In this document: positions 1-64,000 of the stretch, in pieces
Layout: each line of letters opens with the position of its first letter
Position numbering within the stretch: position 1 is the stretch's first letter
DNA from: Sulfuricurvum sp.
GTDB taxonomy: Bacteria > Campylobacterota > Campylobacteria > Campylobacterales > Sulfurimonadaceae
Reading direction: 5' to 3'
DNA length: 64,000 bases
Assembly (NCBI RefSeq): GCF_028713855.1
Contig: NZ_JAQTNN010000012.1
Coordinates: 30,996 to 94,995 of the forward strand
Translations under genes and position numbers: made by a program
Notes under the pieces: generated by a model
What the model saw: the letters and a program-made list of their open reading frames with translations, nothing else
Database searches by the model: none
Told to the model about the DNA's origin: nothing

Positions 1-1
1 G

Positions 2-1408
2 CTTGGGATTTCAACATGGCAAACTTTCGGGGATAACGTACGCAACATTGTGACCGATGTCTTTGATGGACGAGGTTGTATGAGTGTTATCGAAACCTAT
101 CCGCTGATTCTGCAAATGCAGGAATATTTTCTTAAAACTCCCCATCTTGTCGGTATGCTGCCGCGTAGAATATCCACGGGGATTTCGGGCAACAGTGCCA
201 ACGTCACCTCGTTTTTCGCCAATGACCTCTATTTTGCACTGGCTAAAAGAGAGGAAATATTCGGATTTAACGTCTATATGGGAGGAAAAAATACCGAGAT
301 CGCCCGCAGTGCCGATATTTTTTTATTGCCCGATGAAGTTGTCCCCTTTTTCAAAGCATTTATTGAAGCATTCAACACGCATGGCCTGCGCTTTACCCGA
401 ACCCGAACCCGACTATTTCATTTGCTTGAAGAGATCACAATGGAAACATTTGTGGAACATATTGCACATGAATACCAAAAAACTTGGCAACAAGCAGGCA
501 ATCTAGTGTTAGAAAAAGGACTTTTTTCACGATATCAAAAGCTACAAGACGGAAGTTATGCGTTTTGCTACGAGAGCAATTTCGGGCGTATCAGTGCCGA
601 AGAGTTGGTGGCTATTGCGGATTTTGCCGAGACATACTCTGCCGAGGTACGATTAAGTACGGATCACAATCTTTATATTCTCGGACTATCTCAGTCATTC
701 TCTCCTTTTGAACATCTCAAAAAGAGCCAGACTATTGTTGCGTGCGCAGGAAGCCATTATTGCCCTTATTCATTTTGGAATATTAAAGACGACGCACAAT
801 TGCTCCCTTTGGAGAAAATAGCTGAGCATCGTATTCAAATAGGGATTTCAGGATGCGGCAAAGGGTGCGGGAGACACCAGCATTGCGATATCGGGCTCAT
901 CGGGCTGCGTACCAATAATTTCGGCAATACGGACAAAGGCGCCCGCATCTATCTCGGGGCCGAACACTCCGCAGGGATCAGTGTCGGACGAGAACTCTTT
1001 GAGATGGTTCCCTTAGAACATATCCGATCGGTGATTGATCTTATTATCCATGAATATGAACGGAGTGGTTGTGATACGTTTGAATCTTTTTCCGAAAGCA
1101 TTTTAAATCGGTATAGCGTAGAATTTATTGCATTATGGCTCTTGGCAAAATTGGAATGCGGATCAGCAATAGCATTGTATGAGGTGGAAAAACGGGAAAA
1201 TATTGCTGAAGAAGATCAGTTTTTGTTAGAAAAAGAGTTGTTTTTTCAGTATTTTCCCAAAGCGTCTTTTGTGTTGCTGATTGAGGACAATTTGAATGAA
1301 GCGATACGTCAATTGAGTAAAAAACTTTGGAGTGTTGGAGAAAGCGATCAAGAGATCGCTCCACAAATTAAAAAACTGCTTGTCAGTAAAAAATACTGGG
1401 AAGTTTGA
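2..1408 (+). CDS. Nitrite/sulfite reductase (siroheme/[4Fe-4S]) hemoprotein, 5'-partial (frame is open to the window edge)
   Basis: Translation upstream of the listed start stays open (STWQTFGDNVRNIVTD...). Two Cys motifs, ACAGSHYC and SGCGKGCGRHQHCDIGLIG, match nitrite/sulfite reductase siroheme-FeS ligands. Confidence 0.85.
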   Translation, partial: LGISTWQTFGDNVRNIVTDVFDGRGCMSVIETYPLILQMQEYFLKTPHLVGMLPRRISTGISGNSANVTSFFANDLYFALAKREEIFGFNVYMGGKNTEIARSADIFLLPDEVVPFFKAFIEAFNTHGLRFTRTRTRLFHLLEEITMETFVEHIAHEYQKTWQQAGNLVLEKGLFSRYQKLQDGSYAFCYESNFGRISAEELVAIADFAETYSAEVRLSTDHNLYILGLSQSFSPFEHLKKSQTIVACAGSHYCPYSFWNIKDDAQLLPLEKIAEHRIQIGISGCGKGCGRHQHCDIGLIGLRTNNFGNTDKGARIYLGAEHSAGISVGRELFEMVPLEHIRSVIDLIIHEYERSGCDTFESFSESILNRYSVEFIALWLLAKLECGSAIALYEVEKRENIAEEDQFLLEKELFFQYFPKASFVLLIEDNLNEAIRQLSKKLWSVGESDQEIAPQIKKLLVSKKYWEV

Positions 1409-1411
1409 ACT
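1379..1411. repeat. Left copy of imperfect direct repeat bounding the accessory island: CTTGTCAGTA-aaaaata-CTGGGAAGTTTGAACT
   Basis: Read directly; the same 10-bp and 16-bp blocks recur at 4317-4343 separated by 1 bp instead of 7. Confidence 0.8.
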
Positions 1412-1504
1412 ATATCCTATTTCATATAGACATAAATCGGCAATTCCATCCCATTGCTAAGTAATACTGATCTTTTTTGGGGTATTGAAAGATGTTCTGA
1501 GTGT

Positions 1505-1554
1505 TTTACGGAACGAGTAACTTTCGCTATAATCTCCTTACTTTAACAGTAAGG
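1505..1554 (+). promoter_or_regulatory. Putative sigma70 promoter (-10 TATAAT 1528-1533) overlapped by operator-like inverted repeat CCTTACT-TTAAC-AGTAAGG (1536-1554)
   Basis: Sequence motifs; 7-bp perfect inverted repeat immediately after a consensus -10. Confidence 0.45.
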
Positions 1555-1599
1555 CACAAAATTTGTCCATTTTTAAAAAATCTATACTCAATTCCATTA

Positions 1600-1685
1600 A
1601 ACAAGGTGAAAGCCTTGTCAATATGCGCTGTATGGGTTGAGTGAGGATGAGTGGGAATGAGATAGCGATTGTGGAGGGGAACTAA
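1600..1685 (+). pseudogene. Frameshifted remnant of a restriction-modification methylase/endonuclease C-terminus (ALYGLSEDE / EIAIVEGN*)
   Basis: Frame at 1625 reads ALYGLSEDEWE*; frame at 1659 reads EIAIVEGN*. Together they resemble the C-terminal 'LYGLSEDE(I)AIVEG' signature common in type II/IIG RM methylases. Confidence 0.5.
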
Positions 1686-2873
1686 ATGACACCAGATGAC
1701 AAAGAATATTTCTATTATGAAAAATTAGAAGAGGATACACTTAGCGTTAGTCCACAATTTCCACCAGACAAACAATATGTTGATGGAGAAGTAATTGAAA
1801 GACACAGTAGAGGTGTTTCAATGAAATTTGGAGATAGTACAAATCATAAAATGACTAAAAGAGTAGAAAGCAAAGATGGAATTGAAATTCATTTAAAAAC
1901 TACCGATAATGCCAAGCAAGAAATAAAAGCATATTTTTATGAAGATACAAGGAACATAAAAACATTAACTGTTCAAAGATGGATGACAAAAACTGGTAAT
2001 GCTTGTAAAGAATCTATGGTACTTTATGGAGAACAATTAGATTTGTTATTGAAATTTGTACAAGCATTAAAAGGGATACCATTAACTGGCAAGGGAAGAG
2101 TTACAATCCCTTTAAATATTGCTTTAGATAAAGTAAATGAGTTCAAAATAGACGATAAACAGGTAATACAATATCTAAAAGAAAATCCCAATGTAATAAA
2201 AAAAGTTGTTGAAAATGAAGTAACGGAATCAGATGTAATTTCTTTAGGATATAGAAAACAACAACTCGCTAAATTTGAAAATATGTTAGAAGATGATAGT
2301 CTAAAAGAGGCAGATTGGCAGAAATTTTTCGAAGCAAATACGTGGATATTTGGGTATGGATTGTCATATATTTTTCAAACCGAGTTAGATGACAAGAAAA
2401 TTGAACAAGTTGTCAGCGGATATGATTTTAATAACTCAGGTAAAAGAGTAGATGGGTTGCTAAAAACTGCTGGAATGATAAAATCCTTGTGTTTTGTAGA
2501 GCTCAAAACTCATAAAACAGATTTATTAGAAAACAAACCTTATCGAGGTAGTTGTTGGAGTATTTCAAAAGAATTATCAGGTGCAATTGCACAAATTCAA
2601 AATACTGTTTCCCTTAGTATGAATAATTTTTTTGACAAAATTCAATTAAAAGATAGTCATGGTAATTTGACAGGAGAAGAGGTTTTTAACTTTCAACCGA
2701 AATCATTTTTGATTATTGGTAAGCTTGATGAATTCCAAAATGAGCATGGTGTTAATTCGGATAAATATAGATCATTTGAATTATTCCGTAAAAATATTTT
2801 TACTCCCGAAATAATGACCTTTGATGAGCTTTATGAAAGAGCAAAGCATATAGTTAGTCAAGGAAGCAAATAG
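1686..2873 (+). CDS. Shedu-like (SduA) DUF4263 PD-(D/E)xK nuclease-fold anti-phage protein
   Basis: FFEANTWIFGYGL ... KRVDGLLKT ... CFVELKTHKTDLL ... YRGSCWSISKELSGAIAQIQ matches the DUF4263 architecture with a D...E-x-K motif. Confidence 0.8.
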   Translation: MTPDDKEYFYYEKLEEDTLSVSPQFPPDKQYVDGEVIERHSRGVSMKFGDSTNHKMTKRVESKDGIEIHLKTTDNAKQEIKAYFYEDTRNIKTLTVQRWMTKTGNACKESMVLYGEQLDLLLKFVQALKGIPLTGKGRVTIPLNIALDKVNEFKIDDKQVIQYLKENPNVIKKVVENEVTESDVISLGYRKQQLAKFENMLEDDSLKEADWQKFFEANTWIFGYGLSYIFQTELDDKKIEQVVSGYDFNNSGKRVDGLLKTAGMIKSLCFVELKTHKTDLLENKPYRGSCWSISKELSGAIAQIQNTVSLSMNNFFDKIQLKDSHGNLTGEEVFNFQPKSFLIIGKLDEFQNEHGVNSDKYRSFELFRKNIFTPEIMTFDELYERAKHIVSQGSK

Positions 2874-2911
2874 GTGAATACTCTCAATGACAATAGGAGA
2901 TAAAAAAAAGC

Positions 2912-3736
2912 ATGGCAATATCATTATTTAATAATGCGGTTATTGAACAACTATCAAAAATTCTTGCAGATACACAAAACGGATTTACTGGTTCAGAGAT
3001 TGGATCTTTATTGCATGAAAGCAATATACCTGATGTTGAACCTACAATTACAAAATGGCGACGTTTAAATACAGCATTGGTTCATAAACAAGCAAAAGAT
3101 AAGTGTGCTAACAATATTCTCTCTTTTCTCCAAAATGCGTTAAACCCTGCTCGTCATATCAATAGACCTCAATGGTTTAATGATACTAGATATGAAATCA
3201 ATCGTATTTTGAGTTTTGAAGGGTATGAGATTGGTGACAATGGAAAAGTTGTCCAATCAAAAAAAGCAACCACAATAAATGAAGCAACCGCACGTGCACA
3301 ACAACTTAGAACAGACCTTATAGCTCGAAAAGTTCATCATGATGTATTGCTATTTTGTAAAGAAGAACTTCTCGTTGATAACTACTTTCATGCGGTATTT
3401 GAAGCGACAAAAAGTATTGCAGAAAAAATTAGAAATAAAACCGATTTGAATAGTGATGGATCAGAGTTAGTTGATGAAGCATTTGCATTTAAAAATCAAA
3501 TTCCTCATTTAGCTCTCAACTCATTAGTATCTGAAAGTGAGCAGAGCGAGCAAAAAGGATTTATGAATTTACTAAAAGGTGTATTCGGCACATTCCGAAA
3601 CACGACAGCACACGCCCCAAAAATTACATGGAAAATAGCGGAAGAAGATGCTTTGGACATTTTATCAATGATTTCATTGATCCATCGTCGGCTAGACAAA
3701 GCGATAGAAGCTAAAAAAATGTATCAAATAAAGTGA
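2912..3736 (+). CDS. TIGR02391-type (HEPN-superfamily) protein
   Basis: C-terminal FKNQIPHLALNSL...GLMNLLKG-like region and FRNTTAHAP containing R-x4-H (HEPN RNase motif); good RBS (aggag). Confidence 0.7.
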   Translation: MAISLFNNAVIEQLSKILADTQNGFTGSEIGSLLHESNIPDVEPTITKWRRLNTALVHKQAKDKCANNILSFLQNALNPARHINRPQWFNDTRYEINRILSFEGYEIGDNGKVVQSKKATTINEATARAQQLRTDLIARKVHHDVLLFCKEELLVDNYFHAVFEATKSIAEKIRNKTDLNSDGSELVDEAFAFKNQIPHLALNSLVSESEQSEQKGFMNLLKGVFGTFRNTTAHAPKITWKIAEEDALDILSMISLIHRRLDKAIEAKKMYQIK

Positions 3737-3761
3737 GTCAAAATACCGAAGAGGGGAAAGC

Positions 3762-4160
3762 GTGAGCAAACGATTCGATGAATGGAACGAGATTAAAAAG
3801 ACCGCAGAAAGCAACGAAAAAATTGCTAACTTTCGGCAAAAAGAGATTTTTGTGACGAATATCGGTGAGAATGTTGGGTTTGAGCAAAACGGTAAAGGTG
3901 AACAGTTCCTGCGTCCTGTCCTCGTCTATAAGAAATTCAGCTCCCGCCTCTTTTTAGGTATCCCGTTGACCAAGACAGTACGAGAAGGTATTTTCTATCA
4001 CAGTTTTGAGTTTAAAGAGGGGATCAACAGCACCGCGTTATTAAGCCAAATTAGATTATTTGATGCAAAAAGATTGCACTACCGTGTAGGGATGATAAAC
4101 AAAGATGATTTTGAGCTTGTAAAAGGGAAGTTAAAAACATTACTAGAAGTTACCCCTTGA
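3762..4160 (+). CDS. PemK/MazF-like toxin-family protein (GTG start)
   Basis: FRQKEIFVTNIGENVGFEQNGKGEQFLRPVLVYKKF...SQIRLFDAKRL...GMINKDDF matches the PemK-like growth inhibitor family. Confidence 0.75.
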   Translation: MSKRFDEWNEIKKTAESNEKIANFRQKEIFVTNIGENVGFEQNGKGEQFLRPVLVYKKFSSRLFLGIPLTKTVREGIFYHSFEFKEGINSTALLSQIRLFDAKRLHYRVGMINKDDFELVKGKLKTLLEVTP

Positions 4161-4316
4161 AAACAAGGGGAGCGCATAAAGCGATTTATGAAAGTATTAT
4201 AGCACAATTAATGATTAAACAGTATTTACTAGAAGAAGAGGTTATGACAAAAGACAGAGTAGAAGTTCATTATTAAATGCCCCATGCTACCTATCCGAAG
4301 AAGCCTCCCTTGGAGT

Positions 4317-4343
4317 CTTGTCAGTAGCTGGGAAGTTTGAACT
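4317..4343. repeat. Right copy of imperfect direct repeat: CTTGTCAGTA-g-CTGGGAAGTTTGAACT
   Basis: Read directly; matches the 3' end of the reductase gene at 1379-1411. Confidence 0.8.
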
Positions 4344-4352
4344 TCATAGTAC

Positions 4353-4778
4353 TTAAGGATTAAAGTTTTTCAATCCGCCTTGAAGATACGTAACATGTTT
4401 GAACCCTAACTGCATTAATCGCTGTGCCGCGAACACCGATCTCGGCTCCAATGCGCAATAAACAACAAATGTATCCTCTTTGGTGTATTTATCAAGGATT
4501 AATTTTGGATATTTTATTTCCAGAAATCCCCGTGAAATTTTGACTTGACGATCGTAATCAATCGTACTTTTTTCCCACTCATCCGGATCTCTAACATCCA
4601 AAAGTATGATTTTATTTTCTGCCATCAGTGTTTTGAGCTTTTGCGGTTCCATAGGCTCTACCTGCGCTTTTGCTTCTTTGAGCAATGCTTTTGTCTCATC
4701 GGTTAATACCGGTTCATTGGCCCACAAACCAGCTGACATAAAAACCAGTGTAAAGACGACGCTTGCGATCTTTTTCAT
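4353..4778 (-). CDS. Periplasmic rhodanese-like domain protein with signal peptide
   Basis: [20 protein letters not shown] signal; IILLDVRDPDEWE and FVVYCALEPRSVFAAQRLMQLGFKHVTYLQGG rhodanese signature. Active loop carries Cys. RBS AAGGAAG upstream of the internal start. Confidence 0.85.
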   Translation of the reverse strand: MKKIASVVFTLVFMSAGLWANEPVLTDETKALLKEAKAQVEPMEPQKLKTLMAENKIILLDVRDPDEWEKSTIDYDRQVKISRGFLEIKYPKLILDKYTKEDTFVVYCALEPRSVFAAQRLMQLGFKHVTYLQGGLKNFNP

Positions 4779-5311
4779 TTTCACTTCCTTATTAAAGATG
4801 AAACCATAGTAGCTAAATCTGTGGGAATATCGTTTGATGTAGATCATGAAAGAGGTTGGATAGAATCGCATTTGACACCATAGGGTAAAGTGTATAATAG
4901 GGTACTAAATGACACTTTAAATGCTTCCGTCCTCTACATTGATCTATAGTGTTTAAAAATATTCAAAAAACTGATGAATTGCATGGAACATTATGTTATG
5001 ATTTAGTAACAATGTCTTAACTTTTTAAAATATCTTTTCGTACTAAGGAGCATAATGAAAGCAGTGGTTATGGCAGGCGGGTTCGGAACACGGATACAAC
5101 CTCTTACACATTCAATCCCTAAACCAATGTTACCGATCATGAATCGTCCGATGATGGAACACACCATTGTGAGCCTAAGAGATCTGGGAATTACAGAGTT
5201 TATTATCCTTCTGTATTTCAAGCCCGAAGTTATCAAAGACTATTTTAAAGACGGAAGCAAGTGGGGGATTAACATCACTTATGTAGTTCCGGATGATGAT
5301 TACGGAACGGC
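4713..5311. repeat. 599-bp tandem duplication, copy 1
   Basis: Compared by eye with 5312-5910; appears identical throughout, constant offset 599. Confidence 0.92.
4872..4898 (+). promoter_or_regulatory. Sigma70-like promoter TTGACA-N15-TATAAT (copy 1)
   Basis: Consensus hexamers with a short 15-bp spacer. Confidence 0.55.
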
Positions 5312-5408
5312 TTCATTGGCCCACAAACCAGCTGACATAAAAACCAGTGTAAAGACGACGCTTGCGATCTTTTTCATTTTCACTTCCTTATTAAAGATGA
5401 AACCATAG
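5055..5408 (+). pseudogene. Truncated 5' copy of the nucleotidyltransferase gene fused to antisense rhodanese sequence (duplication by-product)
   Basis: First ~86 codons identical to 5654-5911, then tail [14 protein letters not shown]... from the duplicated antisense rhodanese region. Confidence 0.85.
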
Positions 5409-5910
5409 TAGCTAAATCTGTGGGAATATCGTTTGATGTAGATCATGAAAGAGGTTGGATAGAATCGCATTTGACACCATAGGGTAAAGTGTATAATAGG
5501 GTACTAAATGACACTTTAAATGCTTCCGTCCTCTACATTGATCTATAGTGTTTAAAAATATTCAAAAAACTGATGAATTGCATGGAACATTATGTTATGA
5601 TTTAGTAACAATGTCTTAACTTTTTAAAATATCTTTTCGTACTAAGGAGCATAATGAAAGCAGTGGTTATGGCAGGCGGGTTCGGAACACGGATACAACC
5701 TCTTACACATTCAATCCCTAAACCAATGTTACCGATCATGAATCGTCCGATGATGGAACACACCATTGTGAGCCTAAGAGATCTGGGAATTACAGAGTTT
5801 ATTATCCTTCTGTATTTCAAGCCCGAAGTTATCAAAGACTATTTTAAAGACGGAAGCAAGTGGGGGATTAACATCACTTATGTAGTTCCGGATGATGATT
5901 ACGGAACGGC
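5312..5910. repeat. 599-bp tandem duplication, copy 2
   Basis: As above; identical translations of ORFs 5003-5236 and 5602-5835 confirm the duplication. Confidence 0.92.
5471..5497 (+). promoter_or_regulatory. Sigma70-like promoter TTGACA-N15-TATAAT (copy 2, duplicated)
   Basis: Same motif repeated by the 599-bp duplication, upstream of the intact operon. Confidence 0.55.
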
Positions 5911-8161
5911 AGGTGCGGTCAAAAAAGCTCAAGAATTTATCGGGGATGAGAATTTCATCATTATCAGCGGAGATTTGGTGACCGATTTTGATTTCCAACA
6001 AATTTTTGATTACCATAAAGCAAAACACTCCAAATTGACCATTACCCTCACATCGGTTGAGAATCCCCTCGAATTTGGGGTTGTTATTGCGAATGATGAG
6101 GGAAAAATCGAAAAATTCCTCGAAAAACCGAGCTGGGGTGAAGTCTTCAGTGATACGATCAATACCGGTATTTACATCATAGAGCCCGAAATTTTAAACT
6201 ATATTCCTAAAAATGAGAATTTCGATTTTGCTAAAGACCTTTTTCCCCTTTTGATGCGTCAGGGGATATCTCTCATGGCCGGATACGCGCAGGGGTATTG
6301 GCGCGATGTCGGAAATCCAGAGAGTTATCGTGATGTTTACGAAGATATCCTCAGTGGAAAAATTAAATTCAGTCTCGGAGGAGAAGCAGTTAAATACCTC
6401 GATGGGGTACTGATCTGCGAAGAAGACAATACCTTAGATGATAGTGTCGAAGTGGTCGGAATCGTGGTGATTGGCAAAAATGTCACTGTAAAACGGGGGT
6501 CAAAACTGAATAATGTTGTTTTGGGAGACAACGTTACGATCGGTAGTTCTTCTAAAATTTCTAATTCGGTCATTTGGAATGATGTCGAGATCGGTAAAAA
6601 TGCCAAACTCGATGGATGCGTTATCTGCAGTAACAACCATATCGGTAAAAATGTCACCGCAAAGTCGGGATTGATTTTGGCTGAAGGGTGTGAAATCGGT
6701 GAATTGGTTACAATGGAAAAAGATGTCACCATCTGGCCGTATAAAGTAATCGAAGATGCCGCTATCGTTAGCCGCAGTCTCATTTTGGGGAGTAAATACA
6801 AAAATTCTATTTTTGAAAATGGGATGGTAGTCGGAAAATCCAATGTCGAACTCTCCTGCGAAATGGCGACCAAATTGGCTGAATCGTTCGGTGCACAGCT
6901 TCCGATTGGTTCTACGGTACTTGTCTCCCGTCATTATGACAAGAGTTCCCGAATGCTCAAGCGGGCATTTTTGGGAGGACTTCTCTCTGCCGGGGTCGAT
7001 GTCGTCGATTATAATGCGATCCCCTCAGCCGTAATGCGCTGCAGTCTCTCTTTCCATGAGCATTACACTGCCGGTGTCCATTTTCATCAAAAAATCGATG
7101 ATCCAACCAGTACGGTGATTACGTTTTACAACCATGAAGGGCTGCGTGTTAACAATGATGTAGCAAAAAAAGTGGAAAAAGCCTTTTTCAAAGAGATCTT
7201 CCGTCGTGTCGATTATTCACAGATCGGGCAGATTCATCCCCTTGATCATAAACGAGAGTATAACGAGTATAAAAAAGGGATGGAGTCGGTGTTACACTCA
7301 CATCGTTTTAAGTGCCTTGATTGCCGCATAGCAGTGGATGTGATGCATGGATTGGCTGCAGAAATTTTCCCCAATATTCTGAATGATTTAGGGGTTGAAC
7401 ACATTATGTTCAATGCCTATGAAGATGAGCAGCGACTTGCAAATATCAATACGTTGGTAAAGCGTTCGTATGAAGATATGGGAGCTGTGATCCGGGCACT
7501 CCATCTCGATGCCGGATTTCTCCTTTATCCGCATGGGCAGAGACTGGATATTATCAGCGATGAAGGGGTCTTACTTTCAAAGCAGACATCGTTGTACGCG
7601 GTGTTAAGTTTGCTCAATATGGAAGCAAAAGCTTCCGGAGAGAAAAAACGGGTCTTTTTACCAACGTGGGCGGCTGATATTGTCTACTTCGATCATCTCG
7701 ATATCGAACGCGGACAATACGCGAACTTCAAAGCATCAAAAATGAAAACGTATGATTTGGTAGCTACCGGTGAGGGGAATTTTACCTTTACCGAGTTTGC
7801 AACCCATAGAGATTCTATGTATGCAACACTGAAAATAGTGGAGATGATCGTTACACACGGCGCAAAACTCTCCGAAATTATTGCTTCGCTTCCGAAGTTT
7901 TTTTATACGACGATTCAGGTTCCATGTACACAGGCATTGAAAGGGAAAATGATGAGAAAGTTCCTTGAAGATGCCAAAGGCAAAGAATCTTCTACCTTAG
8001 ACGGTGTCAAAATATGGCTTGATAAAGATGACTGGGTGTTGATGATACCGGATCAATACAGTGATTATTTAAATCTAACTATCCAAGCCGGAAATGACGA
8101 AAAAGGTCAACACTATACGCAAGTGTATACCGGAAAAATCGAGGAGTGGGCGAAAGCGTAA
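5654..8161 (+). CDS. Sugar-phosphate nucleotidyltransferase / left-handed beta-helix / phosphoglucomutase-like fusion
   Basis: [26 protein letters not shown]-transferase signature, hexapeptide repeats, C-terminal PGM/PMM-like region. Confidence 0.85.
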   Translation: MKAVVMAGGFGTRIQPLTHSIPKPMLPIMNRPMMEHTIVSLRDLGITEFIILLYFKPEVIKDYFKDGSKWGINITYVVPDDDYGTAGAVKKAQEFIGDENFIIISGDLVTDFDFQQIFDYHKAKHSKLTITLTSVENPLEFGVVIANDEGKIEKFLEKPSWGEVFSDTINTGIYIIEPEILNYIPKNENFDFAKDLFPLLMRQGISLMAGYAQGYWRDVGNPESYRDVYEDILSGKIKFSLGGEAVKYLDGVLICEEDNTLDDSVEVVGIVVIGKNVTVKRGSKLNNVVLGDNVTIGSSSKISNSVIWNDVEIGKNAKLDGCVICSNNHIGKNVTAKSGLILAEGCEIGELVTMEKDVTIWPYKVIEDAAIVSRSLILGSKYKNSIFENGMVVGKSNVELSCEMATKLAESFGAQLPIGSTVLVSRHYDKSSRMLKRAFLGGLLSAGVDVVDYNAIPSAVMRCSLSFHEHYTAGVHFHQKIDDPTSTVITFYNHEGLRVNNDVAKKVEKAFFKEIFRRVDYSQIGQIHPLDHKREYNEYKKGMESVLHSHRFKCLDCRIAVDVMHGLAAEIFPNILNDLGVEHIMFNAYEDEQRLANINTLVKRSYEDMGAVIRALHLDAGFLLYPHGQRLDIISDEGVLLSKQTSLYAVLSLLNMEAKASGEKKRVFLPTWAADIVYFDHLDIERGQYANFKASKMKTYDLVATGEGNFTFTEFATHRDSMYATLKIVEMIVTHGAKLSEIIASLPKFFYTTIQVPCTQALKGKMMRKFLEDAKGKESSTLDGVKIWLDKDDWVLMIPDQYSDYLNLTIQAGNDEKGQHYTQVYTGKIEEWAKA

Positions 8162-10152
8162 TGAAACCAAAACCCCTCACTCTTTCTTTTTTCTGGCATA
8201 TGCATCAGCCCGATTACAGGGGGAGTGATGGGGTAATGAAAATGCCATGGGTATTTTTGCACGCCATAAAAGATTATTATGAGATGCCGTGGCTGATGAG
8301 CCGCTATCCGGGTCTAAAAGCGACATTTAATCTCAGTGCATCATTGATAGAACAGCTCCAACTTTACCGTGAACCTCTGAAATATGATGCTTTTCTTCTC
8401 TTATGGATTTCACATCCCAGTGATTTAAGTGAAGCTGAGAGAGAGTGGCTCATTAAACTGTGTACCTCAACGCAATATGAGACGATGGTGCGCCCAATGG
8501 AACGCTATGTAGAATTGTATTATCAAGAGACATTTTCGGATGAAGAGCTTATCGATTTGGCAGTGTTGTTTTTACTCTCGTGGTGTGGGAACTATCTGCG
8601 CATTCATAATAATCAAGTTAAAGCATTGTTTTTAAAGCATCAAGGCTATACGCAAGAGGATAAAAATTTATTGCTTGAATCGTTGAGCAATTTTGTCCAA
8701 GAGATACTTCCGTTTTATGCAAATCTGCAACATCAGGGTGTTATATCCGTTTCAACGACTCCCTATTTTCACCCGATATTGCCGCTACTAATCGATATGG
8801 AAAATGGTTCGCGTGCCAATGCCTCAACGCAATTACCTGTGGGGGCTTATTCACTTCTAACTGATGCACGTGAGCATATAGAGCGGTCGATCGCTTTGTA
8901 TGAAAGCATTTTTCAATGCAAACCAAGCGGTTTCTGGCCAGCAGAGGGAGCAGTGGATGAGAAAAGTATTGCACTGTACAGAGAATACGGCATAAAGTGG
9001 ATAGCTACGGATGAAGCGATATTGCATCATACTTTACATGATGATACACCTTCGTTGCACTATAAGCCCTATAACTACGACGGAGTTACGGTTGCGTTTC
9101 GCGATCACGGACTGAGTGATTTGATTGGATTTGAGTATCGGCACATGGAGGGTTCAAATGCGAGTAGCCATTTTATGGAAGCCCTTCACCAGATTGTCCT
9201 TATAGAGGAAAATCCGCATGTTTTTGTGATTGTAGATGGAGAAAATGCATGGGAGTTTTTTCCTAATAACGGATTGGATTTTTTCTATGGACTCTATGGA
9301 GCGCTTTCGAAGTCTTCATGGTGTAAAACTATGACGATGGATGAGGTTTCCCGTGAGCCTAACAGAATGCCTTTAGATCATATTGCCCCCGGAAGCTGGA
9401 TACATGGAACGTTTGATACATGGGTTGGACACCGTGAAAAAAATCGTGCATGGGAACTTATTTTTCAGACGCGCCGTGATGTGGAACAATACGGACTGAG
9501 TAACGAGGTATCTAAAGAGATTCAGCATCATCTTCTGGCATCGGAGTGTAGTGACTGGTTTTGGTGGTATGGCGAAGATCATTACACCGAGTTTTCATTC
9601 GAGTTCGATGCATTGTTTCGAGAACATTTAATACAAATCTATCGTTTGATGGAGAAAGAAATCCCCTCTGTTTTATTGGTTCCGATTATCTCCGATGGTG
9701 GTGAAAAACCTTCTTGGCAAAAACCGCACACTATGATTTCACCCTCTTTGGAGAGAGAGAAAAATACATTTTTCGATTGGGTAGGATGCGGTATAGTCGA
9801 TGAAACAAAGGGTTTCTCAACGATGGATCGCAAGCGCGGCCCTGTTGATATTATTTACTATGGGTTTGATGATAAATTGCTATATGTGGCTTTTGAAGGG
9901 GATTTTAAATCTTTTGCTGATGTACACATTGAAGTGATTATTGAAGAGACGGGTAAACGTATCGCCATCGATCCTTCAGCTTTACCGAAACGTTTGGAAT
10001 TTGGCGTCTCTCGTATACATTTTAACTGCAATACGTCGGTGCATTTGCGATTTGAATTGATACAAGAGAAAAAAAGAGTTCAGATTTTGCCGGCAAATGG
10101 GTCATTGTTGATCGATCTGGATGAAAATTTTATAACCGACTGGTTTATATAG
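8161..10152 (+). CDS. Glycoside hydrolase family 57 protein
   Basis: SFFWHMHQPDYR and GFWPAEGAVDE signatures of GH57; ATG overlaps the previous stop (TAATG). Confidence 0.88.
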   Translation: MKPKPLTLSFFWHMHQPDYRGSDGVMKMPWVFLHAIKDYYEMPWLMSRYPGLKATFNLSASLIEQLQLYREPLKYDAFLLLWISHPSDLSEAEREWLIKLCTSTQYETMVRPMERYVELYYQETFSDEELIDLAVLFLLSWCGNYLRIHNNQVKALFLKHQGYTQEDKNLLLESLSNFVQEILPFYANLQHQGVISVSTTPYFHPILPLLIDMENGSRANASTQLPVGAYSLLTDAREHIERSIALYESIFQCKPSGFWPAEGAVDEKSIALYREYGIKWIATDEAILHHTLHDDTPSLHYKPYNYDGVTVAFRDHGLSDLIGFEYRHMEGSNASSHFMEALHQIVLIEENPHVFVIVDGENAWEFFPNNGLDFFYGLYGALSKSSWCKTMTMDEVSREPNRMPLDHIAPGSWIHGTFDTWVGHREKNRAWELIFQTRRDVEQYGLSNEVSKEIQHHLLASECSDWFWWYGEDHYTEFSFEFDALFREHLIQIYRLMEKEIPSVLLVPIISDGGEKPSWQKPHTMISPSLEREKNTFFDWVGCGIVDETKGFSTMDRKRGPVDIIYYGFDDKLLYVAFEGDFKSFADVHIEVIIEETGKRIAIDPSALPKRLEFGVSRIHFNCNTSVHLRFELIQEKKRVQILPANGSLLIDLDENFITDWFI

Positions 10153-10160
10153 GGAAAACG

Positions 10161-12191
10161 ATGAAAACATCACTACTGTTTGGAATCCATATGCATCAGC
10201 CGGTGGACAATTTTGACTGGGTTATCGAGATGGGTATACAAACCTGCTACGAACCATTTTTCGAAGTAATGAGCCGCTATAGCGATTTTAAATTTTCCGT
10301 TCATTGCAGTGGTTGGCTTATGGAGCGCATTGAACAGTTACGACCATCATTGTATGCGAAAATAGTTATGCTTGCACAAAAGGGGAGTATTGAGTTTTTC
10401 AGTGCGGGATATTATGAGCCGATTTTGAGCGTTATCCCTGCAGAGGATCGGGTTGCACAGATAAGACGTTTGAACGATTCGATTAAAGAGCGATTTTCGC
10501 AAGTTCCCCAAGGGTTATGGCTCACCGAGCGGGTTTGGGAATCCGCTTTAATCCCCGATTTGAGTCGTTCCGGAATCGGATATACGGTGATGGATGATTA
10601 CCATTTCCAATGTGCCGGATTCGATTCCGAAGGGCTGGACGGGTATTATATGAGCGAAGAGGGCGGAGTTCCTATGGGGTTATTTCCGATTAGCCAAAAG
10701 CTTCGCTATGCGATACCGTTTTTAACGGTGGAGAATGCCCTTCTGGCTATAAAATCGTTTAATCGGAAAGAAGATTCCGCCGCTATTATTTTCGATGATG
10801 CCGAAAAATTTGGAATGTGGCCCGGAACGCATGAATGGGTTTATAAAAAAGGGTGGTTGGAAAAGTTTGTCCAAACAGTTTTAGCCGATGAATCCATAGA
10901 AACACGTCATTACGGTGAGTATTTTAAATCCCGTCATCCACGCGGTATTGCCTATCTCCCGAATGTTTCGTATTATGAAATGGGTGAGTGGAGTCTAAAA
11001 GCCGATGATGCTCTGGCTCTTGAGGCATTGAAAGAGGAGATGGGACTGGAACGGTATGAACGCGAAGGGGTGAAGTTTCTCAAAGGGGGAATTTGGAAAA
11101 ACTTTTTCGTCAAATATCCCGAATCCAACCGATTGCACAAACGAACCATCGAACTCTCCCGTGCGTTTCATGCAGGTGAGGGGGATTTTGAATTGCCTTT
11201 GCACAAAGCGCAAACGAATGATTCGCTCTGGCATGGAGTATTTGGAGGGCTATATCTCCCTAATTTGCGTGACAATGCCTATACCTATCTTATCGAATGT
11301 GAAAATATCCGCTATGGTAAGAAAAAAGTATTGGTAAGTGATACCAATGAACTCGACGGTTATCCTAAATACAAATCGGTCACCTCAAAACTGATTGCCC
11401 GTTTTGATGCAGCACACGGAGCTCAACTGGTGGAGCTCGACGTTCGGGATAAGTGCTTTAATTACCAGAACACATTGACCCGACGTAAAGAGGCGTATCA
11501 CAAGCGATTATTTGAAACACCGTGTGAGAAAAGTGTACCGATTGAAGAGGGGATTGATACGATTCATCATGCCAGTGGCTCGTTTGACGATACGCTTCGT
11601 GAAGCCATTATTTACGATTGGTATTTAAAAAACTCGTTTGTCGATCATATCAGCGATGAGTGTTTTGATGCAGAGTCGTTTCGTCGCTGTACTTTTAGCG
11701 AATACGGCGATTTTGCCAATCAGCCTTTTGAATCCTCTCAGAGCAAAGATTCAATAACATTTTTTCGTAATGGGGGAGTTTATCGAGGGGAAAAAGCAAA
11801 AGCGACTCTTTCCAAACGTTTTACGTTCGGTTCGGATTCTATCAACTTCGCTTTTGGATTAGAAAGTAAAGCAACCGGTAGATTCAAATATGTGATGGAA
11901 CATAATCTACATTTTTCCGATTATGAAACACTGCTGATCAACGGCATACCACTAGAACAAAATGGAAATATTGACAATATCAAAAGTTTTGAAATTATCG
12001 ACACCGTTTTAAAGAAAAAAATCACATTCCGTATGGATAAACCTTGCCACGCTTACTATTTTCAGCTGCATACTCTCTCTCAGAGTGAGCAGGGGTTTGA
12101 TCTGAGTGTTCAATGTCTCAGTATCGCGTTTGTCTTTGATTTTGAATTTTCCCTTACCATAGAGGGTACATTGGAGATCACACGTGTCTGA
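10161..12191 (+). CDS. GH57 alpha-amylase / 4-alpha-glucanotransferase-like protein (DUF1925/DUF1926-type C-terminus)
   Basis: LLFGIHMHQPVDNFDWV, GLWLTERVWESALIPDL, DDAEKFGMWPGTHEWVY. Confidence 0.88.
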   Translation: MKTSLLFGIHMHQPVDNFDWVIEMGIQTCYEPFFEVMSRYSDFKFSVHCSGWLMERIEQLRPSLYAKIVMLAQKGSIEFFSAGYYEPILSVIPAEDRVAQIRRLNDSIKERFSQVPQGLWLTERVWESALIPDLSRSGIGYTVMDDYHFQCAGFDSEGLDGYYMSEEGGVPMGLFPISQKLRYAIPFLTVENALLAIKSFNRKEDSAAIIFDDAEKFGMWPGTHEWVYKKGWLEKFVQTVLADESIETRHYGEYFKSRHPRGIAYLPNVSYYEMGEWSLKADDALALEALKEEMGLERYEREGVKFLKGGIWKNFFVKYPESNRLHKRTIELSRAFHAGEGDFELPLHKAQTNDSLWHGVFGGLYLPNLRDNAYTYLIECENIRYGKKKVLVSDTNELDGYPKYKSVTSKLIARFDAAHGAQLVELDVRDKCFNYQNTLTRRKEAYHKRLFETPCEKSVPIEEGIDTIHHASGSFDDTLREAIIYDWYLKNSFVDHISDECFDAESFRRCTFSEYGDFANQPFESSQSKDSITFFRNGGVYRGEKAKATLSKRFTFGSDSINFAFGLESKATGRFKYVMEHNLHFSDYETLLINGIPLEQNGNIDNIKSFEIIDTVLKKKITFRMDKPCHAYYFQLHTLSQSEQGFDLSVQCLSIAFVFDFEFSLTIEGTLEITRV

Positions 12192-13179
12192 AATTCGTTA
12201 TGACCGTATGCATGATACGGATGTTATTATCGCTCCTGAGCGCCTTCATCGTCCAGATATTAATAAAGCAGAATCAACAGAGGAGATATGTCCGTTTTGT
12301 GAGGGAAATGAAACCATGACCCCTAAAGAGATTTTTGCACTGCGTGAATCCGATACTCTGAGTAATCACAAAGGATGGCAGACCAGGGTTGTTGCTAATT
12401 TGTATAAAGCAGTAGCGATCGAAGCACCTCATCAGCATCATAACGGACGATTTGAATATTGGGACGGATTCGGTGCGCATGAAGTGATTATTGATACTCC
12501 GCTTCATCGTCTCTCGATGGTGGAATGGAATCATCATGAGATGGTTTCATGGCTTAAAACACTGCGTCAAAGGGTTGATGATTTACGTCGGGATCACCGT
12601 ATCGCATTTATGGCACTCTTTAAAAATGAAGGGTATGATGCAGGTTCAATGCAAAGTCATTCTCATACACAGTTGATAGGGTTACCTCTGGTTCCAAAAT
12701 TACAGCGTGATCTTTATCGTCGAACGCGTGAACATCTCCATACGTATCATAGCTCCTTGATAGAGTCCATCATACGTGATGAGGAGGATGCAGAGATACG
12801 GATGGTTGATAAATGCGGTGAATTTAGCGCGTTTTGTCCCTTTGCCAGTAGTTATCCTTTTGAAGTTATGATTGGATCGAAAAATTGTATCGGTCAAATA
12901 GATACGGTGAGTGACGGAGATATCGATGCCCTTGCATCGCTGCTATCCTCCGTACTGCAAAGACTTGCGCAACAATTAAACAAATTTGCGTTTAACCTCT
13001 GGGTATCAACCCCTCCGTTAGGGGAAGAGGCAAAGGAGTGTAATGCACATCGTTTGATTATTCGTATAATGCCCAGACTTTATAGATTCGGCGGATTTGA
13101 AGTAAATACCGAAATGATGATCAATCCGGTGGAACCGGAATTAGCAGCAAAACTTTTACGAGGAGACGATAATGGTTAA
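12184..13179 (+). CDS. galT: Galactose-1-phosphate uridylyltransferase (HIT superfamily)
   Basis: CPFCEGNE Zn motif and SMQSHSHTQLIGLP (HxHxQ) motif. Confidence 0.8.
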   Translation: MSEIRYDRMHDTDVIIAPERLHRPDINKAESTEEICPFCEGNETMTPKEIFALRESDTLSNHKGWQTRVVANLYKAVAIEAPHQHHNGRFEYWDGFGAHEVIIDTPLHRLSMVEWNHHEMVSWLKTLRQRVDDLRRDHRIAFMALFKNEGYDAGSMQSHSHTQLIGLPLVPKLQRDLYRRTREHLHTYHSSLIESIIRDEEDAEIRMVDKCGEFSAFCPFASSYPFEVMIGSKNCIGQIDTVSDGDIDALASLLSSVLQRLAQQLNKFAFNLWVSTPPLGEEAKECNAHRLIIRIMPRLYRFGGFEVNTEMMINPVEPELAAKLLRGDDNG

Positions 13180-14590
13180 AAAAATGTTATTCGCAGCAAG
13201 TGAAGTGTACCCATTTGCAAAAAGTGGAGGGTTGGCAGATGTTGCATATTCATTACCGCGTGCATTAAAGAACCTTTATGCCGTTACTGTCGTGATGCCT
13301 CTATACAGTATGATTGATAGAGATAAACACTCCATTACCTCTTTAGGAGAATCCTTTGATATTTCAATGGGAGGAGTGGATTACCCTATCGATCTTTACA
13401 GTTGCAGTGTTGAAGGGTATGAATACTATTTTATCTATTCTCCGATACTGTGTGATAGAGAGTTTCTATATGGCACACCCGAATCGGGATATAAGGATAA
13501 CGCTTTACGATTTGCTATTTTTTCATATGCGATTACAGCATTACTCAAGAAAAAATGTTATGAGATCGTTCACCTCAACGACTGGCAGTGTGCTCTTGCC
13601 GCGTTGCTGATACATAAAGATCCTGTACTCTCACCAAAAATCATCTATACGATCCATAATTTAGCCTATCAGGGGATATTTGAATCCTCTATATTAGAGA
13701 CCATCGGAATTGAACGGAGTTATTTTACGATGGGATCTTTAGAGTTTTACGGAAGAGTAAACTTTATGAAAGCGGGAATTGCTTACGCGGATGAAGTGAC
13801 TACCGTGAGTCCAACGTATGCACAGGAAATTTTAACCCATGAGTTTGGATGCGGGCTGGAAGGCTTTTTGCATTTTCATCACTCAAAACTAAGTGGAATA
13901 CTCAACGGTATTGATACGGAACATTTTTCTCCGGCATCGGATCAGATGTTGGTTTCCCCCTACACGGATGCCAAAGGGAAAAAAGCCAATAAAACCAATC
14001 TGCTGAAGCGTTTGGGGCTTAAAGGGCTTACAAAACCGCTTTTTGTATTCATCGGGCGCTTTACCGGGCAAAAAGGGGTGGAAACTCTGATCGAGGCACT
14101 GCCGCAAATCGCTGAGTGTGAGTGTAATATTGCCCTATTGGGAGAGGGAGAAGAGCGCTATCATGAAGGACTGGAAACTTTGGCAAAGCAGTATAAAAAC
14201 ATCTCTCTGACTTTCGGTTATGATGAGTCATTCTCGCATCAGATGTATGCAGCGGCGGATTTTTTACTGATGCCATCCTTGTTTGAACCATGCGGATTGA
14301 ACCAAATGATCGCGTTTAGATATGGAGCGGTTCCTGTGGTGCACCGTGTCGGAGGATTAACCGATACCGTTAAGCGCTATGAAAAATATCAAGAGGACAG
14401 TTGTGCAGGGTATGGATTGGTATTTAACACACCGACTGCCCGTGCATTACTAAGTGCTGTTCATAGAGCGTGTGATCTGTACTCGGAGAAAAAACATTAT
14501 GAGCGAATTGTGAATCACAATATGAAATCCGATTTCTCCTGGTTTGAGAGTGCAAAAGCGTATTCTACATTGTATGAAAGATTATATTAG
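13172..14590 (+). CDS. glgA: Glycogen/starch synthase (GT5), paralog 1
   Basis: FAKSGGLADVAYSLP, TIHNLAYQG, GRFTGQKGVE, PSLFEPCGLNQM. Confidence 0.9.
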   Translation: MVKKMLFAASEVYPFAKSGGLADVAYSLPRALKNLYAVTVVMPLYSMIDRDKHSITSLGESFDISMGGVDYPIDLYSCSVEGYEYYFIYSPILCDREFLYGTPESGYKDNALRFAIFSYAITALLKKKCYEIVHLNDWQCALAALLIHKDPVLSPKIIYTIHNLAYQGIFESSILETIGIERSYFTMGSLEFYGRVNFMKAGIAYADEVTTVSPTYAQEILTHEFGCGLEGFLHFHHSKLSGILNGIDTEHFSPASDQMLVSPYTDAKGKKANKTNLLKRLGLKGLTKPLFVFIGRFTGQKGVETLIEALPQIAECECNIALLGEGEERYHEGLETLAKQYKNISLTFGYDESFSHQMYAAADFLLMPSLFEPCGLNQMIAFRYGAVPVVHRVGGLTDTVKRYEKYQEDSCAGYGLVFNTPTARALLSAVHRACDLYSEKKHYERIVNHNMKSDFSWFESAKAYSTLYERLY

Positions 14591-15432
14591 TGAAAAAACT
14601 TTTTATTGATATCGGCGGTACTCACCTGCGCAGTGAAGTATGGAGTGAGAACGATGTTATAACTGAATATATCCGTTCTCAAGAACATGGATTACTCTCG
14701 TATATCGATCGTGTCATGCTTCAGCATCCGGATATCTCTTTTATCGGAATTTCGTATGCGGGACAGGTTGATCAAGGGGTTCTGGTCGCATCTCCTAATA
14801 TTAATATTGATGAATATGATATTGCTTCAGCGGTAAAATCCCGTTACGGTATTCCATTGAAAATAGATAATGATCTAAACTGTGCCATTCGCGCTGAAGC
14901 GGCTTACTGGAAATCGGATAGCATCGCCGCTTTATTCGTTGGAACGGGGATCGGCGCTGCGGTTATCGATCAGGGGAAATTAGTGAGAGGAAGCCGTAAT
15001 ATGGCGTTTGAGATCGGACATATTCCCTATCGTGAAACGCCGCTTCTCTGCGGCTGCGGACGGAGCAATTGTATTGAACTCTATGCGTCCGGTTCGGGAA
15101 TATCCAAATGGCTTACCCTTTATGGGCGTGAACAAAATCCCAATCTTGAACAGTTAAAAAACTCAATTATTGCAGAAGAACGTTCCATTGCAGCCGAATT
15201 TGAAAAGGCCGTTCTTCATGCTGCAGGTGTATTGGTGACCCTCTCTAATCCTGAGATTTTAGTTTTGGGAGGGGGAATAGTAGAACAAAACCCTTATTTA
15301 GTTCCGTTTGTACGCGAAAACCTAAAAGACTATGCGTTAAACCCTTCGTTGAAAACCTTGCAAATCGAGAGGAGTGTTTTAGATAATGCTCCTCTAGCGG
15401 GTGCAAAATTATTGGAGAATTCTAATGGATAA
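14590..15432 (+). CDS. ROK-family glucokinase-like sugar kinase (GTG start)
   Basis: FIDIGGTHLRSE, FVGTGIGAAVI, CGCGRSNCIELYASG. Confidence 0.85.
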   Translation: MKKLFIDIGGTHLRSEVWSENDVITEYIRSQEHGLLSYIDRVMLQHPDISFIGISYAGQVDQGVLVASPNINIDEYDIASAVKSRYGIPLKIDNDLNCAIRAEAAYWKSDSIAALFVGTGIGAAVIDQGKLVRGSRNMAFEIGHIPYRETPLLCGCGRSNCIELYASGSGISKWLTLYGREQNPNLEQLKNSIIAEERSIAAEFEKAVLHAAGVLVTLSNPEILVLGGGIVEQNPYLVPFVRENLKDYALNPSLKTLQIERSVLDNAPLAGAKLLENSNG

Positions 15433-16897
15433 ACTCAAAATACTGATTGCCGCTTCGGAGGTTGTCCCTTTCGCTAAAACAGGAGGTTTGGCCGATGTCG
15501 CAGGAGCATTGCCCAAAGCGCTTCGTGCACTGGGACATGACGTTCGGGTGGTTATGCCGCGCTATTATGTCGTGGATCGTGAAAAATACGGCTTAACCAT
15601 GTTAGAGGGAGGACTCGGAGTCCCAATGGGAGTGATGGGAGAGATGTGGGGAAGTGTTTATGCAGGGACCCTTCCGGATTGTGATGTACCTATTTATTTT
15701 ATTGAGCACGAAGCATATTTCGGACGTATGGGGCTGTATGATGAGAATGGAAAGGGCTACGACGACAATGATAACCGCTTTGTCTTTTTCTCGCGTGCCG
15801 TGATGCAGCTGGCCAAAAAACTCCATTTTCATCCTGATGTGATCCATGCGAACGATTGGCATACTGCCGCTATCCCTGTGATGCTCAATACGCACTATGC
15901 CTATGATCCAACCTTCGCCCATACGGGCTCATTGCTCACTATCCACAACCTGCAGCATCAAGGGAAGTTTTACAAAGGGCTAATGGACGTTTTGGGTATC
16001 GGATGGGAACATTATTTCGAGCTTGAAGAACACGGAAGGGTCAATCTCCTCAAAGGGGGGCTTATCCATGCCGATGCGATCAGTACCGTAAGCTCAAAGT
16101 ATGCCCAAGAGATACGGACGCATGATTTTGGATGGGGATTGGACGGTTTGATTGATATTAACTCATATAAATTACATGGAATCCTCAACGGAGTCGATTA
16201 TGACGAATGGAGTCCCTCCGTTGACAGATTGATCTCCCATACCTTTGACAGTGATGATATGAGCGGTAAAGGGGTTTGTAAAAGCGCGCTTCAGCAGACT
16301 TTTAATCTTCCACAAAGAGCCGAAGTTCCTCTTATCGGACTTGTTGGGCGCTTAGCGGAGCAAAAAGGTATAGACCTGATAGCAACGTCTATCCATAGAC
16401 TTTTGGAGATGGATATCCAAATCGTGATGCTCGGAGCAGGGGAAAAATGGGCAGAGCACTATTTTAGTGATATCGCTCGTATGTATCCTGATAAATTCGG
16501 CTGTTTTATCGGCTATCGCAACGACCTCGCCCACCAAATCGAAGCGGGAAGCGATCTGTTTTTGATGCCCTCACTTTTTGAGCCATGCGGGTTAAACCAA
16601 ATTTACTCACTGCGCTACGGAACACTTCCGATCGTTCGTGCGACGGGAGGACTGGATGATACGATTGAAAACTATCATAATGACGGAGAACACGGAACGG
16701 GGTTTAAATTTTATGATGCATCGCCGGACGCTCTAACCAATACCGTAGGCTGGGCTGTACATACGTGGTACAATGATCCTGACGGGTTTGCACAGATGCG
16801 TGCTAATGCGATGGCCAAACGGTACGATTGGGAAGTTGCAGCGCGTGAATATGAAGCACTTTACCATCGTATTGTTCACGGGAGAAAAGGGAAATGA
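15425..16897 (+). CDS. glgA: Glycogen/starch synthase (GT5), paralog 2
   Basis: FAKTGGLADVAGALPKAL, TIHNLQHQG, GRLAEQKGID, PSLFEPCGLNQIYSL. Confidence 0.92.
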   Translation: MDKLKILIAASEVVPFAKTGGLADVAGALPKALRALGHDVRVVMPRYYVVDREKYGLTMLEGGLGVPMGVMGEMWGSVYAGTLPDCDVPIYFIEHEAYFGRMGLYDENGKGYDDNDNRFVFFSRAVMQLAKKLHFHPDVIHANDWHTAAIPVMLNTHYAYDPTFAHTGSLLTIHNLQHQGKFYKGLMDVLGIGWEHYFELEEHGRVNLLKGGLIHADAISTVSSKYAQEIRTHDFGWGLDGLIDINSYKLHGILNGVDYDEWSPSVDRLISHTFDSDDMSGKGVCKSALQQTFNLPQRAEVPLIGLVGRLAEQKGIDLIATSIHRLLEMDIQIVMLGAGEKWAEHYFSDIARMYPDKFGCFIGYRNDLAHQIEAGSDLFLMPSLFEPCGLNQIYSLRYGTLPIVRATGGLDDTIENYHNDGEHGTGFKFYDASPDALTNTVGWAVHTWYNDPDGFAQMRANAMAKRYDWEVAAREYEALYHRIVHGRKGK

Positions 16898-18849
16898 TGA
16901 AACATCCAATGAGCTATGAGGTCTCACGTCTGAGTGAAATGGATATCTACCTCTTTAAGCAAGGAACGCACACAAAGCTCTACGATAAACTCGGTTCTCA
17001 CGCAATGGAATATCAAGGGAATGCGGGGGTCTATTTTGCCGTATGGGCGCCGAATGCGGCGTATGTAAGTGTACGGGGTGATTTTAATGATTACAGTACC
17101 GATGCACATCCTTTGAAATTGCGCTTAGATGAATCGGGTATTTGGGAAGGGTTTGTTACCGGAGTAGAACAAGGACTTACTTACAAATACCATATCGTCT
17201 CAAAATTCCATAATATTGTCCATGATAAAAGCGATCCGTTCGGATTTTATGCCGAAGAACCTCCCAAATCAGCATCGCGTGTATGGAACTTAGAGGATTA
17301 TGGATGGGGTGATGGCACATGGATGGCTTCACGTTATCAATATAATGCCCACGATGCACCCATCAGTGTATATGAGATGCATCTAGGGTCATGGCGTAGA
17401 AAAGTAGAGGAAGATAACCGTCCTCTCACATATCGAGAACTTGCTACGGAACTGGTGGACTATTTAAAAGAGATGCATTACACCCATGTCGAGTTTATGC
17501 CGCTTACCGAATATCCGTTTGACGGATCATGGGGATATCAGGTCGTCGGCTATTTCGCTGCTACGGCACGCTTTGGAACACCGCAGGATCTGATGGTTTT
17601 GATCGATACCCTTCATCAAAACGGCATCGGGGTCATTATGGACTGGGTTCCGTCGCATTTCGCAGTCGATATGCACGGGTTGATCAACTTCGATGGAACA
17701 GCACTGTATGAACATGATGATCCGCGTCAGGGATACCATCCGGAGTGGGGAAGTATTATCTTTAACTACGGACGAAATGAAGTGCAGTCGTTTCTAATCA
17801 GTTCAGCTATGTTTTGGGTGGAAAAATATCATATAGACGGTATCCGAGTCGATGCGGTTGCTTCCATGCTTTATCTCAATTATGCACGTGAAGAGGGGGA
17901 GTGGATTCCTAACAAATACGGCGGGGATATTAATCTCGAAGCCGTAGAGTTTTTAAAAAAGCTCAACATCAGTCTGTATGGCGAACACTCCGATATTATG
18001 ATGATTGCCGAAGAGTCGACCGCCTACCCGATGGTGACCCGTCCTGTGGATGTAGGTGGGCTGGGCTTTGGATTCAAATGGAACATGGGATGGATGCACG
18101 ATTCTCTCAAATACATGAGCTACGATCCGATTTACCGAGCGCACCATCATCAGCAGCTTACATTTAGCATGTGGTACGGCTTTGATGAAAATTTTATGCT
18201 TCCGCTGAGTCATGATGAGGTTGTTCATATGAAAGGCTCCCTCATCAACAAAATGCCGGGGGATACCAACCAAAAATTTGCCAATCTACGCTCTTTGTAC
18301 AGCTATATGATGGCTCATCCGGGTAAAAAGCTTCTCTTTATGGGGGGTGATATTGCCCAATATGCGGAGTGGAATTTCGAAAAATCACTCGATTGGCATT
18401 TGTTGGAAAATCCATTGCACAAAGGGTTGAACACGATGCTCTCAGATCTCAACCGTCTGTACCGGGAAGAACGTGCGTTACATATGAATGATGTGATGCG
18501 TGAAGGGTTTGAGTGGATTGACGACAGCGATTTCAGTCACAACTGTATCAGCTTTGTCCGAAAAAGCGATAATCCTGAAGAAAATGTGTATGTGATTTGC
18601 AATTTTGCAGACGTGACACGGGAACATTATCGGACGGGTGTCCTTGATGGGGGTAACTACTGTGAGATATTTAATTCCCAATCGTACCTCTATGAGGGGT
18701 GGAATATCGGGAATTCGGAAAGCATTGAGGCTATCAAAGAATCGGTGCATGGACGGGAATTTTCGATTACCGTTACCTTGCCTCCGTTAGGGGTTGTCTA
18801 CTTAAAACGAAAAACAGCCGATAACGCGGTACAATTATCCACTATATGA
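16894..18849 (+). CDS. glgB: 1,4-alpha-glucan branching enzyme
   Basis: FAVWAPNAAYVSVRGDFNDY, DGIRVDAVASMLYLNY, PLSHDEVVHMKGSL. Confidence 0.93.
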   Translation: MMKHPMSYEVSRLSEMDIYLFKQGTHTKLYDKLGSHAMEYQGNAGVYFAVWAPNAAYVSVRGDFNDYSTDAHPLKLRLDESGIWEGFVTGVEQGLTYKYHIVSKFHNIVHDKSDPFGFYAEEPPKSASRVWNLEDYGWGDGTWMASRYQYNAHDAPISVYEMHLGSWRRKVEEDNRPLTYRELATELVDYLKEMHYTHVEFMPLTEYPFDGSWGYQVVGYFAATARFGTPQDLMVLIDTLHQNGIGVIMDWVPSHFAVDMHGLINFDGTALYEHDDPRQGYHPEWGSIIFNYGRNEVQSFLISSAMFWVEKYHIDGIRVDAVASMLYLNYAREEGEWIPNKYGGDINLEAVEFLKKLNISLYGEHSDIMMIAEESTAYPMVTRPVDVGGLGFGFKWNMGWMHDSLKYMSYDPIYRAHHHQQLTFSMWYGFDENFMLPLSHDEVVHMKGSLINKMPGDTNQKFANLRSLYSYMMAHPGKKLLFMGGDIAQYAEWNFEKSLDWHLLENPLHKGLNTMLSDLNRLYREERALHMNDVMREGFEWIDDSDFSHNCISFVRKSDNPEENVYVICNFADVTREHYRTGVLDGGNYCEIFNSQSYLYEGWNIGNSESIEAIKESVHGREFSITVTLPPLGVVYLKRKTADNAVQLSTI

Positions 18850-18865
18850 TTATAAAGAAGAAAAT

Positions 18866-20509
18866 ATGATTCTCCACGATTATGAAATAGATCCGAAATA
18901 CACTACCAGTGTTGCTTATTTTTCGATGGAATTTGCTATCCATCAAGCTCTCAAGATTTATTCGGGCGGGTTAGGATTTTTAGCCGGTTCGCATATGCGA
19001 AGTGCTTATGACTTGCGCCAAAATGTAGTGGGAGTAGGCATTTTATGGAGCTTCGGGTATTACGATCAATCACGCCACGAAGACCGGAGTCTGGAAACGG
19101 AGTTTATCCGAAAACATTACTATTTTCTCGAAGACCTCGGAGTACAGGCTACGGTCAATATTCATTCTCAAGAAGTCCATATCAAAGCGTTTTATTTGCC
19201 TTCCAATGTCTTTAGCTCTGCTCCGATAATTCTTCTCTCTACCGATATCCCTGAAAATGACTTTTTGGCACGTACTATCACCCATAAACTTTATGATGCA
19301 AATGAAGAGACGCGTATTTCACAAGAGGTCGTATTGGGTATCGGAGGGGTAAAAGTTCTCGAAGCATTGAGACAAAATATCGATATTTATCATATGAATG
19401 AAGGGCACGCTTTGCCGTTGGTGTATGAGTTGTATGCAAAGTATCAGAATATGGATGATGTCAGAAAACGGGTGGCATTTACCACTCACACCCCTGAAGA
19501 TGCGGGAAATGAACAGCATAATATTCAGTTACTCCATAAATTCGGTTTTTTTAACGGGTTAGATTTGGAAACCGTCCGTTCGATTATGAAGATGAAAGAC
19601 GATAGCAGCTTTAATCTCACCGTAGGGGCGCTACGTTCCTCTAAGATTACCAATGCCGTTTCTAAAATGCACGGTGCGGTTGCTAACCGAATGTGGCAGA
19701 ATTGCGAAGGACGTTCCGAAATCATTTATATCACCAATGCCCAAAATCGCCGTTTCTGGACCGATAACGGTATGCTTACCGCGCTGGATGAACACGAAGA
19801 TTATGCTCTGATCGGACGTAAAAAACATCTCAAACGCAATCTCTTTAATGTGGTTGCCGATCAGACGGGTAAAATGTTCAATCCTGATATTTTGACGATC
19901 GTTTGGGCTCGCCGTTTTGCCGAATACAAACGTCCTGGCCTGCTCAAACATGATTTTGCACGTTTTAAACGTTTATTGGAATGTACCGAAAATCCTATTC
20001 AGGTTATTTGGGCAGGCAAGCCGTATCCGTTTGATACCAATGCCGTAAATGGGTTTAACGAACTGATCCATATCAGCCATGGAATCAAAAATATGGCAGT
20101 ATTGGTCGGTTATGAACTTGAGCTATCACGTATCCTGAAAAAAGGTTCAGACGTATGGCTCAATACACCGCGTGTGTCGCGCGAAGCAAGCGGTACGAGC
20201 GGCATGACTGCCAGTATGAACGGTTCGATTCATTTCTCTACCGATGATGGATGGCATCCTGAATTTGCAAAACACGGGATCAACGCGTTTACGATTCCGC
20301 CGATCGATCACAGCACTCCAGTCGAAGTCCAAGACCATGAAGATAACAAAAACCTTATGGATATTTTGGAAAATGAGATCATACCGATGTATTACGACCG
20401 TCCCGAGCAGTGGACACAGATGGTGAAAAATGCGATGAGCGATGTTATTCCTGCATTCGACTCAGGGCGTATGGCGCATGAATATTATGTGAAAATGTAT
20501 AATCATTGA
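18866..20509 (+). CDS. glgP: Alpha-glucan (glycogen) phosphorylase-like protein, short form
   Basis: AYFSMEFAIHQALKIYSGGLGFLAGSH, NEGHALPLVYEL, TIVWARRFAEYKRP, EASGTSGM. Note Thr replaces the PLP lysine. Confidence 0.8.
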   Translation: MILHDYEIDPKYTTSVAYFSMEFAIHQALKIYSGGLGFLAGSHMRSAYDLRQNVVGVGILWSFGYYDQSRHEDRSLETEFIRKHYYFLEDLGVQATVNIHSQEVHIKAFYLPSNVFSSAPIILLSTDIPENDFLARTITHKLYDANEETRISQEVVLGIGGVKVLEALRQNIDIYHMNEGHALPLVYELYAKYQNMDDVRKRVAFTTHTPEDAGNEQHNIQLLHKFGFFNGLDLETVRSIMKMKDDSSFNLTVGALRSSKITNAVSKMHGAVANRMWQNCEGRSEIIYITNAQNRRFWTDNGMLTALDEHEDYALIGRKKHLKRNLFNVVADQTGKMFNPDILTIVWARRFAEYKRPGLLKHDFARFKRLLECTENPIQVIWAGKPYPFDTNAVNGFNELIHISHGIKNMAVLVGYELELSRILKKGSDVWLNTPRVSREASGTSGMTASMNGSIHFSTDDGWHPEFAKHGINAFTIPPIDHSTPVEVQDHEDNKNLMDILENEIIPMYYDRPEQWTQMVKNAMSDVIPAFDSGRMAHEYYVKMYNH

Positions 20510-20520
20510 TGAAGTTTTTT

Positions 20521-20552
20521 ATTATTTTTGCTATACAATAAGCAAAAATAAT
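20521..20552. terminator. 12-bp perfect hairpin ATTATTTTTGCT-ATACAATA-AGCAAAAATAAT
   Basis: Inverted repeat after glgP; no strong U-run, so terminator assignment is tentative. Confidence 0.5.
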
Positions 20553-20579
20553 GATGACAAAATCTAAAAGTGAGTGTAT

Positions 20580-21956
20580 ATGATTAAGATTATAAATAGC
20601 GAAGAGTTTTCCTATTTTTTACGAGTCAATAGAAATGATATCATTAAAAGATGGATGTCTAAAAATGAGGTACAAAATGTACTTCATCGACACTCTTTAC
20701 CTATTGTTGACAAAAATACCCATCTTTTTTATGAGTTTTGTGATTGTTTTATCAGCGTTATTGAATGGCGTGCAACGGTTTCAGAATGTCAGATAAAGAT
20801 CGAATTTTTACAACTATTAAATAACTATAACGTAACGACTGCTGATCTTTTTTCATTGATTACTAAATTAAAAAATGCCATAGAAGAGATTATTTTTGAA
20901 AATGGAAATCTCTCATTTTCTTTACAAAGCGAAATTGACTCTCTGACCCTGCAAATGGCCAATGATTTGGCAATAAATTTTGAAATTATTACCAGCAATA
21001 ATCAAAATTACAAAAGTGAGAATTCTAACCTTTTGGCCGAATATAAAAAAGCAGTTGATTTAAGCAATATCGTCTCAAAAACGAATCCAAAAGGGGTCAT
21101 TACTTACGTTAATGATAAATTTTGTGAGATATCCGGTTACAGCAGAGACGAACTCGTCGGAAAGCCGCATAATATTATCCGACACCCCGATATGCCCAGA
21201 GAAGCGTTTAAAGATTTGTGGGACACAATCAAAGCCAAAAAGAGTTGGAACGGTGTTGTCACCAATATGAAAAAAAACGGGAGCCAGTATATCGTCGATA
21301 CGACGGTTATCCCGATTTTGGACGTTGACGGTGATGTTGTAGAATATATCGCGATACGGCACGACATCACCGAACTCGAAGAGACAAAACAGCAGCTCAA
21401 AAACATTAACAAAGCCATGAAACATAAGGTTGATGAACTCTATTCCATGACAAATACTTTGGAGCAAAAAGCATACAAAGATAACCTTACCGGTATCAAT
21501 AACCGTGAAAATTTCGAAGAGATTTTTGGCCTAGAAATCGGTAATGCCAATCTCAACAATCAGCCCTTGAGCCTCATCATTTTCGATGTTGATAATTTCA
21601 AGCTGGTTAATGACACCTATGGGCATCAAGCCGGTGATATACTGCTCAAAGACTTGGTCAGTTTGATTGAAAATAATATTAAAAACGGAGATATTTTCGC
21701 ACGATGGGGAGGGGAAGAGTTTGTCATCCTAACCCCTTCGACTGAGCTTAACGGTGCGTATAATTTAGCTGAAAATCTACGAAAACTGGTTCAGTCGTAT
21801 GTATTTAGGTATGTTGAAAATAATTTGACCCTCAGTTTCGGAATCGCTCAGCTCACTAAAGAAGATACGAAAAAAACTCTTTTTGAAAAAGCAGATACCG
21901 CATTGTACGAAGCTAAAAAGAACGGCAGAAACAGAACGGAGATATATCAAGCGTAA
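20580..21956 (+). CDS. PAS-GGDEF diguanylate cyclase
   Basis: YSRDELVGKPHNIIRHPDMP (PAS), ARWGGEEFVILTP (active GGEEF). Confidence 0.9.
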   Translation: MIKIINSEEFSYFLRVNRNDIIKRWMSKNEVQNVLHRHSLPIVDKNTHLFYEFCDCFISVIEWRATVSECQIKIEFLQLLNNYNVTTADLFSLITKLKNAIEEIIFENGNLSFSLQSEIDSLTLQMANDLAINFEIITSNNQNYKSENSNLLAEYKKAVDLSNIVSKTNPKGVITYVNDKFCEISGYSRDELVGKPHNIIRHPDMPREAFKDLWDTIKAKKSWNGVVTNMKKNGSQYIVDTTVIPILDVDGDVVEYIAIRHDITELEETKQQLKNINKAMKHKVDELYSMTNTLEQKAYKDNLTGINNRENFEEIFGLEIGNANLNNQPLSLIIFDVDNFKLVNDTYGHQAGDILLKDLVSLIENNIKNGDIFARWGGEEFVILTPSTELNGAYNLAENLRKLVQSYVFRYVENNLTLSFGIAQLTKEDTKKTLFEKADTALYEAKKNGRNRTEIYQA

Positions 21957-21968
21957 ATCAATCTTGGG

Positions 21969-23420
21969 TTACTTCCACTGAAAACTCGGATTATAAAGCA
22001 GTTTATTTTTACGAAAGATCAAATCCATCTGGGTTAAAATCGTATTGAGAATTTTGATCGTCTCTAGGGCGTATTCCCCTTTATTCAGCATAATGCACTC
22101 GGCTTTGTGGGCGAATGCGACGTCGGATATCTCGGCGCGGCTGGGGATGTTCGTTTTCATTTTGTTTTCCAACACCTGAGTGGCTAAAATCACGGGCATG
22201 TGCGCTGCGGTGCAAAGGTCGAGAATCTCCTCTTGCATATACGCCAGATTTTCAAATCCGATCTCGATGGCTAAATCCCCTCGCGCTATCATGACCCCAG
22301 AGTTACCGTATTCGATAAGGGCTTCGAGGATTCTGGGTAAATTCTCTACCCCTTTTTTAGTTTCAATTTTGGCGACAATCGCGATTTTGCCTTTTTTGCC
22401 CAGTATGTCCAGTTGTTCGATCAGATCATGAATATCTTCGGGTGTTTGAGTAAAGGATATTCCGATGATGTCAGCGTATTCGCAGATAAATGGAAGTATC
22501 TCTTTATCATGGTCGCTGATGGCTTGGATATCGATGTTGCTGTCGGGGAAGTTGATCCCTTTTTCGTCTTTGATAGAACTGCCCCCTTTTTTGTGCGTTA
22601 AAACAGAGCAGACGATATCATCTCCATGCATCTCTTCGATTACCATTTCGATTTTACCGTCATCCAAAAAGACTTTGTCGCCGATGGTAACTAAGTATCC
22701 GAGATTGGCAAGGGTACATCCAACCGTTGCCGCATATTTTTTTGATTTTTTATCCGTGTGAAGGTAATCGGATGTACGAATCAGCACTTTGTCCCCATAA
22801 TTGACTTTTATTGTTTTAACTTTATCGGATGATTTTTTACGTTTAATCAGCGATGTCCTGATTTTAGGGCCGGCTAGATCGACATAGATCCTCAAATCTT
22901 TACCGCCGGATTGCCGTTCCAGATTAATTGCTCTAGCCATATCATTCCAAATTTCTATCGAGTCATGAGCCGTATTGATCCGAAAGAGATGAACTCCCTC
23001 ATGGGCGAGATTGCTAAACCAAAATTCATCATCCGCGTAGTCGGAGGGGACGGTGATCATGATTTTTGTTTTGTCGTTTGAGGTGGAAAAAATTTCGCTG
23101 TTCTTATCCATTATGGCGTGAGACTCTTCATAACTTAATAACGCTTTTTGGACTGAGGATTTTTTGTGAAGAACATGGGCGAGCATATCTATGGCGACAT
23201 TGATACTCGCTTCGATATGAGCCTGAGAACGCCCGAACGAGGAAAGTCCCACTTTCGTCAAATCATCTTGCAAACGGGAATAATCGTGTTTGCGAAGGTT
23301 GAGATATTGTTTCATGTTGAGCAAAGAGACATTGGTTATATCACTGTCGATGCCGGATGTCATTTTCTCTTTGAGATCCAATAATTTTTCGAGCAGTTCA
23401 GTTAAAAAAGCGTTCTCCAT
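21969..23420 (-). CDS. pyk: Pyruvate kinase with extra N-terminal domain
   Basis: IYVDLAGPKIRT, FLDDGKIEMVIEE, AIVAKIETKKGVENL, MIARGDLAIEIG. Confidence 0.85.
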   Translation of the reverse strand: MENAFLTELLEKLLDLKEKMTSGIDSDITNVSLLNMKQYLNLRKHDYSRLQDDLTKVGLSSFGRSQAHIEASINVAIDMLAHVLHKKSSVQKALLSYEESHAIMDKNSEIFSTSNDKTKIMITVPSDYADDEFWFSNLAHEGVHLFRINTAHDSIEIWNDMARAINLERQSGGKDLRIYVDLAGPKIRTSLIKRKKSSDKVKTIKVNYGDKVLIRTSDYLHTDKKSKKYAATVGCTLANLGYLVTIGDKVFLDDGKIEMVIEEMHGDDIVCSVLTHKKGGSSIKDEKGINFPDSNIDIQAISDHDKEILPFICEYADIIGISFTQTPEDIHDLIEQLDILGKKGKIAIVAKIETKKGVENLPRILEALIEYGNSGVMIARGDLAIEIGFENLAYMQEEILDLCTAAHMPVILATQVLENKMKTNIPSRAEISDVAFAHKAECIMLNKGEYALETIKILNTILTQMDLIFRKNKLLYNPSFQWK

Positions 23421-23576
23421 CGAACCCTCCGTAATTGTTTAGCACTATTATAATGCTAATAGTACGATAAAAATGTTACAAGTGTTTTTTAGGTGTCGAA
23501 TGTTATGAATTTTGGTGTAATATATGGATAATCGGGATATAAAATGTTCCAGTATGTTTCAAAAAAGAGGGAACCA

Positions 23577-24788
23577 ATGACTAGCAATATTAATATAATG
23601 GGTGGAGTAAAAAGCCTAAAAGATATTGATGTAACCGGAAAAAAAGTTTTGATTCGTGTCGATTTTAATGTTCCTATGGATGCACAGTTCAACATCTCCG
23701 ATGACAGTAGAATACGTGCCGCACTTCCCACAATCAACTATTGTATCGATCATAATGCCTGTTCGATAACGTTGGTGAGTCATTTGGGCCGTCCAAAGGG
23801 TGGGTATGATGAGCGTTATTCGCTCACACATATCCAAAAAAGGCTGGAGCGGCTGCTCCAAAAACGGGTTGAATTTATCGACGATTTTGAGACGTTGAAA
23901 AGAGAAAATACTCAGTGCTCAATTGAACGTATATTTTTGTTCGAAAATATCCGCTTTTATGAGGGGGAGAAAAAAAATGACCCTGCGTTTTGCAAACAAC
24001 TCGGCGATTTGTGTGATGTGTACGTCAACGATGCCTTCGGTACCTCACATCGTCGGGATGCTTCGACGTACGGGATTGCGGATTATGTCGATACCAAAGT
24101 AGCCGGTTTTTTGATGATGCGGGAGATCGAAGCGTTTACCAAAGCGCTTGAAAATCCGATTCATCCGATCGCACTGGTCGTCGGAGGCTCTAAAATCTCT
24201 ACCAAAATCACACTGTTGACATCCGTGATGCAAAAAGTGGACAAACTGATCATCGGGGGTGCAATGAGCAACACTTTTTTGCAAGCACTCGGCTATGATA
24301 TGAAAGCATCATTAGTTGAAGCCGATTTTGTGGAAACGGCCAAAGCGGTTCTAGCAGAGGCAAAGCAATATAAGGTCAAAGTCTATTTGCCGGTGGATGT
24401 GGTCATTACCGATTCGATTGAACATCCTATCGATGTAAAAGTGGTTCCGGTTCAGGATGTACTGGATGGGTTTCATGCGGTTGATATCGGCCCTGCAACA
24501 TTAAAACTATTTTCAGAAGCGGTTGAACTTTCCAATACAATTATTTGGAACGGACCGATGGGAATTTATGAGATCAATCAATTTTCAAAAGGGACCTATA
24601 AGCTCGCTACGATCATTAGTGAAAGCTATGCTTATAGTATCGTAGGGGGAGGTGATACCGTCGATGCTGTAGAAAAAGCGGGTGAAAAAGAGAAATTCAG
24701 TTTTATATCTACCGGTGGTGGGGCAAGTTTGGAGTTGCTGGAGGGGAAAATCCTTCCCGGTTTTGAAAAATTGGATAGAAAGTCATAA
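23577..24788 (+). CDS. pgk: Phosphoglycerate kinase
   Basis: KKVLIRVDFNVPMDAQFNISDDSRIRAALPTI, VSHLGRPKG, GGGDTVDAVEKAG. Confidence 0.95.
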   Translation: MTSNINIMGGVKSLKDIDVTGKKVLIRVDFNVPMDAQFNISDDSRIRAALPTINYCIDHNACSITLVSHLGRPKGGYDERYSLTHIQKRLERLLQKRVEFIDDFETLKRENTQCSIERIFLFENIRFYEGEKKNDPAFCKQLGDLCDVYVNDAFGTSHRRDASTYGIADYVDTKVAGFLMMREIEAFTKALENPIHPIALVVGGSKISTKITLLTSVMQKVDKLIIGGAMSNTFLQALGYDMKASLVEADFVETAKAVLAEAKQYKVKVYLPVDVVITDSIEHPIDVKVVPVQDVLDGFHAVDIGPATLKLFSEAVELSNTIIWNGPMGIYEINQFSKGTYKLATIISESYAYSIVGGGDTVDAVEKAGEKEKFSFISTGGGASLELLEGKILPGFEKLDRKS

Positions 24789-24852
24789 AAAATCGGTCTG
24801 ATTTGTATTTAACTTCGTTGGATATAATCAGATTTTTATTCTTAGGATTTTT

Positions 24853-26973
24853 ATGACTCCCCTAATCGATCTATTAGCCCAAAAAACGGGGCTATCTTCT
24901 AAAACAATCACCAATATCCTCAAGCTTCTCGAAGAGGGTTCGACGATCCCGTTTATTGCCCGTTACCGTAAAGAGATGACGGGTGGTGCCACTGATGAAC
25001 AGCTCCGTGATTTTGATACTGTTTATACTTACTCAAAAAAACTTCTCGATCGTAAAGAGGAAGTTGCACGACTCATTGCTGAGCGTTCAGTGTTCAATGA
25101 TGATCTGCGCTTACGCCTGAACTCCGCTTCCACGTTGCAAGAGGTCGAAGACATCTACCGCCCTTTTAAAGAAAAGAAAAATACCCGAGCCAGTGTCGCC
25201 ATCGCGGCAGGTTTGGAACCGTTGGCTGATTTGTTGGAGAGCGGACGATTGGAGTTGAACGAGTTTACGAAAAGAGCAGAATCGTTTGTCAAAGGCTCCA
25301 TTGTTTCGGTTGAAGATGCGATCAAAGGTGCTCAGGACATATTAGCCGAGCGTTACAGTGATGACCCTCGTGAGCGTGACTACTGGCGTCGTCAGATTTT
25401 GGATTATTCATCGTTTGAGATTAAAGGAAGCAAAGGGCTCAAAGAAGAGGGTCTTTTTGCAAAGCTTGCCGGAAAAAGTGAGAAAATTTCCTCGATTCCA
25501 TCGCACCGTTATCTCGCGATTATGCGCGGTGTAACCGAAAAAGAGCTGAGCGTTAAGATCACCCTCGATGCGGATCGGATAGAAAATACGATAGCACGCT
25601 ATCGGATTCCCAAACAGGCCAAAAGTTCTCAAACGCTGATTTTGGCGAGTTATCTTGATGGGTTCAAACGTCTTTTATTCCCTTCGTTGGAACGTGAAGT
25701 CCATGCGATGATCAAAGAAAAATCCGATATCCAAGCAATCAATACATTCGGTAAAAACCTCTCACAGCTTTTAGGTTCGCCTCCCGTCACCAAACGTGCC
25801 ATTTTGGGCGCCGATCCGGCGTACCGCACGGGATGTAAACTCGCCGTTGTGGATGAGAACGGTACGTATCTGGATCACGCCGTGATTTATCCTACACCAC
25901 CGCAAAGCGATTATGAGAAAAGTGCAAAAGTGATCAAACAGCTGAGTGAGCGTTACGGCTTCAACGCCGTTGCCATCGGTAACGGAACCGCGTCGCGGGA
26001 GACGCAGGAATTCTTTGCAAGGCTGAACCGCGAAGAGGGGTTGAACCTTACGTATACCGTCGTCTCCGAAGCGGGGGCATCGGTCTATTCCGCCTCTAAA
26101 ATCGCACAGGAGGAGTATCCACAGCTCGATGTGACGATACGCGGGGCAATCTCGATAGCTCAGAGGTTGCGCGATCCGATGGCGGCTCTGGTTAAGATCG
26201 ATCCGAAATCGCTCGGTGTGGGGCAATATCAGCACGATGTCGATCAAAAGCTCTTAGAAAAGAAACTGGGTGACGTCACCGAAGATTTGGTTAATCGTAT
26301 CGGCGTTGATCCTAATAGTGCCTCGGTCTCACTCCTCTCCTATGTGGCCGGGGTGGGGACAAAAGTTGCCAAGGCGATAGTGGAATACCGTGAAAACAGC
26401 GGCGCGTTTAAAAGCAAGCAGGAACTCCTCAAAGTCAAAGGGCTGGGGGCGAAAGCGTATGAGCAGTGTGCAGGGTTCTTTCGGATACGGGAGGGCAAAA
26501 GCGTGTTGGATAATACGGGGGTTCATCCTGAGAGTTATGAGGCGGCGAATACCCTTTTAAAACGCTATGATCTTTCCTCAATCACCAAAGAACAGATTCC
26601 GCACATCGCGCAGGAATTGGGGGTAGGGGATGTGACGCTTGGTGACATCATTACCGAGTTACGCAAACCCGGATTTGATCCCCGCGAGAGCTTGCCGCCG
26701 ATTATGTTCCGCTGCGACCTCACCGATATCAAAGAACTCAAAGAGGGTTCCTTTGTCTCCGGGGTTGTCCGAAATATTGCCGATTTTGGGGCATTTGTTG
26801 ATATTGGGCTGAAAAACGACGGGCTTATTCATATCTCACAAATGAGTGAAAAACGAATATCCCATCCTCTCGAAGTACTCAGCGTCAATCAGCAGTTGAG
26901 CCGTATACGTGTTGTGGAAGTCGATATTATAAAAGGGAAAGTCGGTCTAAGTCTCAGAGATGTAATAGATTAA
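24853..26973 (+). CDS. tex: Tex-family RNA-binding transcriptional accessory protein
   Basis: TIPFIARYRKEMTGG, ERYSDDPRERDYWRR, C-terminal S1 domain VVRNIADFGAFVDIGLKNDGLIHISQMS. Confidence 0.93.
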   Translation: MTPLIDLLAQKTGLSSKTITNILKLLEEGSTIPFIARYRKEMTGGATDEQLRDFDTVYTYSKKLLDRKEEVARLIAERSVFNDDLRLRLNSASTLQEVEDIYRPFKEKKNTRASVAIAAGLEPLADLLESGRLELNEFTKRAESFVKGSIVSVEDAIKGAQDILAERYSDDPRERDYWRRQILDYSSFEIKGSKGLKEEGLFAKLAGKSEKISSIPSHRYLAIMRGVTEKELSVKITLDADRIENTIARYRIPKQAKSSQTLILASYLDGFKRLLFPSLEREVHAMIKEKSDIQAINTFGKNLSQLLGSPPVTKRAILGADPAYRTGCKLAVVDENGTYLDHAVIYPTPPQSDYEKSAKVIKQLSERYGFNAVAIGNGTASRETQEFFARLNREEGLNLTYTVVSEAGASVYSASKIAQEEYPQLDVTIRGAISIAQRLRDPMAALVKIDPKSLGVGQYQHDVDQKLLEKKLGDVTEDLVNRIGVDPNSASVSLLSYVAGVGTKVAKAIVEYRENSGAFKSKQELLKVKGLGAKAYEQCAGFFRIREGKSVLDNTGVHPESYEAANTLLKRYDLSSITKEQIPHIAQELGVGDVTLGDIITELRKPGFDPRESLPPIMFRCDLTDIKELKEGSFVSGVVRNIADFGAFVDIGLKNDGLIHISQMSEKRISHPLEVLSVNQQLSRIRVVEVDIIKGKVGLSLRDVID

Positions 26974-27083
26974 TCTTATAGTTTAGGGATTGTTTAATCT
27001 GTGTGGAGTTAGAATAATTTCAAGCAGAGGTGTGCTCTAAAAGTTTGGTTAATTCTCTGCAAATTACTCAGAAGGGGTTTATT

Positions 27084-27512
27084 ATGTTGTTAACACGATT
27101 TGATCCGTTTAAAGAGTTGCGTAGTTTAGAAAAACGCATTAGTGAAGCTTTCTCCTCTGATCTGAAAAAAGATCTGTTTACCAGCTTTACTCCCACCGTC
27201 AATACGAGAGAAGGGGAATTCGCCTATCATATCGATGTCGATCTTCCGGGTGTCAAAAAAGAGGATATCAGTGTTAAAGTTGAAAACAATATTTTGACTC
27301 TCAAAGGGGAAAGAAAGACAAAAGAAGAGGTCAAAAAAGAGGACTATTATCAGTGTGAAAGCAGTTTTGGCAGTTTTAGCCGCAGTTTTACATTGCCTTC
27401 AAATGTGGATGCAGAGAATGTTCATGCCGAAAATAAAGACGGGGTTCTTGAGATTACACTTCCGAAAAAAGAGGCCATAAGCGAGACGGCCAAAGAGATC
27501 AACGTAAAATAG
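27084..27512 (+). CDS. Hsp20/alpha-crystallin small heat-shock protein
   Basis: HIDVDLPGVKKEDISVKVENNILTLKGER; IxI-type end. Confidence 0.93.
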   Translation: MLLTRFDPFKELRSLEKRISEAFSSDLKKDLFTSFTPTVNTREGEFAYHIDVDLPGVKKEDISVKVENNILTLKGERKTKEEVKKEDYYQCESSFGSFSRSFTLPSNVDAENVHAENKDGVLEITLPKKEAISETAKEINVK

Positions 27513-27546
27513 CCGTATCAAAATAAGTCCGTTGAAAGGAGTTGAA

Positions 27547-28572
27547 ATGTCAGCAATAGCATGGCTTTCACACAAACTAGAGGATGGAAGAATAGCGTGC
27601 GAAGCTTGCAATCAACATTGCAAGCTCTCTGAAGGTGAATACGGGATCTGCGGTATTCGTAAAGTTGAAAACGGGGAGCTCTATCTCCTCACCTATGGCC
27701 TTGCAGCGGCAGTGAATGTTGATCCCATAGAGAAAAAGCCGATGTTTCATTTTTTGCCGGGGTCGAAGGTTTTTTCCTTTGGAACCGTCGGATGCAATTT
27801 TTCGTGTAAGTTTTGTCAAAATGCCGATATCTCCCAATACCCCAAAGAACATCAACACGAAATTTTCGGACGCCCCCTTTCTCCCCAAGCGGCTGTTGAT
27901 TTGGCATTAGAATACAAATGTGACAGTATTGCATACACGTACAATGAGCCTGTTGTCTTTTTCGAATATACCTATGACACTGCCCGCCTTGCACACGAAG
28001 CGGGACTGAAAAATATCTACGTCACCAGCGGCTACGAAACGCATAAAGCAATCGATACGATAGCCCCGTATCTGGATGGAATGAATATAGATATTAAAGG
28101 ATATGAACAATCCTTTTACCATGATATCTGCGGGGCATCGCTTAAACCGGTTCTGGATACCATCGAATATGCCCATAAAAAAGGGATATGGATTGAGACA
28201 ACAACCCTTCTAATTCCGGGATACAATGATTCGGATGACGAGATACGCGCGATTGCAGAGTTTCAAGCCTCTCTTGATCCGAGTATGCCGTGGCATATCA
28301 GCGGATTTCATCCGATGTATAAAATGCAAGATGTTCCAAGAACACAGGGCTCTAGACTTCGACGCGCATATGAGATCGGCAAGAAGGCAGGGCTGAAATA
28401 CGTTTATGTCGGCAATATTGACGATGAGGCACGTGAATCGACCTATTGTCCCTCCTGTCATAAGCTGGTCATTGACCGTCACGGCCATATCGGGCAGTAC
28501 GTGACCAACCATTTGGTTAATGCAAACAGCTGTCCCTACTGCGGCACACAAATAGAGGGGATTTGGCACTAA
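27547..28572 (+). CDS. amrS: AmmeMemoRadiSam-system radical SAM enzyme
   Basis: CNQHCKLSEGEYGICGIR, GCNFSCKFCQNADIS (CxxxCxxC), YTYNEPVVFFEY. Confidence 0.9.
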   Translation: MSAIAWLSHKLEDGRIACEACNQHCKLSEGEYGICGIRKVENGELYLLTYGLAAAVNVDPIEKKPMFHFLPGSKVFSFGTVGCNFSCKFCQNADISQYPKEHQHEIFGRPLSPQAAVDLALEYKCDSIAYTYNEPVVFFEYTYDTARLAHEAGLKNIYVTSGYETHKAIDTIAPYLDGMNIDIKGYEQSFYHDICGASLKPVLDTIEYAHKKGIWIETTTLLIPGYNDSDDEIRAIAEFQASLDPSMPWHISGFHPMYKMQDVPRTQGSRLRRAYEIGKKAGLKYVYVGNIDDEARESTYCPSCHKLVIDRHGHIGQYVTNHLVNANSCPYCGTQIEGIWH

Positions 28573-28602
28573 TTCAGATCATAGTGCGAAGATGAAAATT
28601 TG

Positions 28603-31131
28603 CTATGCTTTTAATGAGGGTTCATAAATCCGATGCACGCTCAGTAACCATACTCCGCTTATGAAAAGCAGTATACAAGCAGCAATAATGGGTGGAAGTG
28701 TAAGCGTGGCAAAACCAAGCAAATCACGTAATAATGGGATAAAAAGTACGGTGAGAAGCAAAAGTGTGACGGCAGCGAACATATATAGCAGCCATGGATT
28801 ACGAGGTTGTGAAAAAGGGCTATTGTCACTGTTGGCAAGCACCAATAAAAATAAGCCAAAAACCAGTGCTGTAAAGAGAGTGATGTGAATCGTAGTGATA
28901 ATCCACCCCATCTGCAGCAACACATGATAAGCGATGAGTAATATAAGTGCAAAACCGCTTCCCTGAATCAATGCAAATGCGATATTCTTGCCACCAAATG
29001 GGGTTGCTTCCGGATTTCTAGGCGGACGTTTCATTATATTTTTAGCCGCTGTTTCAGCTTCAAAAACAATAGCACACGCAGGATCAATCAGCAGTTCGAG
29101 AAGAACGATATGAATAGGCATCAGCAATACAGGCCAGTGTAAAAGTGCAGGAATAAGAGTCAGGGCAATAATAGGGACATGGACGGCAAACGTGAATCGG
29201 GTTGCTTTGGTTATGTTATCATAAATATTTCTTCCTTGACGGATCGCAGCAACAATACTGGCAAAACTATCGTCCAAAAGAATTATGTGGGCAGCTTCTC
29301 TTGCCACATCGGTGCCTCGTTCGCCCATGGCAATACCAACATCGGCAGCTTTAAGCGCAGGGGCATCATTGACTCCGTCTCCACTCATGCCAACAACGTT
29401 ACCTTTTTTTTGTAATAGCTGCACCAAACGAAGCTTTTGTTCAGGTAGCATACGGGCACATATATCCGTCTCGTATAGTCGTAAAATCAAATTTTCATCG
29501 TTTAATTGTGAAATTTCGTCACCGGTAATGACATTTGCCCGTTCAGATAATCCTACTTGTTTCGCAATCGTACGTGCCGTAGCGGGATGATCGCCTGTAA
29601 GCATAAGTATCCGTATTCCTGCACTTCGGCATTCAGCTATTGCATCATGGACTTCAGGTCGCGGAGGATCCATAAACCCGACAAGTCCTAAAAAAGTAAA
29701 ATCAAAATCATGCTGACTTTTAGGCCAAACCGGATTGTTACCTCTGGATTGTATTTCACCTTTGGCTACTCCCAATACACGAAGTCCCCGTGCAGCCATA
29801 GCTTCAACACGCCATTGGATTTCATTTCTTTGAGTTTCAGAAAGATGACATAAATCGACAACCGCTTCAGGTGCCCCTTTCGTTGCAAGAAGATGAAGGG
29901 AAGGGCTGATATGGGAAAAAATTTGAGTCATTGCCATGATATCAGGAGAAAGATCGTATTGAAATTCAGGAACACATTCATTGTGCAGGTACTCTGTTCC
30001 AATTAGCTGTGTATGACCAAAGAATTGGATTGCTTTTTCCATGGGATCAAAGGAATCCAGCGGGGTAGCCAGCATGGCAAATTCAATCAACGGATAAAAT
30101 ATTTCGGGCAGTTTATTCTCTTCGTCTGCGATAAAGAGAGTATCATCGACGTACAATTCGGCAATTTTCATCCTGTTTTGCGTCAATGTCCCTGTCTTGT
30201 CTACGGCGAGGATATTGATGGCTCCCAGTGCCTCTACAGCACTGATTCGGCGGGTAAGGACTTTTATTTTCGAAATATTCCAAGCACCCAGTGCCAAAAA
30301 TACAGTGAGAATAACAGGGATCTCTTCGGGAAGGATTGCCATCGCCAAGGTAATACCTGATAAAAGGCTTTCCAGAAAAGATTTATCATTTAACAGCCAA
30401 TTAATAAAAATTAATGCAATTGCGATGCTGATAGCCAGAATAGTTAGATTACGAATCAGAGACCGTGAAGCTAACTGCAATCCGGAGGGAATCTCTTCGG
30501 TTGATGCAAGCGTCTGGCCTATGCGACCGATAGCTGTATATGTGCCTGTGGAACGTACTACGGCTAGTGCAATTCCTTTGGTAACCACAGTACTGGCAAA
30601 TAATAAAGCAGTGCTATCCGCTTTCTGTGTGTTGGAGGTTCCACTCGGCAATTTGTTGACCGGAACGGCTTCACCCGTTAATAGTGATTCATCAACCGAT
30701 AACTGCCCCTCTATAAGTATGGCATCGGCGGCGATACGATCCCCTTCATGTAATACCAGCAGATCACCAGGGACTACATCTCGACCAGCGATACGGATAT
30801 CTACACCGTCACGTCGAACCAGAGCACGTGGTGCAGATAGATCGCGTAACGATTCCAATGCCCGTTGCGTCTTGTGTTCTTGCATTAATGTGATACCGAT
30901 AACGACAAAAACGAATGAGAGTAAAAACAGTGCTTCAGCACGATCGCCCAAGGCAAGATAAATACTTCCGGCAATAAGCAGCATCAAAAACATCGGCTCT
31001 TTGATAACGTCTAACATGATATAAAAAAATGTTTTCGGCTGTGTTCCTGGCAGTACATTCAGACCATATTTATGGAGTCTTTCAGAGGCTTCATCACGAC
31101 TTAATCCATTAGATGTGGTTTCTTTCATCAT
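28603..31131 (-). CDS. Cation-translocating P-type ATPase (P2-type, probable Ca2+ family)
   Basis: DKTGTLTQNRM phosphorylation motif, LTGEAVPV, MLTGDHPATA, GDGVNDAPALKAADVGIAMG. Confidence 0.93.
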   Translation of the reverse strand: MMKETTSNGLSRDEASERLHKYGLNVLPGTQPKTFFYIMLDVIKEPMFLMLLIAGSIYLALGDRAEALFLLSFVFVVIGITLMQEHKTQRALESLRDLSAPRALVRRDGVDIRIAGRDVVPGDLLVLHEGDRIAADAILIEGQLSVDESLLTGEAVPVNKLPSGTSNTQKADSTALLFASTVVTKGIALAVVRSTGTYTAIGRIGQTLASTEEIPSGLQLASRSLIRNLTILAISIAIALIFINWLLNDKSFLESLLSGITLAMAILPEEIPVILTVFLALGAWNISKIKVLTRRISAVEALGAINILAVDKTGTLTQNRMKIAELYVDDTLFIADEENKLPEIFYPLIEFAMLATPLDSFDPMEKAIQFFGHTQLIGTEYLHNECVPEFQYDLSPDIMAMTQIFSHISPSLHLLATKGAPEAVVDLCHLSETQRNEIQWRVEAMAARGLRVLGVAKGEIQSRGNNPVWPKSQHDFDFTFLGLVGFMDPPRPEVHDAIAECRSAGIRILMLTGDHPATARTIAKQVGLSERANVITGDEISQLNDENLILRLYETDICARMLPEQKLRLVQLLQKKGNVVGMSGDGVNDAPALKAADVGIAMGERGTDVAREAAHIILLDDSFASIVAAIRQGRNIYDNITKATRFTFAVHVPIIALTLIPALLHWPVLLMPIHIVLLELLIDPACAIVFEAETAAKNIMKRPPRNPEATPFGGKNIAFALIQGSGFALILLIAYHVLLQMGWIITTIHITLFTALVFGLFLLVLANSDNSPFSQPRNPWLLYMFAAVTLLLLTVLFIPLLRDLLGFATLTLPPIIAACILLFISGVWLLSVHRIYEPSLKA

Positions 31132-31135
31132 TTTT

Positions 31136-31762
31136 TTAGACGATCAGAGGGACGAACCGGAATCCCGGAAATTCATCGCTCGTAACAGTTCCGTCTTTCT
31201 CTTTTTTGATTCGCCATATACTATTTCGGATGGGGATGACGAGTCTCCCCTGTGGTTTTAGCTGATCGATCAGTGCAGTCGGCATCTCGTGAGCGCTGGC
31301 AGAAACTAGAATGCAGTCATAAAGTTTTCCCGGTTTTCCGAGGATCGAAGGATCGGTTAATGTGATTGTTGCGTTATGAATATCGGCTTTGGCTAAATTT
31401 TCGTTTCCATATTCCACTAATCGAGGAATAATTTCAACGCCTTCCACAAATCCGGATGTCCCGACTGTCGTAGCTAATAGGGCGGTTGTCCATCCTGAGC
31501 CTGAACCGATATCGAGTACTCTGTCTCCGATACGCGGATGCAGGAGTTCAAGCATAATGGCAACGGTATAGGGTTGTGATATGGTTTGTTCTGTGCCGAT
31601 CGGCAACGGACGGTCATCATAGGCATACGGATAAAATTCTTCGGGGACGAAAAGGATTCGGTTGCATGTTTTAAATGCATTGATGAGAGAAGGTGATTGG
31701 AGAACACCTGAAACCTTTAAATGATGGATAAGGTATCCGTTTCCATCCATTGTGTTTTCCAT
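31136..31762 (-). CDS. pcm: Protein-L-isoaspartate O-methyltransferase family
   Basis: QTISQPYTVAIMLELL, RVLDIGSGSGWTTALLA. Confidence 0.88.
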   Translation of the reverse strand: MENTMDGNGYLIHHLKVSGVLQSPSLINAFKTCNRILFVPEEFYPYAYDDRPLPIGTEQTISQPYTVAIMLELLHPRIGDRVLDIGSGSGWTTALLATTVGTSGFVEGVEIIPRLVEYGNENLAKADIHNATITLTDPSILGKPGKLYDCILVSASAHEMPTALIDQLKPQGRLVIPIRNSIWRIKKEKDGTVTSDEFPGFRFVPLIV

Positions 31763-31769
31763 TGTCCGA

Positions 31770-32243
31770 TTACTCTTTTTGTTCCATCAACTGGTCTAGA
31801 TGATAAAAAAGATTCGGATATTTTTGCTTGATTTCACTTACCAGCCAATCCAAATCAATGTTCACGACCAAACTGTCCGACTGAGAACGGGCCATTGTCT
31901 GTATCCGATCCATCGCTACTTCCCAAACATCATTAAAATCGATGGGCAGACGCTGCCAAATTGCTTTTTCAAGTTTATGTTGGAAATTTTCACTTTGGCT
32001 GGCGGTTAGAAGATGTATTATCATCGATAAAGATTCGGCCGAGGTTAATGTGTAAATCCGATCTCTTTCATCTAAAATAATCCAAGGGCGCGTATCATTC
32101 CAATCCCCTTGGATCAGTTCAAGCTCTTTATGCCGATCATCAGCACCCGGAGTCATTTTTACTATGGTCATCTCACTGGGATTGATACCAAGCTTTCCGG
32201 CAATTTCCCCCAAATGATTGGTTAAATGTTCAGGATAAATCAC
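31770..32243 (-). CDS. Conserved hypothetical protein in pcm operon
   Basis: Intact ORF, tight spacing to pcm (stop 31770, next start 31762); no recognised domain. Confidence 0.6.
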   Translation of the reverse strand: MIYPEHLTNHLGEIAGKLGINPSEMTIVKMTPGADDRHKELELIQGDWNDTRPWIILDERDRIYTLTSAESLSMIIHLLTASQSENFQHKLEKAIWQRLPIDFNDVWEVAMDRIQTMARSQSDSLVVNIDLDWLVSEIKQKYPNLFYHLDQLMEQKE

Positions 32244-32253
32244 ACTGATCCTT

Positions 32254-32592
32254 TCACTCGCCTACAACGGTGCGAGCCGTTGGATTGGCGATCAATCTCT
32301 CTATTGGTATAGATTTACCTGTTTTTTCACAAATACCGTAGATTCCCATACTGATACGTATCAATGCGGCATCGATCTCAGATACCTGGGATTGAAGCTT
32401 GTAAAGGATCGCATGATCTCTTGAATTGTCGATTTCAAGCTCTGCTAAATCTTCCATATCGCCTATATCCTTATCCGATTCAATGCTGCTTACTTCGGCT
32501 TTGAGCATTTGTATGTTTTTTTCGAGGTTTGCTTTTTCTGCTTTTAGGATAGCTTCAAAATTTTTGATAGTAAGATTACTAGGTGTACTCAT
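32254..32592 (-). CDS. TraR/DksA-family protein with degenerate zinc finger
   Basis: ISMGIYGICEKTGKSIPIERLIANPTARTVV resembles the DksA/TraR C-terminus but only one Cys remains. Confidence 0.7.
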   Translation of the reverse strand: MSTPSNLTIKNFEAILKAEKANLEKNIQMLKAEVSSIESDKDIGDMEDLAELEIDNSRDHAILYKLQSQVSEIDAALIRISMGIYGICEKTGKSIPIERLIANPTARTVVGE

Positions 32593-32717
32593 GATATCCC
32601 CCTTTTATGATAAACGTTTAACAATGCTAGATGATAACGAAAAAAGGTTAAAAAGTATTTTGACATCGCACAACAGATTTGGATACACTAAATAACTTTA
32701 TAGTATGGAATATAGTG

Positions 32718-33587
32718 ATGAAACAAATGATGCAAATATATAGAGACAATCGGGATGCTGTAGAGGGATTTTTACTGACGACGATCAGTGATAATCCACG
32801 TCATGATTTTGATGATGTTCAAGTACAGAACTTTTTCAAACGTCTCCCTTGTCTGAGTGATATGTACTTGATGAATGCCCAAGGGGAGCAGATAACTCCG
32901 ACATGGCACCGCAGCGGACATGATATGTCGTTAAAGGGTTCAGACAGAGCCTATTTTATCAACCGTATACAGTTCGATGAGAAAGGCAACTATATCTCGA
33001 ATCCTTATATCTGTGCCAACAGCGGCAAGCCGAAAGTCTCATTTGCCCGTAAATATCCTGACGGCAAGATTGCCGTGTTTGATCTCGATTTGGTTGCGGT
33101 ATTGAGTAAAATGCACCTTATCGACAGCAACCGACTTATCTCAAAACTCTCCATTGCCATCTATGCGCTTTTGGGCGGCGGATTGGTTTTATTAGCAATG
33201 TTTCTCGGCGTATATGGATTGATCGGGTTTGTGAAGGCATTGATAAGTTTCGGTGATGAGACATTGCAGCATGTATTCAAATCGATTATCGGGATTACTC
33301 TGGCAATTGCAATCTATGATTTGGCAAAAACGATTTTAGAACAGGAAGTATTCTATCGATCCTTGACGCTCGAAGAGGGGACCGAATACAAAACTCTGAC
33401 AAAATTTTTAACCTCGATCATTATCGCCCTCTCGATCGAGTCGTTGATGGTAGTGTTCAAAGTGGCTATTGACGATATACGCAATATGAACTATGCATTT
33501 TATCTCATCAGTGGAGTCGGTATTTTAATCGTCTCGATGGCTATACTAAATTATGTCGGACGCAAGAAGCACGAAGGGCATGAGTAA
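32718..33587 (+). CDS. Membrane protein with N-terminal PDC/Cache-like sensor segment
   Basis: LSDMYLMNAQGEQITPTW...DRAYFINRI...NPYICANSGKPKVSFARKY followed by several TM helices. Confidence 0.6.
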   Translation: MKQMMQIYRDNRDAVEGFLLTTISDNPRHDFDDVQVQNFFKRLPCLSDMYLMNAQGEQITPTWHRSGHDMSLKGSDRAYFINRIQFDEKGNYISNPYICANSGKPKVSFARKYPDGKIAVFDLDLVAVLSKMHLIDSNRLISKLSIAIYALLGGGLVLLAMFLGVYGLIGFVKALISFGDETLQHVFKSIIGITLAIAIYDLAKTILEQEVFYRSLTLEEGTEYKTLTKFLTSIIIALSIESLMVVFKVAIDDIRNMNYAFYLISGVGILIVSMAILNYVGRKKHEGHE

Positions 33588-33593
33588 CACACT

Positions 33594-33842
33594 CTAGTCT
33601 TTCACTCTTTTCATAAAATACTCGCACATATGTTCCAGTGTATCCACCTTCGAATAATCAGATTCAGGAACTTCGACCCCTGTCACTTCATTTAAAGCGG
33701 TCAGTATCTTTAGGAAATCAAAGGAATCAATCTCCAAAGAGCGTTGGATGTTTTTATCAGGGATGATATTGGCTTCCTCTATATCGGGAGCGATAAATAG
33801 TATCTGTTCGATGATAGCGGCTTTAATCTGCTCTTGCGTCAT
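33594..33842 (-). CDS. Acyl carrier protein, translationally coupled to E2
   Basis: 82 aa; SLEIDSFDFLKIL phosphopantetheine-site-like motif; 4-bp overlap with the E2 gene. Confidence 0.85.
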   Translation of the reverse strand: MTQEQIKAAIIEQILFIAPDIEEANIIPDKNIQRSLEIDSFDFLKILTALNEVTGVEVPESDYSKVDTLEHMCEYFMKRVKD

Positions 33843-34990
33843 AGTAACTCCTCAGGGTGTTGTAATAGATCGTTCAGTTTTTCGAGAAACTTCGCTCCGG
33901 TTCGTCCGTCGGTGGCACGATGGTCTCCTGCGAGCGTCGCCTGCATCACTTTGCGTACACATAGCGCATCCCCTTCAGCCCATGGAACGTTGATGATTCG
34001 TCCCAATCCTATCAGTGCTAGCTGTGGGGGATAAATAACACCGTAGACGCTTTCAACCCCGAGATCACCGAGGTTGGTGATTGTGATGGTTTGCTGAGTA
34101 ATCTCGGTGTTTCGCAGTTTTCCGGCACGGGTACGGCTGATAAGATCGTCCAACGAATGCATTGTCTCATCCAGATTCATAGATTCCGCATTCAGTAAAG
34201 CCGGGGTGATAAGACCCTCTTTCCGTAATGCGATGGCGATGCCGGCATTGATCTGCGTTTTGATGTTTGGAGCATCATTCTCCCAAAAACCGTTGAGTTC
34301 TGGGACGGCTTTGAGAGATAGAACGACGGCGCGGATCAGCAAAGCTGCGGGGAGGATTCGATCTTTAATACTTCGTTTGGCATTCATCTCTTCAAGCCAA
34401 TGCAATGCGGGAGTCATATTGATAGAAGTGGTTAGATAATAGTGGGGGATTTCGGAATTGGAGCGGCTCATAGCACGGGCAATAGCCTGACGCATACCGC
34501 TTACTTGTGTTTTTTGTTCAACAGGTTCGGCTGGAGCAGCAGATTCAACGTGCGACAGATGAACTTCACCTGTCGTTGCGGCGAGACTGAAAAGATCAAT
34601 TCCTAACTCTTTGGCTTTCCTTCTTGCTGCTGGGGAAGCTTTGACCCGTTCGGAGGATTCCGATACCGGTATATCGATGGTAGCATCTGTATGCGGTCTT
34701 TTCTCATCGAGATGCTGGAGCGTTTGTGTTGGCATTTCTTCTTCTAAAGTTTCATTATCGGTTCGGATGATGGCTAACGGGGTTCCTACCGTACACTCCG
34801 TTTCTTCTTTAACAAGGATTTTATCGACAGTTCCTTCTTCGAATACCTCGATTTCGATTACCCCTTTGGAGGTTTCAACTTCGGCGATCACTTGCCCTTT
34901 TTCAACACGGTCTCCCTCTTTTATCTTCCATTCCATCAACACCGCCGATTCCATATCGGCACCCAAACTGGGCATTACAAAAGTACTCAT
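33839..34990 (-). CDS. pdhC: Dihydrolipoamide acyltransferase (E2) of pyruvate/acetoin dehydrogenase complex
   Basis: Lipoyl domain [19 protein letters not shown]3-binding [15 protein letters not shown], catalytic GDHRATDG. Confidence 0.9.
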
Positions 34991-35970
34991 GACTCCTCCA
35001 TCAATTTTTTAGCCATGGCGACTATTTTATCCGGTTGCGGCAGTGCGGCATCTTCGAGATGTTTGGCGTAGGGAAAGGGAACTTCGGCAGAACACACTCT
35101 CCCCATAGGGGCGTCGAGTTCGAAAAAAGCCTGTTCGTTGATGCGAGCCATGATCTCTGCTGAGATACTTCCCGATTTCCACCCCTCATCCACAATCATC
35201 ACCCGATGGGTTTTACGCACAGTCGCCATTATCGTTTCATCGTCCAGAGGACGCAACGAACGCAGATCGATCACTTCAGCATCGATTCCCTCGGATGCAA
35301 GAATGTCAGCGGCTTCGAGGGCTTTAAACACACTGATACCATACGAAAGGATACTGATCTCTTTCCCCTCACGGTGTACTTTGGCTTTGCCGATAGCAAG
35401 CGGGGTCGATGCGGTATCTAAATCTCCCTTGGCGTTATAAAGGAGAGAGTTTTCGAAGATTAACACGGGATCGGGATCGGCAAGGGCTAATCCAACCATG
35501 TCATAGGCATCCTGTACGGTGGCAGGGGTGAGGACTTTGAGACCGGGGATATGGGCAAACCACCCCTCCAGTGAGTGGGAGTGTTGGGCAGCGAGCTGTT
35601 TTCCCCCTCCGGTTGTCATCCGGATCACCAGAGGGACGTTAAACTGTCCTCCCGACATGTGAAGCAAGGTAGCGGCATTATTCATGATCTGATCCAGTGC
35701 GAGGAGACTGAAATTGACGGTCATGATTTCGACGATGGGACGCATACCGTTCAATGCCGCACCGATACCTGCACCTGTAAAAGCCGATTCACTGAGCGGG
35801 GTATCGATGATCCTCTCGTTTCCGAATTGTTTCAAGAGACCCATGCTGACGGCGAAACTGCCACCATAACGACCGACATCTTCTCCCATCAAAAAGACCC
35901 GTTCGTCTTTCTCCATCGCTTCACGTATCGCTTGTCGAATCGCTTCACGGTAGGTAATGACGGTACTCAT
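34987..35970 (-). CDS. pdhB: Pyruvate/acetoin dehydrogenase E1 beta
   Basis: [38 protein letters not shown]. Confidence 0.9.
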
Positions 35971-36923
35971 TGTACTCCCCCTTGTGTATAGACGAATTTT
36001 GTGAGATCATCTCTCGGCTCCAGCGTGCCGTTTTCGGCAAAGTTGAGCGCTTCGTCAATAGTTATGGTAATTTCATGCTCATATTTTTCAATATTAATAC
36101 TTGGATAGCGCTGTTGCAGTACTAAAAGAGGGTCTCTCTTTTTCCACTCATCTACTTCGGATTTGGAGCGGTAGAGTTCGGCATCGAACATCGAATGGGC
36201 ACGAAAACGGTACGTTAAACATTCGAGAAATATCGGTCCCGCTCCATCACGTATTTTTTCTACAGCACTTTCGGACGCTTCAGCTACCGCTTCGACATCC
36301 ATTCCATCCACTTGATGTGATTCAATACGATAGCATGATGCCTTTTTGGCAAGGTTCGTCTCGGAGTGGGAAAACTCGATCGCTGTCCCCATCGCATAGA
36401 GGTTGTTTTCACAGATGAATAGGATTGGCAGATGCCACAAGGCGGCAAGATTTAGCGATTCGTGAAATTCCCCCTCGGCTGCGGCTCCGTCACCGAAAAA
36501 GCAGACGGTGACACGATTGCGCTTCATCATCTTATCAGCCAATGCCATCCCAACCGCTACAGGAAGAGCACCGGCGACGATAGCACTCCCTCCGTAAAAA
36601 CGCTTTTCTGCATCAAAAATATGCATTGATCCTCCACGTCCTCTGGAACAGCCTTCCAGCTTCCCGTACATTTCGGCCATGATCCGATTGGGATGGACTC
36701 CCCGTGCGAGAGCCTGTCCGTGTTCGCGATAGGTGGCGAGGACGGCATCATCGGGAGCAAGCGCGTGCATTACTCCAACCCCGATTGCCTCTTCGCCGAT
36801 GTAGAGGTGCAAGAAACCCCGTATTTTTTCGCGGCTGTACATTTCCACACATTTCTCTTCAAAACGGCGGATCAACAGCATATCACGATAGAATTTATGG
36901 ACAATGTCACTATCTGTTTTCAT
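35967..36923 (-). CDS. pdhA: Pyruvate/acetoin dehydrogenase E1 alpha (TPP-dependent)
   Basis: [51 protein letters not shown]. Confidence 0.92.
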
Positions 36924-36933
36924 TCTTATCTCC

Positions 36934-38685
36934 TTAATCTTCCAAGGTAGAGGTGTCACCCTCTGGCAGACCCATTTCACGTGCTTTGAGAAGACGTCGC
37001 ATAATTTTTCCGCTGCGGGTTTTAGGGAGGCTTTGCTGAAACTCGAGCTCTTTTGGGGCTACTGCTACCCCCAGTCTTTTACGTCCGAATCCGATCAATT
37101 CGCGTCGAAGATCTTCAGAAGGCTCGTACCCGCTTTTGAGAGAGACGAATGCCTTGACCAACTGCCCGATGAGGGGATCGGGTTTGCCGATCACCCCCGC
37201 TTCGGCTACTGCCGGATGTTCCATTAGGGTGCTTTCGACTTCGAAGGGGCCAACCATATGGCCGGAAGTTTTGATAATATCATCGGCGCGTCCGACAAAC
37301 CAAAAATAGCCGTCTTCATCTTTGTAGGCCAAATCGCCTGAGAGATACCACCCTCCGACAAAAGAGTTGGCGTATTTTTCGTCGTTATGAAGGTAGGCAC
37401 GAAACATCGATGGCCATCCGGGACGAAGGGCGAGTTCCCCCTCTTTGTTCGCCTCGGTGATTTCACTTACACTGCCATCATCATGATGCATAACCACTCC
37501 CGCGTCGATTCCCGGAAGAGGACGTCCCATTGATCCGGGACGGATTTGCTGGGAGAGTAGATTAGCGATCATAATACCGCCTGTTTCCGTCTGCCACCAG
37601 TTGTCATGGATTGGGAGTTTCAGTTTCTCCATCCCCCAAATCACTGCTTCAGGGTTAAGCGGTTCGCCGACACTTTGTACAAGGCGCAGTGCGCTAAGGT
37701 CATACTCGTCTCTGGGATTAGTATCCAGACGCATCAATCTCCGTATCGCTGTCGGTGCCGTATACCAGACGCTTACCCGTTCGTTTTGTAAAATACTATA
37801 CCATCGTGCGGCATCGAACTCTGCTTCATCAACGATATTGGTGACACCGTGCAGCCAAGGGGTAATGATTCCGTACGATGTCCCTGTTACCCAGCCCGGA
37901 TCGGCGGTACACCAGTAAATATCATCCTCGTGAAGATCGAGAACATAGCGGCCGCTCATCCAATGGGTGTAAATTGCTTTATGGACGTGTACGACCCCTT
38001 TGGGCATTCCCGTCGTCCCGCTGGTAAAATGGAGTACCGACATATCTTCGGGATCGGTGGGGAGAATATCAAAATACTCGGAAACATTTTCCATAAGGCG
38101 CGGGAGAGAGCGAATTTGATCACTTTCATCTTCTTCTGCATCAATCAATAAGACGTATCGCAAATCCTTCAATTGATCCAGCAGGGAGCGCACTTTTTTT
38201 TCAAAAAGAATTTTAGTCGTTAGAAGGACTTTGGCATCACCGCGCACTAAGCGTTGAAGTATCGGTTCAGGGCCGAATTGGGAAAAGAGGGGGCAGAGAA
38301 CACTGCGATTTTTGAGAATACCGAGTGCGGCAATGTAAAGTTCGGGAAGACGGGTAGAGAGGGTAAAAACCCGTTCTCCCTTCTCAACCCCGAGGGTCTG
38401 GAGAACATTGGCAAATTTAGCCGTCTGTTTTTTCATCTCTAAAAAGGTATAGGTTCTGCGTTCTCCATTCTCACCTAACCACACTAATGCAGTTTTCTCG
38501 GCAAGTAACCCGTTGGCATGTCTATCGATTGCCTCATGGGCAATATTCAGTCCCCCTGAGGGTAATCCTTCAAAGTGCGCAGAAACATCTTCCCATTTGA
38601 ATGAAGCGTACTCTTGAGCATACTCCATTATATTAGGTCGGACTGAAAAATCCTCCGCCTTTTTATCGATAAAATGTTTTTCCAT
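36934..38685 (-). CDS. acs: Acetyl-CoA synthetase (AMP-forming)
   Basis: [65 protein letters not shown]. Confidence 0.92.
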
Positions 38686-38788
38686 TGTTTAGCCTCCGAA
38701 AATTCTTTTCAGGTACAATCAATAATCAACCATGATAAGCTAAAATAGATGTAAGATTCCTTATGACGTCGTGAAGTGAGAGGCAAAT

Positions 38789-39571
38789 ATGTTTGAACTT
38801 AGACAATGGCGGCTGATTGAGACCGGTGTAGGAACGGCATCGTGGAATATGGCGGTTGATGAAGCATTGTTAAGCGAATATCGAGAGGGTGATTTACCTG
38901 TTTTACGCATATACGGATGGGAAAATTCTCTGAGTTTAGGACGGTTTTCCAAGATTCAGGGACATGTGGATAGGGAACTACTGAAACAATACAGTATCCC
39001 CTGTGTCAGACGCTTGAGTGGAGGGGGAATTTTGGTACATGGAGGGGATCTGTCGTATTCGTTGGTTATGCCGAGAGATACCGAGAAAGGGGTAAAAGAG
39101 AGCTATCGATTGATATGCGGATTTTTGATTCGGCTGTACCGGATAATGGGGTATGAAGCATCTTTCGCCTGTGATATCGAACATCAGCTCAGCCAATCGG
39201 ATATTTGCCTTATGGGCAATGAGGCGTATGATATCCTCATCAACGGAGAAAAAATGGGAGGAAATGCCCAACGCCATGTACGTGGTCATCTTTTACAGCA
39301 TGGAAGTATACCGATGAGCTTCGATACTCATCTGTGGAAGCCTCTCTTCTTAGTCGAATCGGGATTGGAATATGCGGCAACATTGGATAAACTGGGACAA
39401 AAAATCACGTATGATGAACTTGCACTATTGTTGAAAGAATCATTTTCTAAAACCTTCGGAACACGTTTTATCGATGATACTTTAACACCATCCGAGGAAG
39501 ATAAAGCCAAAGAACTTATGGTAATAAAATATACTCAAGAGAGCTGGAATATCGATGCAAAAACCGTTTAA
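38789..39571 (+). CDS. Lipoate-protein ligase/octanoyltransferase family, LipM-like (Cys140 conserved)
   Basis: WRLIETGVGTASWNMAVDEALL, RRLSGGGILVHGGDLSYS, SDICLMGNEAYDILINGEKMGGNAQ. Confidence 0.85.
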   Translation: MFELRQWRLIETGVGTASWNMAVDEALLSEYREGDLPVLRIYGWENSLSLGRFSKIQGHVDRELLKQYSIPCVRRLSGGGILVHGGDLSYSLVMPRDTEKGVKESYRLICGFLIRLYRIMGYEASFACDIEHQLSQSDICLMGNEAYDILINGEKMGGNAQRHVRGHLLQHGSIPMSFDTHLWKPLFLVESGLEYAATLDKLGQKITYDELALLLKESFSKTFGTRFIDDTLTPSEEDKAKELMVIKYTQESWNIDAKTV

Positions 39572-40421
39572 ACCAAAACCCAAATGGCTACGCAAAAAGA
39601 TACTGCTTAGCAGTCTGAATGAGGTCGAATCACTTTTGGATCAGGGAAAGGTACACACTGTCTGCCAAGAAGCAATGTGTCCTAACATCGGAGAGTGCTT
39701 TACCCAACGAGTCGCCACATTTATGTTACTGGGGACACACTGTACCCGTGCCTGTACCTTTTGTACTGTATCCAAAGGAAAACCGACAGCACCGGATAGA
39801 GATGAACCCGTGCAGGTTGCTGAGACGATTAAGAAACTTGGGCTGAAACATGTCGTGATTACCAGTGTGACTCGTGATGATCTTAGTGACGGCGGAGCAG
39901 GACACTTTTGTGAAACCGTACATGCCATTAAAGCGTTGGATAAATCGATTAGTATCGAGCTATTAATACCAGATTTACACGAAAATGAGGTGGCTCTAAA
40001 GCAAATAGCTCTCAGCGGAGCCGAGATCATCGGCCATAATATGGAAACGGTGCCGCGTCTTTATCATATTCGACGCGGAGCAGAGTATGATCGCTCACTG
40101 CGAGTGCTGGAAAAACTGCATCTTTTCAATCCATCAATCGCTACAAAAAGCGGTATTATGCTCGGATTAGGTGAGAGAGAGGATGAGGTACTGGAACTGA
40201 TGAAAGACCTTTTAGGTGTTGGATGCCGTCTTTTAAGTATCGGACAGTATCTATCCCCCTCGGCAGAACATAGCGAAGTGGTAGAATATGTAGATCCGAA
40301 GCAGTTTGATCAGTTACGGCGCATCGGAAGGGAGATGGGATTTAACTACATCAAAAGTTCCCCCTACACACGCAGCAGCTACATGGCGCATGAATACCTG
40401 ATATCAGGATCATCTTACTAG
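39555..40421 (+). CDS. lipA: Lipoyl synthase
   Basis: CPNIGECF, GTHCTRACTFCTVSKG, HNMETVPRLY, SSPYTRSSYMAHE. Confidence 0.95.
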   Translation: MQKPFKPKPKWLRKKILLSSLNEVESLLDQGKVHTVCQEAMCPNIGECFTQRVATFMLLGTHCTRACTFCTVSKGKPTAPDRDEPVQVAETIKKLGLKHVVITSVTRDDLSDGGAGHFCETVHAIKALDKSISIELLIPDLHENEVALKQIALSGAEIIGHNMETVPRLYHIRRGAEYDRSLRVLEKLHLFNPSIATKSGIMLGLGEREDEVLELMKDLLGVGCRLLSIGQYLSPSAEHSEVVEYVDPKQFDQLRRIGREMGFNYIKSSPYTRSSYMAHEYLISGSSY

Positions 40422-40433
40422 AAAGGACTTAAT

Positions 40434-41780
40434 ATGAAACAATATGATATTGTTGTGATCGGTGCCGGTCCCGGAGGCTATGAGTCGGCATTGGAACTCG
40501 CCCGATCCGGTATGAAAACTTTACTGATCGAGCGAACCAAAGAACGCATCGGCGGAACATGTCTGAACGAGGGATGCATACCGACAAAAAATTATCTATC
40601 GGGTGCGGCATATGCCTCGAAAGCCTCCTATTTTAACGATTGCGGTATCGTATTGGAAATCAAAGGACTGAATTTAGAGCGTTTGGAAGAGAAAACCATT
40701 ATGCTCAAAAATGAGATAAGAACAGGTGTCATGTGGCTTTTAGAGCAGGCTGGGGTTGAAATACTGTATGGAACGGCAGCGTTTGTTGATGAACATACGG
40801 TGGATGTTTCGGGTGAGCAAATCCGGTTCGATAAATGTATTATTGCAACAGGTTCGCAGACCAAAACCATAGAGCAGTTACCGCAAGACGGGAAACGAAT
40901 ACTCTCCAGCCGCGATATATTTGAATTAAAAACGTTACCCTCATCCATAGCGATTGTCGGAGGCGGTCCGATCGGATGTGAATTTGCGACATTTTTCAGC
41001 GCTTTTGGAGTATCGGTAACAGTAATTGTTCGCGGAACCCAATTACTCTCCGGTGAAGATGAGGAGGTTGCCAAAGCCCTTTTGCGTGCTTTTAAAAAGC
41101 GAAATATCAATGTGATGACCTCCACCATTATCAACAAAGCCGTTGTGGGTGAGGGTGGAGTGGAGTTAGTGCTCGCAGGGGAGGGTGACGTACGAATGAC
41201 GTGCGATATCGTTCTTTGCGCCACAGGACGAATCCCTTATACCGAAGCTCTTTCCCCTGAAAAAGCCGGAGTCAGGTTGAATGACCAAGGATTTATCGAG
41301 GTTAATAAGGCCTTTCAAACGACCCAAAAACATATTTATGCGGTCGGTGACTGTATTAATACGCCCGCATTCGCCCATACGGCATACACAGAAGCTCATA
41401 TCGCTGCACACAACTTGGTTCACGGAAGTATGGATAGCAATAATCATCTTACCCCTTATACTATTTTTACCGATCCCCAAATCGCTAGCTGCGGTCTGCA
41501 AGAGAGAGAGGCTAAAGCACAAGGGCGAGCCGTAATAATCAAAAAAGCTTTTTTTAAAACCAATGCAAAAGCCAAAATAGCCGGAGACGATTCGGGATTT
41601 GCCAAATTGATTGTTTGTGCTGATAGCGGAATTATTTTAGGTGCGACTATTATCGGAGTTGAAGCAACAGAGATTATTCATGAGCTCATCGTGGCGATTG
41701 AAAAAGAGATGAGAGCTGATGATTTAAGTGCAGTCATACATGCTCATCCCACCATTTCAGAGATTATTAGACTCTTGTAA
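40434..41780 (+). CDS. lpdA: Dihydrolipoyl dehydrogenase (E3)
   Basis: VIGAGPGGYESALELAR, GGTCLNEGCIPTKNYL, AIVGGGPIGCEFA, HAHPTISE. Confidence 0.93.
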   Translation: MKQYDIVVIGAGPGGYESALELARSGMKTLLIERTKERIGGTCLNEGCIPTKNYLSGAAYASKASYFNDCGIVLEIKGLNLERLEEKTIMLKNEIRTGVMWLLEQAGVEILYGTAAFVDEHTVDVSGEQIRFDKCIIATGSQTKTIEQLPQDGKRILSSRDIFELKTLPSSIAIVGGGPIGCEFATFFSAFGVSVTVIVRGTQLLSGEDEEVAKALLRAFKKRNINVMTSTIINKAVVGEGGVELVLAGEGDVRMTCDIVLCATGRIPYTEALSPEKAGVRLNDQGFIEVNKAFQTTQKHIYAVGDCINTPAFAHTAYTEAHIAAHNLVHGSMDSNNHLTPYTIFTDPQIASCGLQEREAKAQGRAVIIKKAFFKTNAKAKIAGDDSGFAKLIVCADSGIILGATIIGVEATEIIHELIVAIEKEMRADDLSAVIHAHPTISEIIRLL

Positions 41781-41782
41781 AA

Positions 41783-41803
41783 GCGAAGCACAATCTGCTT
41801 CGC
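41783..41803. terminator. Bidirectional hairpin GCGAAGCA-CAATC-TGCTTCGC between convergent genes
   Basis: 8-bp perfect stem, 5-nt loop. Confidence 0.7.
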
Positions 41804-41812
41804 CTAATTTGA

Positions 41813-42235
41813 CTAAAAATGAGAGAGGAGATCTTCTACCGGACATTTGACCAGATCGACAGCTATATTTTTAGCCAAAGCTTTTTGAGCAGTATCAGAG
41901 AGGGCTGCCGTCAGCTCTTTATGATGTTTTGCAGGGAATGCGAGATAGCAGGAATCTTCCGCAGCATCCGCGAGAAATGCTGATATGTCATCTGCAATTT
42001 GCTGAATCAAACGCTGTTCCAACTCATGCTCACTTCCATGATCATCACCGCTTTCGTGTCCGAACCGCCCTCGCTCATCACTGAGGGTTTCACTCATCGT
42101 TTCGCGTCCTTCGATGTAATCGATATCATTTACAAGTTCCAAATGATAGCGGTTGGTTTCGGTAATCAACTGAACTTTATAACTTTTCAGTTCCCCCATA
42201 TCTGCAACGATTATAAGTTTGCCATTATGTGTCAT
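41813..42235 (-). CDS. Host attachment protein family (PF10116-like)
   Basis: LIIVADMGELKSYKV ... FLADAAEDSCYLAFPAKHHKELTAAL ... NIAVDLVKCPVEDLLSHF. Confidence 0.75.
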   Translation of the reverse strand: MTHNGKLIIVADMGELKSYKVQLITETNRYHLELVNDIDYIEGRETMSETLSDERGRFGHESGDDHGSEHELEQRLIQQIADDISAFLADAAEDSCYLAFPAKHHKELTAALSDTAQKALAKNIAVDLVKCPVEDLLSHF

Positions 42236-42370
42236 AACGTACTCCTTGAGATTCGAAGATTATAATAGTGATTCACATTTAATAGTACTCCTAGTATCTT
42301 AAAAAAAAGATTATAGGATTGATAGAGAATTGCTTTATAATAGCGTCACTAAATAGAGAGGAAATTATTG

Positions 42371-43195
42371 ATGGATCAACAACTAGCCTATTTCAATCGG
42401 TTTTACGTGAAAGCGATCGATTTTTTAGCTAACTATAGTTTTCAAATTATTGGAGCGCTGATCATTGTAACGATCGGCTGGTTTCTGTCGAAATACGTTT
42501 TCAATGTTCTTATCAAATTTTTTCATCAGCATGATTTTGATCCTACCCTGAGTAAATTTACCGCTAACGGCATACGAATATTGATCTTTGGGGCGATGCT
42601 GGTTGTTGCTATAGGAAAATTGGGAATATCTATTGCACCCTTTATTGCGGCAGTCGGTGCGGTTTTTTTAACGGCAGGTTTGGCGATTCAGGGAAGCGTT
42701 GCCAACTATGCCGCCGGAATTTCACTCATCATCACCCGTCCGTTTAAAATCGGAGATACGATTTTGATCAACAAAGTGTATGGCGAAGTCGAAGAGATCC
42801 GCCTCGCCTATACAACGCTTCGAACGGAAGATGAAGAGTTGATTACGGTTCCGAACAAAAATATGATCGGTGAAGTGATCGTCAACTCATTCAAATACCG
42901 TATCGTCGAGTCGAGTGTCGGTATCTCCTATAATGACGATGCCGAAAAAGCAATCGATATTATCCGTGAAGTGATTGAAGGGCTTGAAAACATCTCCAGC
43001 GAAACAAAAGCGATCATCGGGATTGAAAAATTCGGTGAAAGTGCTATAGAGATTGGCGTCCGTTATTGGGTGCCGACCCGTAATTATTTCAAGATACAAT
43101 ACGAGGCAAATATGGCCATCTATAAAGCATTGCGAGAAGCAAAGATCACGATTCCCTATCCGCAGAGGGAGATTCGTATGGTTTCACAAAATTAA
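42371..43195 (+). CDS. mscS: Small-conductance mechanosensitive channel (MscS family)
   Basis: AVGAVFLTAGLAIQGSVANYAAGISLIITRPFKIGDTI. Confidence 0.93.
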   Translation: MDQQLAYFNRFYVKAIDFLANYSFQIIGALIIVTIGWFLSKYVFNVLIKFFHQHDFDPTLSKFTANGIRILIFGAMLVVAIGKLGISIAPFIAAVGAVFLTAGLAIQGSVANYAAGISLIITRPFKIGDTILINKVYGEVEEIRLAYTTLRTEDEELITVPNKNMIGEVIVNSFKYRIVESSVGISYNDDAEKAIDIIREVIEGLENISSETKAIIGIEKFGESAIEIGVRYWVPTRNYFKIQYEANMAIYKALREAKITIPYPQREIRMVSQN

Positions 43196-43209
43196 TATGA
43201 GGTATAACA

Positions 43210-43815
43210 ATGAGCGAACGATTTAACCAAGCCGCCGAGGGATGGGATAAAGGCGATATGCGCCAAAATATCGCACATGCGGTATTTCAAACGATTTCAA
43301 ACCGGATTTCTTTATTAAATACGATGCATATTATGGATTTCGGAGCTGGTACCGGACTGCTCAGTTTTAAAATTGCTCAGATGGTTAATACGGTAGTCGG
43401 CGTCGATCTCTCCGAAAAAATGCTTGAACAGTTAGAGAACAAAAACTCTGACAAACTTCGGGTGGAAGCAATCTGTCAAAATATTTGCGAAGAGCCTCTG
43501 CAAAAACAATTTCACGGAATTGTCAGCTCAATGGCAATGCACCACGTCGAAGATACGGCAGATTTATTCAGAGCGTTTCATACGCATCTCAAACGAGACG
43601 GTTTTATTGCTATTGCCGATCTCGAAGCCGAAGACGGGTCTTTTCACTCTCATGGCAACGACGGGGTACACCATTTCGGTTTTGAACGCGATGCATTGCG
43701 TAAAACAATTGAGGAAGCAGGGTTTGAACATGTCCGTTTCCATCATGCGCACACGGTTGAAAAAGAGACTCAAAGCTACCCTATATTCCTCGTAACCGCC
43801 AGTAAAAAATTGTAA
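43210..43815 (+). CDS. Class I SAM-dependent methyltransferase
   Basis: IMDFGAGTGLLSFKIAQM, GVDLSEKMLEQL. Confidence 0.85.
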   Translation: MSERFNQAAEGWDKGDMRQNIAHAVFQTISNRISLLNTMHIMDFGAGTGLLSFKIAQMVNTVVGVDLSEKMLEQLENKNSDKLRVEAICQNICEEPLQKQFHGIVSSMAMHHVEDTADLFRAFHTHLKRDGFIAIADLEAEDGSFHSHGNDGVHHFGFERDALRKTIEEAGFEHVRFHHAHTVEKETQSYPIFLVTASKKL

Positions 43816-43822
43816 TCCTCCG

Positions 43823-43840
43823 CTCGCACGCTTCTTGCAT
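43823..43840 (+). promoter_or_regulatory. Sigma-54 (-24/-12) promoter-like element CTCGCACG-CTTC-TTGCAT upstream of nifE
   Basis: Matches TGGCACGN4TTGC with exact 10-nt spacing between the -24 and -12 dinucleotides; first G of GG is C. Confidence 0.7.
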
Positions 43841-43872
43841 TAAGATGGATACTTAACTCTTAGGAGTATCCG

Positions 43873-45234
43873 ATGGTCAGCCGAGCAAAAATCAAAGAAC
43901 TTATGAACGAGAGCGCTTGCTCTCACAGTAAAGACAAAAAACCGGGAGAAGGGTGTGATAAGCCTAAACCGGGACTTGCCGCAGGGGGATGCGCTTTTGA
44001 CGGTGCTCAAATCTCCCTTTTCCCTTATGCCGATGCCGTACACCTCGTTCACGGCCCTCAAACCTGTCTGGGTTCATCATGGGAAACACGTGAGACAAAA
44101 ACGTCGTACACTGGGCGAGATCATACGCAAATGGGATTTACGACAGGAATCAATACCAATGATGTCATCTTCGGCGGGGATAAGCGGCTGGGTGATTCGA
44201 TCGATTATGTCATGGAGCATTACAAACCCGAAGCGATTTTTGTCTATTCGACGTGTGTGACTGCGTTGATGGGGGATGATATCGACATGACCTGCAAACT
44301 GGGTGCGGAAAAACACGGAGTACCTGTTGTCCCCGTTCATGCTGCCGGATTTGTAGGGAGTAAAAACCTAGGTTCTCGTCTTGCAGGCGAAGCGGTATTG
44401 GAACATCTTATCGGTACCAAAGAACCAGAGTTTACGACTCCGTATGATATTAACCTGATCGGAGATTACAACGTTACCGGAGATATGTGGCAATATTTGC
44501 CGCTCTTTGAAAAAATCGGCATTCGAGTCCTGAGCTCCATGAGCGGAGACGGGCGTGTCGGTGATATCCGCTGTGCTCATAGAGCGAAACTGAATGTTAT
44601 CGTCTGCGCTAAATCACTCATCACATTGACACGCAAGATGCAGGAACAATACGGTATTCCTTGGATATCGGTATCCTTTTACGGCAAACGTGACACCACT
44701 TTCGCAATTCGTGAAATTGTTACCGCCTTGGGCGACCCGGAACTCATAGCACGTGCCGAAACGGTGATTGCGGAAGCGGAAGCGGATCTCGAAGCGGCAC
44801 TTATACCGTATCGTGCAATGTTTGCGGGGAAAAAAGCAGTTCTCAATACCGGAGGAAATAAAGCGTGGTCAATCGCTTCGGGATTACAAGATTTGGGGAT
44901 TGAAGTTGTCGCTACCAGCGTGGCTAAATCGACTCAGGATGATATCGATAAAGCACGTGAATATCTCGGAGAAAACGGTGTTTTGATGACGAAACCCGCC
45001 TCTGAACAAGGCAAGATAATCGATTCGACTGGAGCACATATCCTCCTAGCCGGAGGGAGAAGCCTCTACACCGCCATCAAGAAAAAAATCTCGTTTATCG
45101 ACGTCAATCAGGAGAAAAAAACGAGCTACGGCGGTTACAACGGACTGCTTAATCTCGCCGAGGATTTAAAATACGCATTTCGCAATCCGGTATTTGCCAA
45201 TGTCGGAAAACCGGCGCCGTGGGAGGTGGGATAA
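43873..45234 (+). CDS. nifE: Nitrogenase FeMo-cofactor biosynthesis protein NifE
   Basis: GGCAFDGAQISLFPYADAVHLVHGPQTCLGSSWETR. Confidence 0.95.
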   Translation: MVSRAKIKELMNESACSHSKDKKPGEGCDKPKPGLAAGGCAFDGAQISLFPYADAVHLVHGPQTCLGSSWETRETKTSYTGRDHTQMGFTTGINTNDVIFGGDKRLGDSIDYVMEHYKPEAIFVYSTCVTALMGDDIDMTCKLGAEKHGVPVVPVHAAGFVGSKNLGSRLAGEAVLEHLIGTKEPEFTTPYDINLIGDYNVTGDMWQYLPLFEKIGIRVLSSMSGDGRVGDIRCAHRAKLNVIVCAKSLITLTRKMQEQYGIPWISVSFYGKRDTTFAIREIVTALGDPELIARAETVIAEAEADLEAALIPYRAMFAGKKAVLNTGGNKAWSIASGLQDLGIEVVATSVAKSTQDDIDKAREYLGENGVLMTKPASEQGKIIDSTGAHILLAGGRSLYTAIKKKISFIDVNQEKKTSYGGYNGLLNLAEDLKYAFRNPVFANVGKPAPWEVG

Positions 45235-46532
45235 TGGAATTCTCCCTTTCCCGCCACGAGCACAAACCTCTTCAAGTCAACCCGATCAAGCACTCTCAGC
45301 CGATGGGTGCAACCCTCGCATATCTGGGGGTAAAAGACTGTATGCCGCTTATGCACAGCGCTCAAGGGTGTGCCTCGTATACCAAAGTCTTTTTTACACG
45401 CCATTTTAACGAACCGATCGCGATCAACAACACTTCGGTGAGCGACATCACCGCTGTTCTCGATGGTGGGGATTACTCGATCCTTATGGCAATTGAAAAT
45501 ATTCAGAACAAAGAGAAAAATCTCAAACCTTCGATGATCGGTTTGCATACGACGGGTCTGACCGAGACCAAAGGGGATGATGTTCGCGGAGTCGGAATGC
45601 ACATCGAAATCCCCTATGTGTTCGTTAATACTCCCGATTACGAGGGTGGGATGGAGAGCGGATGGGCTCTTACTGTTACTGCTATGATCGAACAACTTAC
45701 CGTTGCCGCTACCGAAGTAAAAACCAACAAACTTGTCTTTTTACCGCATTTGAGTATGCAGCCTATCGAGGTGGAAAAGATCAAATGTTTGTGTGAAGAT
45801 TTCGGTTTTGAGACTTACGCACTTCCTGATCTTTCTACCTCATTGGATGGGTATTGGGAAGCAGGGCAGGGGAAATTGGCTAACGGAGGAATCACCGTCG
45901 ATCAGATCCGAGATTTGGCTACTTCTTCTATTGTAATTAGCATTGGTGCTTCGATGAAAAAATCGGCTTTAGCCTTACAAAAAAAGAATCCGCTTATAGA
46001 ACATCTTCATTTTGATCATCTGATGGGATTGGATGGGTGCGACAATTTTGTAGCGGCATTGATGGAAATACGACACACAGACCCTAAACCGTTAATGAAA
46101 CGATGGCGTTCACGTCTGCAAGATGCGATGTTGGATTCCCATTTTCTAATTGGAAGCTCCCATTTTGTCGTTACCGGTGAGCCGGATATGTTAGCCGGAA
46201 TCTGTGCATTGCTTCGCAGTGTCGGCGGAACCATTGATGCGGCGATTTCTACGACGTTTAGCGATGTTCTCCATACCATCGAAGCGGAAAAAGTATTTGT
46301 CGGAGATTTGGAAGATGCACGCGGTTTCTTTGAACATGCGGATATGGTTATCAGTAATTTTCATGCAGAACGAATCTTGCATATGTATCACAATACGGCA
46401 CTCGTTATCCGCGGTTTCCCTAATTATGAAGAGTTAGGGAATCAGCTTAAAAGCGATCAGTTGTATGAGGGCAGTACTTATTTTTTATTTGAGATAGCAA
46501 ATTCATTGAGAAAGGTCAAACATGAACACTAA
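45234..46532 (+). CDS. nifN: Nitrogenase FeMo-cofactor biosynthesis protein NifN
   Basis: PIKHSQPMGATLAYLGVKDCMPLMHSAQGCASYTKVFFTRHFNEPI; TAATG coupling with nifE. Confidence 0.95.
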   Translation: MEFSLSRHEHKPLQVNPIKHSQPMGATLAYLGVKDCMPLMHSAQGCASYTKVFFTRHFNEPIAINNTSVSDITAVLDGGDYSILMAIENIQNKEKNLKPSMIGLHTTGLTETKGDDVRGVGMHIEIPYVFVNTPDYEGGMESGWALTVTAMIEQLTVAATEVKTNKLVFLPHLSMQPIEVEKIKCLCEDFGFETYALPDLSTSLDGYWEAGQGKLANGGITVDQIRDLATSSIVISIGASMKKSALALQKKNPLIEHLHFDHLMGLDGCDNFVAALMEIRHTDPKPLMKRWRSRLQDAMLDSHFLIGSSHFVVTGEPDMLAGICALLRSVGGTIDAAISTTFSDVLHTIEAEKVFVGDLEDARGFFEHADMVISNFHAERILHMYHNTALVIRGFPNYEELGNQLKSDQLYEGSTYFLFEIANSLRKVKHEH

Positions 46533-46974
46533 AATCACAATAGAGGGGAATGGAACCATGGATAATGCGATGAAAGTCGCTTTCGCGACCAAAGATATGG
46601 AAGAGATTAACGCCCACTTCGGCGGAGCGAGAGAGTTTGTTGTCTATAACGTTTCTAAAGACGGATTTTCCCTCTCCGAGGTTATCAAAACCGATACATC
46701 TGAACTCGAAGATGATGACAAAACAGATTTTCGTGTTCGTGCTCTCAAAGGGGTAAACATCATGTATTGTGAGAGTATCGGCGGTACGGCTGCGGCAAAA
46801 GTAATTCGAGCAGGAATCCACCCGATGAAAGTGAATGAGCCGACATTGATCGAGGATATTCTCAAAACATTAGTAGAAATGATTAATGGAAATCCTCCGC
46901 CGTGGATTAAAAATATCATTCAAATGAAAACCGAACACGATGTTCGACAAGACCGATGGGCAGAAGGGGAATAA
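46522..46974 (+). CDS. nifX: NifX family protein
   Basis: MKVAFATKDMEEINAHFGGAREFVVYNV; GTAAAKVIRAGIHPMKV; position after nifN. Confidence 0.92.
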   Translation: MNTKITIEGNGTMDNAMKVAFATKDMEEINAHFGGAREFVVYNVSKDGFSLSEVIKTDTSELEDDDKTDFRVRALKGVNIMYCESIGGTAAAKVIRAGIHPMKVNEPTLIEDILKTLVEMINGNPPPWIKNIIQMKTEHDVRQDRWAEGE

Positions 46975-46979
46975 TTATT

Positions 46980-47432
46980 ATGGAAGCAGAAAAAGTAATG
47001 AATGAATTTGGAACAGAGTTAATACGTCAAATCCGGGCACTCGATCAGTTCGGGAATTGGTCACGAATCAGTGATGAAGAGCTATTAATCAAAAAGTACG
47101 TCAAAACCAAAGAGGATCTCAAAGCTATTCCTCTTATTGCAGATATTGATGAGATGCTCACCAACGATATCAAAATGATCTATAAAGCAATCGCATTAGC
47201 GTTCGAACGTAAAACAGGTGTGGTATGCAATGTCATCATGGAAATGAGTCATGAAGGATTCGGTCGATGTGCGGTTATAGCGGATCGCATCTGCATCGTA
47301 GACAAATATTTCAAAGATGCACACCGTTTCGGTTTTCGTACGTATGAAGCATTGTTTGAAGATGGTGATAAACATCTCGCCAACGCAATCGCAACGTATG
47401 AACAATATAAACCATGCAATAAACAAGGATAA
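46980..47432 (+). CDS. NifX-associated nitrogen fixation protein (DUF269)
   Basis: FGTELIRQIRALDQFGNW; VMEMSHEGFGRCAVI; position after nifX. Confidence 0.88.
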   Translation: MEAEKVMNEFGTELIRQIRALDQFGNWSRISDEELLIKKYVKTKEDLKAIPLIADIDEMLTNDIKMIYKAIALAFERKTGVVCNVIMEMSHEGFGRCAVIADRICIVDKYFKDAHRFGFRTYEALFEDGDKHLANAIATYEQYKPCNKQG

Positions 47433-47443
47433 GGAGTCCAAAC

Positions 47444-47959
47444 ATGTCAAAAGTCGGTATTTTTTTCGGTAGCAGCAGCGGTGTCACACGGGGTGCGGCA
47501 GAACTTCTTGCAGATGAGTTAAAAGGTTCAGAACTCATCGATATGGAAGAAGATTTTGATGGTATTGAACAGTTTGAGGATTTCGATGTATTGATTCTCG
47601 GTTCATCAACATGGGGGCAAGGTGATCCTCAGCGTGACTGGGTTGATCCATTATACGATTTGAGCAATGATCGTCCCGATTTAGAAGGTAAAAAAGTTGC
47701 CTTCTTCGGTGCAGGTGACCAAAAAACACATGGAGAACACTTTTTAAGTGCTCTTGGAAAAATGCATGATTTGTTTACCTCTCTGGGTGCAAGTGCATAC
47801 GGATTTACATCAACCAACGGATACGATTATGAACATTCGTTAGCTGAACGTGAGGGAAAATTCTGCGGATTAGGGATTGATGATGTCAATCAGGAAGATT
47901 TGACCGAAGATCGTGTCAAAGAGTGGGCCAGTCAGCTGAAAAACGAGATGGGACTGTAG
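47444..47959 (+). CDS. nifF: Flavodoxin (NifF-like)
   Basis: KVGIFFGSSSGVTRGAAELLA, LILGSSTWGQGDPQRDW, GLGIDDVNQEDLTEDRVKEWASQLK. Confidence 0.88.
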   Translation: MSKVGIFFGSSSGVTRGAAELLADELKGSELIDMEEDFDGIEQFEDFDVLILGSSTWGQGDPQRDWVDPLYDLSNDRPDLEGKKVAFFGAGDQKTHGEHFLSALGKMHDLFTSLGASAYGFTSTNGYDYEHSLAEREGKFCGLGIDDVNQEDLTEDRVKEWASQLKNEMGL

Positions 47960-47998
47960 AGTCAAAATTGCATTACGAGTAACAATAAGGAGCATAGG

Positions 47999-48373
47999 AT
48001 GGGAACATTAACCGAATTTCAAAAAATTACCGATACCGAAGATTTTTTCGAGTTTTTTGATCTGGAGTACGATGAGCGTCTAGTAAACGCAAAACGATTT
48101 CATATCATGAAAAAATTTGGAGAATTGGTCGATAAGTCCAAAGGTCACGATATGGGCAGTGATGCAAAATTGCTTGAGTTCTATAAATTTGCCCTTATTA
48201 CGGTCTACAAAAACTTTGAGAACGGCTATAGCCCATCAGCTGCTGACGTCTGGGAAATGTTTGATAAACCCAGCGCTTGCGGAACCTGTTCTACATCGAG
48301 CAGCTGTAATGATGTAGAGGAGGTCAGTCATGGAGTCCACGCCTGTACAAGCCAAGCAACCATCAGCTTCTGA
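47999..48373 (+). CDS. nifW: Nitrogenase-stabilizing/protective protein NifW, with Cys-rich C-terminal tail
   Basis: EDFFEFFDLEYDERLVNAKRFHIMKKFGE...YKNFENGYSPSAADVWEMFDKP. Confidence 0.8.
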   Translation: MGTLTEFQKITDTEDFFEFFDLEYDERLVNAKRFHIMKKFGELVDKSKGHDMGSDAKLLEFYKFALITVYKNFENGYSPSAADVWEMFDKPSACGTCSTSSSCNDVEEVSHGVHACTSQATISF

Positions 48374-48836
48374 TTTTTTGGAACAAACGGCTGATTCGGC
48401 ACAAGCTGATTTAGAATCGTCTGAGCGCGACAGCGAAACAATGCCGATTAACAATGAGGCACGTAAAACAAACCTCTACAAGATGTCGACCAAAGATGAG
48501 ATTCTCTCGGTATTTCGAATAGGAGAACGCGTTCGACTGGTAAAAGCGATACGAAATGACGGAACCTATCCTCATGCTCGTGTTGGTGATGTATTGGTAG
48601 ACGCCGGGTCTGAAGGGTATGTTCGTAAAATCGGCGATTTTTTACAGACCATACGGGTTTACGAAGTCAACTTTATCGAAGAAGGATTGACATTCGGATG
48701 CCGAGAAGCAGAGTTGGAAAGTGCCCTCGAAGATGACGGTTATGATGAAGTTGCCGAAGAGTTGAAATGGCTCAAAGAACACCGTGCTGCGCGAGCTGCT
48801 GAAAAAGCAGCGCAATCTCAAGAAGAGGGGGAGTAA
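48330..48836 (+). CDS. nifZ: NifZ-domain protein with ~50-aa N-terminal extension
   Basis: FRIGERVRLVKAIRNDGTYPHARVGDVLVDAGSEGYVRKIGDFLQTIRVYEVNFIE; strong RBS (gaggagg) just upstream of 48330 inside nifW. Confidence 0.82.
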   Translation: MESTPVQAKQPSASDFLEQTADSAQADLESSERDSETMPINNEARKTNLYKMSTKDEILSVFRIGERVRLVKAIRNDGTYPHARVGDVLVDAGSEGYVRKIGDFLQTIRVYEVNFIEEGLTFGCREAELESALEDDGYDEVAEELKWLKEHRAARAAEKAAQSQEEGE

Positions 48837-48918
48837 TCTACACTTTTTGAGATTTGTGCATACTGTATTTGATATGAAGTCATGAGCATATCGTACGGGA
48901 ATTATGAGGAGGTTCAAG

Positions 48919-49302
48919 ATGGTCAGTGTAATTTTTTGCGGTTTCGGTGAAAAGCAAGACAAACGTGTTTATGCTAAAACCGGTGACGTACTATTGCGTG
49001 TTGCTCAAAGTAACGGTATTTCTATTCCATCGGATTGTAAAGACGGAATGTGTGCCAGCTGTGCAGTACGTGTTGAAGAAATATCAAATGATGAAAAAAT
49101 CGATTCAACAACCGAAGATTACTCATCTAAGGGACAAGCAGTTTATATGGATGATAAAGAGCTTGAAACTTTGATACAAATGGGCGCTATCAATAAAAAA
49201 GAAGCTGAAATCGCTCAACAATACAATCGTCCGACTCCGGTACGTTTGGCTTGTCAATGTGCGATCAAAAATACTTCTATATTGGTAAAACCATTTAACT
49301 GA
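48919..49302 (+). CDS. 2Fe-2S ferredoxin
   Basis: SIPSDCKDGMCASCAVRVEE ... LACQC. Confidence 0.88.
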   Translation: MVSVIFCGFGEKQDKRVYAKTGDVLLRVAQSNGISIPSDCKDGMCASCAVRVEEISNDEKIDSTTEDYSSKGQAVYMDDKELETLIQMGAINKKEAEIAQQYNRPTPVRLACQCAIKNTSILVKPFN

Positions 49303-49312
49303 TTCGTGGTGG

Positions 49313-49336
49313 CTTCATGATTATTTACTCATGAAG
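49313..49336. terminator. 8-bp hairpin CTTCATGA-TTATTTAC-TCATGAAG between ferredoxin genes (terminator or operator)
   Basis: Perfect inverted repeat in the intergenic region. Confidence 0.45.
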
Positions 49337-49369
49337 AGTTAAAAAAAATATAATATACAAGGAGTTGGG

Positions 49370-49660
49370 ATGACAACACGTGTAGAAATTATGAATGACT
49401 TTTTGGCGATCAATGTCCACCCGGGCAAAACGATCCAAGATATCGTAGAAGCTTCAGGAAGTGCGCTTCCATTCGGATGCCGTGACGGTGAATGCGGCAC
49501 ATGTGTCGTAATGATCGAATCAGGTATGGAATACATGAGCGAAATCAACGATAAAGAGAAAGCGGTCCTTAAAACGGTTGGTGAAACCAGCCCGAAAGCG
49601 CGTCTAGCTTGTCAGATGAAAGTCGTTGCACCAAACGGATTAGTACGTATTAAATACTAA
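49370..49660 (+). CDS. 2Fe-2S ferredoxin (second)
   Basis: LPFGCRDGECGTCVVMIESG ... ARLACQMKV. Confidence 0.88.
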   Translation: MTTRVEIMNDFLAINVHPGKTIQDIVEASGSALPFGCRDGECGTCVVMIESGMEYMSEINDKEKAVLKTVGETSPKARLACQMKVVAPNGLVRIKY

Positions 49661-49671
49661 GCCCATCTTTA

Positions 49672-49703
49672 CAACTCAGTTTCGGCTGAGTTGCCTCTTT
49701 TTT
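49672..49703 (+). terminator. Rho-independent terminator CAACTCAG-TTTCGG-CTGAGTTG-CCTCTTTTTT
   Basis: 8-bp stem followed by T-run. Confidence 0.85.
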
Positions 49704-49795
49704 AATCAACTATCTGCTTAAAAAAACCCTATAATTTTTATCAGAACAATATATGCATTTAATGTATAAAAATGTATATTTTTTAGGTGGCTATT

Positions 49796-51061
49796 ATGCA
49801 AACAACTTTATCTTACAAACAAAAGCAACTTCCAAGACTATCCATGCAGACATGGTTGCCGCTCTTACAATGTTCACTCAACGATCTCGAAAAACATTTG
49901 CAGGTTATTACCAATGAAAATCCTTGCTTAGAGGTAAAATCAGGTTTTGAAGAGTCCAATGCAGCTGCAGGTGGGAGTACAGCATACGGTGCATTTCAAA
50001 ACTATGTGTCGAATTCTTCCAGTGAGCAAATTGAATGGCTCAGTATCTCATCAACCTCTTTGTATGAAAAACTAGATGAGCAGATTGTCGCGCCTTTGTT
50101 CCCGACACCGATATCGCAAAAAATTGCCCGTCAAATTATCTATTATATTAACGACGAGGGGTATTTTGAAGGTTCTGTCGAAGAGGTGGCTCAGCAGTGT
50201 GATACTGATGCTCATACGGTTGAGAGAGTACGTCAGCGATTCGCTCATCTTGAGCCCTCCGGAGTGGGCGCATGCGATTACAAAGAGTCATTTTTATTTC
50301 AGCTGAGTGATCATGACCTTGATGATGAGTTGAGCATACTTCTGGGTGCAATGATTTTACAGTTTGATAAAATGGAAAAATTCATCAATCACCCCCGTCT
50401 TCATGATGCCAAACATGTTTTGCAGCACCTGAAAAATCCACCGGCATTAGAGTATATGGAACCGGAGTCTCAAATTACACCGGATTTGTTTGTCGAATTT
50501 GCAGGATCAGAATTAAATATCCGTATCAATCATGCCTTTTATCCTGATCTACAGGTCAATATGATCGATAAGTACGATAATTTTGCGAAACAAAAGTTTA
50601 AAGAGGCGCGTGAACTCGTTAAGCTTCTTGATTTGCGTAAAGCGACTCTCTATAATGTGGCATTGGTATTGATCGAAAAACAATACAGTTTTTTTATGGG
50701 GGGAGAACTCAAACCGCTTCGACTTCAAGACGTAGCGGATGAACTTGGCTTTAACGAATCGACCATCTCCCGCGCCATTGCTGATAAATACATTCAGACA
50801 GAACGGGGATTATACGCGTTTAAAGACTTTTTCTCCAATTCGATCGGTGAAGTATCTACTTCAGAAATCAAACACTTTCTCAAACGTCTTGTCGGGAGTG
50901 AAAATAAGGATGATCCGTTTAGCGATAAAAGCCTTCATGAAATGATTGAAGAGCGTTTCGGAGTAAAAATGGTACGACGTGTAATTGCCAAATATCGTCA
51001 GGAACTTGATATCCCTTCGTATAAAGAGCGGCTGTTTTTGTACAAATTGGAACTTCTCTAA
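49796..51061 (+). CDS. rpoN: RNA polymerase sigma-54 factor
   Basis: WLPLLQCSLNDLEKHLQVITNENPCLEV, RPLRLQDVADELGFNESTISRAIADKYIQTERG; ends MVRRVIAKYRQELDIPSYKER. Confidence 0.92.
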   Translation: MQTTLSYKQKQLPRLSMQTWLPLLQCSLNDLEKHLQVITNENPCLEVKSGFEESNAAAGGSTAYGAFQNYVSNSSSEQIEWLSISSTSLYEKLDEQIVAPLFPTPISQKIARQIIYYINDEGYFEGSVEEVAQQCDTDAHTVERVRQRFAHLEPSGVGACDYKESFLFQLSDHDLDDELSILLGAMILQFDKMEKFINHPRLHDAKHVLQHLKNPPALEYMEPESQITPDLFVEFAGSELNIRINHAFYPDLQVNMIDKYDNFAKQKFKEARELVKLLDLRKATLYNVALVLIEKQYSFFMGGELKPLRLQDVADELGFNESTISRAIADKYIQTERGLYAFKDFFSNSIGEVSTSEIKHFLKRLVGSENKDDPFSDKSLHEMIEERFGVKMVRRVIAKYRQELDIPSYKERLFLYKLELL

Positions 51062-51174
51062 AGGGTACCGTCCCTTCCTTGTGCTCTTTTAACGTAATTT
51101 ATAGCTTCTTTCTTTTATAATCACCTAATTTTTTTCAGTTATATTCCCATATTTTTAACGTACAAGGAGACGAC

Positions 51175-52869
51175 ATGCAAATCAGCGGTGCACAGATGGT
51201 TATCGAAGCACTCATCGCCGAGGAAGTCGAAGTCGTATTCGGCTACCCTGGTGGGGCGATCATGAACGTCTATGATGAGATTTATAAACAACGCTCATTT
51301 CAGCATATTTTGACCCGTCATGAACAAGCGGCAGTACATGCCGCCGAAGGATACGCGAAAGCTTCCGGCAAAGTTGGAGTGGCAATGATCACTTCAGGAC
51401 CGGGTTTTACGAACGGTGTGACCGGTTTGGCGGATGCATATATGGACTCTATTCCTCTCGTTCTTATCAGCGGACAGGTTCCAATGTCCTTGATCGGTAC
51501 TGATGCATTCCAAGAAATTGATGCAGTCGGTATCAGTCGACCATGCACAAAACATAACTATTTAGTAACCGATGCGGCGGATCTTCCGCGTATCCTTAAA
51601 GAGGCGTTTTACATTGCCCGTACCGGCCGTCCGGGCCCCGTGCATGTTGATATTCCAAAAGACGTAACGGCACAAATCGCCAAATTCGACTACTCTAAAG
51701 AAGTTGATTTGGAAACGTATAAACCGACAACAAAAGGCAATACACGTCAGATCAAAAAAGCGATGGAGGCTATTGCAAACGCAAAACGTCCATTGCTCTA
51801 TCTTGGCGGTGGTGTCATCAACTCCAATGCAGCAGAATTGGTACGCGAGTTTTCAAAAATGACACAGATTCCTGCGGTAGAAACCTTTATGGCACGCGGA
51901 ACGCTCCGTTATGATGATCCGTTGTTGATCTCTATGCTCGGTATGCACGGCTCGTATGCGGCGAATATGGCAATGTCTGAGACCGATTTGGTTATCGGTT
52001 TGGGCGCGAGATTTGATGACCGTGTTACGGGGAAACTTTCTGAGTTTGCCAAAAATGCTCAGATCATTCATGTTGATATCGATCCGGCCAGTATTTCAAA
52101 ATTGGTGAATGCACACTTTCCGATCGTCGGTGATGTCAAAAATGTTTTAGAGCAAATGATTCCATTAGCCAAAGAGCAAGTTGATCCGTTACGTTATACC
52201 CAGTGGCACAACACGATTGCCAACTTCAACAAACTTCATCCTCTTTCGTATAAAGAAGAGGGCGATCGTCTCAAACCTCAATGGGTTGTTGAACGTATCG
52301 GGCAGCTCTTGGGAGACGGTGCCAATATCTCGACCGATGTCGGACAGCATCAAATGTGGACTGCGCAGTTTTATCCCTTTACCCGTCCGCGCCAATGGGT
52401 CAGCTCCGGCGGTCTTGGGACGATGGGATTTGGATTTCCGGCAGCACTTGGTGTTAAACGTGCCGATATGGAACGTGTCAGTATCAACATTACGGGTGAC
52501 GGTTCTATTTTGATGAATATCCAAGAATTGATGACGGCAGTTGAATTCAAACTCCCCGTCATCAACGTTATCTTAAACAATAACTTTTTGGGAATGGTAC
52601 GTCAATGGCAAACTCTCTTTTATGATAAACGCCATTCACAAACCGATTTGTCGATACAGCCCGATTTCGTCAAACTTGCTGATGCCTTTGGGGGAGTCGG
52701 ATACCGCGTTACAACTAAAGAAGAATTTGATGCCGCATTAAAAGATGCGATTGAAAAGAATGTTGTAGCGATTATCGATGTTGCCGTTAATCGATTTGAA
52801 AACGTTTTACCGATGGTTCCGGCAGGCGGATCGCTGTTTAATATGATGTTAGAGTACAAGGAGAAATGA
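51175..52869 (+). CDS. ilvB: Acetolactate synthase large subunit
   Basis: VFGYPGGAIMNVYDEIY, RHEQAAVHAAEGYAKASGKVGV, GDGSILMNIQEL. Confidence 0.95.
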   Translation: MQISGAQMVIEALIAEEVEVVFGYPGGAIMNVYDEIYKQRSFQHILTRHEQAAVHAAEGYAKASGKVGVAMITSGPGFTNGVTGLADAYMDSIPLVLISGQVPMSLIGTDAFQEIDAVGISRPCTKHNYLVTDAADLPRILKEAFYIARTGRPGPVHVDIPKDVTAQIAKFDYSKEVDLETYKPTTKGNTRQIKKAMEAIANAKRPLLYLGGGVINSNAAELVREFSKMTQIPAVETFMARGTLRYDDPLLISMLGMHGSYAANMAMSETDLVIGLGARFDDRVTGKLSEFAKNAQIIHVDIDPASISKLVNAHFPIVGDVKNVLEQMIPLAKEQVDPLRYTQWHNTIANFNKLHPLSYKEEGDRLKPQWVVERIGQLLGDGANISTDVGQHQMWTAQFYPFTRPRQWVSSGGLGTMGFGFPAALGVKRADMERVSINITGDGSILMNIQELMTAVEFKLPVINVILNNNFLGMVRQWQTLFYDKRHSQTDLSIQPDFVKLADAFGGVGYRVTTKEEFDAALKDAIEKNVVAIIDVAVNRFENVLPMVPAGGSLFNMMLEYKEK

Positions 52870-53342
52870 TGGAACAAACAGAACGTCGCGTTATTTCCGT
52901 TATTGTTATGAATGAAGCGAGTGTACTTTCACGCATCGCAGGATTGTTTTCAGGACGTGGATACAATATTGAGTCTCTCACGGTGGCTCCGATTCCTGAT
53001 TCAAAATACTCCCGTATCACGATTGTAACTTCCGGATCGGTTCGGGTAATCGAACAGATCACGAAACAGCTTCATAAATTGATTCCGGTTTTGAAAGTTT
53101 ATGAACATGCTGATCTGGTTGAAAAAGAGATGGCCATGGTCAAAATTCCTATGAATGAATCATTGGGTGACATTGAAGCCCTTACTCATGCGTACAATGG
53201 CAGTATCGTCAATGTAGGAAGCGATACGATGATTGTTATGGTCACGGATGAACCGACAAGAATCGGTCATTTTTTAGAAGCGATAAAACGTTTTCACCCC
53301 AAAGAGATTGTTCGCAGCGGCTCTGTCGCGCTTGAGAGATAA
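52866..53342 (+). CDS. ilvH: Acetolactate synthase small subunit
   Basis: RRVISVIVMNEASVLSRIAGLFSGRGYNIESLTVAP. Confidence 0.95.
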   Translation: MMEQTERRVISVIVMNEASVLSRIAGLFSGRGYNIESLTVAPIPDSKYSRITIVTSGSVRVIEQITKQLHKLIPVLKVYEHADLVEKEMAMVKIPMNESLGDIEALTHAYNGSIVNVGSDTMIVMVTDEPTRIGHFLEAIKRFHPKEIVRSGSVALER

Positions 53343-53348
53343 GGCACT

Positions 53349-54296
53349 ATGACACTGCATGAAATAGCATCCATTCTCGAATGTGCGGGAATCGGCAGTC
53401 AGATTGAAATCAGTGGGATGAATACCCTTCGCGATGCATGTGAGGGAGAAATCTCTTTTCTCTCTGATTCCAAATACGAAAAAGACCTTGCAACGACGCA
53501 AGCTTCTGCTGTTATTCTTCCGAAGGCAAAATCGAGCCTTCTTCCTTCCGGTGTCGTAGCTATCGAATCGGATGAACCTTATTTGATGGTTGCAAAGCTA
53601 TCACAGTATTTTGCCAAACCGATTCGAAGCAGTGACGCTGCACCGGTTGTCGGAGAGGGAAGTGTTGTCTATCCAACCGCACATCTTGAAAATGGCTCTA
53701 AAATCGGTGTAAATTGTACGATTATGAGCGGAGTTTATATCGGAGCGGAAGTTGTTATCGGAGACAATGTCATCCTTTATCCCAATGTCACCATTTACCG
53801 CGATTGCAGTATTGGCAACAATGTTATGATTCATGCCGGAACAGTAATCGGAAGTGACGGATTCGGATATGCTCATACCAAAATGGGAGAGCACGTTAAA
53901 CTCTATCAAAACGGGAATGTGATTATCGAAGATGATGTTGAAATCGGTGCAAATACAACCGTTGATTGTGCCGTATTCGGTTCGACGATTATTAAACGGG
54001 GCTCTAAAATAGACAATCTAATCCAAATCGGACATAACTGTATAGTAGGTGAACATTCCATTATGGTAGCTCAATCCGGTCTTGCAGGTTCGACAACTTT
54101 GGGACGAAACGTTGTTATGGGAGGGCAAAGTGCTACGGCAGGACACCTTAGTATTGCCCCGTTTACAACATTGGCGGCACGCTCAGGTGTTACTAAAAGT
54201 ATCACTTTGAAGGGAGTCTACAGTGGCTTTCCCTTGATGGAACATAAATTATGGCTGAAAATGCAGGCAAAACTCGCTAAAATATTAGAATCTTAA
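53349..54296 (+). CDS. lpxD: UDP-3-O-acylglucosamine N-acyltransferase
   Basis: [41 protein letters not shown] hexapeptide repeats. Confidence 0.93.
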
Positions 54297-54312
54297 GAAG
54301 AAGGGGACAAGC

Positions 54313-54858
54313 ATGAGAATAGCGATAGTAGGTTTAATGATGCTCGGCACGATCTTAAGTGCTGAAGGTGAATCTACCGATATTCGAATGCCTGATATTG
54401 TCCTCGATGCGATTAAGCACTGTGAATGCCTCATAGAGGGCGGTGCGTGCAATCCTAATGTTATCCGAATCAATGCTGAAGACGAAGCACAGCGTGCGGC
54501 AGCAGCAGGTTTTGCAGTGAACGGGCATATCATCAAATGCGGCTCAAGCGAACAATGCAGTATGCAAGCGCAGGCGCTGATTGATGGAGGTATAACGAAT
54601 CTCGATCTTGGTCCCTATCAAATCAACTACAAATATCACCCCAACCCTATGCTGCACGAATATTTCGAAGATACTTCAGCGCGAGAACAAGCTAATACCA
54701 TTTTGACCAAATTAGTTAAAAGCTTTGGATATTCATGGGAGACACTAGGGCGTTATCACCATTTCAGTGCAACCGATAGAACGCGCAATGAACGCTATTA
54801 TCGTAAAATGTACGCTTTTATCTACGGAAATAACCTCAAATCTCAGGGCTCAGAATAA
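54313..54858 (+). CDS. Secreted protein, possible transglycosylase (SLT)-like fold
   Basis: Signal peptide MRIAIVGLMMLGTILSAEG; LDLGPYQINYKYHPNP ... YHHFSATDRTRNERYYRKMY. Confidence 0.45.
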   Translation: MRIAIVGLMMLGTILSAEGESTDIRMPDIVLDAIKHCECLIEGGACNPNVIRINAEDEAQRAAAAGFAVNGHIIKCGSSEQCSMQAQALIDGGITNLDLGPYQINYKYHPNPMLHEYFEDTSAREQANTILTKLVKSFGYSWETLGRYHHFSATDRTRNERYYRKMYAFIYGNNLKSQGSE

Positions 54859-54879
54859 TTCCTTATTTTTTAAGATTGC

Positions 54880-54899
54880 TTTAGCCAAAATCGGCTAAA
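54880..54899. terminator. Hairpin TTTAGCC-AAAATC-GGCTAAA
   Basis: 7-bp inverted repeat followed by pyrimidine-rich CTCTTTT. Confidence 0.55.
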
Positions 54900-54930
54900 C
54901 TCTTTTCATTACAGTTAAATAGGAGAGAAT

Positions 54931-55152
54931 ATGAGTTCTGGTGTAACGGTTATTAAAGAGATCCCATTGGATGGGACTAAAAAAGGGATTGTTTCTATTA
55001 GTAAAGTTGATGAGCCTTACGGTGTAGGAAGTGACAGCGTCGCAAGTATTGGAATTTCATTATCCGGTGATGCAAAAAATCCAGAGTGGAAAGTTCATAT
55101 TCCAATGGGAAATATTGATGCAGTTGTGGAAGCATTAAAATCTATTAAGTAA
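54931..55152 (+). CDS. Small conserved hypothetical protein (73 aa)
   Basis: Intact ORF with RBS (aggagag); no recognised family. Confidence 0.55.
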   Translation: MSSGVTVIKEIPLDGTKKGIVSISKVDEPYGVGSDSVASIGISLSGDAKNPEWKVHIPMGNIDAVVEALKSIK

Positions 55153-55158
55153 TTTGTT

Positions 55159-55178
55159 ATTCCCGCGAAGGCGGGAAT
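55159..55178. terminator. Bidirectional hairpin ATTCCCGC-GAAG-GCGGGAAT between convergent genes
   Basis: 8-bp perfect stem with tetraloop overlapping the aspC stop. Confidence 0.7.
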
Positions 55179-56344
55179 TAGCGTCGTGACGCTGCAAACA
55201 CAGCAATACGTTTAATACCTTCGCGAATACTTTCAATATCCGTTGCAAAGCTAAATCGGAAATATCCCTCAGAACCGAATCCGACTCCAGGAACAACAGC
55301 GATTCCTTGCTCTTCTAATAAAGCTTTACAAAATTCCATCGAATCATTACTGATTTCTTTAATATTAACAAAGAGATAAAATGCACCAGCTGGGCAAAGT
55401 ACAGAGATTCCGTCGATCTCATTAAGAAGTTTTACCGCTTCGTCGCGGCGAGCTTTAAAGGCTACGCGCATTGTTTCAATATCAGCATCCGCAGCACCAT
55501 TGAGTCCGAAGATGGCCGCTTTTTGGGTGATACTGTTGATGTTTGACGTACTTTGACTTTGGAGCTTTTTGGTTGCTTGGATGATTTCGGTGTTGGCAGC
55601 AGCCATATACCCAAAACGCCATCCTGTCATTGCTACTGATTTGGAAAGTCCATTGATTGTGATAGTCCGTTGGAACATATCATCACTGACTGCAGCAGCA
55701 GAGGTAAACTCACCATCATAAATGAGTTTTTCATACATCTCATCACTGGCTACGATGACATCTGTTCCTTCTAGCACTTTGCCCAATTCAGTGAGCTCTT
55801 CACGTGAGTAGACGGCACCTGTCGGATTTGACGGTGAAGTGAGAATCAACATTTTTGTTTTAGGTGTCAATGCTGCTTTGAGCTGTTCAGGGGTGATTTT
55901 AAACCCGCTTGCATCGTTGGTCTCAATCTCTACAACCGTACCGCCACAGTACATCACAAGTTCTGGATAGGTGACCCAATACGGTGCAGGAATGATCACT
56001 TCATCACCACCTTGGATTGTACAGGCAAAAAGGTTATAAAGTGAGTGCTTTGCCCCATTATTTGCAATGATTTGGTTTGCTTTGTATTCCAGTCCGTTAT
56101 CTCGTTTGAGTTTCAAAGCAATAGCTGCTTTAAGATCAGGAATACCGTCAACGGCGGTGTATTTGGTAAACCCGTCATTGATCGCTTTGATGGCAGCATC
56201 CTTGATCACTTGAGGAGTGTCAAAATCGGGTTCGCCAGCGGAGAAGCTGAGGATATTTTTCCCTTGTGCTTTAAGTTCTTGCGCTAACGTACTGATAGCA
56301 ATGGTAATCGATTCGGAGAGTATATTGACGCGATCGGTTAGCAT
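55178..56344 (-). CDS. aspC: Class I/II aminotransferase (aspartate aminotransferase family)
   Basis: FSAGEPDFDTPQVIKDAA, NPTGAVYSREEL, INGLSKSVAMTGWRFGYMAA (PLP lysine). Confidence 0.93.
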   Translation of the reverse strand: MLTDRVNILSESITIAISTLAQELKAQGKNILSFSAGEPDFDTPQVIKDAAIKAINDGFTKYTAVDGIPDLKAAIALKLKRDNGLEYKANQIIANNGAKHSLYNLFACTIQGGDEVIIPAPYWVTYPELVMYCGGTVVEIETNDASGFKITPEQLKAALTPKTKMLILTSPSNPTGAVYSREELTELGKVLEGTDVIVASDEMYEKLIYDGEFTSAAAVSDDMFQRTITINGLSKSVAMTGWRFGYMAAANTEIIQATKKLQSQSTSNINSITQKAAIFGLNGAADADIETMRVAFKARRDEAVKLLNEIDGISVLCPAGAFYLFVNIKEISNDSMEFCKALLEEQGIAVVPGVGFGSEGYFRFSFATDIESIREGIKRIAVFAASRR

Positions 56345-56404
56345 AAGCGGCCCTTGTAAAAAATTTCGGAATTATAACATGGCTGGCTTTAATTTTTACA
56401 TGAA

Positions 56405-58327
56405 TTATTGATTTAAAAATTGCGGTTTTCCGGTATAAAAACCCTGTGCGTAGGTTATCCCTAAATCGGACACATTTTTGAGTATTTCTTCGGAAGCAAC
56501 GTATTCTGCGACAGTATCAATGCCTATTCGATGAGCAAAATCGACAATTGCTTCGACAACAATCCTGTGCCGAGGATTTTGATCGATGGATTTAATTAAA
56601 GATCCGTCGATTTTTAAGATATCGACATTTAATTTGAGAATATTTTCAAAATTCGAATATCCGGTACCGAAATCATCTATGGCTATTTTGGCGCCTAACG
56701 CTTTCATCTTAGTGATAAATAAGGCGACTTCATCAAAATTTTCAATCCCTTCTGATTCTAATATTTCAAAAATAATCCGATTTGCTGTACCTGTTTGACG
56801 AAGTATATTTTCAATCGTAGCTATGGTACGGACATCTAAAATATCAGTACTGGAAAGATTAATGGAAAATTGTTCATGTCTTGTTGCAAATAAATTACAG
56901 GCTTGATAGACAACTTCTTGGGTTATGTGATGGTAAAGTTTTGTTTTTTGAGCAATTGGCAAGAAATCATAAGGGCCGATGAGTGAACCATCTTCATTTT
57001 GAATCCGTACCAAGGTCTCATATTTTTCAATTTGACCGTTAATACATGAAACGATCGGTTGATATTGACAAACGATTCGATGTTCAACCAAAGCTTGACG
57101 AATTTGCGCAGACATTGCTATATTGGCTTGATATTGTTGTTCAATACCTTCAGATTGATCGTAGACGGAATAGGGGAGCTTATTGTTTCGCGCTTTATTT
57201 AAAGCAACATCAGCATGGATGAGAGGCTTATCACTGTCAATAGCGATTCCAACGGTTGCATGGATATGAATAGTTTCATCCGATATTAAAAAGAGTTTCT
57301 CACTTAAGAGAGAAAGGAGCATTTCGATGTCATGTCGAAATTGAGTGGATGTATTGCCTGGTTTTAGCCGGAACGCAAATTCATCTCCGCCGAGTCGGTA
57401 AGGTGAGAGTTTCATTTCACCCAGCCAATATGCGATTTGTTTTAGAAGCCAATCCCCGGCATCAATACCAAAAAAGTCATTGATCTCTTTAAAATCATCG
57501 ATGTTTAAAATGGCAACGGTATTTATCCCATTTACTGAGAGATCCTCTTGGAGTTTAAGGCGATTTGGAAGGGTGGTAAGATTGTCAAAATAGAGGTGCT
57601 GAGTTGCTAAATGGGTTTTTTCGGTAATCTTCTTTTCAAGATTTTGATTGATTGTTTCAATTTCATTCGAATAATGTAAAACGCGTTCTTGCATCGTTTC
57701 AAATGCATGGATAATTTGTCTAAATTCTCGTTGGGTATAGGGGATATCAAAGATTACTTTTTCACCCGGTTTGTAACCACGAACTTTTTTGGCAATTAAT
57801 TTAATTGGGACAAGGAGTCGGTTAATCCACGTAAGCATAAACAATAGCAAGATAGCAATACTTAATGCAATCCAGCCGTACAGTGTATAAAAGCGGTTCA
57901 TAGCTTTGATAAATGCTTCTCCGGAATAGGTAAGGGTAATGGATCCAATTGGCTGAAGAGAGCCGGGTTCACTTAAATTTTTCGTAATTTGTATGGTTTC
58001 CTTTGAAACATCAGCTTTGTATTTATGATAATTAAGGATCGTTTTTCCTTGCTTATCGATAATTTTTACCGATACAACTTCATTCAGTCGAGTAATTGCA
58101 GAAAGCTTTTCACCAAAATTTTTAGTACCTAAAAAGAGAGAGAGTGCGATGGATGCTTCAATGGTGTCAACTAGTAAAGCCGCTTTCTCGCGCTGGGCGT
58201 TCATTGTTACATCACGAACGATCGTGAATGTCGCCATAGTAATGATGGCAAAAAACAAAAAAGCGGTCATAATCAATGTTGCTATTATTTTAGTTGAAAT
58301 ACGGGCATTATGAATTTGATGGATCAT
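56405..58327 (-). CDS. Membrane HAMP-GGDEF-EAL protein with periplasmic (CHASE8-like) sensor
   Basis: TM-periplasmic-TM N-terminus, YRLGGDEFAF, EKYETLVRI, IDDFGTGYSNF. Confidence 0.9.
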   Translation of the reverse strand: MIHQIHNARISTKIIATLIMTAFLFFAIITMATFTIVRDVTMNAQREKAALLVDTIEASIALSLFLGTKNFGEKLSAITRLNEVVSVKIIDKQGKTILNYHKYKADVSKETIQITKNLSEPGSLQPIGSITLTYSGEAFIKAMNRFYTLYGWIALSIAILLLFMLTWINRLLVPIKLIAKKVRGYKPGEKVIFDIPYTQREFRQIIHAFETMQERVLHYSNEIETINQNLEKKITEKTHLATQHLYFDNLTTLPNRLKLQEDLSVNGINTVAILNIDDFKEINDFFGIDAGDWLLKQIAYWLGEMKLSPYRLGGDEFAFRLKPGNTSTQFRHDIEMLLSLLSEKLFLISDETIHIHATVGIAIDSDKPLIHADVALNKARNNKLPYSVYDQSEGIEQQYQANIAMSAQIRQALVEHRIVCQYQPIVSCINGQIEKYETLVRIQNEDGSLIGPYDFLPIAQKTKLYHHITQEVVYQACNLFATRHEQFSINLSSTDILDVRTIATIENILRQTGTANRIIFEILESEGIENFDEVALFITKMKALGAKIAIDDFGTGYSNFENILKLNVDILKIDGSLIKSIDQNPRHRIVVEAIVDFAHRIGIDTVAEYVASEEILKNVSDLGITYAQGFYTGKPQFLNQ

Positions 58328-58854
58328 ATCAACCTCGCAAGTTGGAACAGAGTATCATTAAATCGAAATTTCCCTTCTTTCAGTATGTTTTTATTGATAT
58401 AGATAATGGTTGAGCGTTCGATGACAATGGAACCTAATATCCCACGTTCAAGATCGGACAGATCATATGAGAATGTCGGAATTGAGCTTGTAAGCGCCCA
58501 TGCAGCCACTTTATCGACCGATCGATTGCTCATTGAAGTAAGATAAACAAAGGTTACATCTTTCCGTAATAATAGATCATCCACATTGACTGCCATAGCA
58601 AGAAAATTCAAATTACCAACTTTACCATTATAGTTTTGATTGATTTCATCAGCGATATTTTGTGCCAATGCTTTACGATTAGATTCATAAACAATAGCCA
58701 GTGTAGCAGTATTTGATTTGGATGCTGCTTTAAGATCCAAAACCATGATTTTTGGGATCATTTTAATATGTGTATTGAGTAAAACATTATCTTCTGCATG
58801 GATGAACAGCAGTAAAATGGACAAAATAAACCATAATCGGATCATCAGAATCTC
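58324..58854 (-). CDS. YfiR-like (DUF4154) periplasmic protein
   Basis: Signal peptide; VTFVYLTSMSNRSVDKVAAWALTSSIPTFSYDLSDLERG; located between TonB receptor and GGDEF/EAL gene. Confidence 0.6.
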   Translation of the reverse strand, partial: EILMIRLWFILSILLLFIHAEDNVLLNTHIKMIPKIMVLDLKAASKSNTATLAIVYESNRKALAQNIADEINQNYNGKVGNLNFLAMAVNVDDLLLRKDVTFVYLTSMSNRSVDKVAAWALTSSIPTFSYDLSDLERGILGSIVIERSTIIYINKNILKEGKFRFNDTLFQLARLI

Positions 58855-60872
58855 CATCCAGTACGGACCCAAAAACTGCGTCCGGCAACGGGATAATCGT
58901 CAGAATACGTTGATCTTGGAGAAGGGTAACGGACGATGGAATTGCCAACATCATCAATGACTGCTTGGATGTAGTAACTATTTAAATGGTTCAGTTTCCA
59001 GCCTAAGGAAAGATCAAGTGTTTGATAGGCATTTAACTCTTGGCGTGTATCACCACTAGAGCGTTGTTTGCTCCCAACGTAATGCCAAATACCCCCAAGC
59101 GTAAGATTTTCATTAAAATCATACGCGTAGGCTAGTTTAAGTAAATGAGATGCACTGTACGGTAACGTTGATTCATCTCCACTGCTTGTTTTTACTTTTC
59201 CGTGTAAATAACTGTAAGAGAATAAGATCGTGTCATCGGTGGTGAGATTGCCTCGTAACTCGGCTTCTCCTCCTGTCGTTTTATTTTCGCCTAGATTTTG
59301 AAACGTCTTGTTTTGATCAAGAGTAATTTGATCCATGTTCTGAATGTAAAAAAAGCTTATACCCGCAGTTAAATTGGTATTTAATTTACGAAGATATTGC
59401 CCCTCTATAGAGTGTACTCGTTCTCGATTGAGATTTTCATTACCAGCAGCGAAAGCACTGGGCGTAATATGCATTTCTTGATCGGAAGGGTAACGGGCAC
59501 TTTCTGATGCCATTATTTTAAAAATATCAGCATAGTTTGGCTGATAAACGAGGGCGGCTCTACCGTAAATATTTGACTGCACGTCAGAAGCTTTTATTGT
59601 CCCCGCAGTTATGGCTAAAGCGATATGATCGTTAATATCGATATTATCGGAAAGATAAAGATCGGTAGTTTGGCGATTGGCTTTATCAGCGTCTATAAAG
59701 GCATTGGAAGTACTAGAATAATCTACTAATCCTGTACCTGTAATCTTATTGGTTGTGATAGACTGCATATCAACAGCATCATTCCATGTCGATTCTATTC
59801 CGGCAGTAATACGGTGTGAATCAAACCCGTTGTAATGAAGTGCAGCACCACCAGAAATATGGCGATTCTTGATCATTAATGAAGCCCAATATCCCTCGGA
59901 AAAAGTGACGGTTCCATAGGTCCCAGGTGGAAGCGAACGTGCATTGCTTTCCCAAGTATCTTCCATAATAGAGGTTTTAAACGTTATATCGGTGTCGTTA
60001 TCAAGTTGGAGGTTGTATTTTCCCTGCAGATACCATGAGGGCTGCTTAATGACTCCATCAGGATTAGGTAAAACATTTAAATTTCCAAAGGCACTATCAC
60101 CTTGATATTGGTTAATACGACCTTGGAGCTCAAAGTTTTTGTAGGTATAGCTTACACCTGTACCGCTGTGCTGCATCCCTAAATGGGCGTAATCGGCTTT
60201 ACTTAGGAAAGAGGGGAAGGCATCTTTTACCGTTATTGGTGTTTTAAGATTGTTACGTTGACCAAATACATCCAGAGCGAGTTTCCACTCTTTACCGTGA
60301 TAGGTACTCCACCCTCCTGCACCGATTAATCCATTGTTCCCGCCAAAACCGAACAAAGAACCCTGTTGAGTATAGTTCGGATTGTTTTTTGCGCGAGTTA
60401 AAACATTGATCGTTCCTGCATAGCCATTGACACCTTCGAGAAAACTTCCGGAACCTCGCACTACTTCAATTCGCTCAATAAGTTCAATAGGCATGTCCAA
60501 ATAGCCATTATAGTCACTAAAAAGAGTGTTGTTGATTACAAAATTATCGATTACGAGGGTAGATTGTCCGTATGCTGTAGGATTTGACCCTCTAAAAATC
60601 GGAGTTCGGTTGTTCATGGTGTTGGTAGCCATATCGACACCCGCAACCAATGTGAGTGCTTCTCCCAATGTTCTAACGCCAAATTTAATGAGATCATCGC
60701 TGTGAAGAATGGAAAGGATAAAAGGTTGATAATCGATATTTTGGTTTGATTGGGTTGCCAATTGGGTTGCTTGAGCCATATCATCACTCAGCGAGGCAAT
60801 CATTTGCGGATCAGTTGCATTTACAGTTATCGCAAAAAGAGGTAATGTAACGGCAGCGATGGAGAATTTCAT
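58845..60872 (-). CDS. TonB-dependent outer-membrane receptor
   Basis: Plug RTLGEALTLVAGVDMATNTMNNRTPIFRGSNP...IERIEVVRGSGSFLEGVNGYAGTINVLTR; C-terminal aromatic FWVRTGWRF. Confidence 0.9.
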   Translation of the reverse strand: MKFSIAAVTLPLFAITVNATDPQMIASLSDDMAQATQLATQSNQNIDYQPFILSILHSDDLIKFGVRTLGEALTLVAGVDMATNTMNNRTPIFRGSNPTAYGQSTLVIDNFVINNTLFSDYNGYLDMPIELIERIEVVRGSGSFLEGVNGYAGTINVLTRAKNNPNYTQQGSLFGFGGNNGLIGAGGWSTYHGKEWKLALDVFGQRNNLKTPITVKDAFPSFLSKADYAHLGMQHSGTGVSYTYKNFELQGRINQYQGDSAFGNLNVLPNPDGVIKQPSWYLQGKYNLQLDNDTDITFKTSIMEDTWESNARSLPPGTYGTVTFSEGYWASLMIKNRHISGGAALHYNGFDSHRITAGIESTWNDAVDMQSITTNKITGTGLVDYSSTSNAFIDADKANRQTTDLYLSDNIDINDHIALAITAGTIKASDVQSNIYGRAALVYQPNYADIFKIMASESARYPSDQEMHITPSAFAAGNENLNRERVHSIEGQYLRKLNTNLTAGISFFYIQNMDQITLDQNKTFQNLGENKTTGGEAELRGNLTTDDTILFSYSYLHGKVKTSSGDESTLPYSASHLLKLAYAYDFNENLTLGGIWHYVGSKQRSSGDTRQELNAYQTLDLSLGWKLNHLNSYYIQAVIDDVGNSIVRYPSPRSTYSDDYPVAGRSFWVRTGWRF

Positions 60873-60988
60873 GAGGACCTTTACGGTTTTGAATATTTTA
60901 TTGTTACCGATGGAAGTTAAAGATGAGCTAAAAAATGAGGTTTAACACCGTATTGAGCGTACCACGGTGTAACTTTTTGAGTAAATAT

Positions 60989-62047
60989 TTAACAATGTTG
61001 ATATAAAACAGCGCCAAGATAATAACCTGCTCCGAATCCCACAATCATTCCATAATCATCTTTTCGGCCTGTATCGTGATTTATGATGGATTCCAATATG
61101 ATAAGGTTACTTGGGGTACTGACATTTCCATATTGGACAAACATAGCTTTGGATGCTTCGATCTGTGTTTCGCTTAAGCCTAAAATAGCTTCTTCTTTAA
61201 ATCGCTCAATGACAGGAATGCCACCTTGATGGAGTGACCATTCTAGTATCTCATTGGGAGATAACCCATGTTTTTCCAAGAGGGGTTTGATAACTTTTTC
61301 GCTTACAAGACCAGGCATGACATCTTTAACTCCGTCACCGACAAGAAATATTCCATTTTCTGCTTTTATGGCATCTCCATATTGAAAATCAACCATGACA
61401 TCAATAATTTTTAATTTTTTTTCAAATTTCTCTGCGATTTTTCCGCTTGCAAGCAATAAACCGGCACTACCGTCTCCGAAAATTGTATGACCTTTTAGGG
61501 AAGCTCTAAAATTTTTGTCATTTTCATCACATATTGGGTCATAAAGACAAGAACATTGTTCAAAGGCCATAACATAAGCAGCACTATCATTTTTTTGACA
61601 AAAATCCACGGCTGATAAAATCGAAAAAACACCTGATGCACAGCCATAATTGACTATCTCCTGCGGCGGAGCCTTAAGGTTTAGTTGGGAAGCATTCGCA
61701 ATTTGAAAAGATAAATTTGGTAAAAAATCTTTGTGTGAGCTTGTATTATAGGAAACGGAGATAAATCCAATCTCTTCTTTTGTAATATCTTTTAGAAAAG
61801 AGCTAACAATTTGTGTCCCCCAAATCAGGGGATTGTTTTCATCAGGTACAATTTTTTTTGGAAATTGATCGAGATCGATCGAGATTCCTTTGGTTTTAAT
61901 TTGAGTCCCCATAGTAAGTCTTTTAGCTAGTTTATTCACTTTCACTGAACACAAATTTTCATTATATACTTTGTCTATAACATCAATAGCATCATACATT
62001 TTTGGAAATAGTGATTTGACTCCGACGATATAGACAGTTTGTTCCAT
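60989..62047 (-). CDS. KAS III / type III PKS-like thiolase-fold enzyme
   Basis: Candidate Cys-His-Asn triad in NYGCASGVF, WSLHQGGIP, YGNVSTPSN. Confidence 0.75.
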   Translation of the reverse strand: MEQTVYIVGVKSLFPKMYDAIDVIDKVYNENLCSVKVNKLAKRLTMGTQIKTKGISIDLDQFPKKIVPDENNPLIWGTQIVSSFLKDITKEEIGFISVSYNTSSHKDFLPNLSFQIANASQLNLKAPPQEIVNYGCASGVFSILSAVDFCQKNDSAAYVMAFEQCSCLYDPICDENDKNFRASLKGHTIFGDGSAGLLLASGKIAEKFEKKLKIIDVMVDFQYGDAIKAENGIFLVGDGVKDVMPGLVSEKVIKPLLEKHGLSPNEILEWSLHQGGIPVIERFKEEAILGLSETQIEASKAMFVQYGNVSTPSNLIILESIINHDTGRKDDYGMIVGFGAGYYLGAVLYQHC

Positions 62048-62134
62048 TAAAAGCCTTATTAAATTTTGGGCATGGTAACCGTCTATAACTTGAAACTAAA
62101 TAAAATATGTTGAAAAATGTCTATATAAATTTAT

Positions 62135-63064
62135 TCAATGTACCAAAACAGTTTTATTTTTTCCCTGATTTTTAGCTAGGTACAACGCGGCATCGGCACG
62201 TCCGATAAAATCATCATAATTGTCACCTAAGTGATGTTCTGTTGCACCTACACTGACGGTAATATGTATTGTTTTACCCGCATATATCAGATGACTATGC
62301 TCGATTTTAGAACGAATTTTATCGGCAACAACAAAAGCTTGATCTTTTTCGCAACGGTTTAATATGACTACAAACTCTTCACCCCCGTATCGGTACACTT
62401 TATCTCCGCCTCGGATGGAGGATTTGATGCTTTGCGCTAAGAAATAGAGCACTTTATCACCGGCTAAGTGGCCGTTCAAGTCATTAAGAGATTTAAAGTT
62501 ATCGGCATCTATCATCATAATGACCATAGGCAGTGTTTTACTTTTCCCTGCAATAACTACACTGTTCAAGTCTTCAATCAGACCTTTTCGATTGGTGACT
62601 TGGGTGAGGGGATCGGTGGTGAGCTGTGAAAGTGCTTTTTGGAGTTCACCGCTGAGCTCTTCAATTTTATTTTTTGCTTTTTCAAGCTCATTGGACATAT
62701 TTTGTCCCAGTTCACTTAGCCCTTCTACAAAATTCATACATCGTTCAACCCCTTCCTTAGCCGCTTTATTGATGTAGTTTTCTTGAAGCTCTACAACTTG
62801 TGATAGATCTGCGTGAGATTCTACAAAAGCAATAATCGAACGCTGTGCAATATCGAGGTATCGGCTTAAATCATCGTGAACATTGCTAAGATTATCATTT
62901 TCTTTTTGGGCTTTTATTAGTGCTGAATCCGCTTGTTCAATAAAAATTTCATCAAAATATTTTTTGTAATGAGATGGGTAAGGAGCTATCTTAAGTGATC
63001 TAAGTGTACCAATTGTTTGATCATGAATAGAAAAAATTTTATCATAAACTTTAGTATGACTCAT
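62135..63064 (-). CDS. GGDEF diguanylate cyclase with N-terminal coiled coil
   Basis: DPLTQVTNRKGL, YRYGGEEFVVIL. Confidence 0.9.
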   Translation of the reverse strand: MSHTKVYDKIFSIHDQTIGTLRSLKIAPYPSHYKKYFDEIFIEQADSALIKAQKENDNLSNVHDDLSRYLDIAQRSIIAFVESHADLSQVVELQENYINKAAKEGVERCMNFVEGLSELGQNMSNELEKAKNKIEELSGELQKALSQLTTDPLTQVTNRKGLIEDLNSVVIAGKSKTLPMVIMMIDADNFKSLNDLNGHLAGDKVLYFLAQSIKSSIRGGDKVYRYGGEEFVVILNRCEKDQAFVVADKIRSKIEHSHLIYAGKTIHITVSVGATEHHLGDNYDDFIGRADAALYLAKNQGKNKTVLVH

Positions 63065-63184
63065 ATTATTACCTCTAATAATTTATATGAAATTATTTTA
63101 GCATTTTTCACTTTGTTTTTCTTTTCTCTTAGTGATAATTGGATATTCTTTTATGAAATGTACACTCTATAAATAAAGAAGATA

Positions 63185-63859
63185 ATGAACAAAATTGAAT
63201 TAAATGATATTTTTGAAGCAAGATCAAAATGCTATAGATGCTATCGGCCTCTCAGCTCATGCATGTGTTCTCATATAAAACCCTTTAATACAAAGACAAA
63301 ATTTATTATTTTGATGCATCCCAAAGAGTTTAAAAAAACTAAAAACGGTACAGGTCATCTGACTCATCTTTCACTTATCAATTCTGAACTTTTTATCGAT
63401 GTCGATTTTACTAAACATGCAGTTATCAATTCATTGATAGAGGATAGCAATAATCTGTGTTATGTTCTATATCCTGGAAAAGAGAGCGTTAATTTAAACA
63501 CAGAGAATATAGAAACGTATGGAAAGCAATTGGTAATTTTTCTTATTGATTCAACTTGGCCGTGTTCCGTGAAAATACTTCGTTTAAGTAAAAATCTAAA
63601 TGTTTTGCCAAAACTCAGTTTTACACATACAAAAAGCTCTCAATTTAAAATTAAAGAGCAACCGAAAGAATTTTGTCTCTCTACCATAGAATCAACGCTT
63701 ACGGTGATTGAGTTACTTCAAGAACGAGGTATGGAAAAACTAGAGCAGGGTGCTTTTGAACATTTTTTAGATCCATTTACATCGATGGTAGAATATCAGA
63801 TAGAGTGTGCTGCCCGCTTAAAGGGTGAACAAGTGCGGTTTATACGCAGAGATGAATAG
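63185..63859 (+). CDS. DTW-domain protein (tRNA-uridine aminocarboxypropyltransferase family)
   Basis: CYRCYRPLSSCMC, FLIDSTWPCSVKIL (DxTW), SFTHTKSSQFKIKEQPKEFCLSTIES. Confidence 0.85.
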   Translation: MNKIELNDIFEARSKCYRCYRPLSSCMCSHIKPFNTKTKFIILMHPKEFKKTKNGTGHLTHLSLINSELFIDVDFTKHAVINSLIEDSNNLCYVLYPGKESVNLNTENIETYGKQLVIFLIDSTWPCSVKILRLSKNLNVLPKLSFTHTKSSQFKIKEQPKEFCLSTIESTLTVIELLQERGMEKLEQGAFEHFLDPFTSMVEYQIECAARLKGEQVRFIRRDE

Positions 63860-63901
63860 TTATACTTACATACCCGCCCAAGCGAGGCGGCTATTTGTAA
63901 C

Positions 63902-64000
63902 TTAGCTGACCAAAAAGTCTGCATTAGAGATCGTAGGGTGCGAAGAGGTACCAAGAAGGGCGAACTGGACAGCGGCGATTCCACCGTTACCGTCAGCATC
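63902..64000 (-). CDS. 3' end of a probable secreted/surface protein ('bluetail'-like C-terminus), partial
   Basis: Minus-strand frame reads DADGNGGIAAVQFALLGTSSHPTISNADFLVS*. Confidence 0.5.
   Translation of the reverse strand, partial: DADGNGGIAAVQFALLGTSSHPTISNADFLVS

Follow-up and report, generated by a model that had tools for sequence, protein, structure and literature searches.

We believe that three adjacent genes in a 64,000-nucleotide stretch of Sulfuricurvum sp. DNA (the window) probably form a horizontally acquired defence cassette that arose by accretion and includes a PemK-like unit that an RNA would silence, and that they are not one machine of three parts. The genes encode a Shedu nuclease, a TIGR02391/Ymh protein with a HEPN motif and a PemK/MazF-like RNase. 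As had been predicted from the letters of the sequence, they lie on the same strand, 38 and 25 bp apart; the domains predicted for them and the connection with defence are correct, and their catalytic residues are intact. The features discussed below are the following.

1396-1411, left one of two 16-bp direct repeats (CTGGGAAGTTTGAACT), at the 3' end of a sulfite/nitrite-reductase-like gene
1505-1533, + strand, promoter-like site TTTACG-17-TATAAT, retained from a lost type IIG restriction-modification (R-M) gene
1518-1684, + strand, scar of the deleted type IIG R-M gene, its 5' end (SIFKKSILNSIKQGESL) joined to its 3' end (YGLSEDE..IAIVEGN stop)
1686-2873, + strand, Shedu nuclease SduA, 395 aa, its ATG directly behind the stop codon of the scar (TAAATG)
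2912-3736, + strand, TIGR02391/Ymh HEPN protein, 274 aa, homologous along its length to PD-Lambda-3 B
3762-4160, + strand, PemK/MazF-like RNase, 132 aa, of a Campylobacterota-type orphan family
4150-4195, - strand, candidate small RNA of about 48 nt with two hairpins (covariance model R1, E=0.026; fold z=-3.9; covariation)
4196-4204, - strand, extended -10 (TGCTATAAT) of a convergent promoter, conserved in the PemK family
4328-4343, right one of the two 16-bp direct repeats, at the end of the inserted block

Insertion and assembly of the cassette

The two copies of the 16-bp repeat bracket positions 1412-4327, and we take the block as 1412-4343. In three congeners (G021, G015 and G023) the end of the reductase gene is directly followed by the sequence that lies 3' of the right repeat in the window; the site is empty in all three, so the block is an insertion. 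In the congener G003 (contig 2, near 1,243,300) the first 35 nt 3' of the reductase gene are shared and are followed by a DNA polymerase IV-like gene, a name read from its translated start with no search. Positions 1396-1445 of the window and the same point in G003, which is another species, mark a small insertion hotspot behind the reductase gene.

The 5' part of the scar upstream of the Shedu gene is 79% identical over 104 nt to a gene start in locus L159, and its 3' part is 75% identical over 59 nt to the end of the gene in locus L171, where the frame is intact (988 codons); the type IIG assignment comes from reading the protein and not from a profile search. At least five congeners have sequences related to this element ahead of other accessory genes. 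At five loci from several congeners (L157, L158, L160, L161 and L162) the type IIG promoter and 5' end are kept before different accessory genes, several of these loci keeping the 3' end as well. It looks as if repeated internal deletions of the type IIG gene had left its promoter for the genes behind it. Sites homologous to the promoter-like site at 1505-1533 are present in congeners, and in the window this site probably drives the three-gene operon. No terminator-like site was found between the three genes or anywhere in 1400-4400, and their co-transcription is therefore plausible.

Third-position GC (GC3) is low in the Shedu (0.19) and Ymh (0.22) genes and close to that of the window (0.43) in the PemK-like gene (0.44), which fits a foreign origin of the first two and a local addition of the third. 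The Shedu and Ymh genes, AT-rich and 38 bp apart, may have travelled as a pair. The cassette would thus have been assembled by loss of the R-M gene, retention of its promoter and addition of defence genes behind it: an ordinary yet instructive accretion in a defence hotspot, whose assembly can be traced. Beyond the block, positions 4713-5311 and 5312-5910 form a near-perfect 599-bp tandem duplication that comprises the 5' ends of a rhodanese-like and a nucleotidyltransferase gene and leaves truncated copies of both; it represents a recent duplication or an assembly artefact.

The Shedu and TIGR02391/Ymh proteins

The product of the first gene matches SduA of PADLOC (PDLC00394) over residues 5-393 (E=2.5e-138, a full-length match to one PADLOC subfamily), the SduA_C (DUF4263) domain of Pfam (6.9e-33, 114.5 bits for a cut-off of 27) and SduA of PDB entry 8ti8 (E=5.7e-14). 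Its catalytic residues D256 (2451), E272 (2499) and K274 (2505-2507) do not vary between its relatives, E272 being aligned to the glutamate that is replaced by alanine in PDB chain 8ti9, and the DUF4263 Shedu protein with a D...E-x-K core that had been proposed here is thus confirmed. As in known Shedu proteins, the PD-(D/E)XK core is C-terminal with D, E and K in place, and the N-terminal region measures about 190 residues. Described Shedu systems are single-protein, whereas two further genes stand behind the window's Shedu. In the E. coli Shedu that has been characterised, an N-terminal clamp senses DNA ends. The protein of the window would act as a single-protein nuclease, which invading DNA, such as that of a phage, presumably activates via the N-terminal region and which would then cut this DNA. 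The predicted structure of this protein was poor (mean pLDDT 41) and was set aside, and single-sequence scans with it gave no match in the genome and viral collections.

The second protein matches NCBIfam TIGR02391 (2.6e-37) and Pfam PF09509 (3.2e-42), its best PADLOC match being PD-Lambda-3_B (PDLC03987, E=2.1e-87, residues 2-267). In its helical C-terminal domain it carries the HEPN motif R229-N-T-T-A-H234 (3596-3613), whose R229 and H234 are invariant across 32 relatives, in agreement with the TIGR02391 protein with an R-x4-H motif of the original prediction. The structure model is helical (mean pLDDT 85.7), and a Foldseek search with it returned nothing significant, the best match (E 0.11) being the HEPN-containing Csx1-Crn2. 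The N-terminus weakly resembles ribosomal protein S15, which we attribute to chance.

Outside the phylum we surveyed about 100 Ymh loci, plus 24 near-identical copies in streptococcal prophages; the genome scan took the best 80 of 508 matches, and in all surveyed loci a simple rule, the longest ORF, served to call the genes. Ymh genes stand beside type I R-M subunits (three loci), AbiJ-type genes (one locus and its cluster), HEC-07/HEC-08 (two loci), and, at one locus each, Gabija GajA, Hachiman, a CBASS-type 4TM effector, a Fic-like gene, PDC-S06 and Shedu, as well as other defence families. The closest relatives among the matches listed (60-69% identity) are often lone genes with flanking attC-like sites (TAACAAG...GCGTTA), as recognised by a simple pattern and shuffles with no dedicated program; seven loci hold clear attC-flanked cassettes, and two Campylobacterota relatives (46% identity) have attC-like sites as well. 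Ymh is a promiscuous unit, found as integron cassettes and with many defence neighbours. A protein that works as a single cassette needs no fixed partner, and Ymh would therefore be a HEPN effector of the self-sufficient or plug-in kind; anti-phage activity is already known for integron cassettes. We propose that this predicted RNase moves between defence loci and integron cassettes and probably serves as an abortive-infection effector. The possibility that the inserted block is itself an integron cassette was rejected, there being no attC-like pair at its Ymh gene.

The invariant R-x4-H motif and the R-M and Abi neighbours agree with the available part of the description of the HEPN Ymh family (PF09509) by Anantharaman et al. 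(2013), from which our findings differ in that the window's Ymh adjoins Shedu and in the integron cassettes of close relatives, which go unmentioned in that part. At seven Acinetobacter loci, Ymh lies behind a 1228-residue protein on the same strand, for which PADLOC gave no match in the one locus tested (L037).

Conservation of the gene triplet

Phylum searches, which covered a sample of a larger group, found the window's Shedu in a single genome of 397 (the window's own) and the Ymh protein in four. Among the matches listed, Shedu was next to Ymh in one of the approximately 100 other Ymh loci, on a Cupriavidus plasmid, and PemK was next to Ymh in none of them. Shedu relatives were surveyed at 19 loci on plasmids, on viral contigs and in genomes. 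None of these has a full-length Ymh gene next to Shedu or a PemK gene, and no conserved partner surrounds Shedu; one of the loci holds a weak Ymh-like ORF two genes off. Similarly, 32 PemK loci contained neither Shedu nor Ymh. The original prediction had set the search for conserved Shedu-TIGR02391-PemK triplets as its own check; this search was made, and our surveys disclosed no such triplets, although rare ones may occur outside the sampled genomes.

These results bear on two ways of joining the genes into one system. The first, put forward in the original prediction, is a three-component, multi-effector abortive system or, as a variant, a TIGR02391-PemK toxin/antitoxin pair. While the common strand, the short gaps and the absence of terminator-like sites between the genes are what such an operon would display, no second triplet was met in the Ymh, Shedu or PemK surveys, which leaves the composite system unsupported. 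Nor was a Ymh-PemK pair found, and the PemK-like gene differs in base composition and has a conserved partner candidate of its own, an RNA encoded downstream (see below). We consider both forms of this explanation very improbable.

The second way concerns Shedu and TIGR02391 only, which might form a two-gene abortive system like PD-Lambda-3 with Shedu replacing the A nuclease and PemK as a hitchhiker. For PD-Lambda-3 (Vassallo et al. 2022) a PD-(D/E)XK nuclease is listed; the system acts abortively and serves in the literature as an abortive-infection control. The resemblance is real for component B, to which the window's HEPN protein is homologous over its length, and the low GC of both genes, the 38 bp between them and the second adjacency in Cupriavidus are also consistent with a pair. 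However, component A was not found at the window, where the nuclease is Shedu; this protein yielded no PD-Lambda-3_A match in PADLOC at E<=1, and we rejected its identity with PD-Lambda-3 A on this ground. Moreover, the Cupriavidus locus has the reverse order, with Shedu downstream of Ymh, and its Shedu is only 29% identical to that of the window, while closer Shedu relatives have no adjacent full-length Ymh and the closest Ymh relatives listed are often lone integron cassettes. A two-gene system is therefore unlikely in our opinion, and we favour accretion of separate units. The case is a warning that neighbours in a defence island should not be read as one system from their adjacency.

The PemK-like RNase and its candidate convergent RNA

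The third protein matches PemK_toxin of Pfam (PF02452; 1.1e-7, 32.5 bits for a cut-off of 23.1) and phrog_9567 (3.1e-26). E41, R51 and P68, which we take to be the MazF catalytic residues, are invariant in 29 sequences, and these results substantiate the PemK/MazF-like assignment made from the sequence. Single-sequence scans of the genome and viral collections with this protein gave no match. The family was present in 36 of the 298 Campylobacterota genomes sampled; its relatives on plasmids belong almost all to Campylobacter, Helicobacter and Nitratiruptor, and others are carried by Campylobacter phages. Loci L181 and L203 are identical and correspond to one plasmid, met again as a genome in the phylum-level search. 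Members of the family lie behind, or are fused to, unrelated genes whose names were read from their sequences: a GTPase (sulfate adenylyltransferase subunit 1-like), nucleotide-sugar enzymes, RadC, a type I methylase, a terminase and a conjugation protein. No antitoxin recurs upstream of the PemK relatives, the upstream genes being mutually unrelated and most of them not antitoxins. The earlier observation that no antitoxin is recognisable hence stands for a protein antitoxin and has to be amended for RNA, as a candidate lies directly downstream on the opposite strand.

The DNA behind PemK is conserved between loci with unrelated upstream genes, and its opposite strand carries a sigma70-type promoter followed by two hairpins. 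Of 48 distinct PemK loci, 24 reached a promoter score of 10 or more in the antisense direction and one did so in the sense direction, as compared with 5.7% of dinucleotide shuffles; a perfect TATAAT occurred in 30 antisense and four sense regions, the shuffles giving 7.3 (maximum 15). The -35 of the family is often TTGACA with a spacer of 17 nt. In the window the -35 is degenerate (TACTGT) and no longer recognisable.

The candidate RNA overlaps the PemK stop codon, and hardly any of its structured part falls within the coding region. Hairpin A pairs 4183-4181 with 4175-4173, and hairpin B pairs 4170-4164 with 4159-4153 around a UUUU loop; no terminator-like site was found after hairpin B in the antisense direction. 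Because a MAFFT alignment of 22 elements misaligned the stems and gave no consensus fold, the covariance model R1 was trained on seven well-aligned loci, the window not being among them. In the PemK loci and the window it found fourteen more matches, corresponding to thirteen distinct places as that of the window was listed twice. When 20 distinct sequences were aligned, 97.9% of the cells paired and eight of the ten pairs showed changes on both sides, with a covariation score of 0.488; shuffles scored 0.183+-0.022, and slid structures did not exceed 0.159. These numbers lean upwards because the alignment was fitted to the structure and seven of its 21 rows trained R1. When R1 was run against 200 genomes, each of its eight best matches (E<=0.013) lay next to PemK or a remnant of it.

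Some loci retain the RNA where the toxin is broken. At L187, a second copy (477-526, + strand) beside a RadC-like gene preserves only the first residues of PemK, and yet the RNA and a TTGACA-17-TATAAT promoter are intact; the toxin is frameshifted in L235 and L238, and L241 keeps a C-terminal PemK remnant. Retention of the RNA where the toxin is lost is what one would expect of an antitoxin. No Rfam family corresponds to this element, and paper searches, which covered few subscription journals, returned nothing on a PemK-linked RNA. In the orphan PemK family, the convergent RNA is a candidate new element and a candidate RNA antitoxin. The position of its structured part, with hardly any overlap with the coding region, favours a structural role, and its antisense position allows pairing with the mRNA.

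Such an arrangement partly resembles known toxin-antitoxin types. In type III systems (ToxIN, CptIN, TenpIN) a tandem-repeat RNA array lies upstream of the toxin and on the same strand; the PemK unit shares with them an RNase toxin of the same fold class and a short structured RNA, whereas its RNA forms one unit, encoded behind the toxin gene on the opposite strand. Type I systems of the TxpA/RatA type have a convergent antisense RNA and a small membrane peptide as toxin; here too the RNA overlaps the 3' end of the toxin gene from the other strand, but the toxin is a PemK-type RNase. Finally, the protein of the window belongs to the PemK fold family and has the E, R and P-L-[TS] residues of the type II PemK/MazF toxins, from which the unit differs in having a convergent structured RNA instead of a protein antitoxin.

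We therefore suggest a working scheme in which the PemK-like RNase is a toxin unit placed at the 3' end of unrelated genes and transcribed from whatever lies upstream, while the convergent promoter would produce a short two-hairpin RNA that silences PemK through binding of the toxin, in the manner of type III, or through base-pairing to the 3' end of its mRNA, in the manner of type I. Depletion of a labile RNA first, upon shut-off of host transcription, has been proposed for other RNA-antitoxin systems. If transcription were disturbed, for example by a phage, the labile RNA would similarly decay first and the PemK RNase would be freed. It is quite possible, if short of probable, that the orphan PemK RNases represent a new toxin-antitoxin class, in which a convergent structured RNA with its own conserved promoter neutralises the toxin and the unit hitchhikes behind unrelated operons, defence loci included. 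This would offer a testable answer to the puzzle of widespread MazF/PemK-type RNases without MazE-type antitoxins.

The antisense element could also silence or block transcription, or serve as a stability element, PemK being held in check by convergent transcription alone or being an ordinary regulated RNase. A strong promoter reading into the 3' end of PemK with no terminator-like site would be in keeping with this, and hairpins at a 3' end can merely stabilise an mRNA. There is, besides, a functional antisense RNA, aMEF, at a type II mazEF locus that stimulates mazEF expression and whose promoters are described as poorly conserved (PMC8749433). The predicted RNA behind PemK resembles aMEF in being antisense at a MazF-type toxin locus, but MazE is absent and the promoter is well conserved. 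Since the compensatory changes on eight of the ten hairpin pairs and the retention of RNA and promoter at deleted or frameshifted toxins suggest that the RNA itself is selected, we regard a silencer or stability element as possible but rather doubtful.

A variant of the antitoxin candidate may exist. Loci with a longer element between the PemK stop codon and the antisense -10 mostly have TATAAT without a clear -35. In L190, L192-L196 and L198-L202 (mostly families f2 and f3), about 80-130 nt with several hairpins precede the antisense TATAAT; model R1 gave no match to the downstream elements of these loci, which are probably a second form of the RNA.
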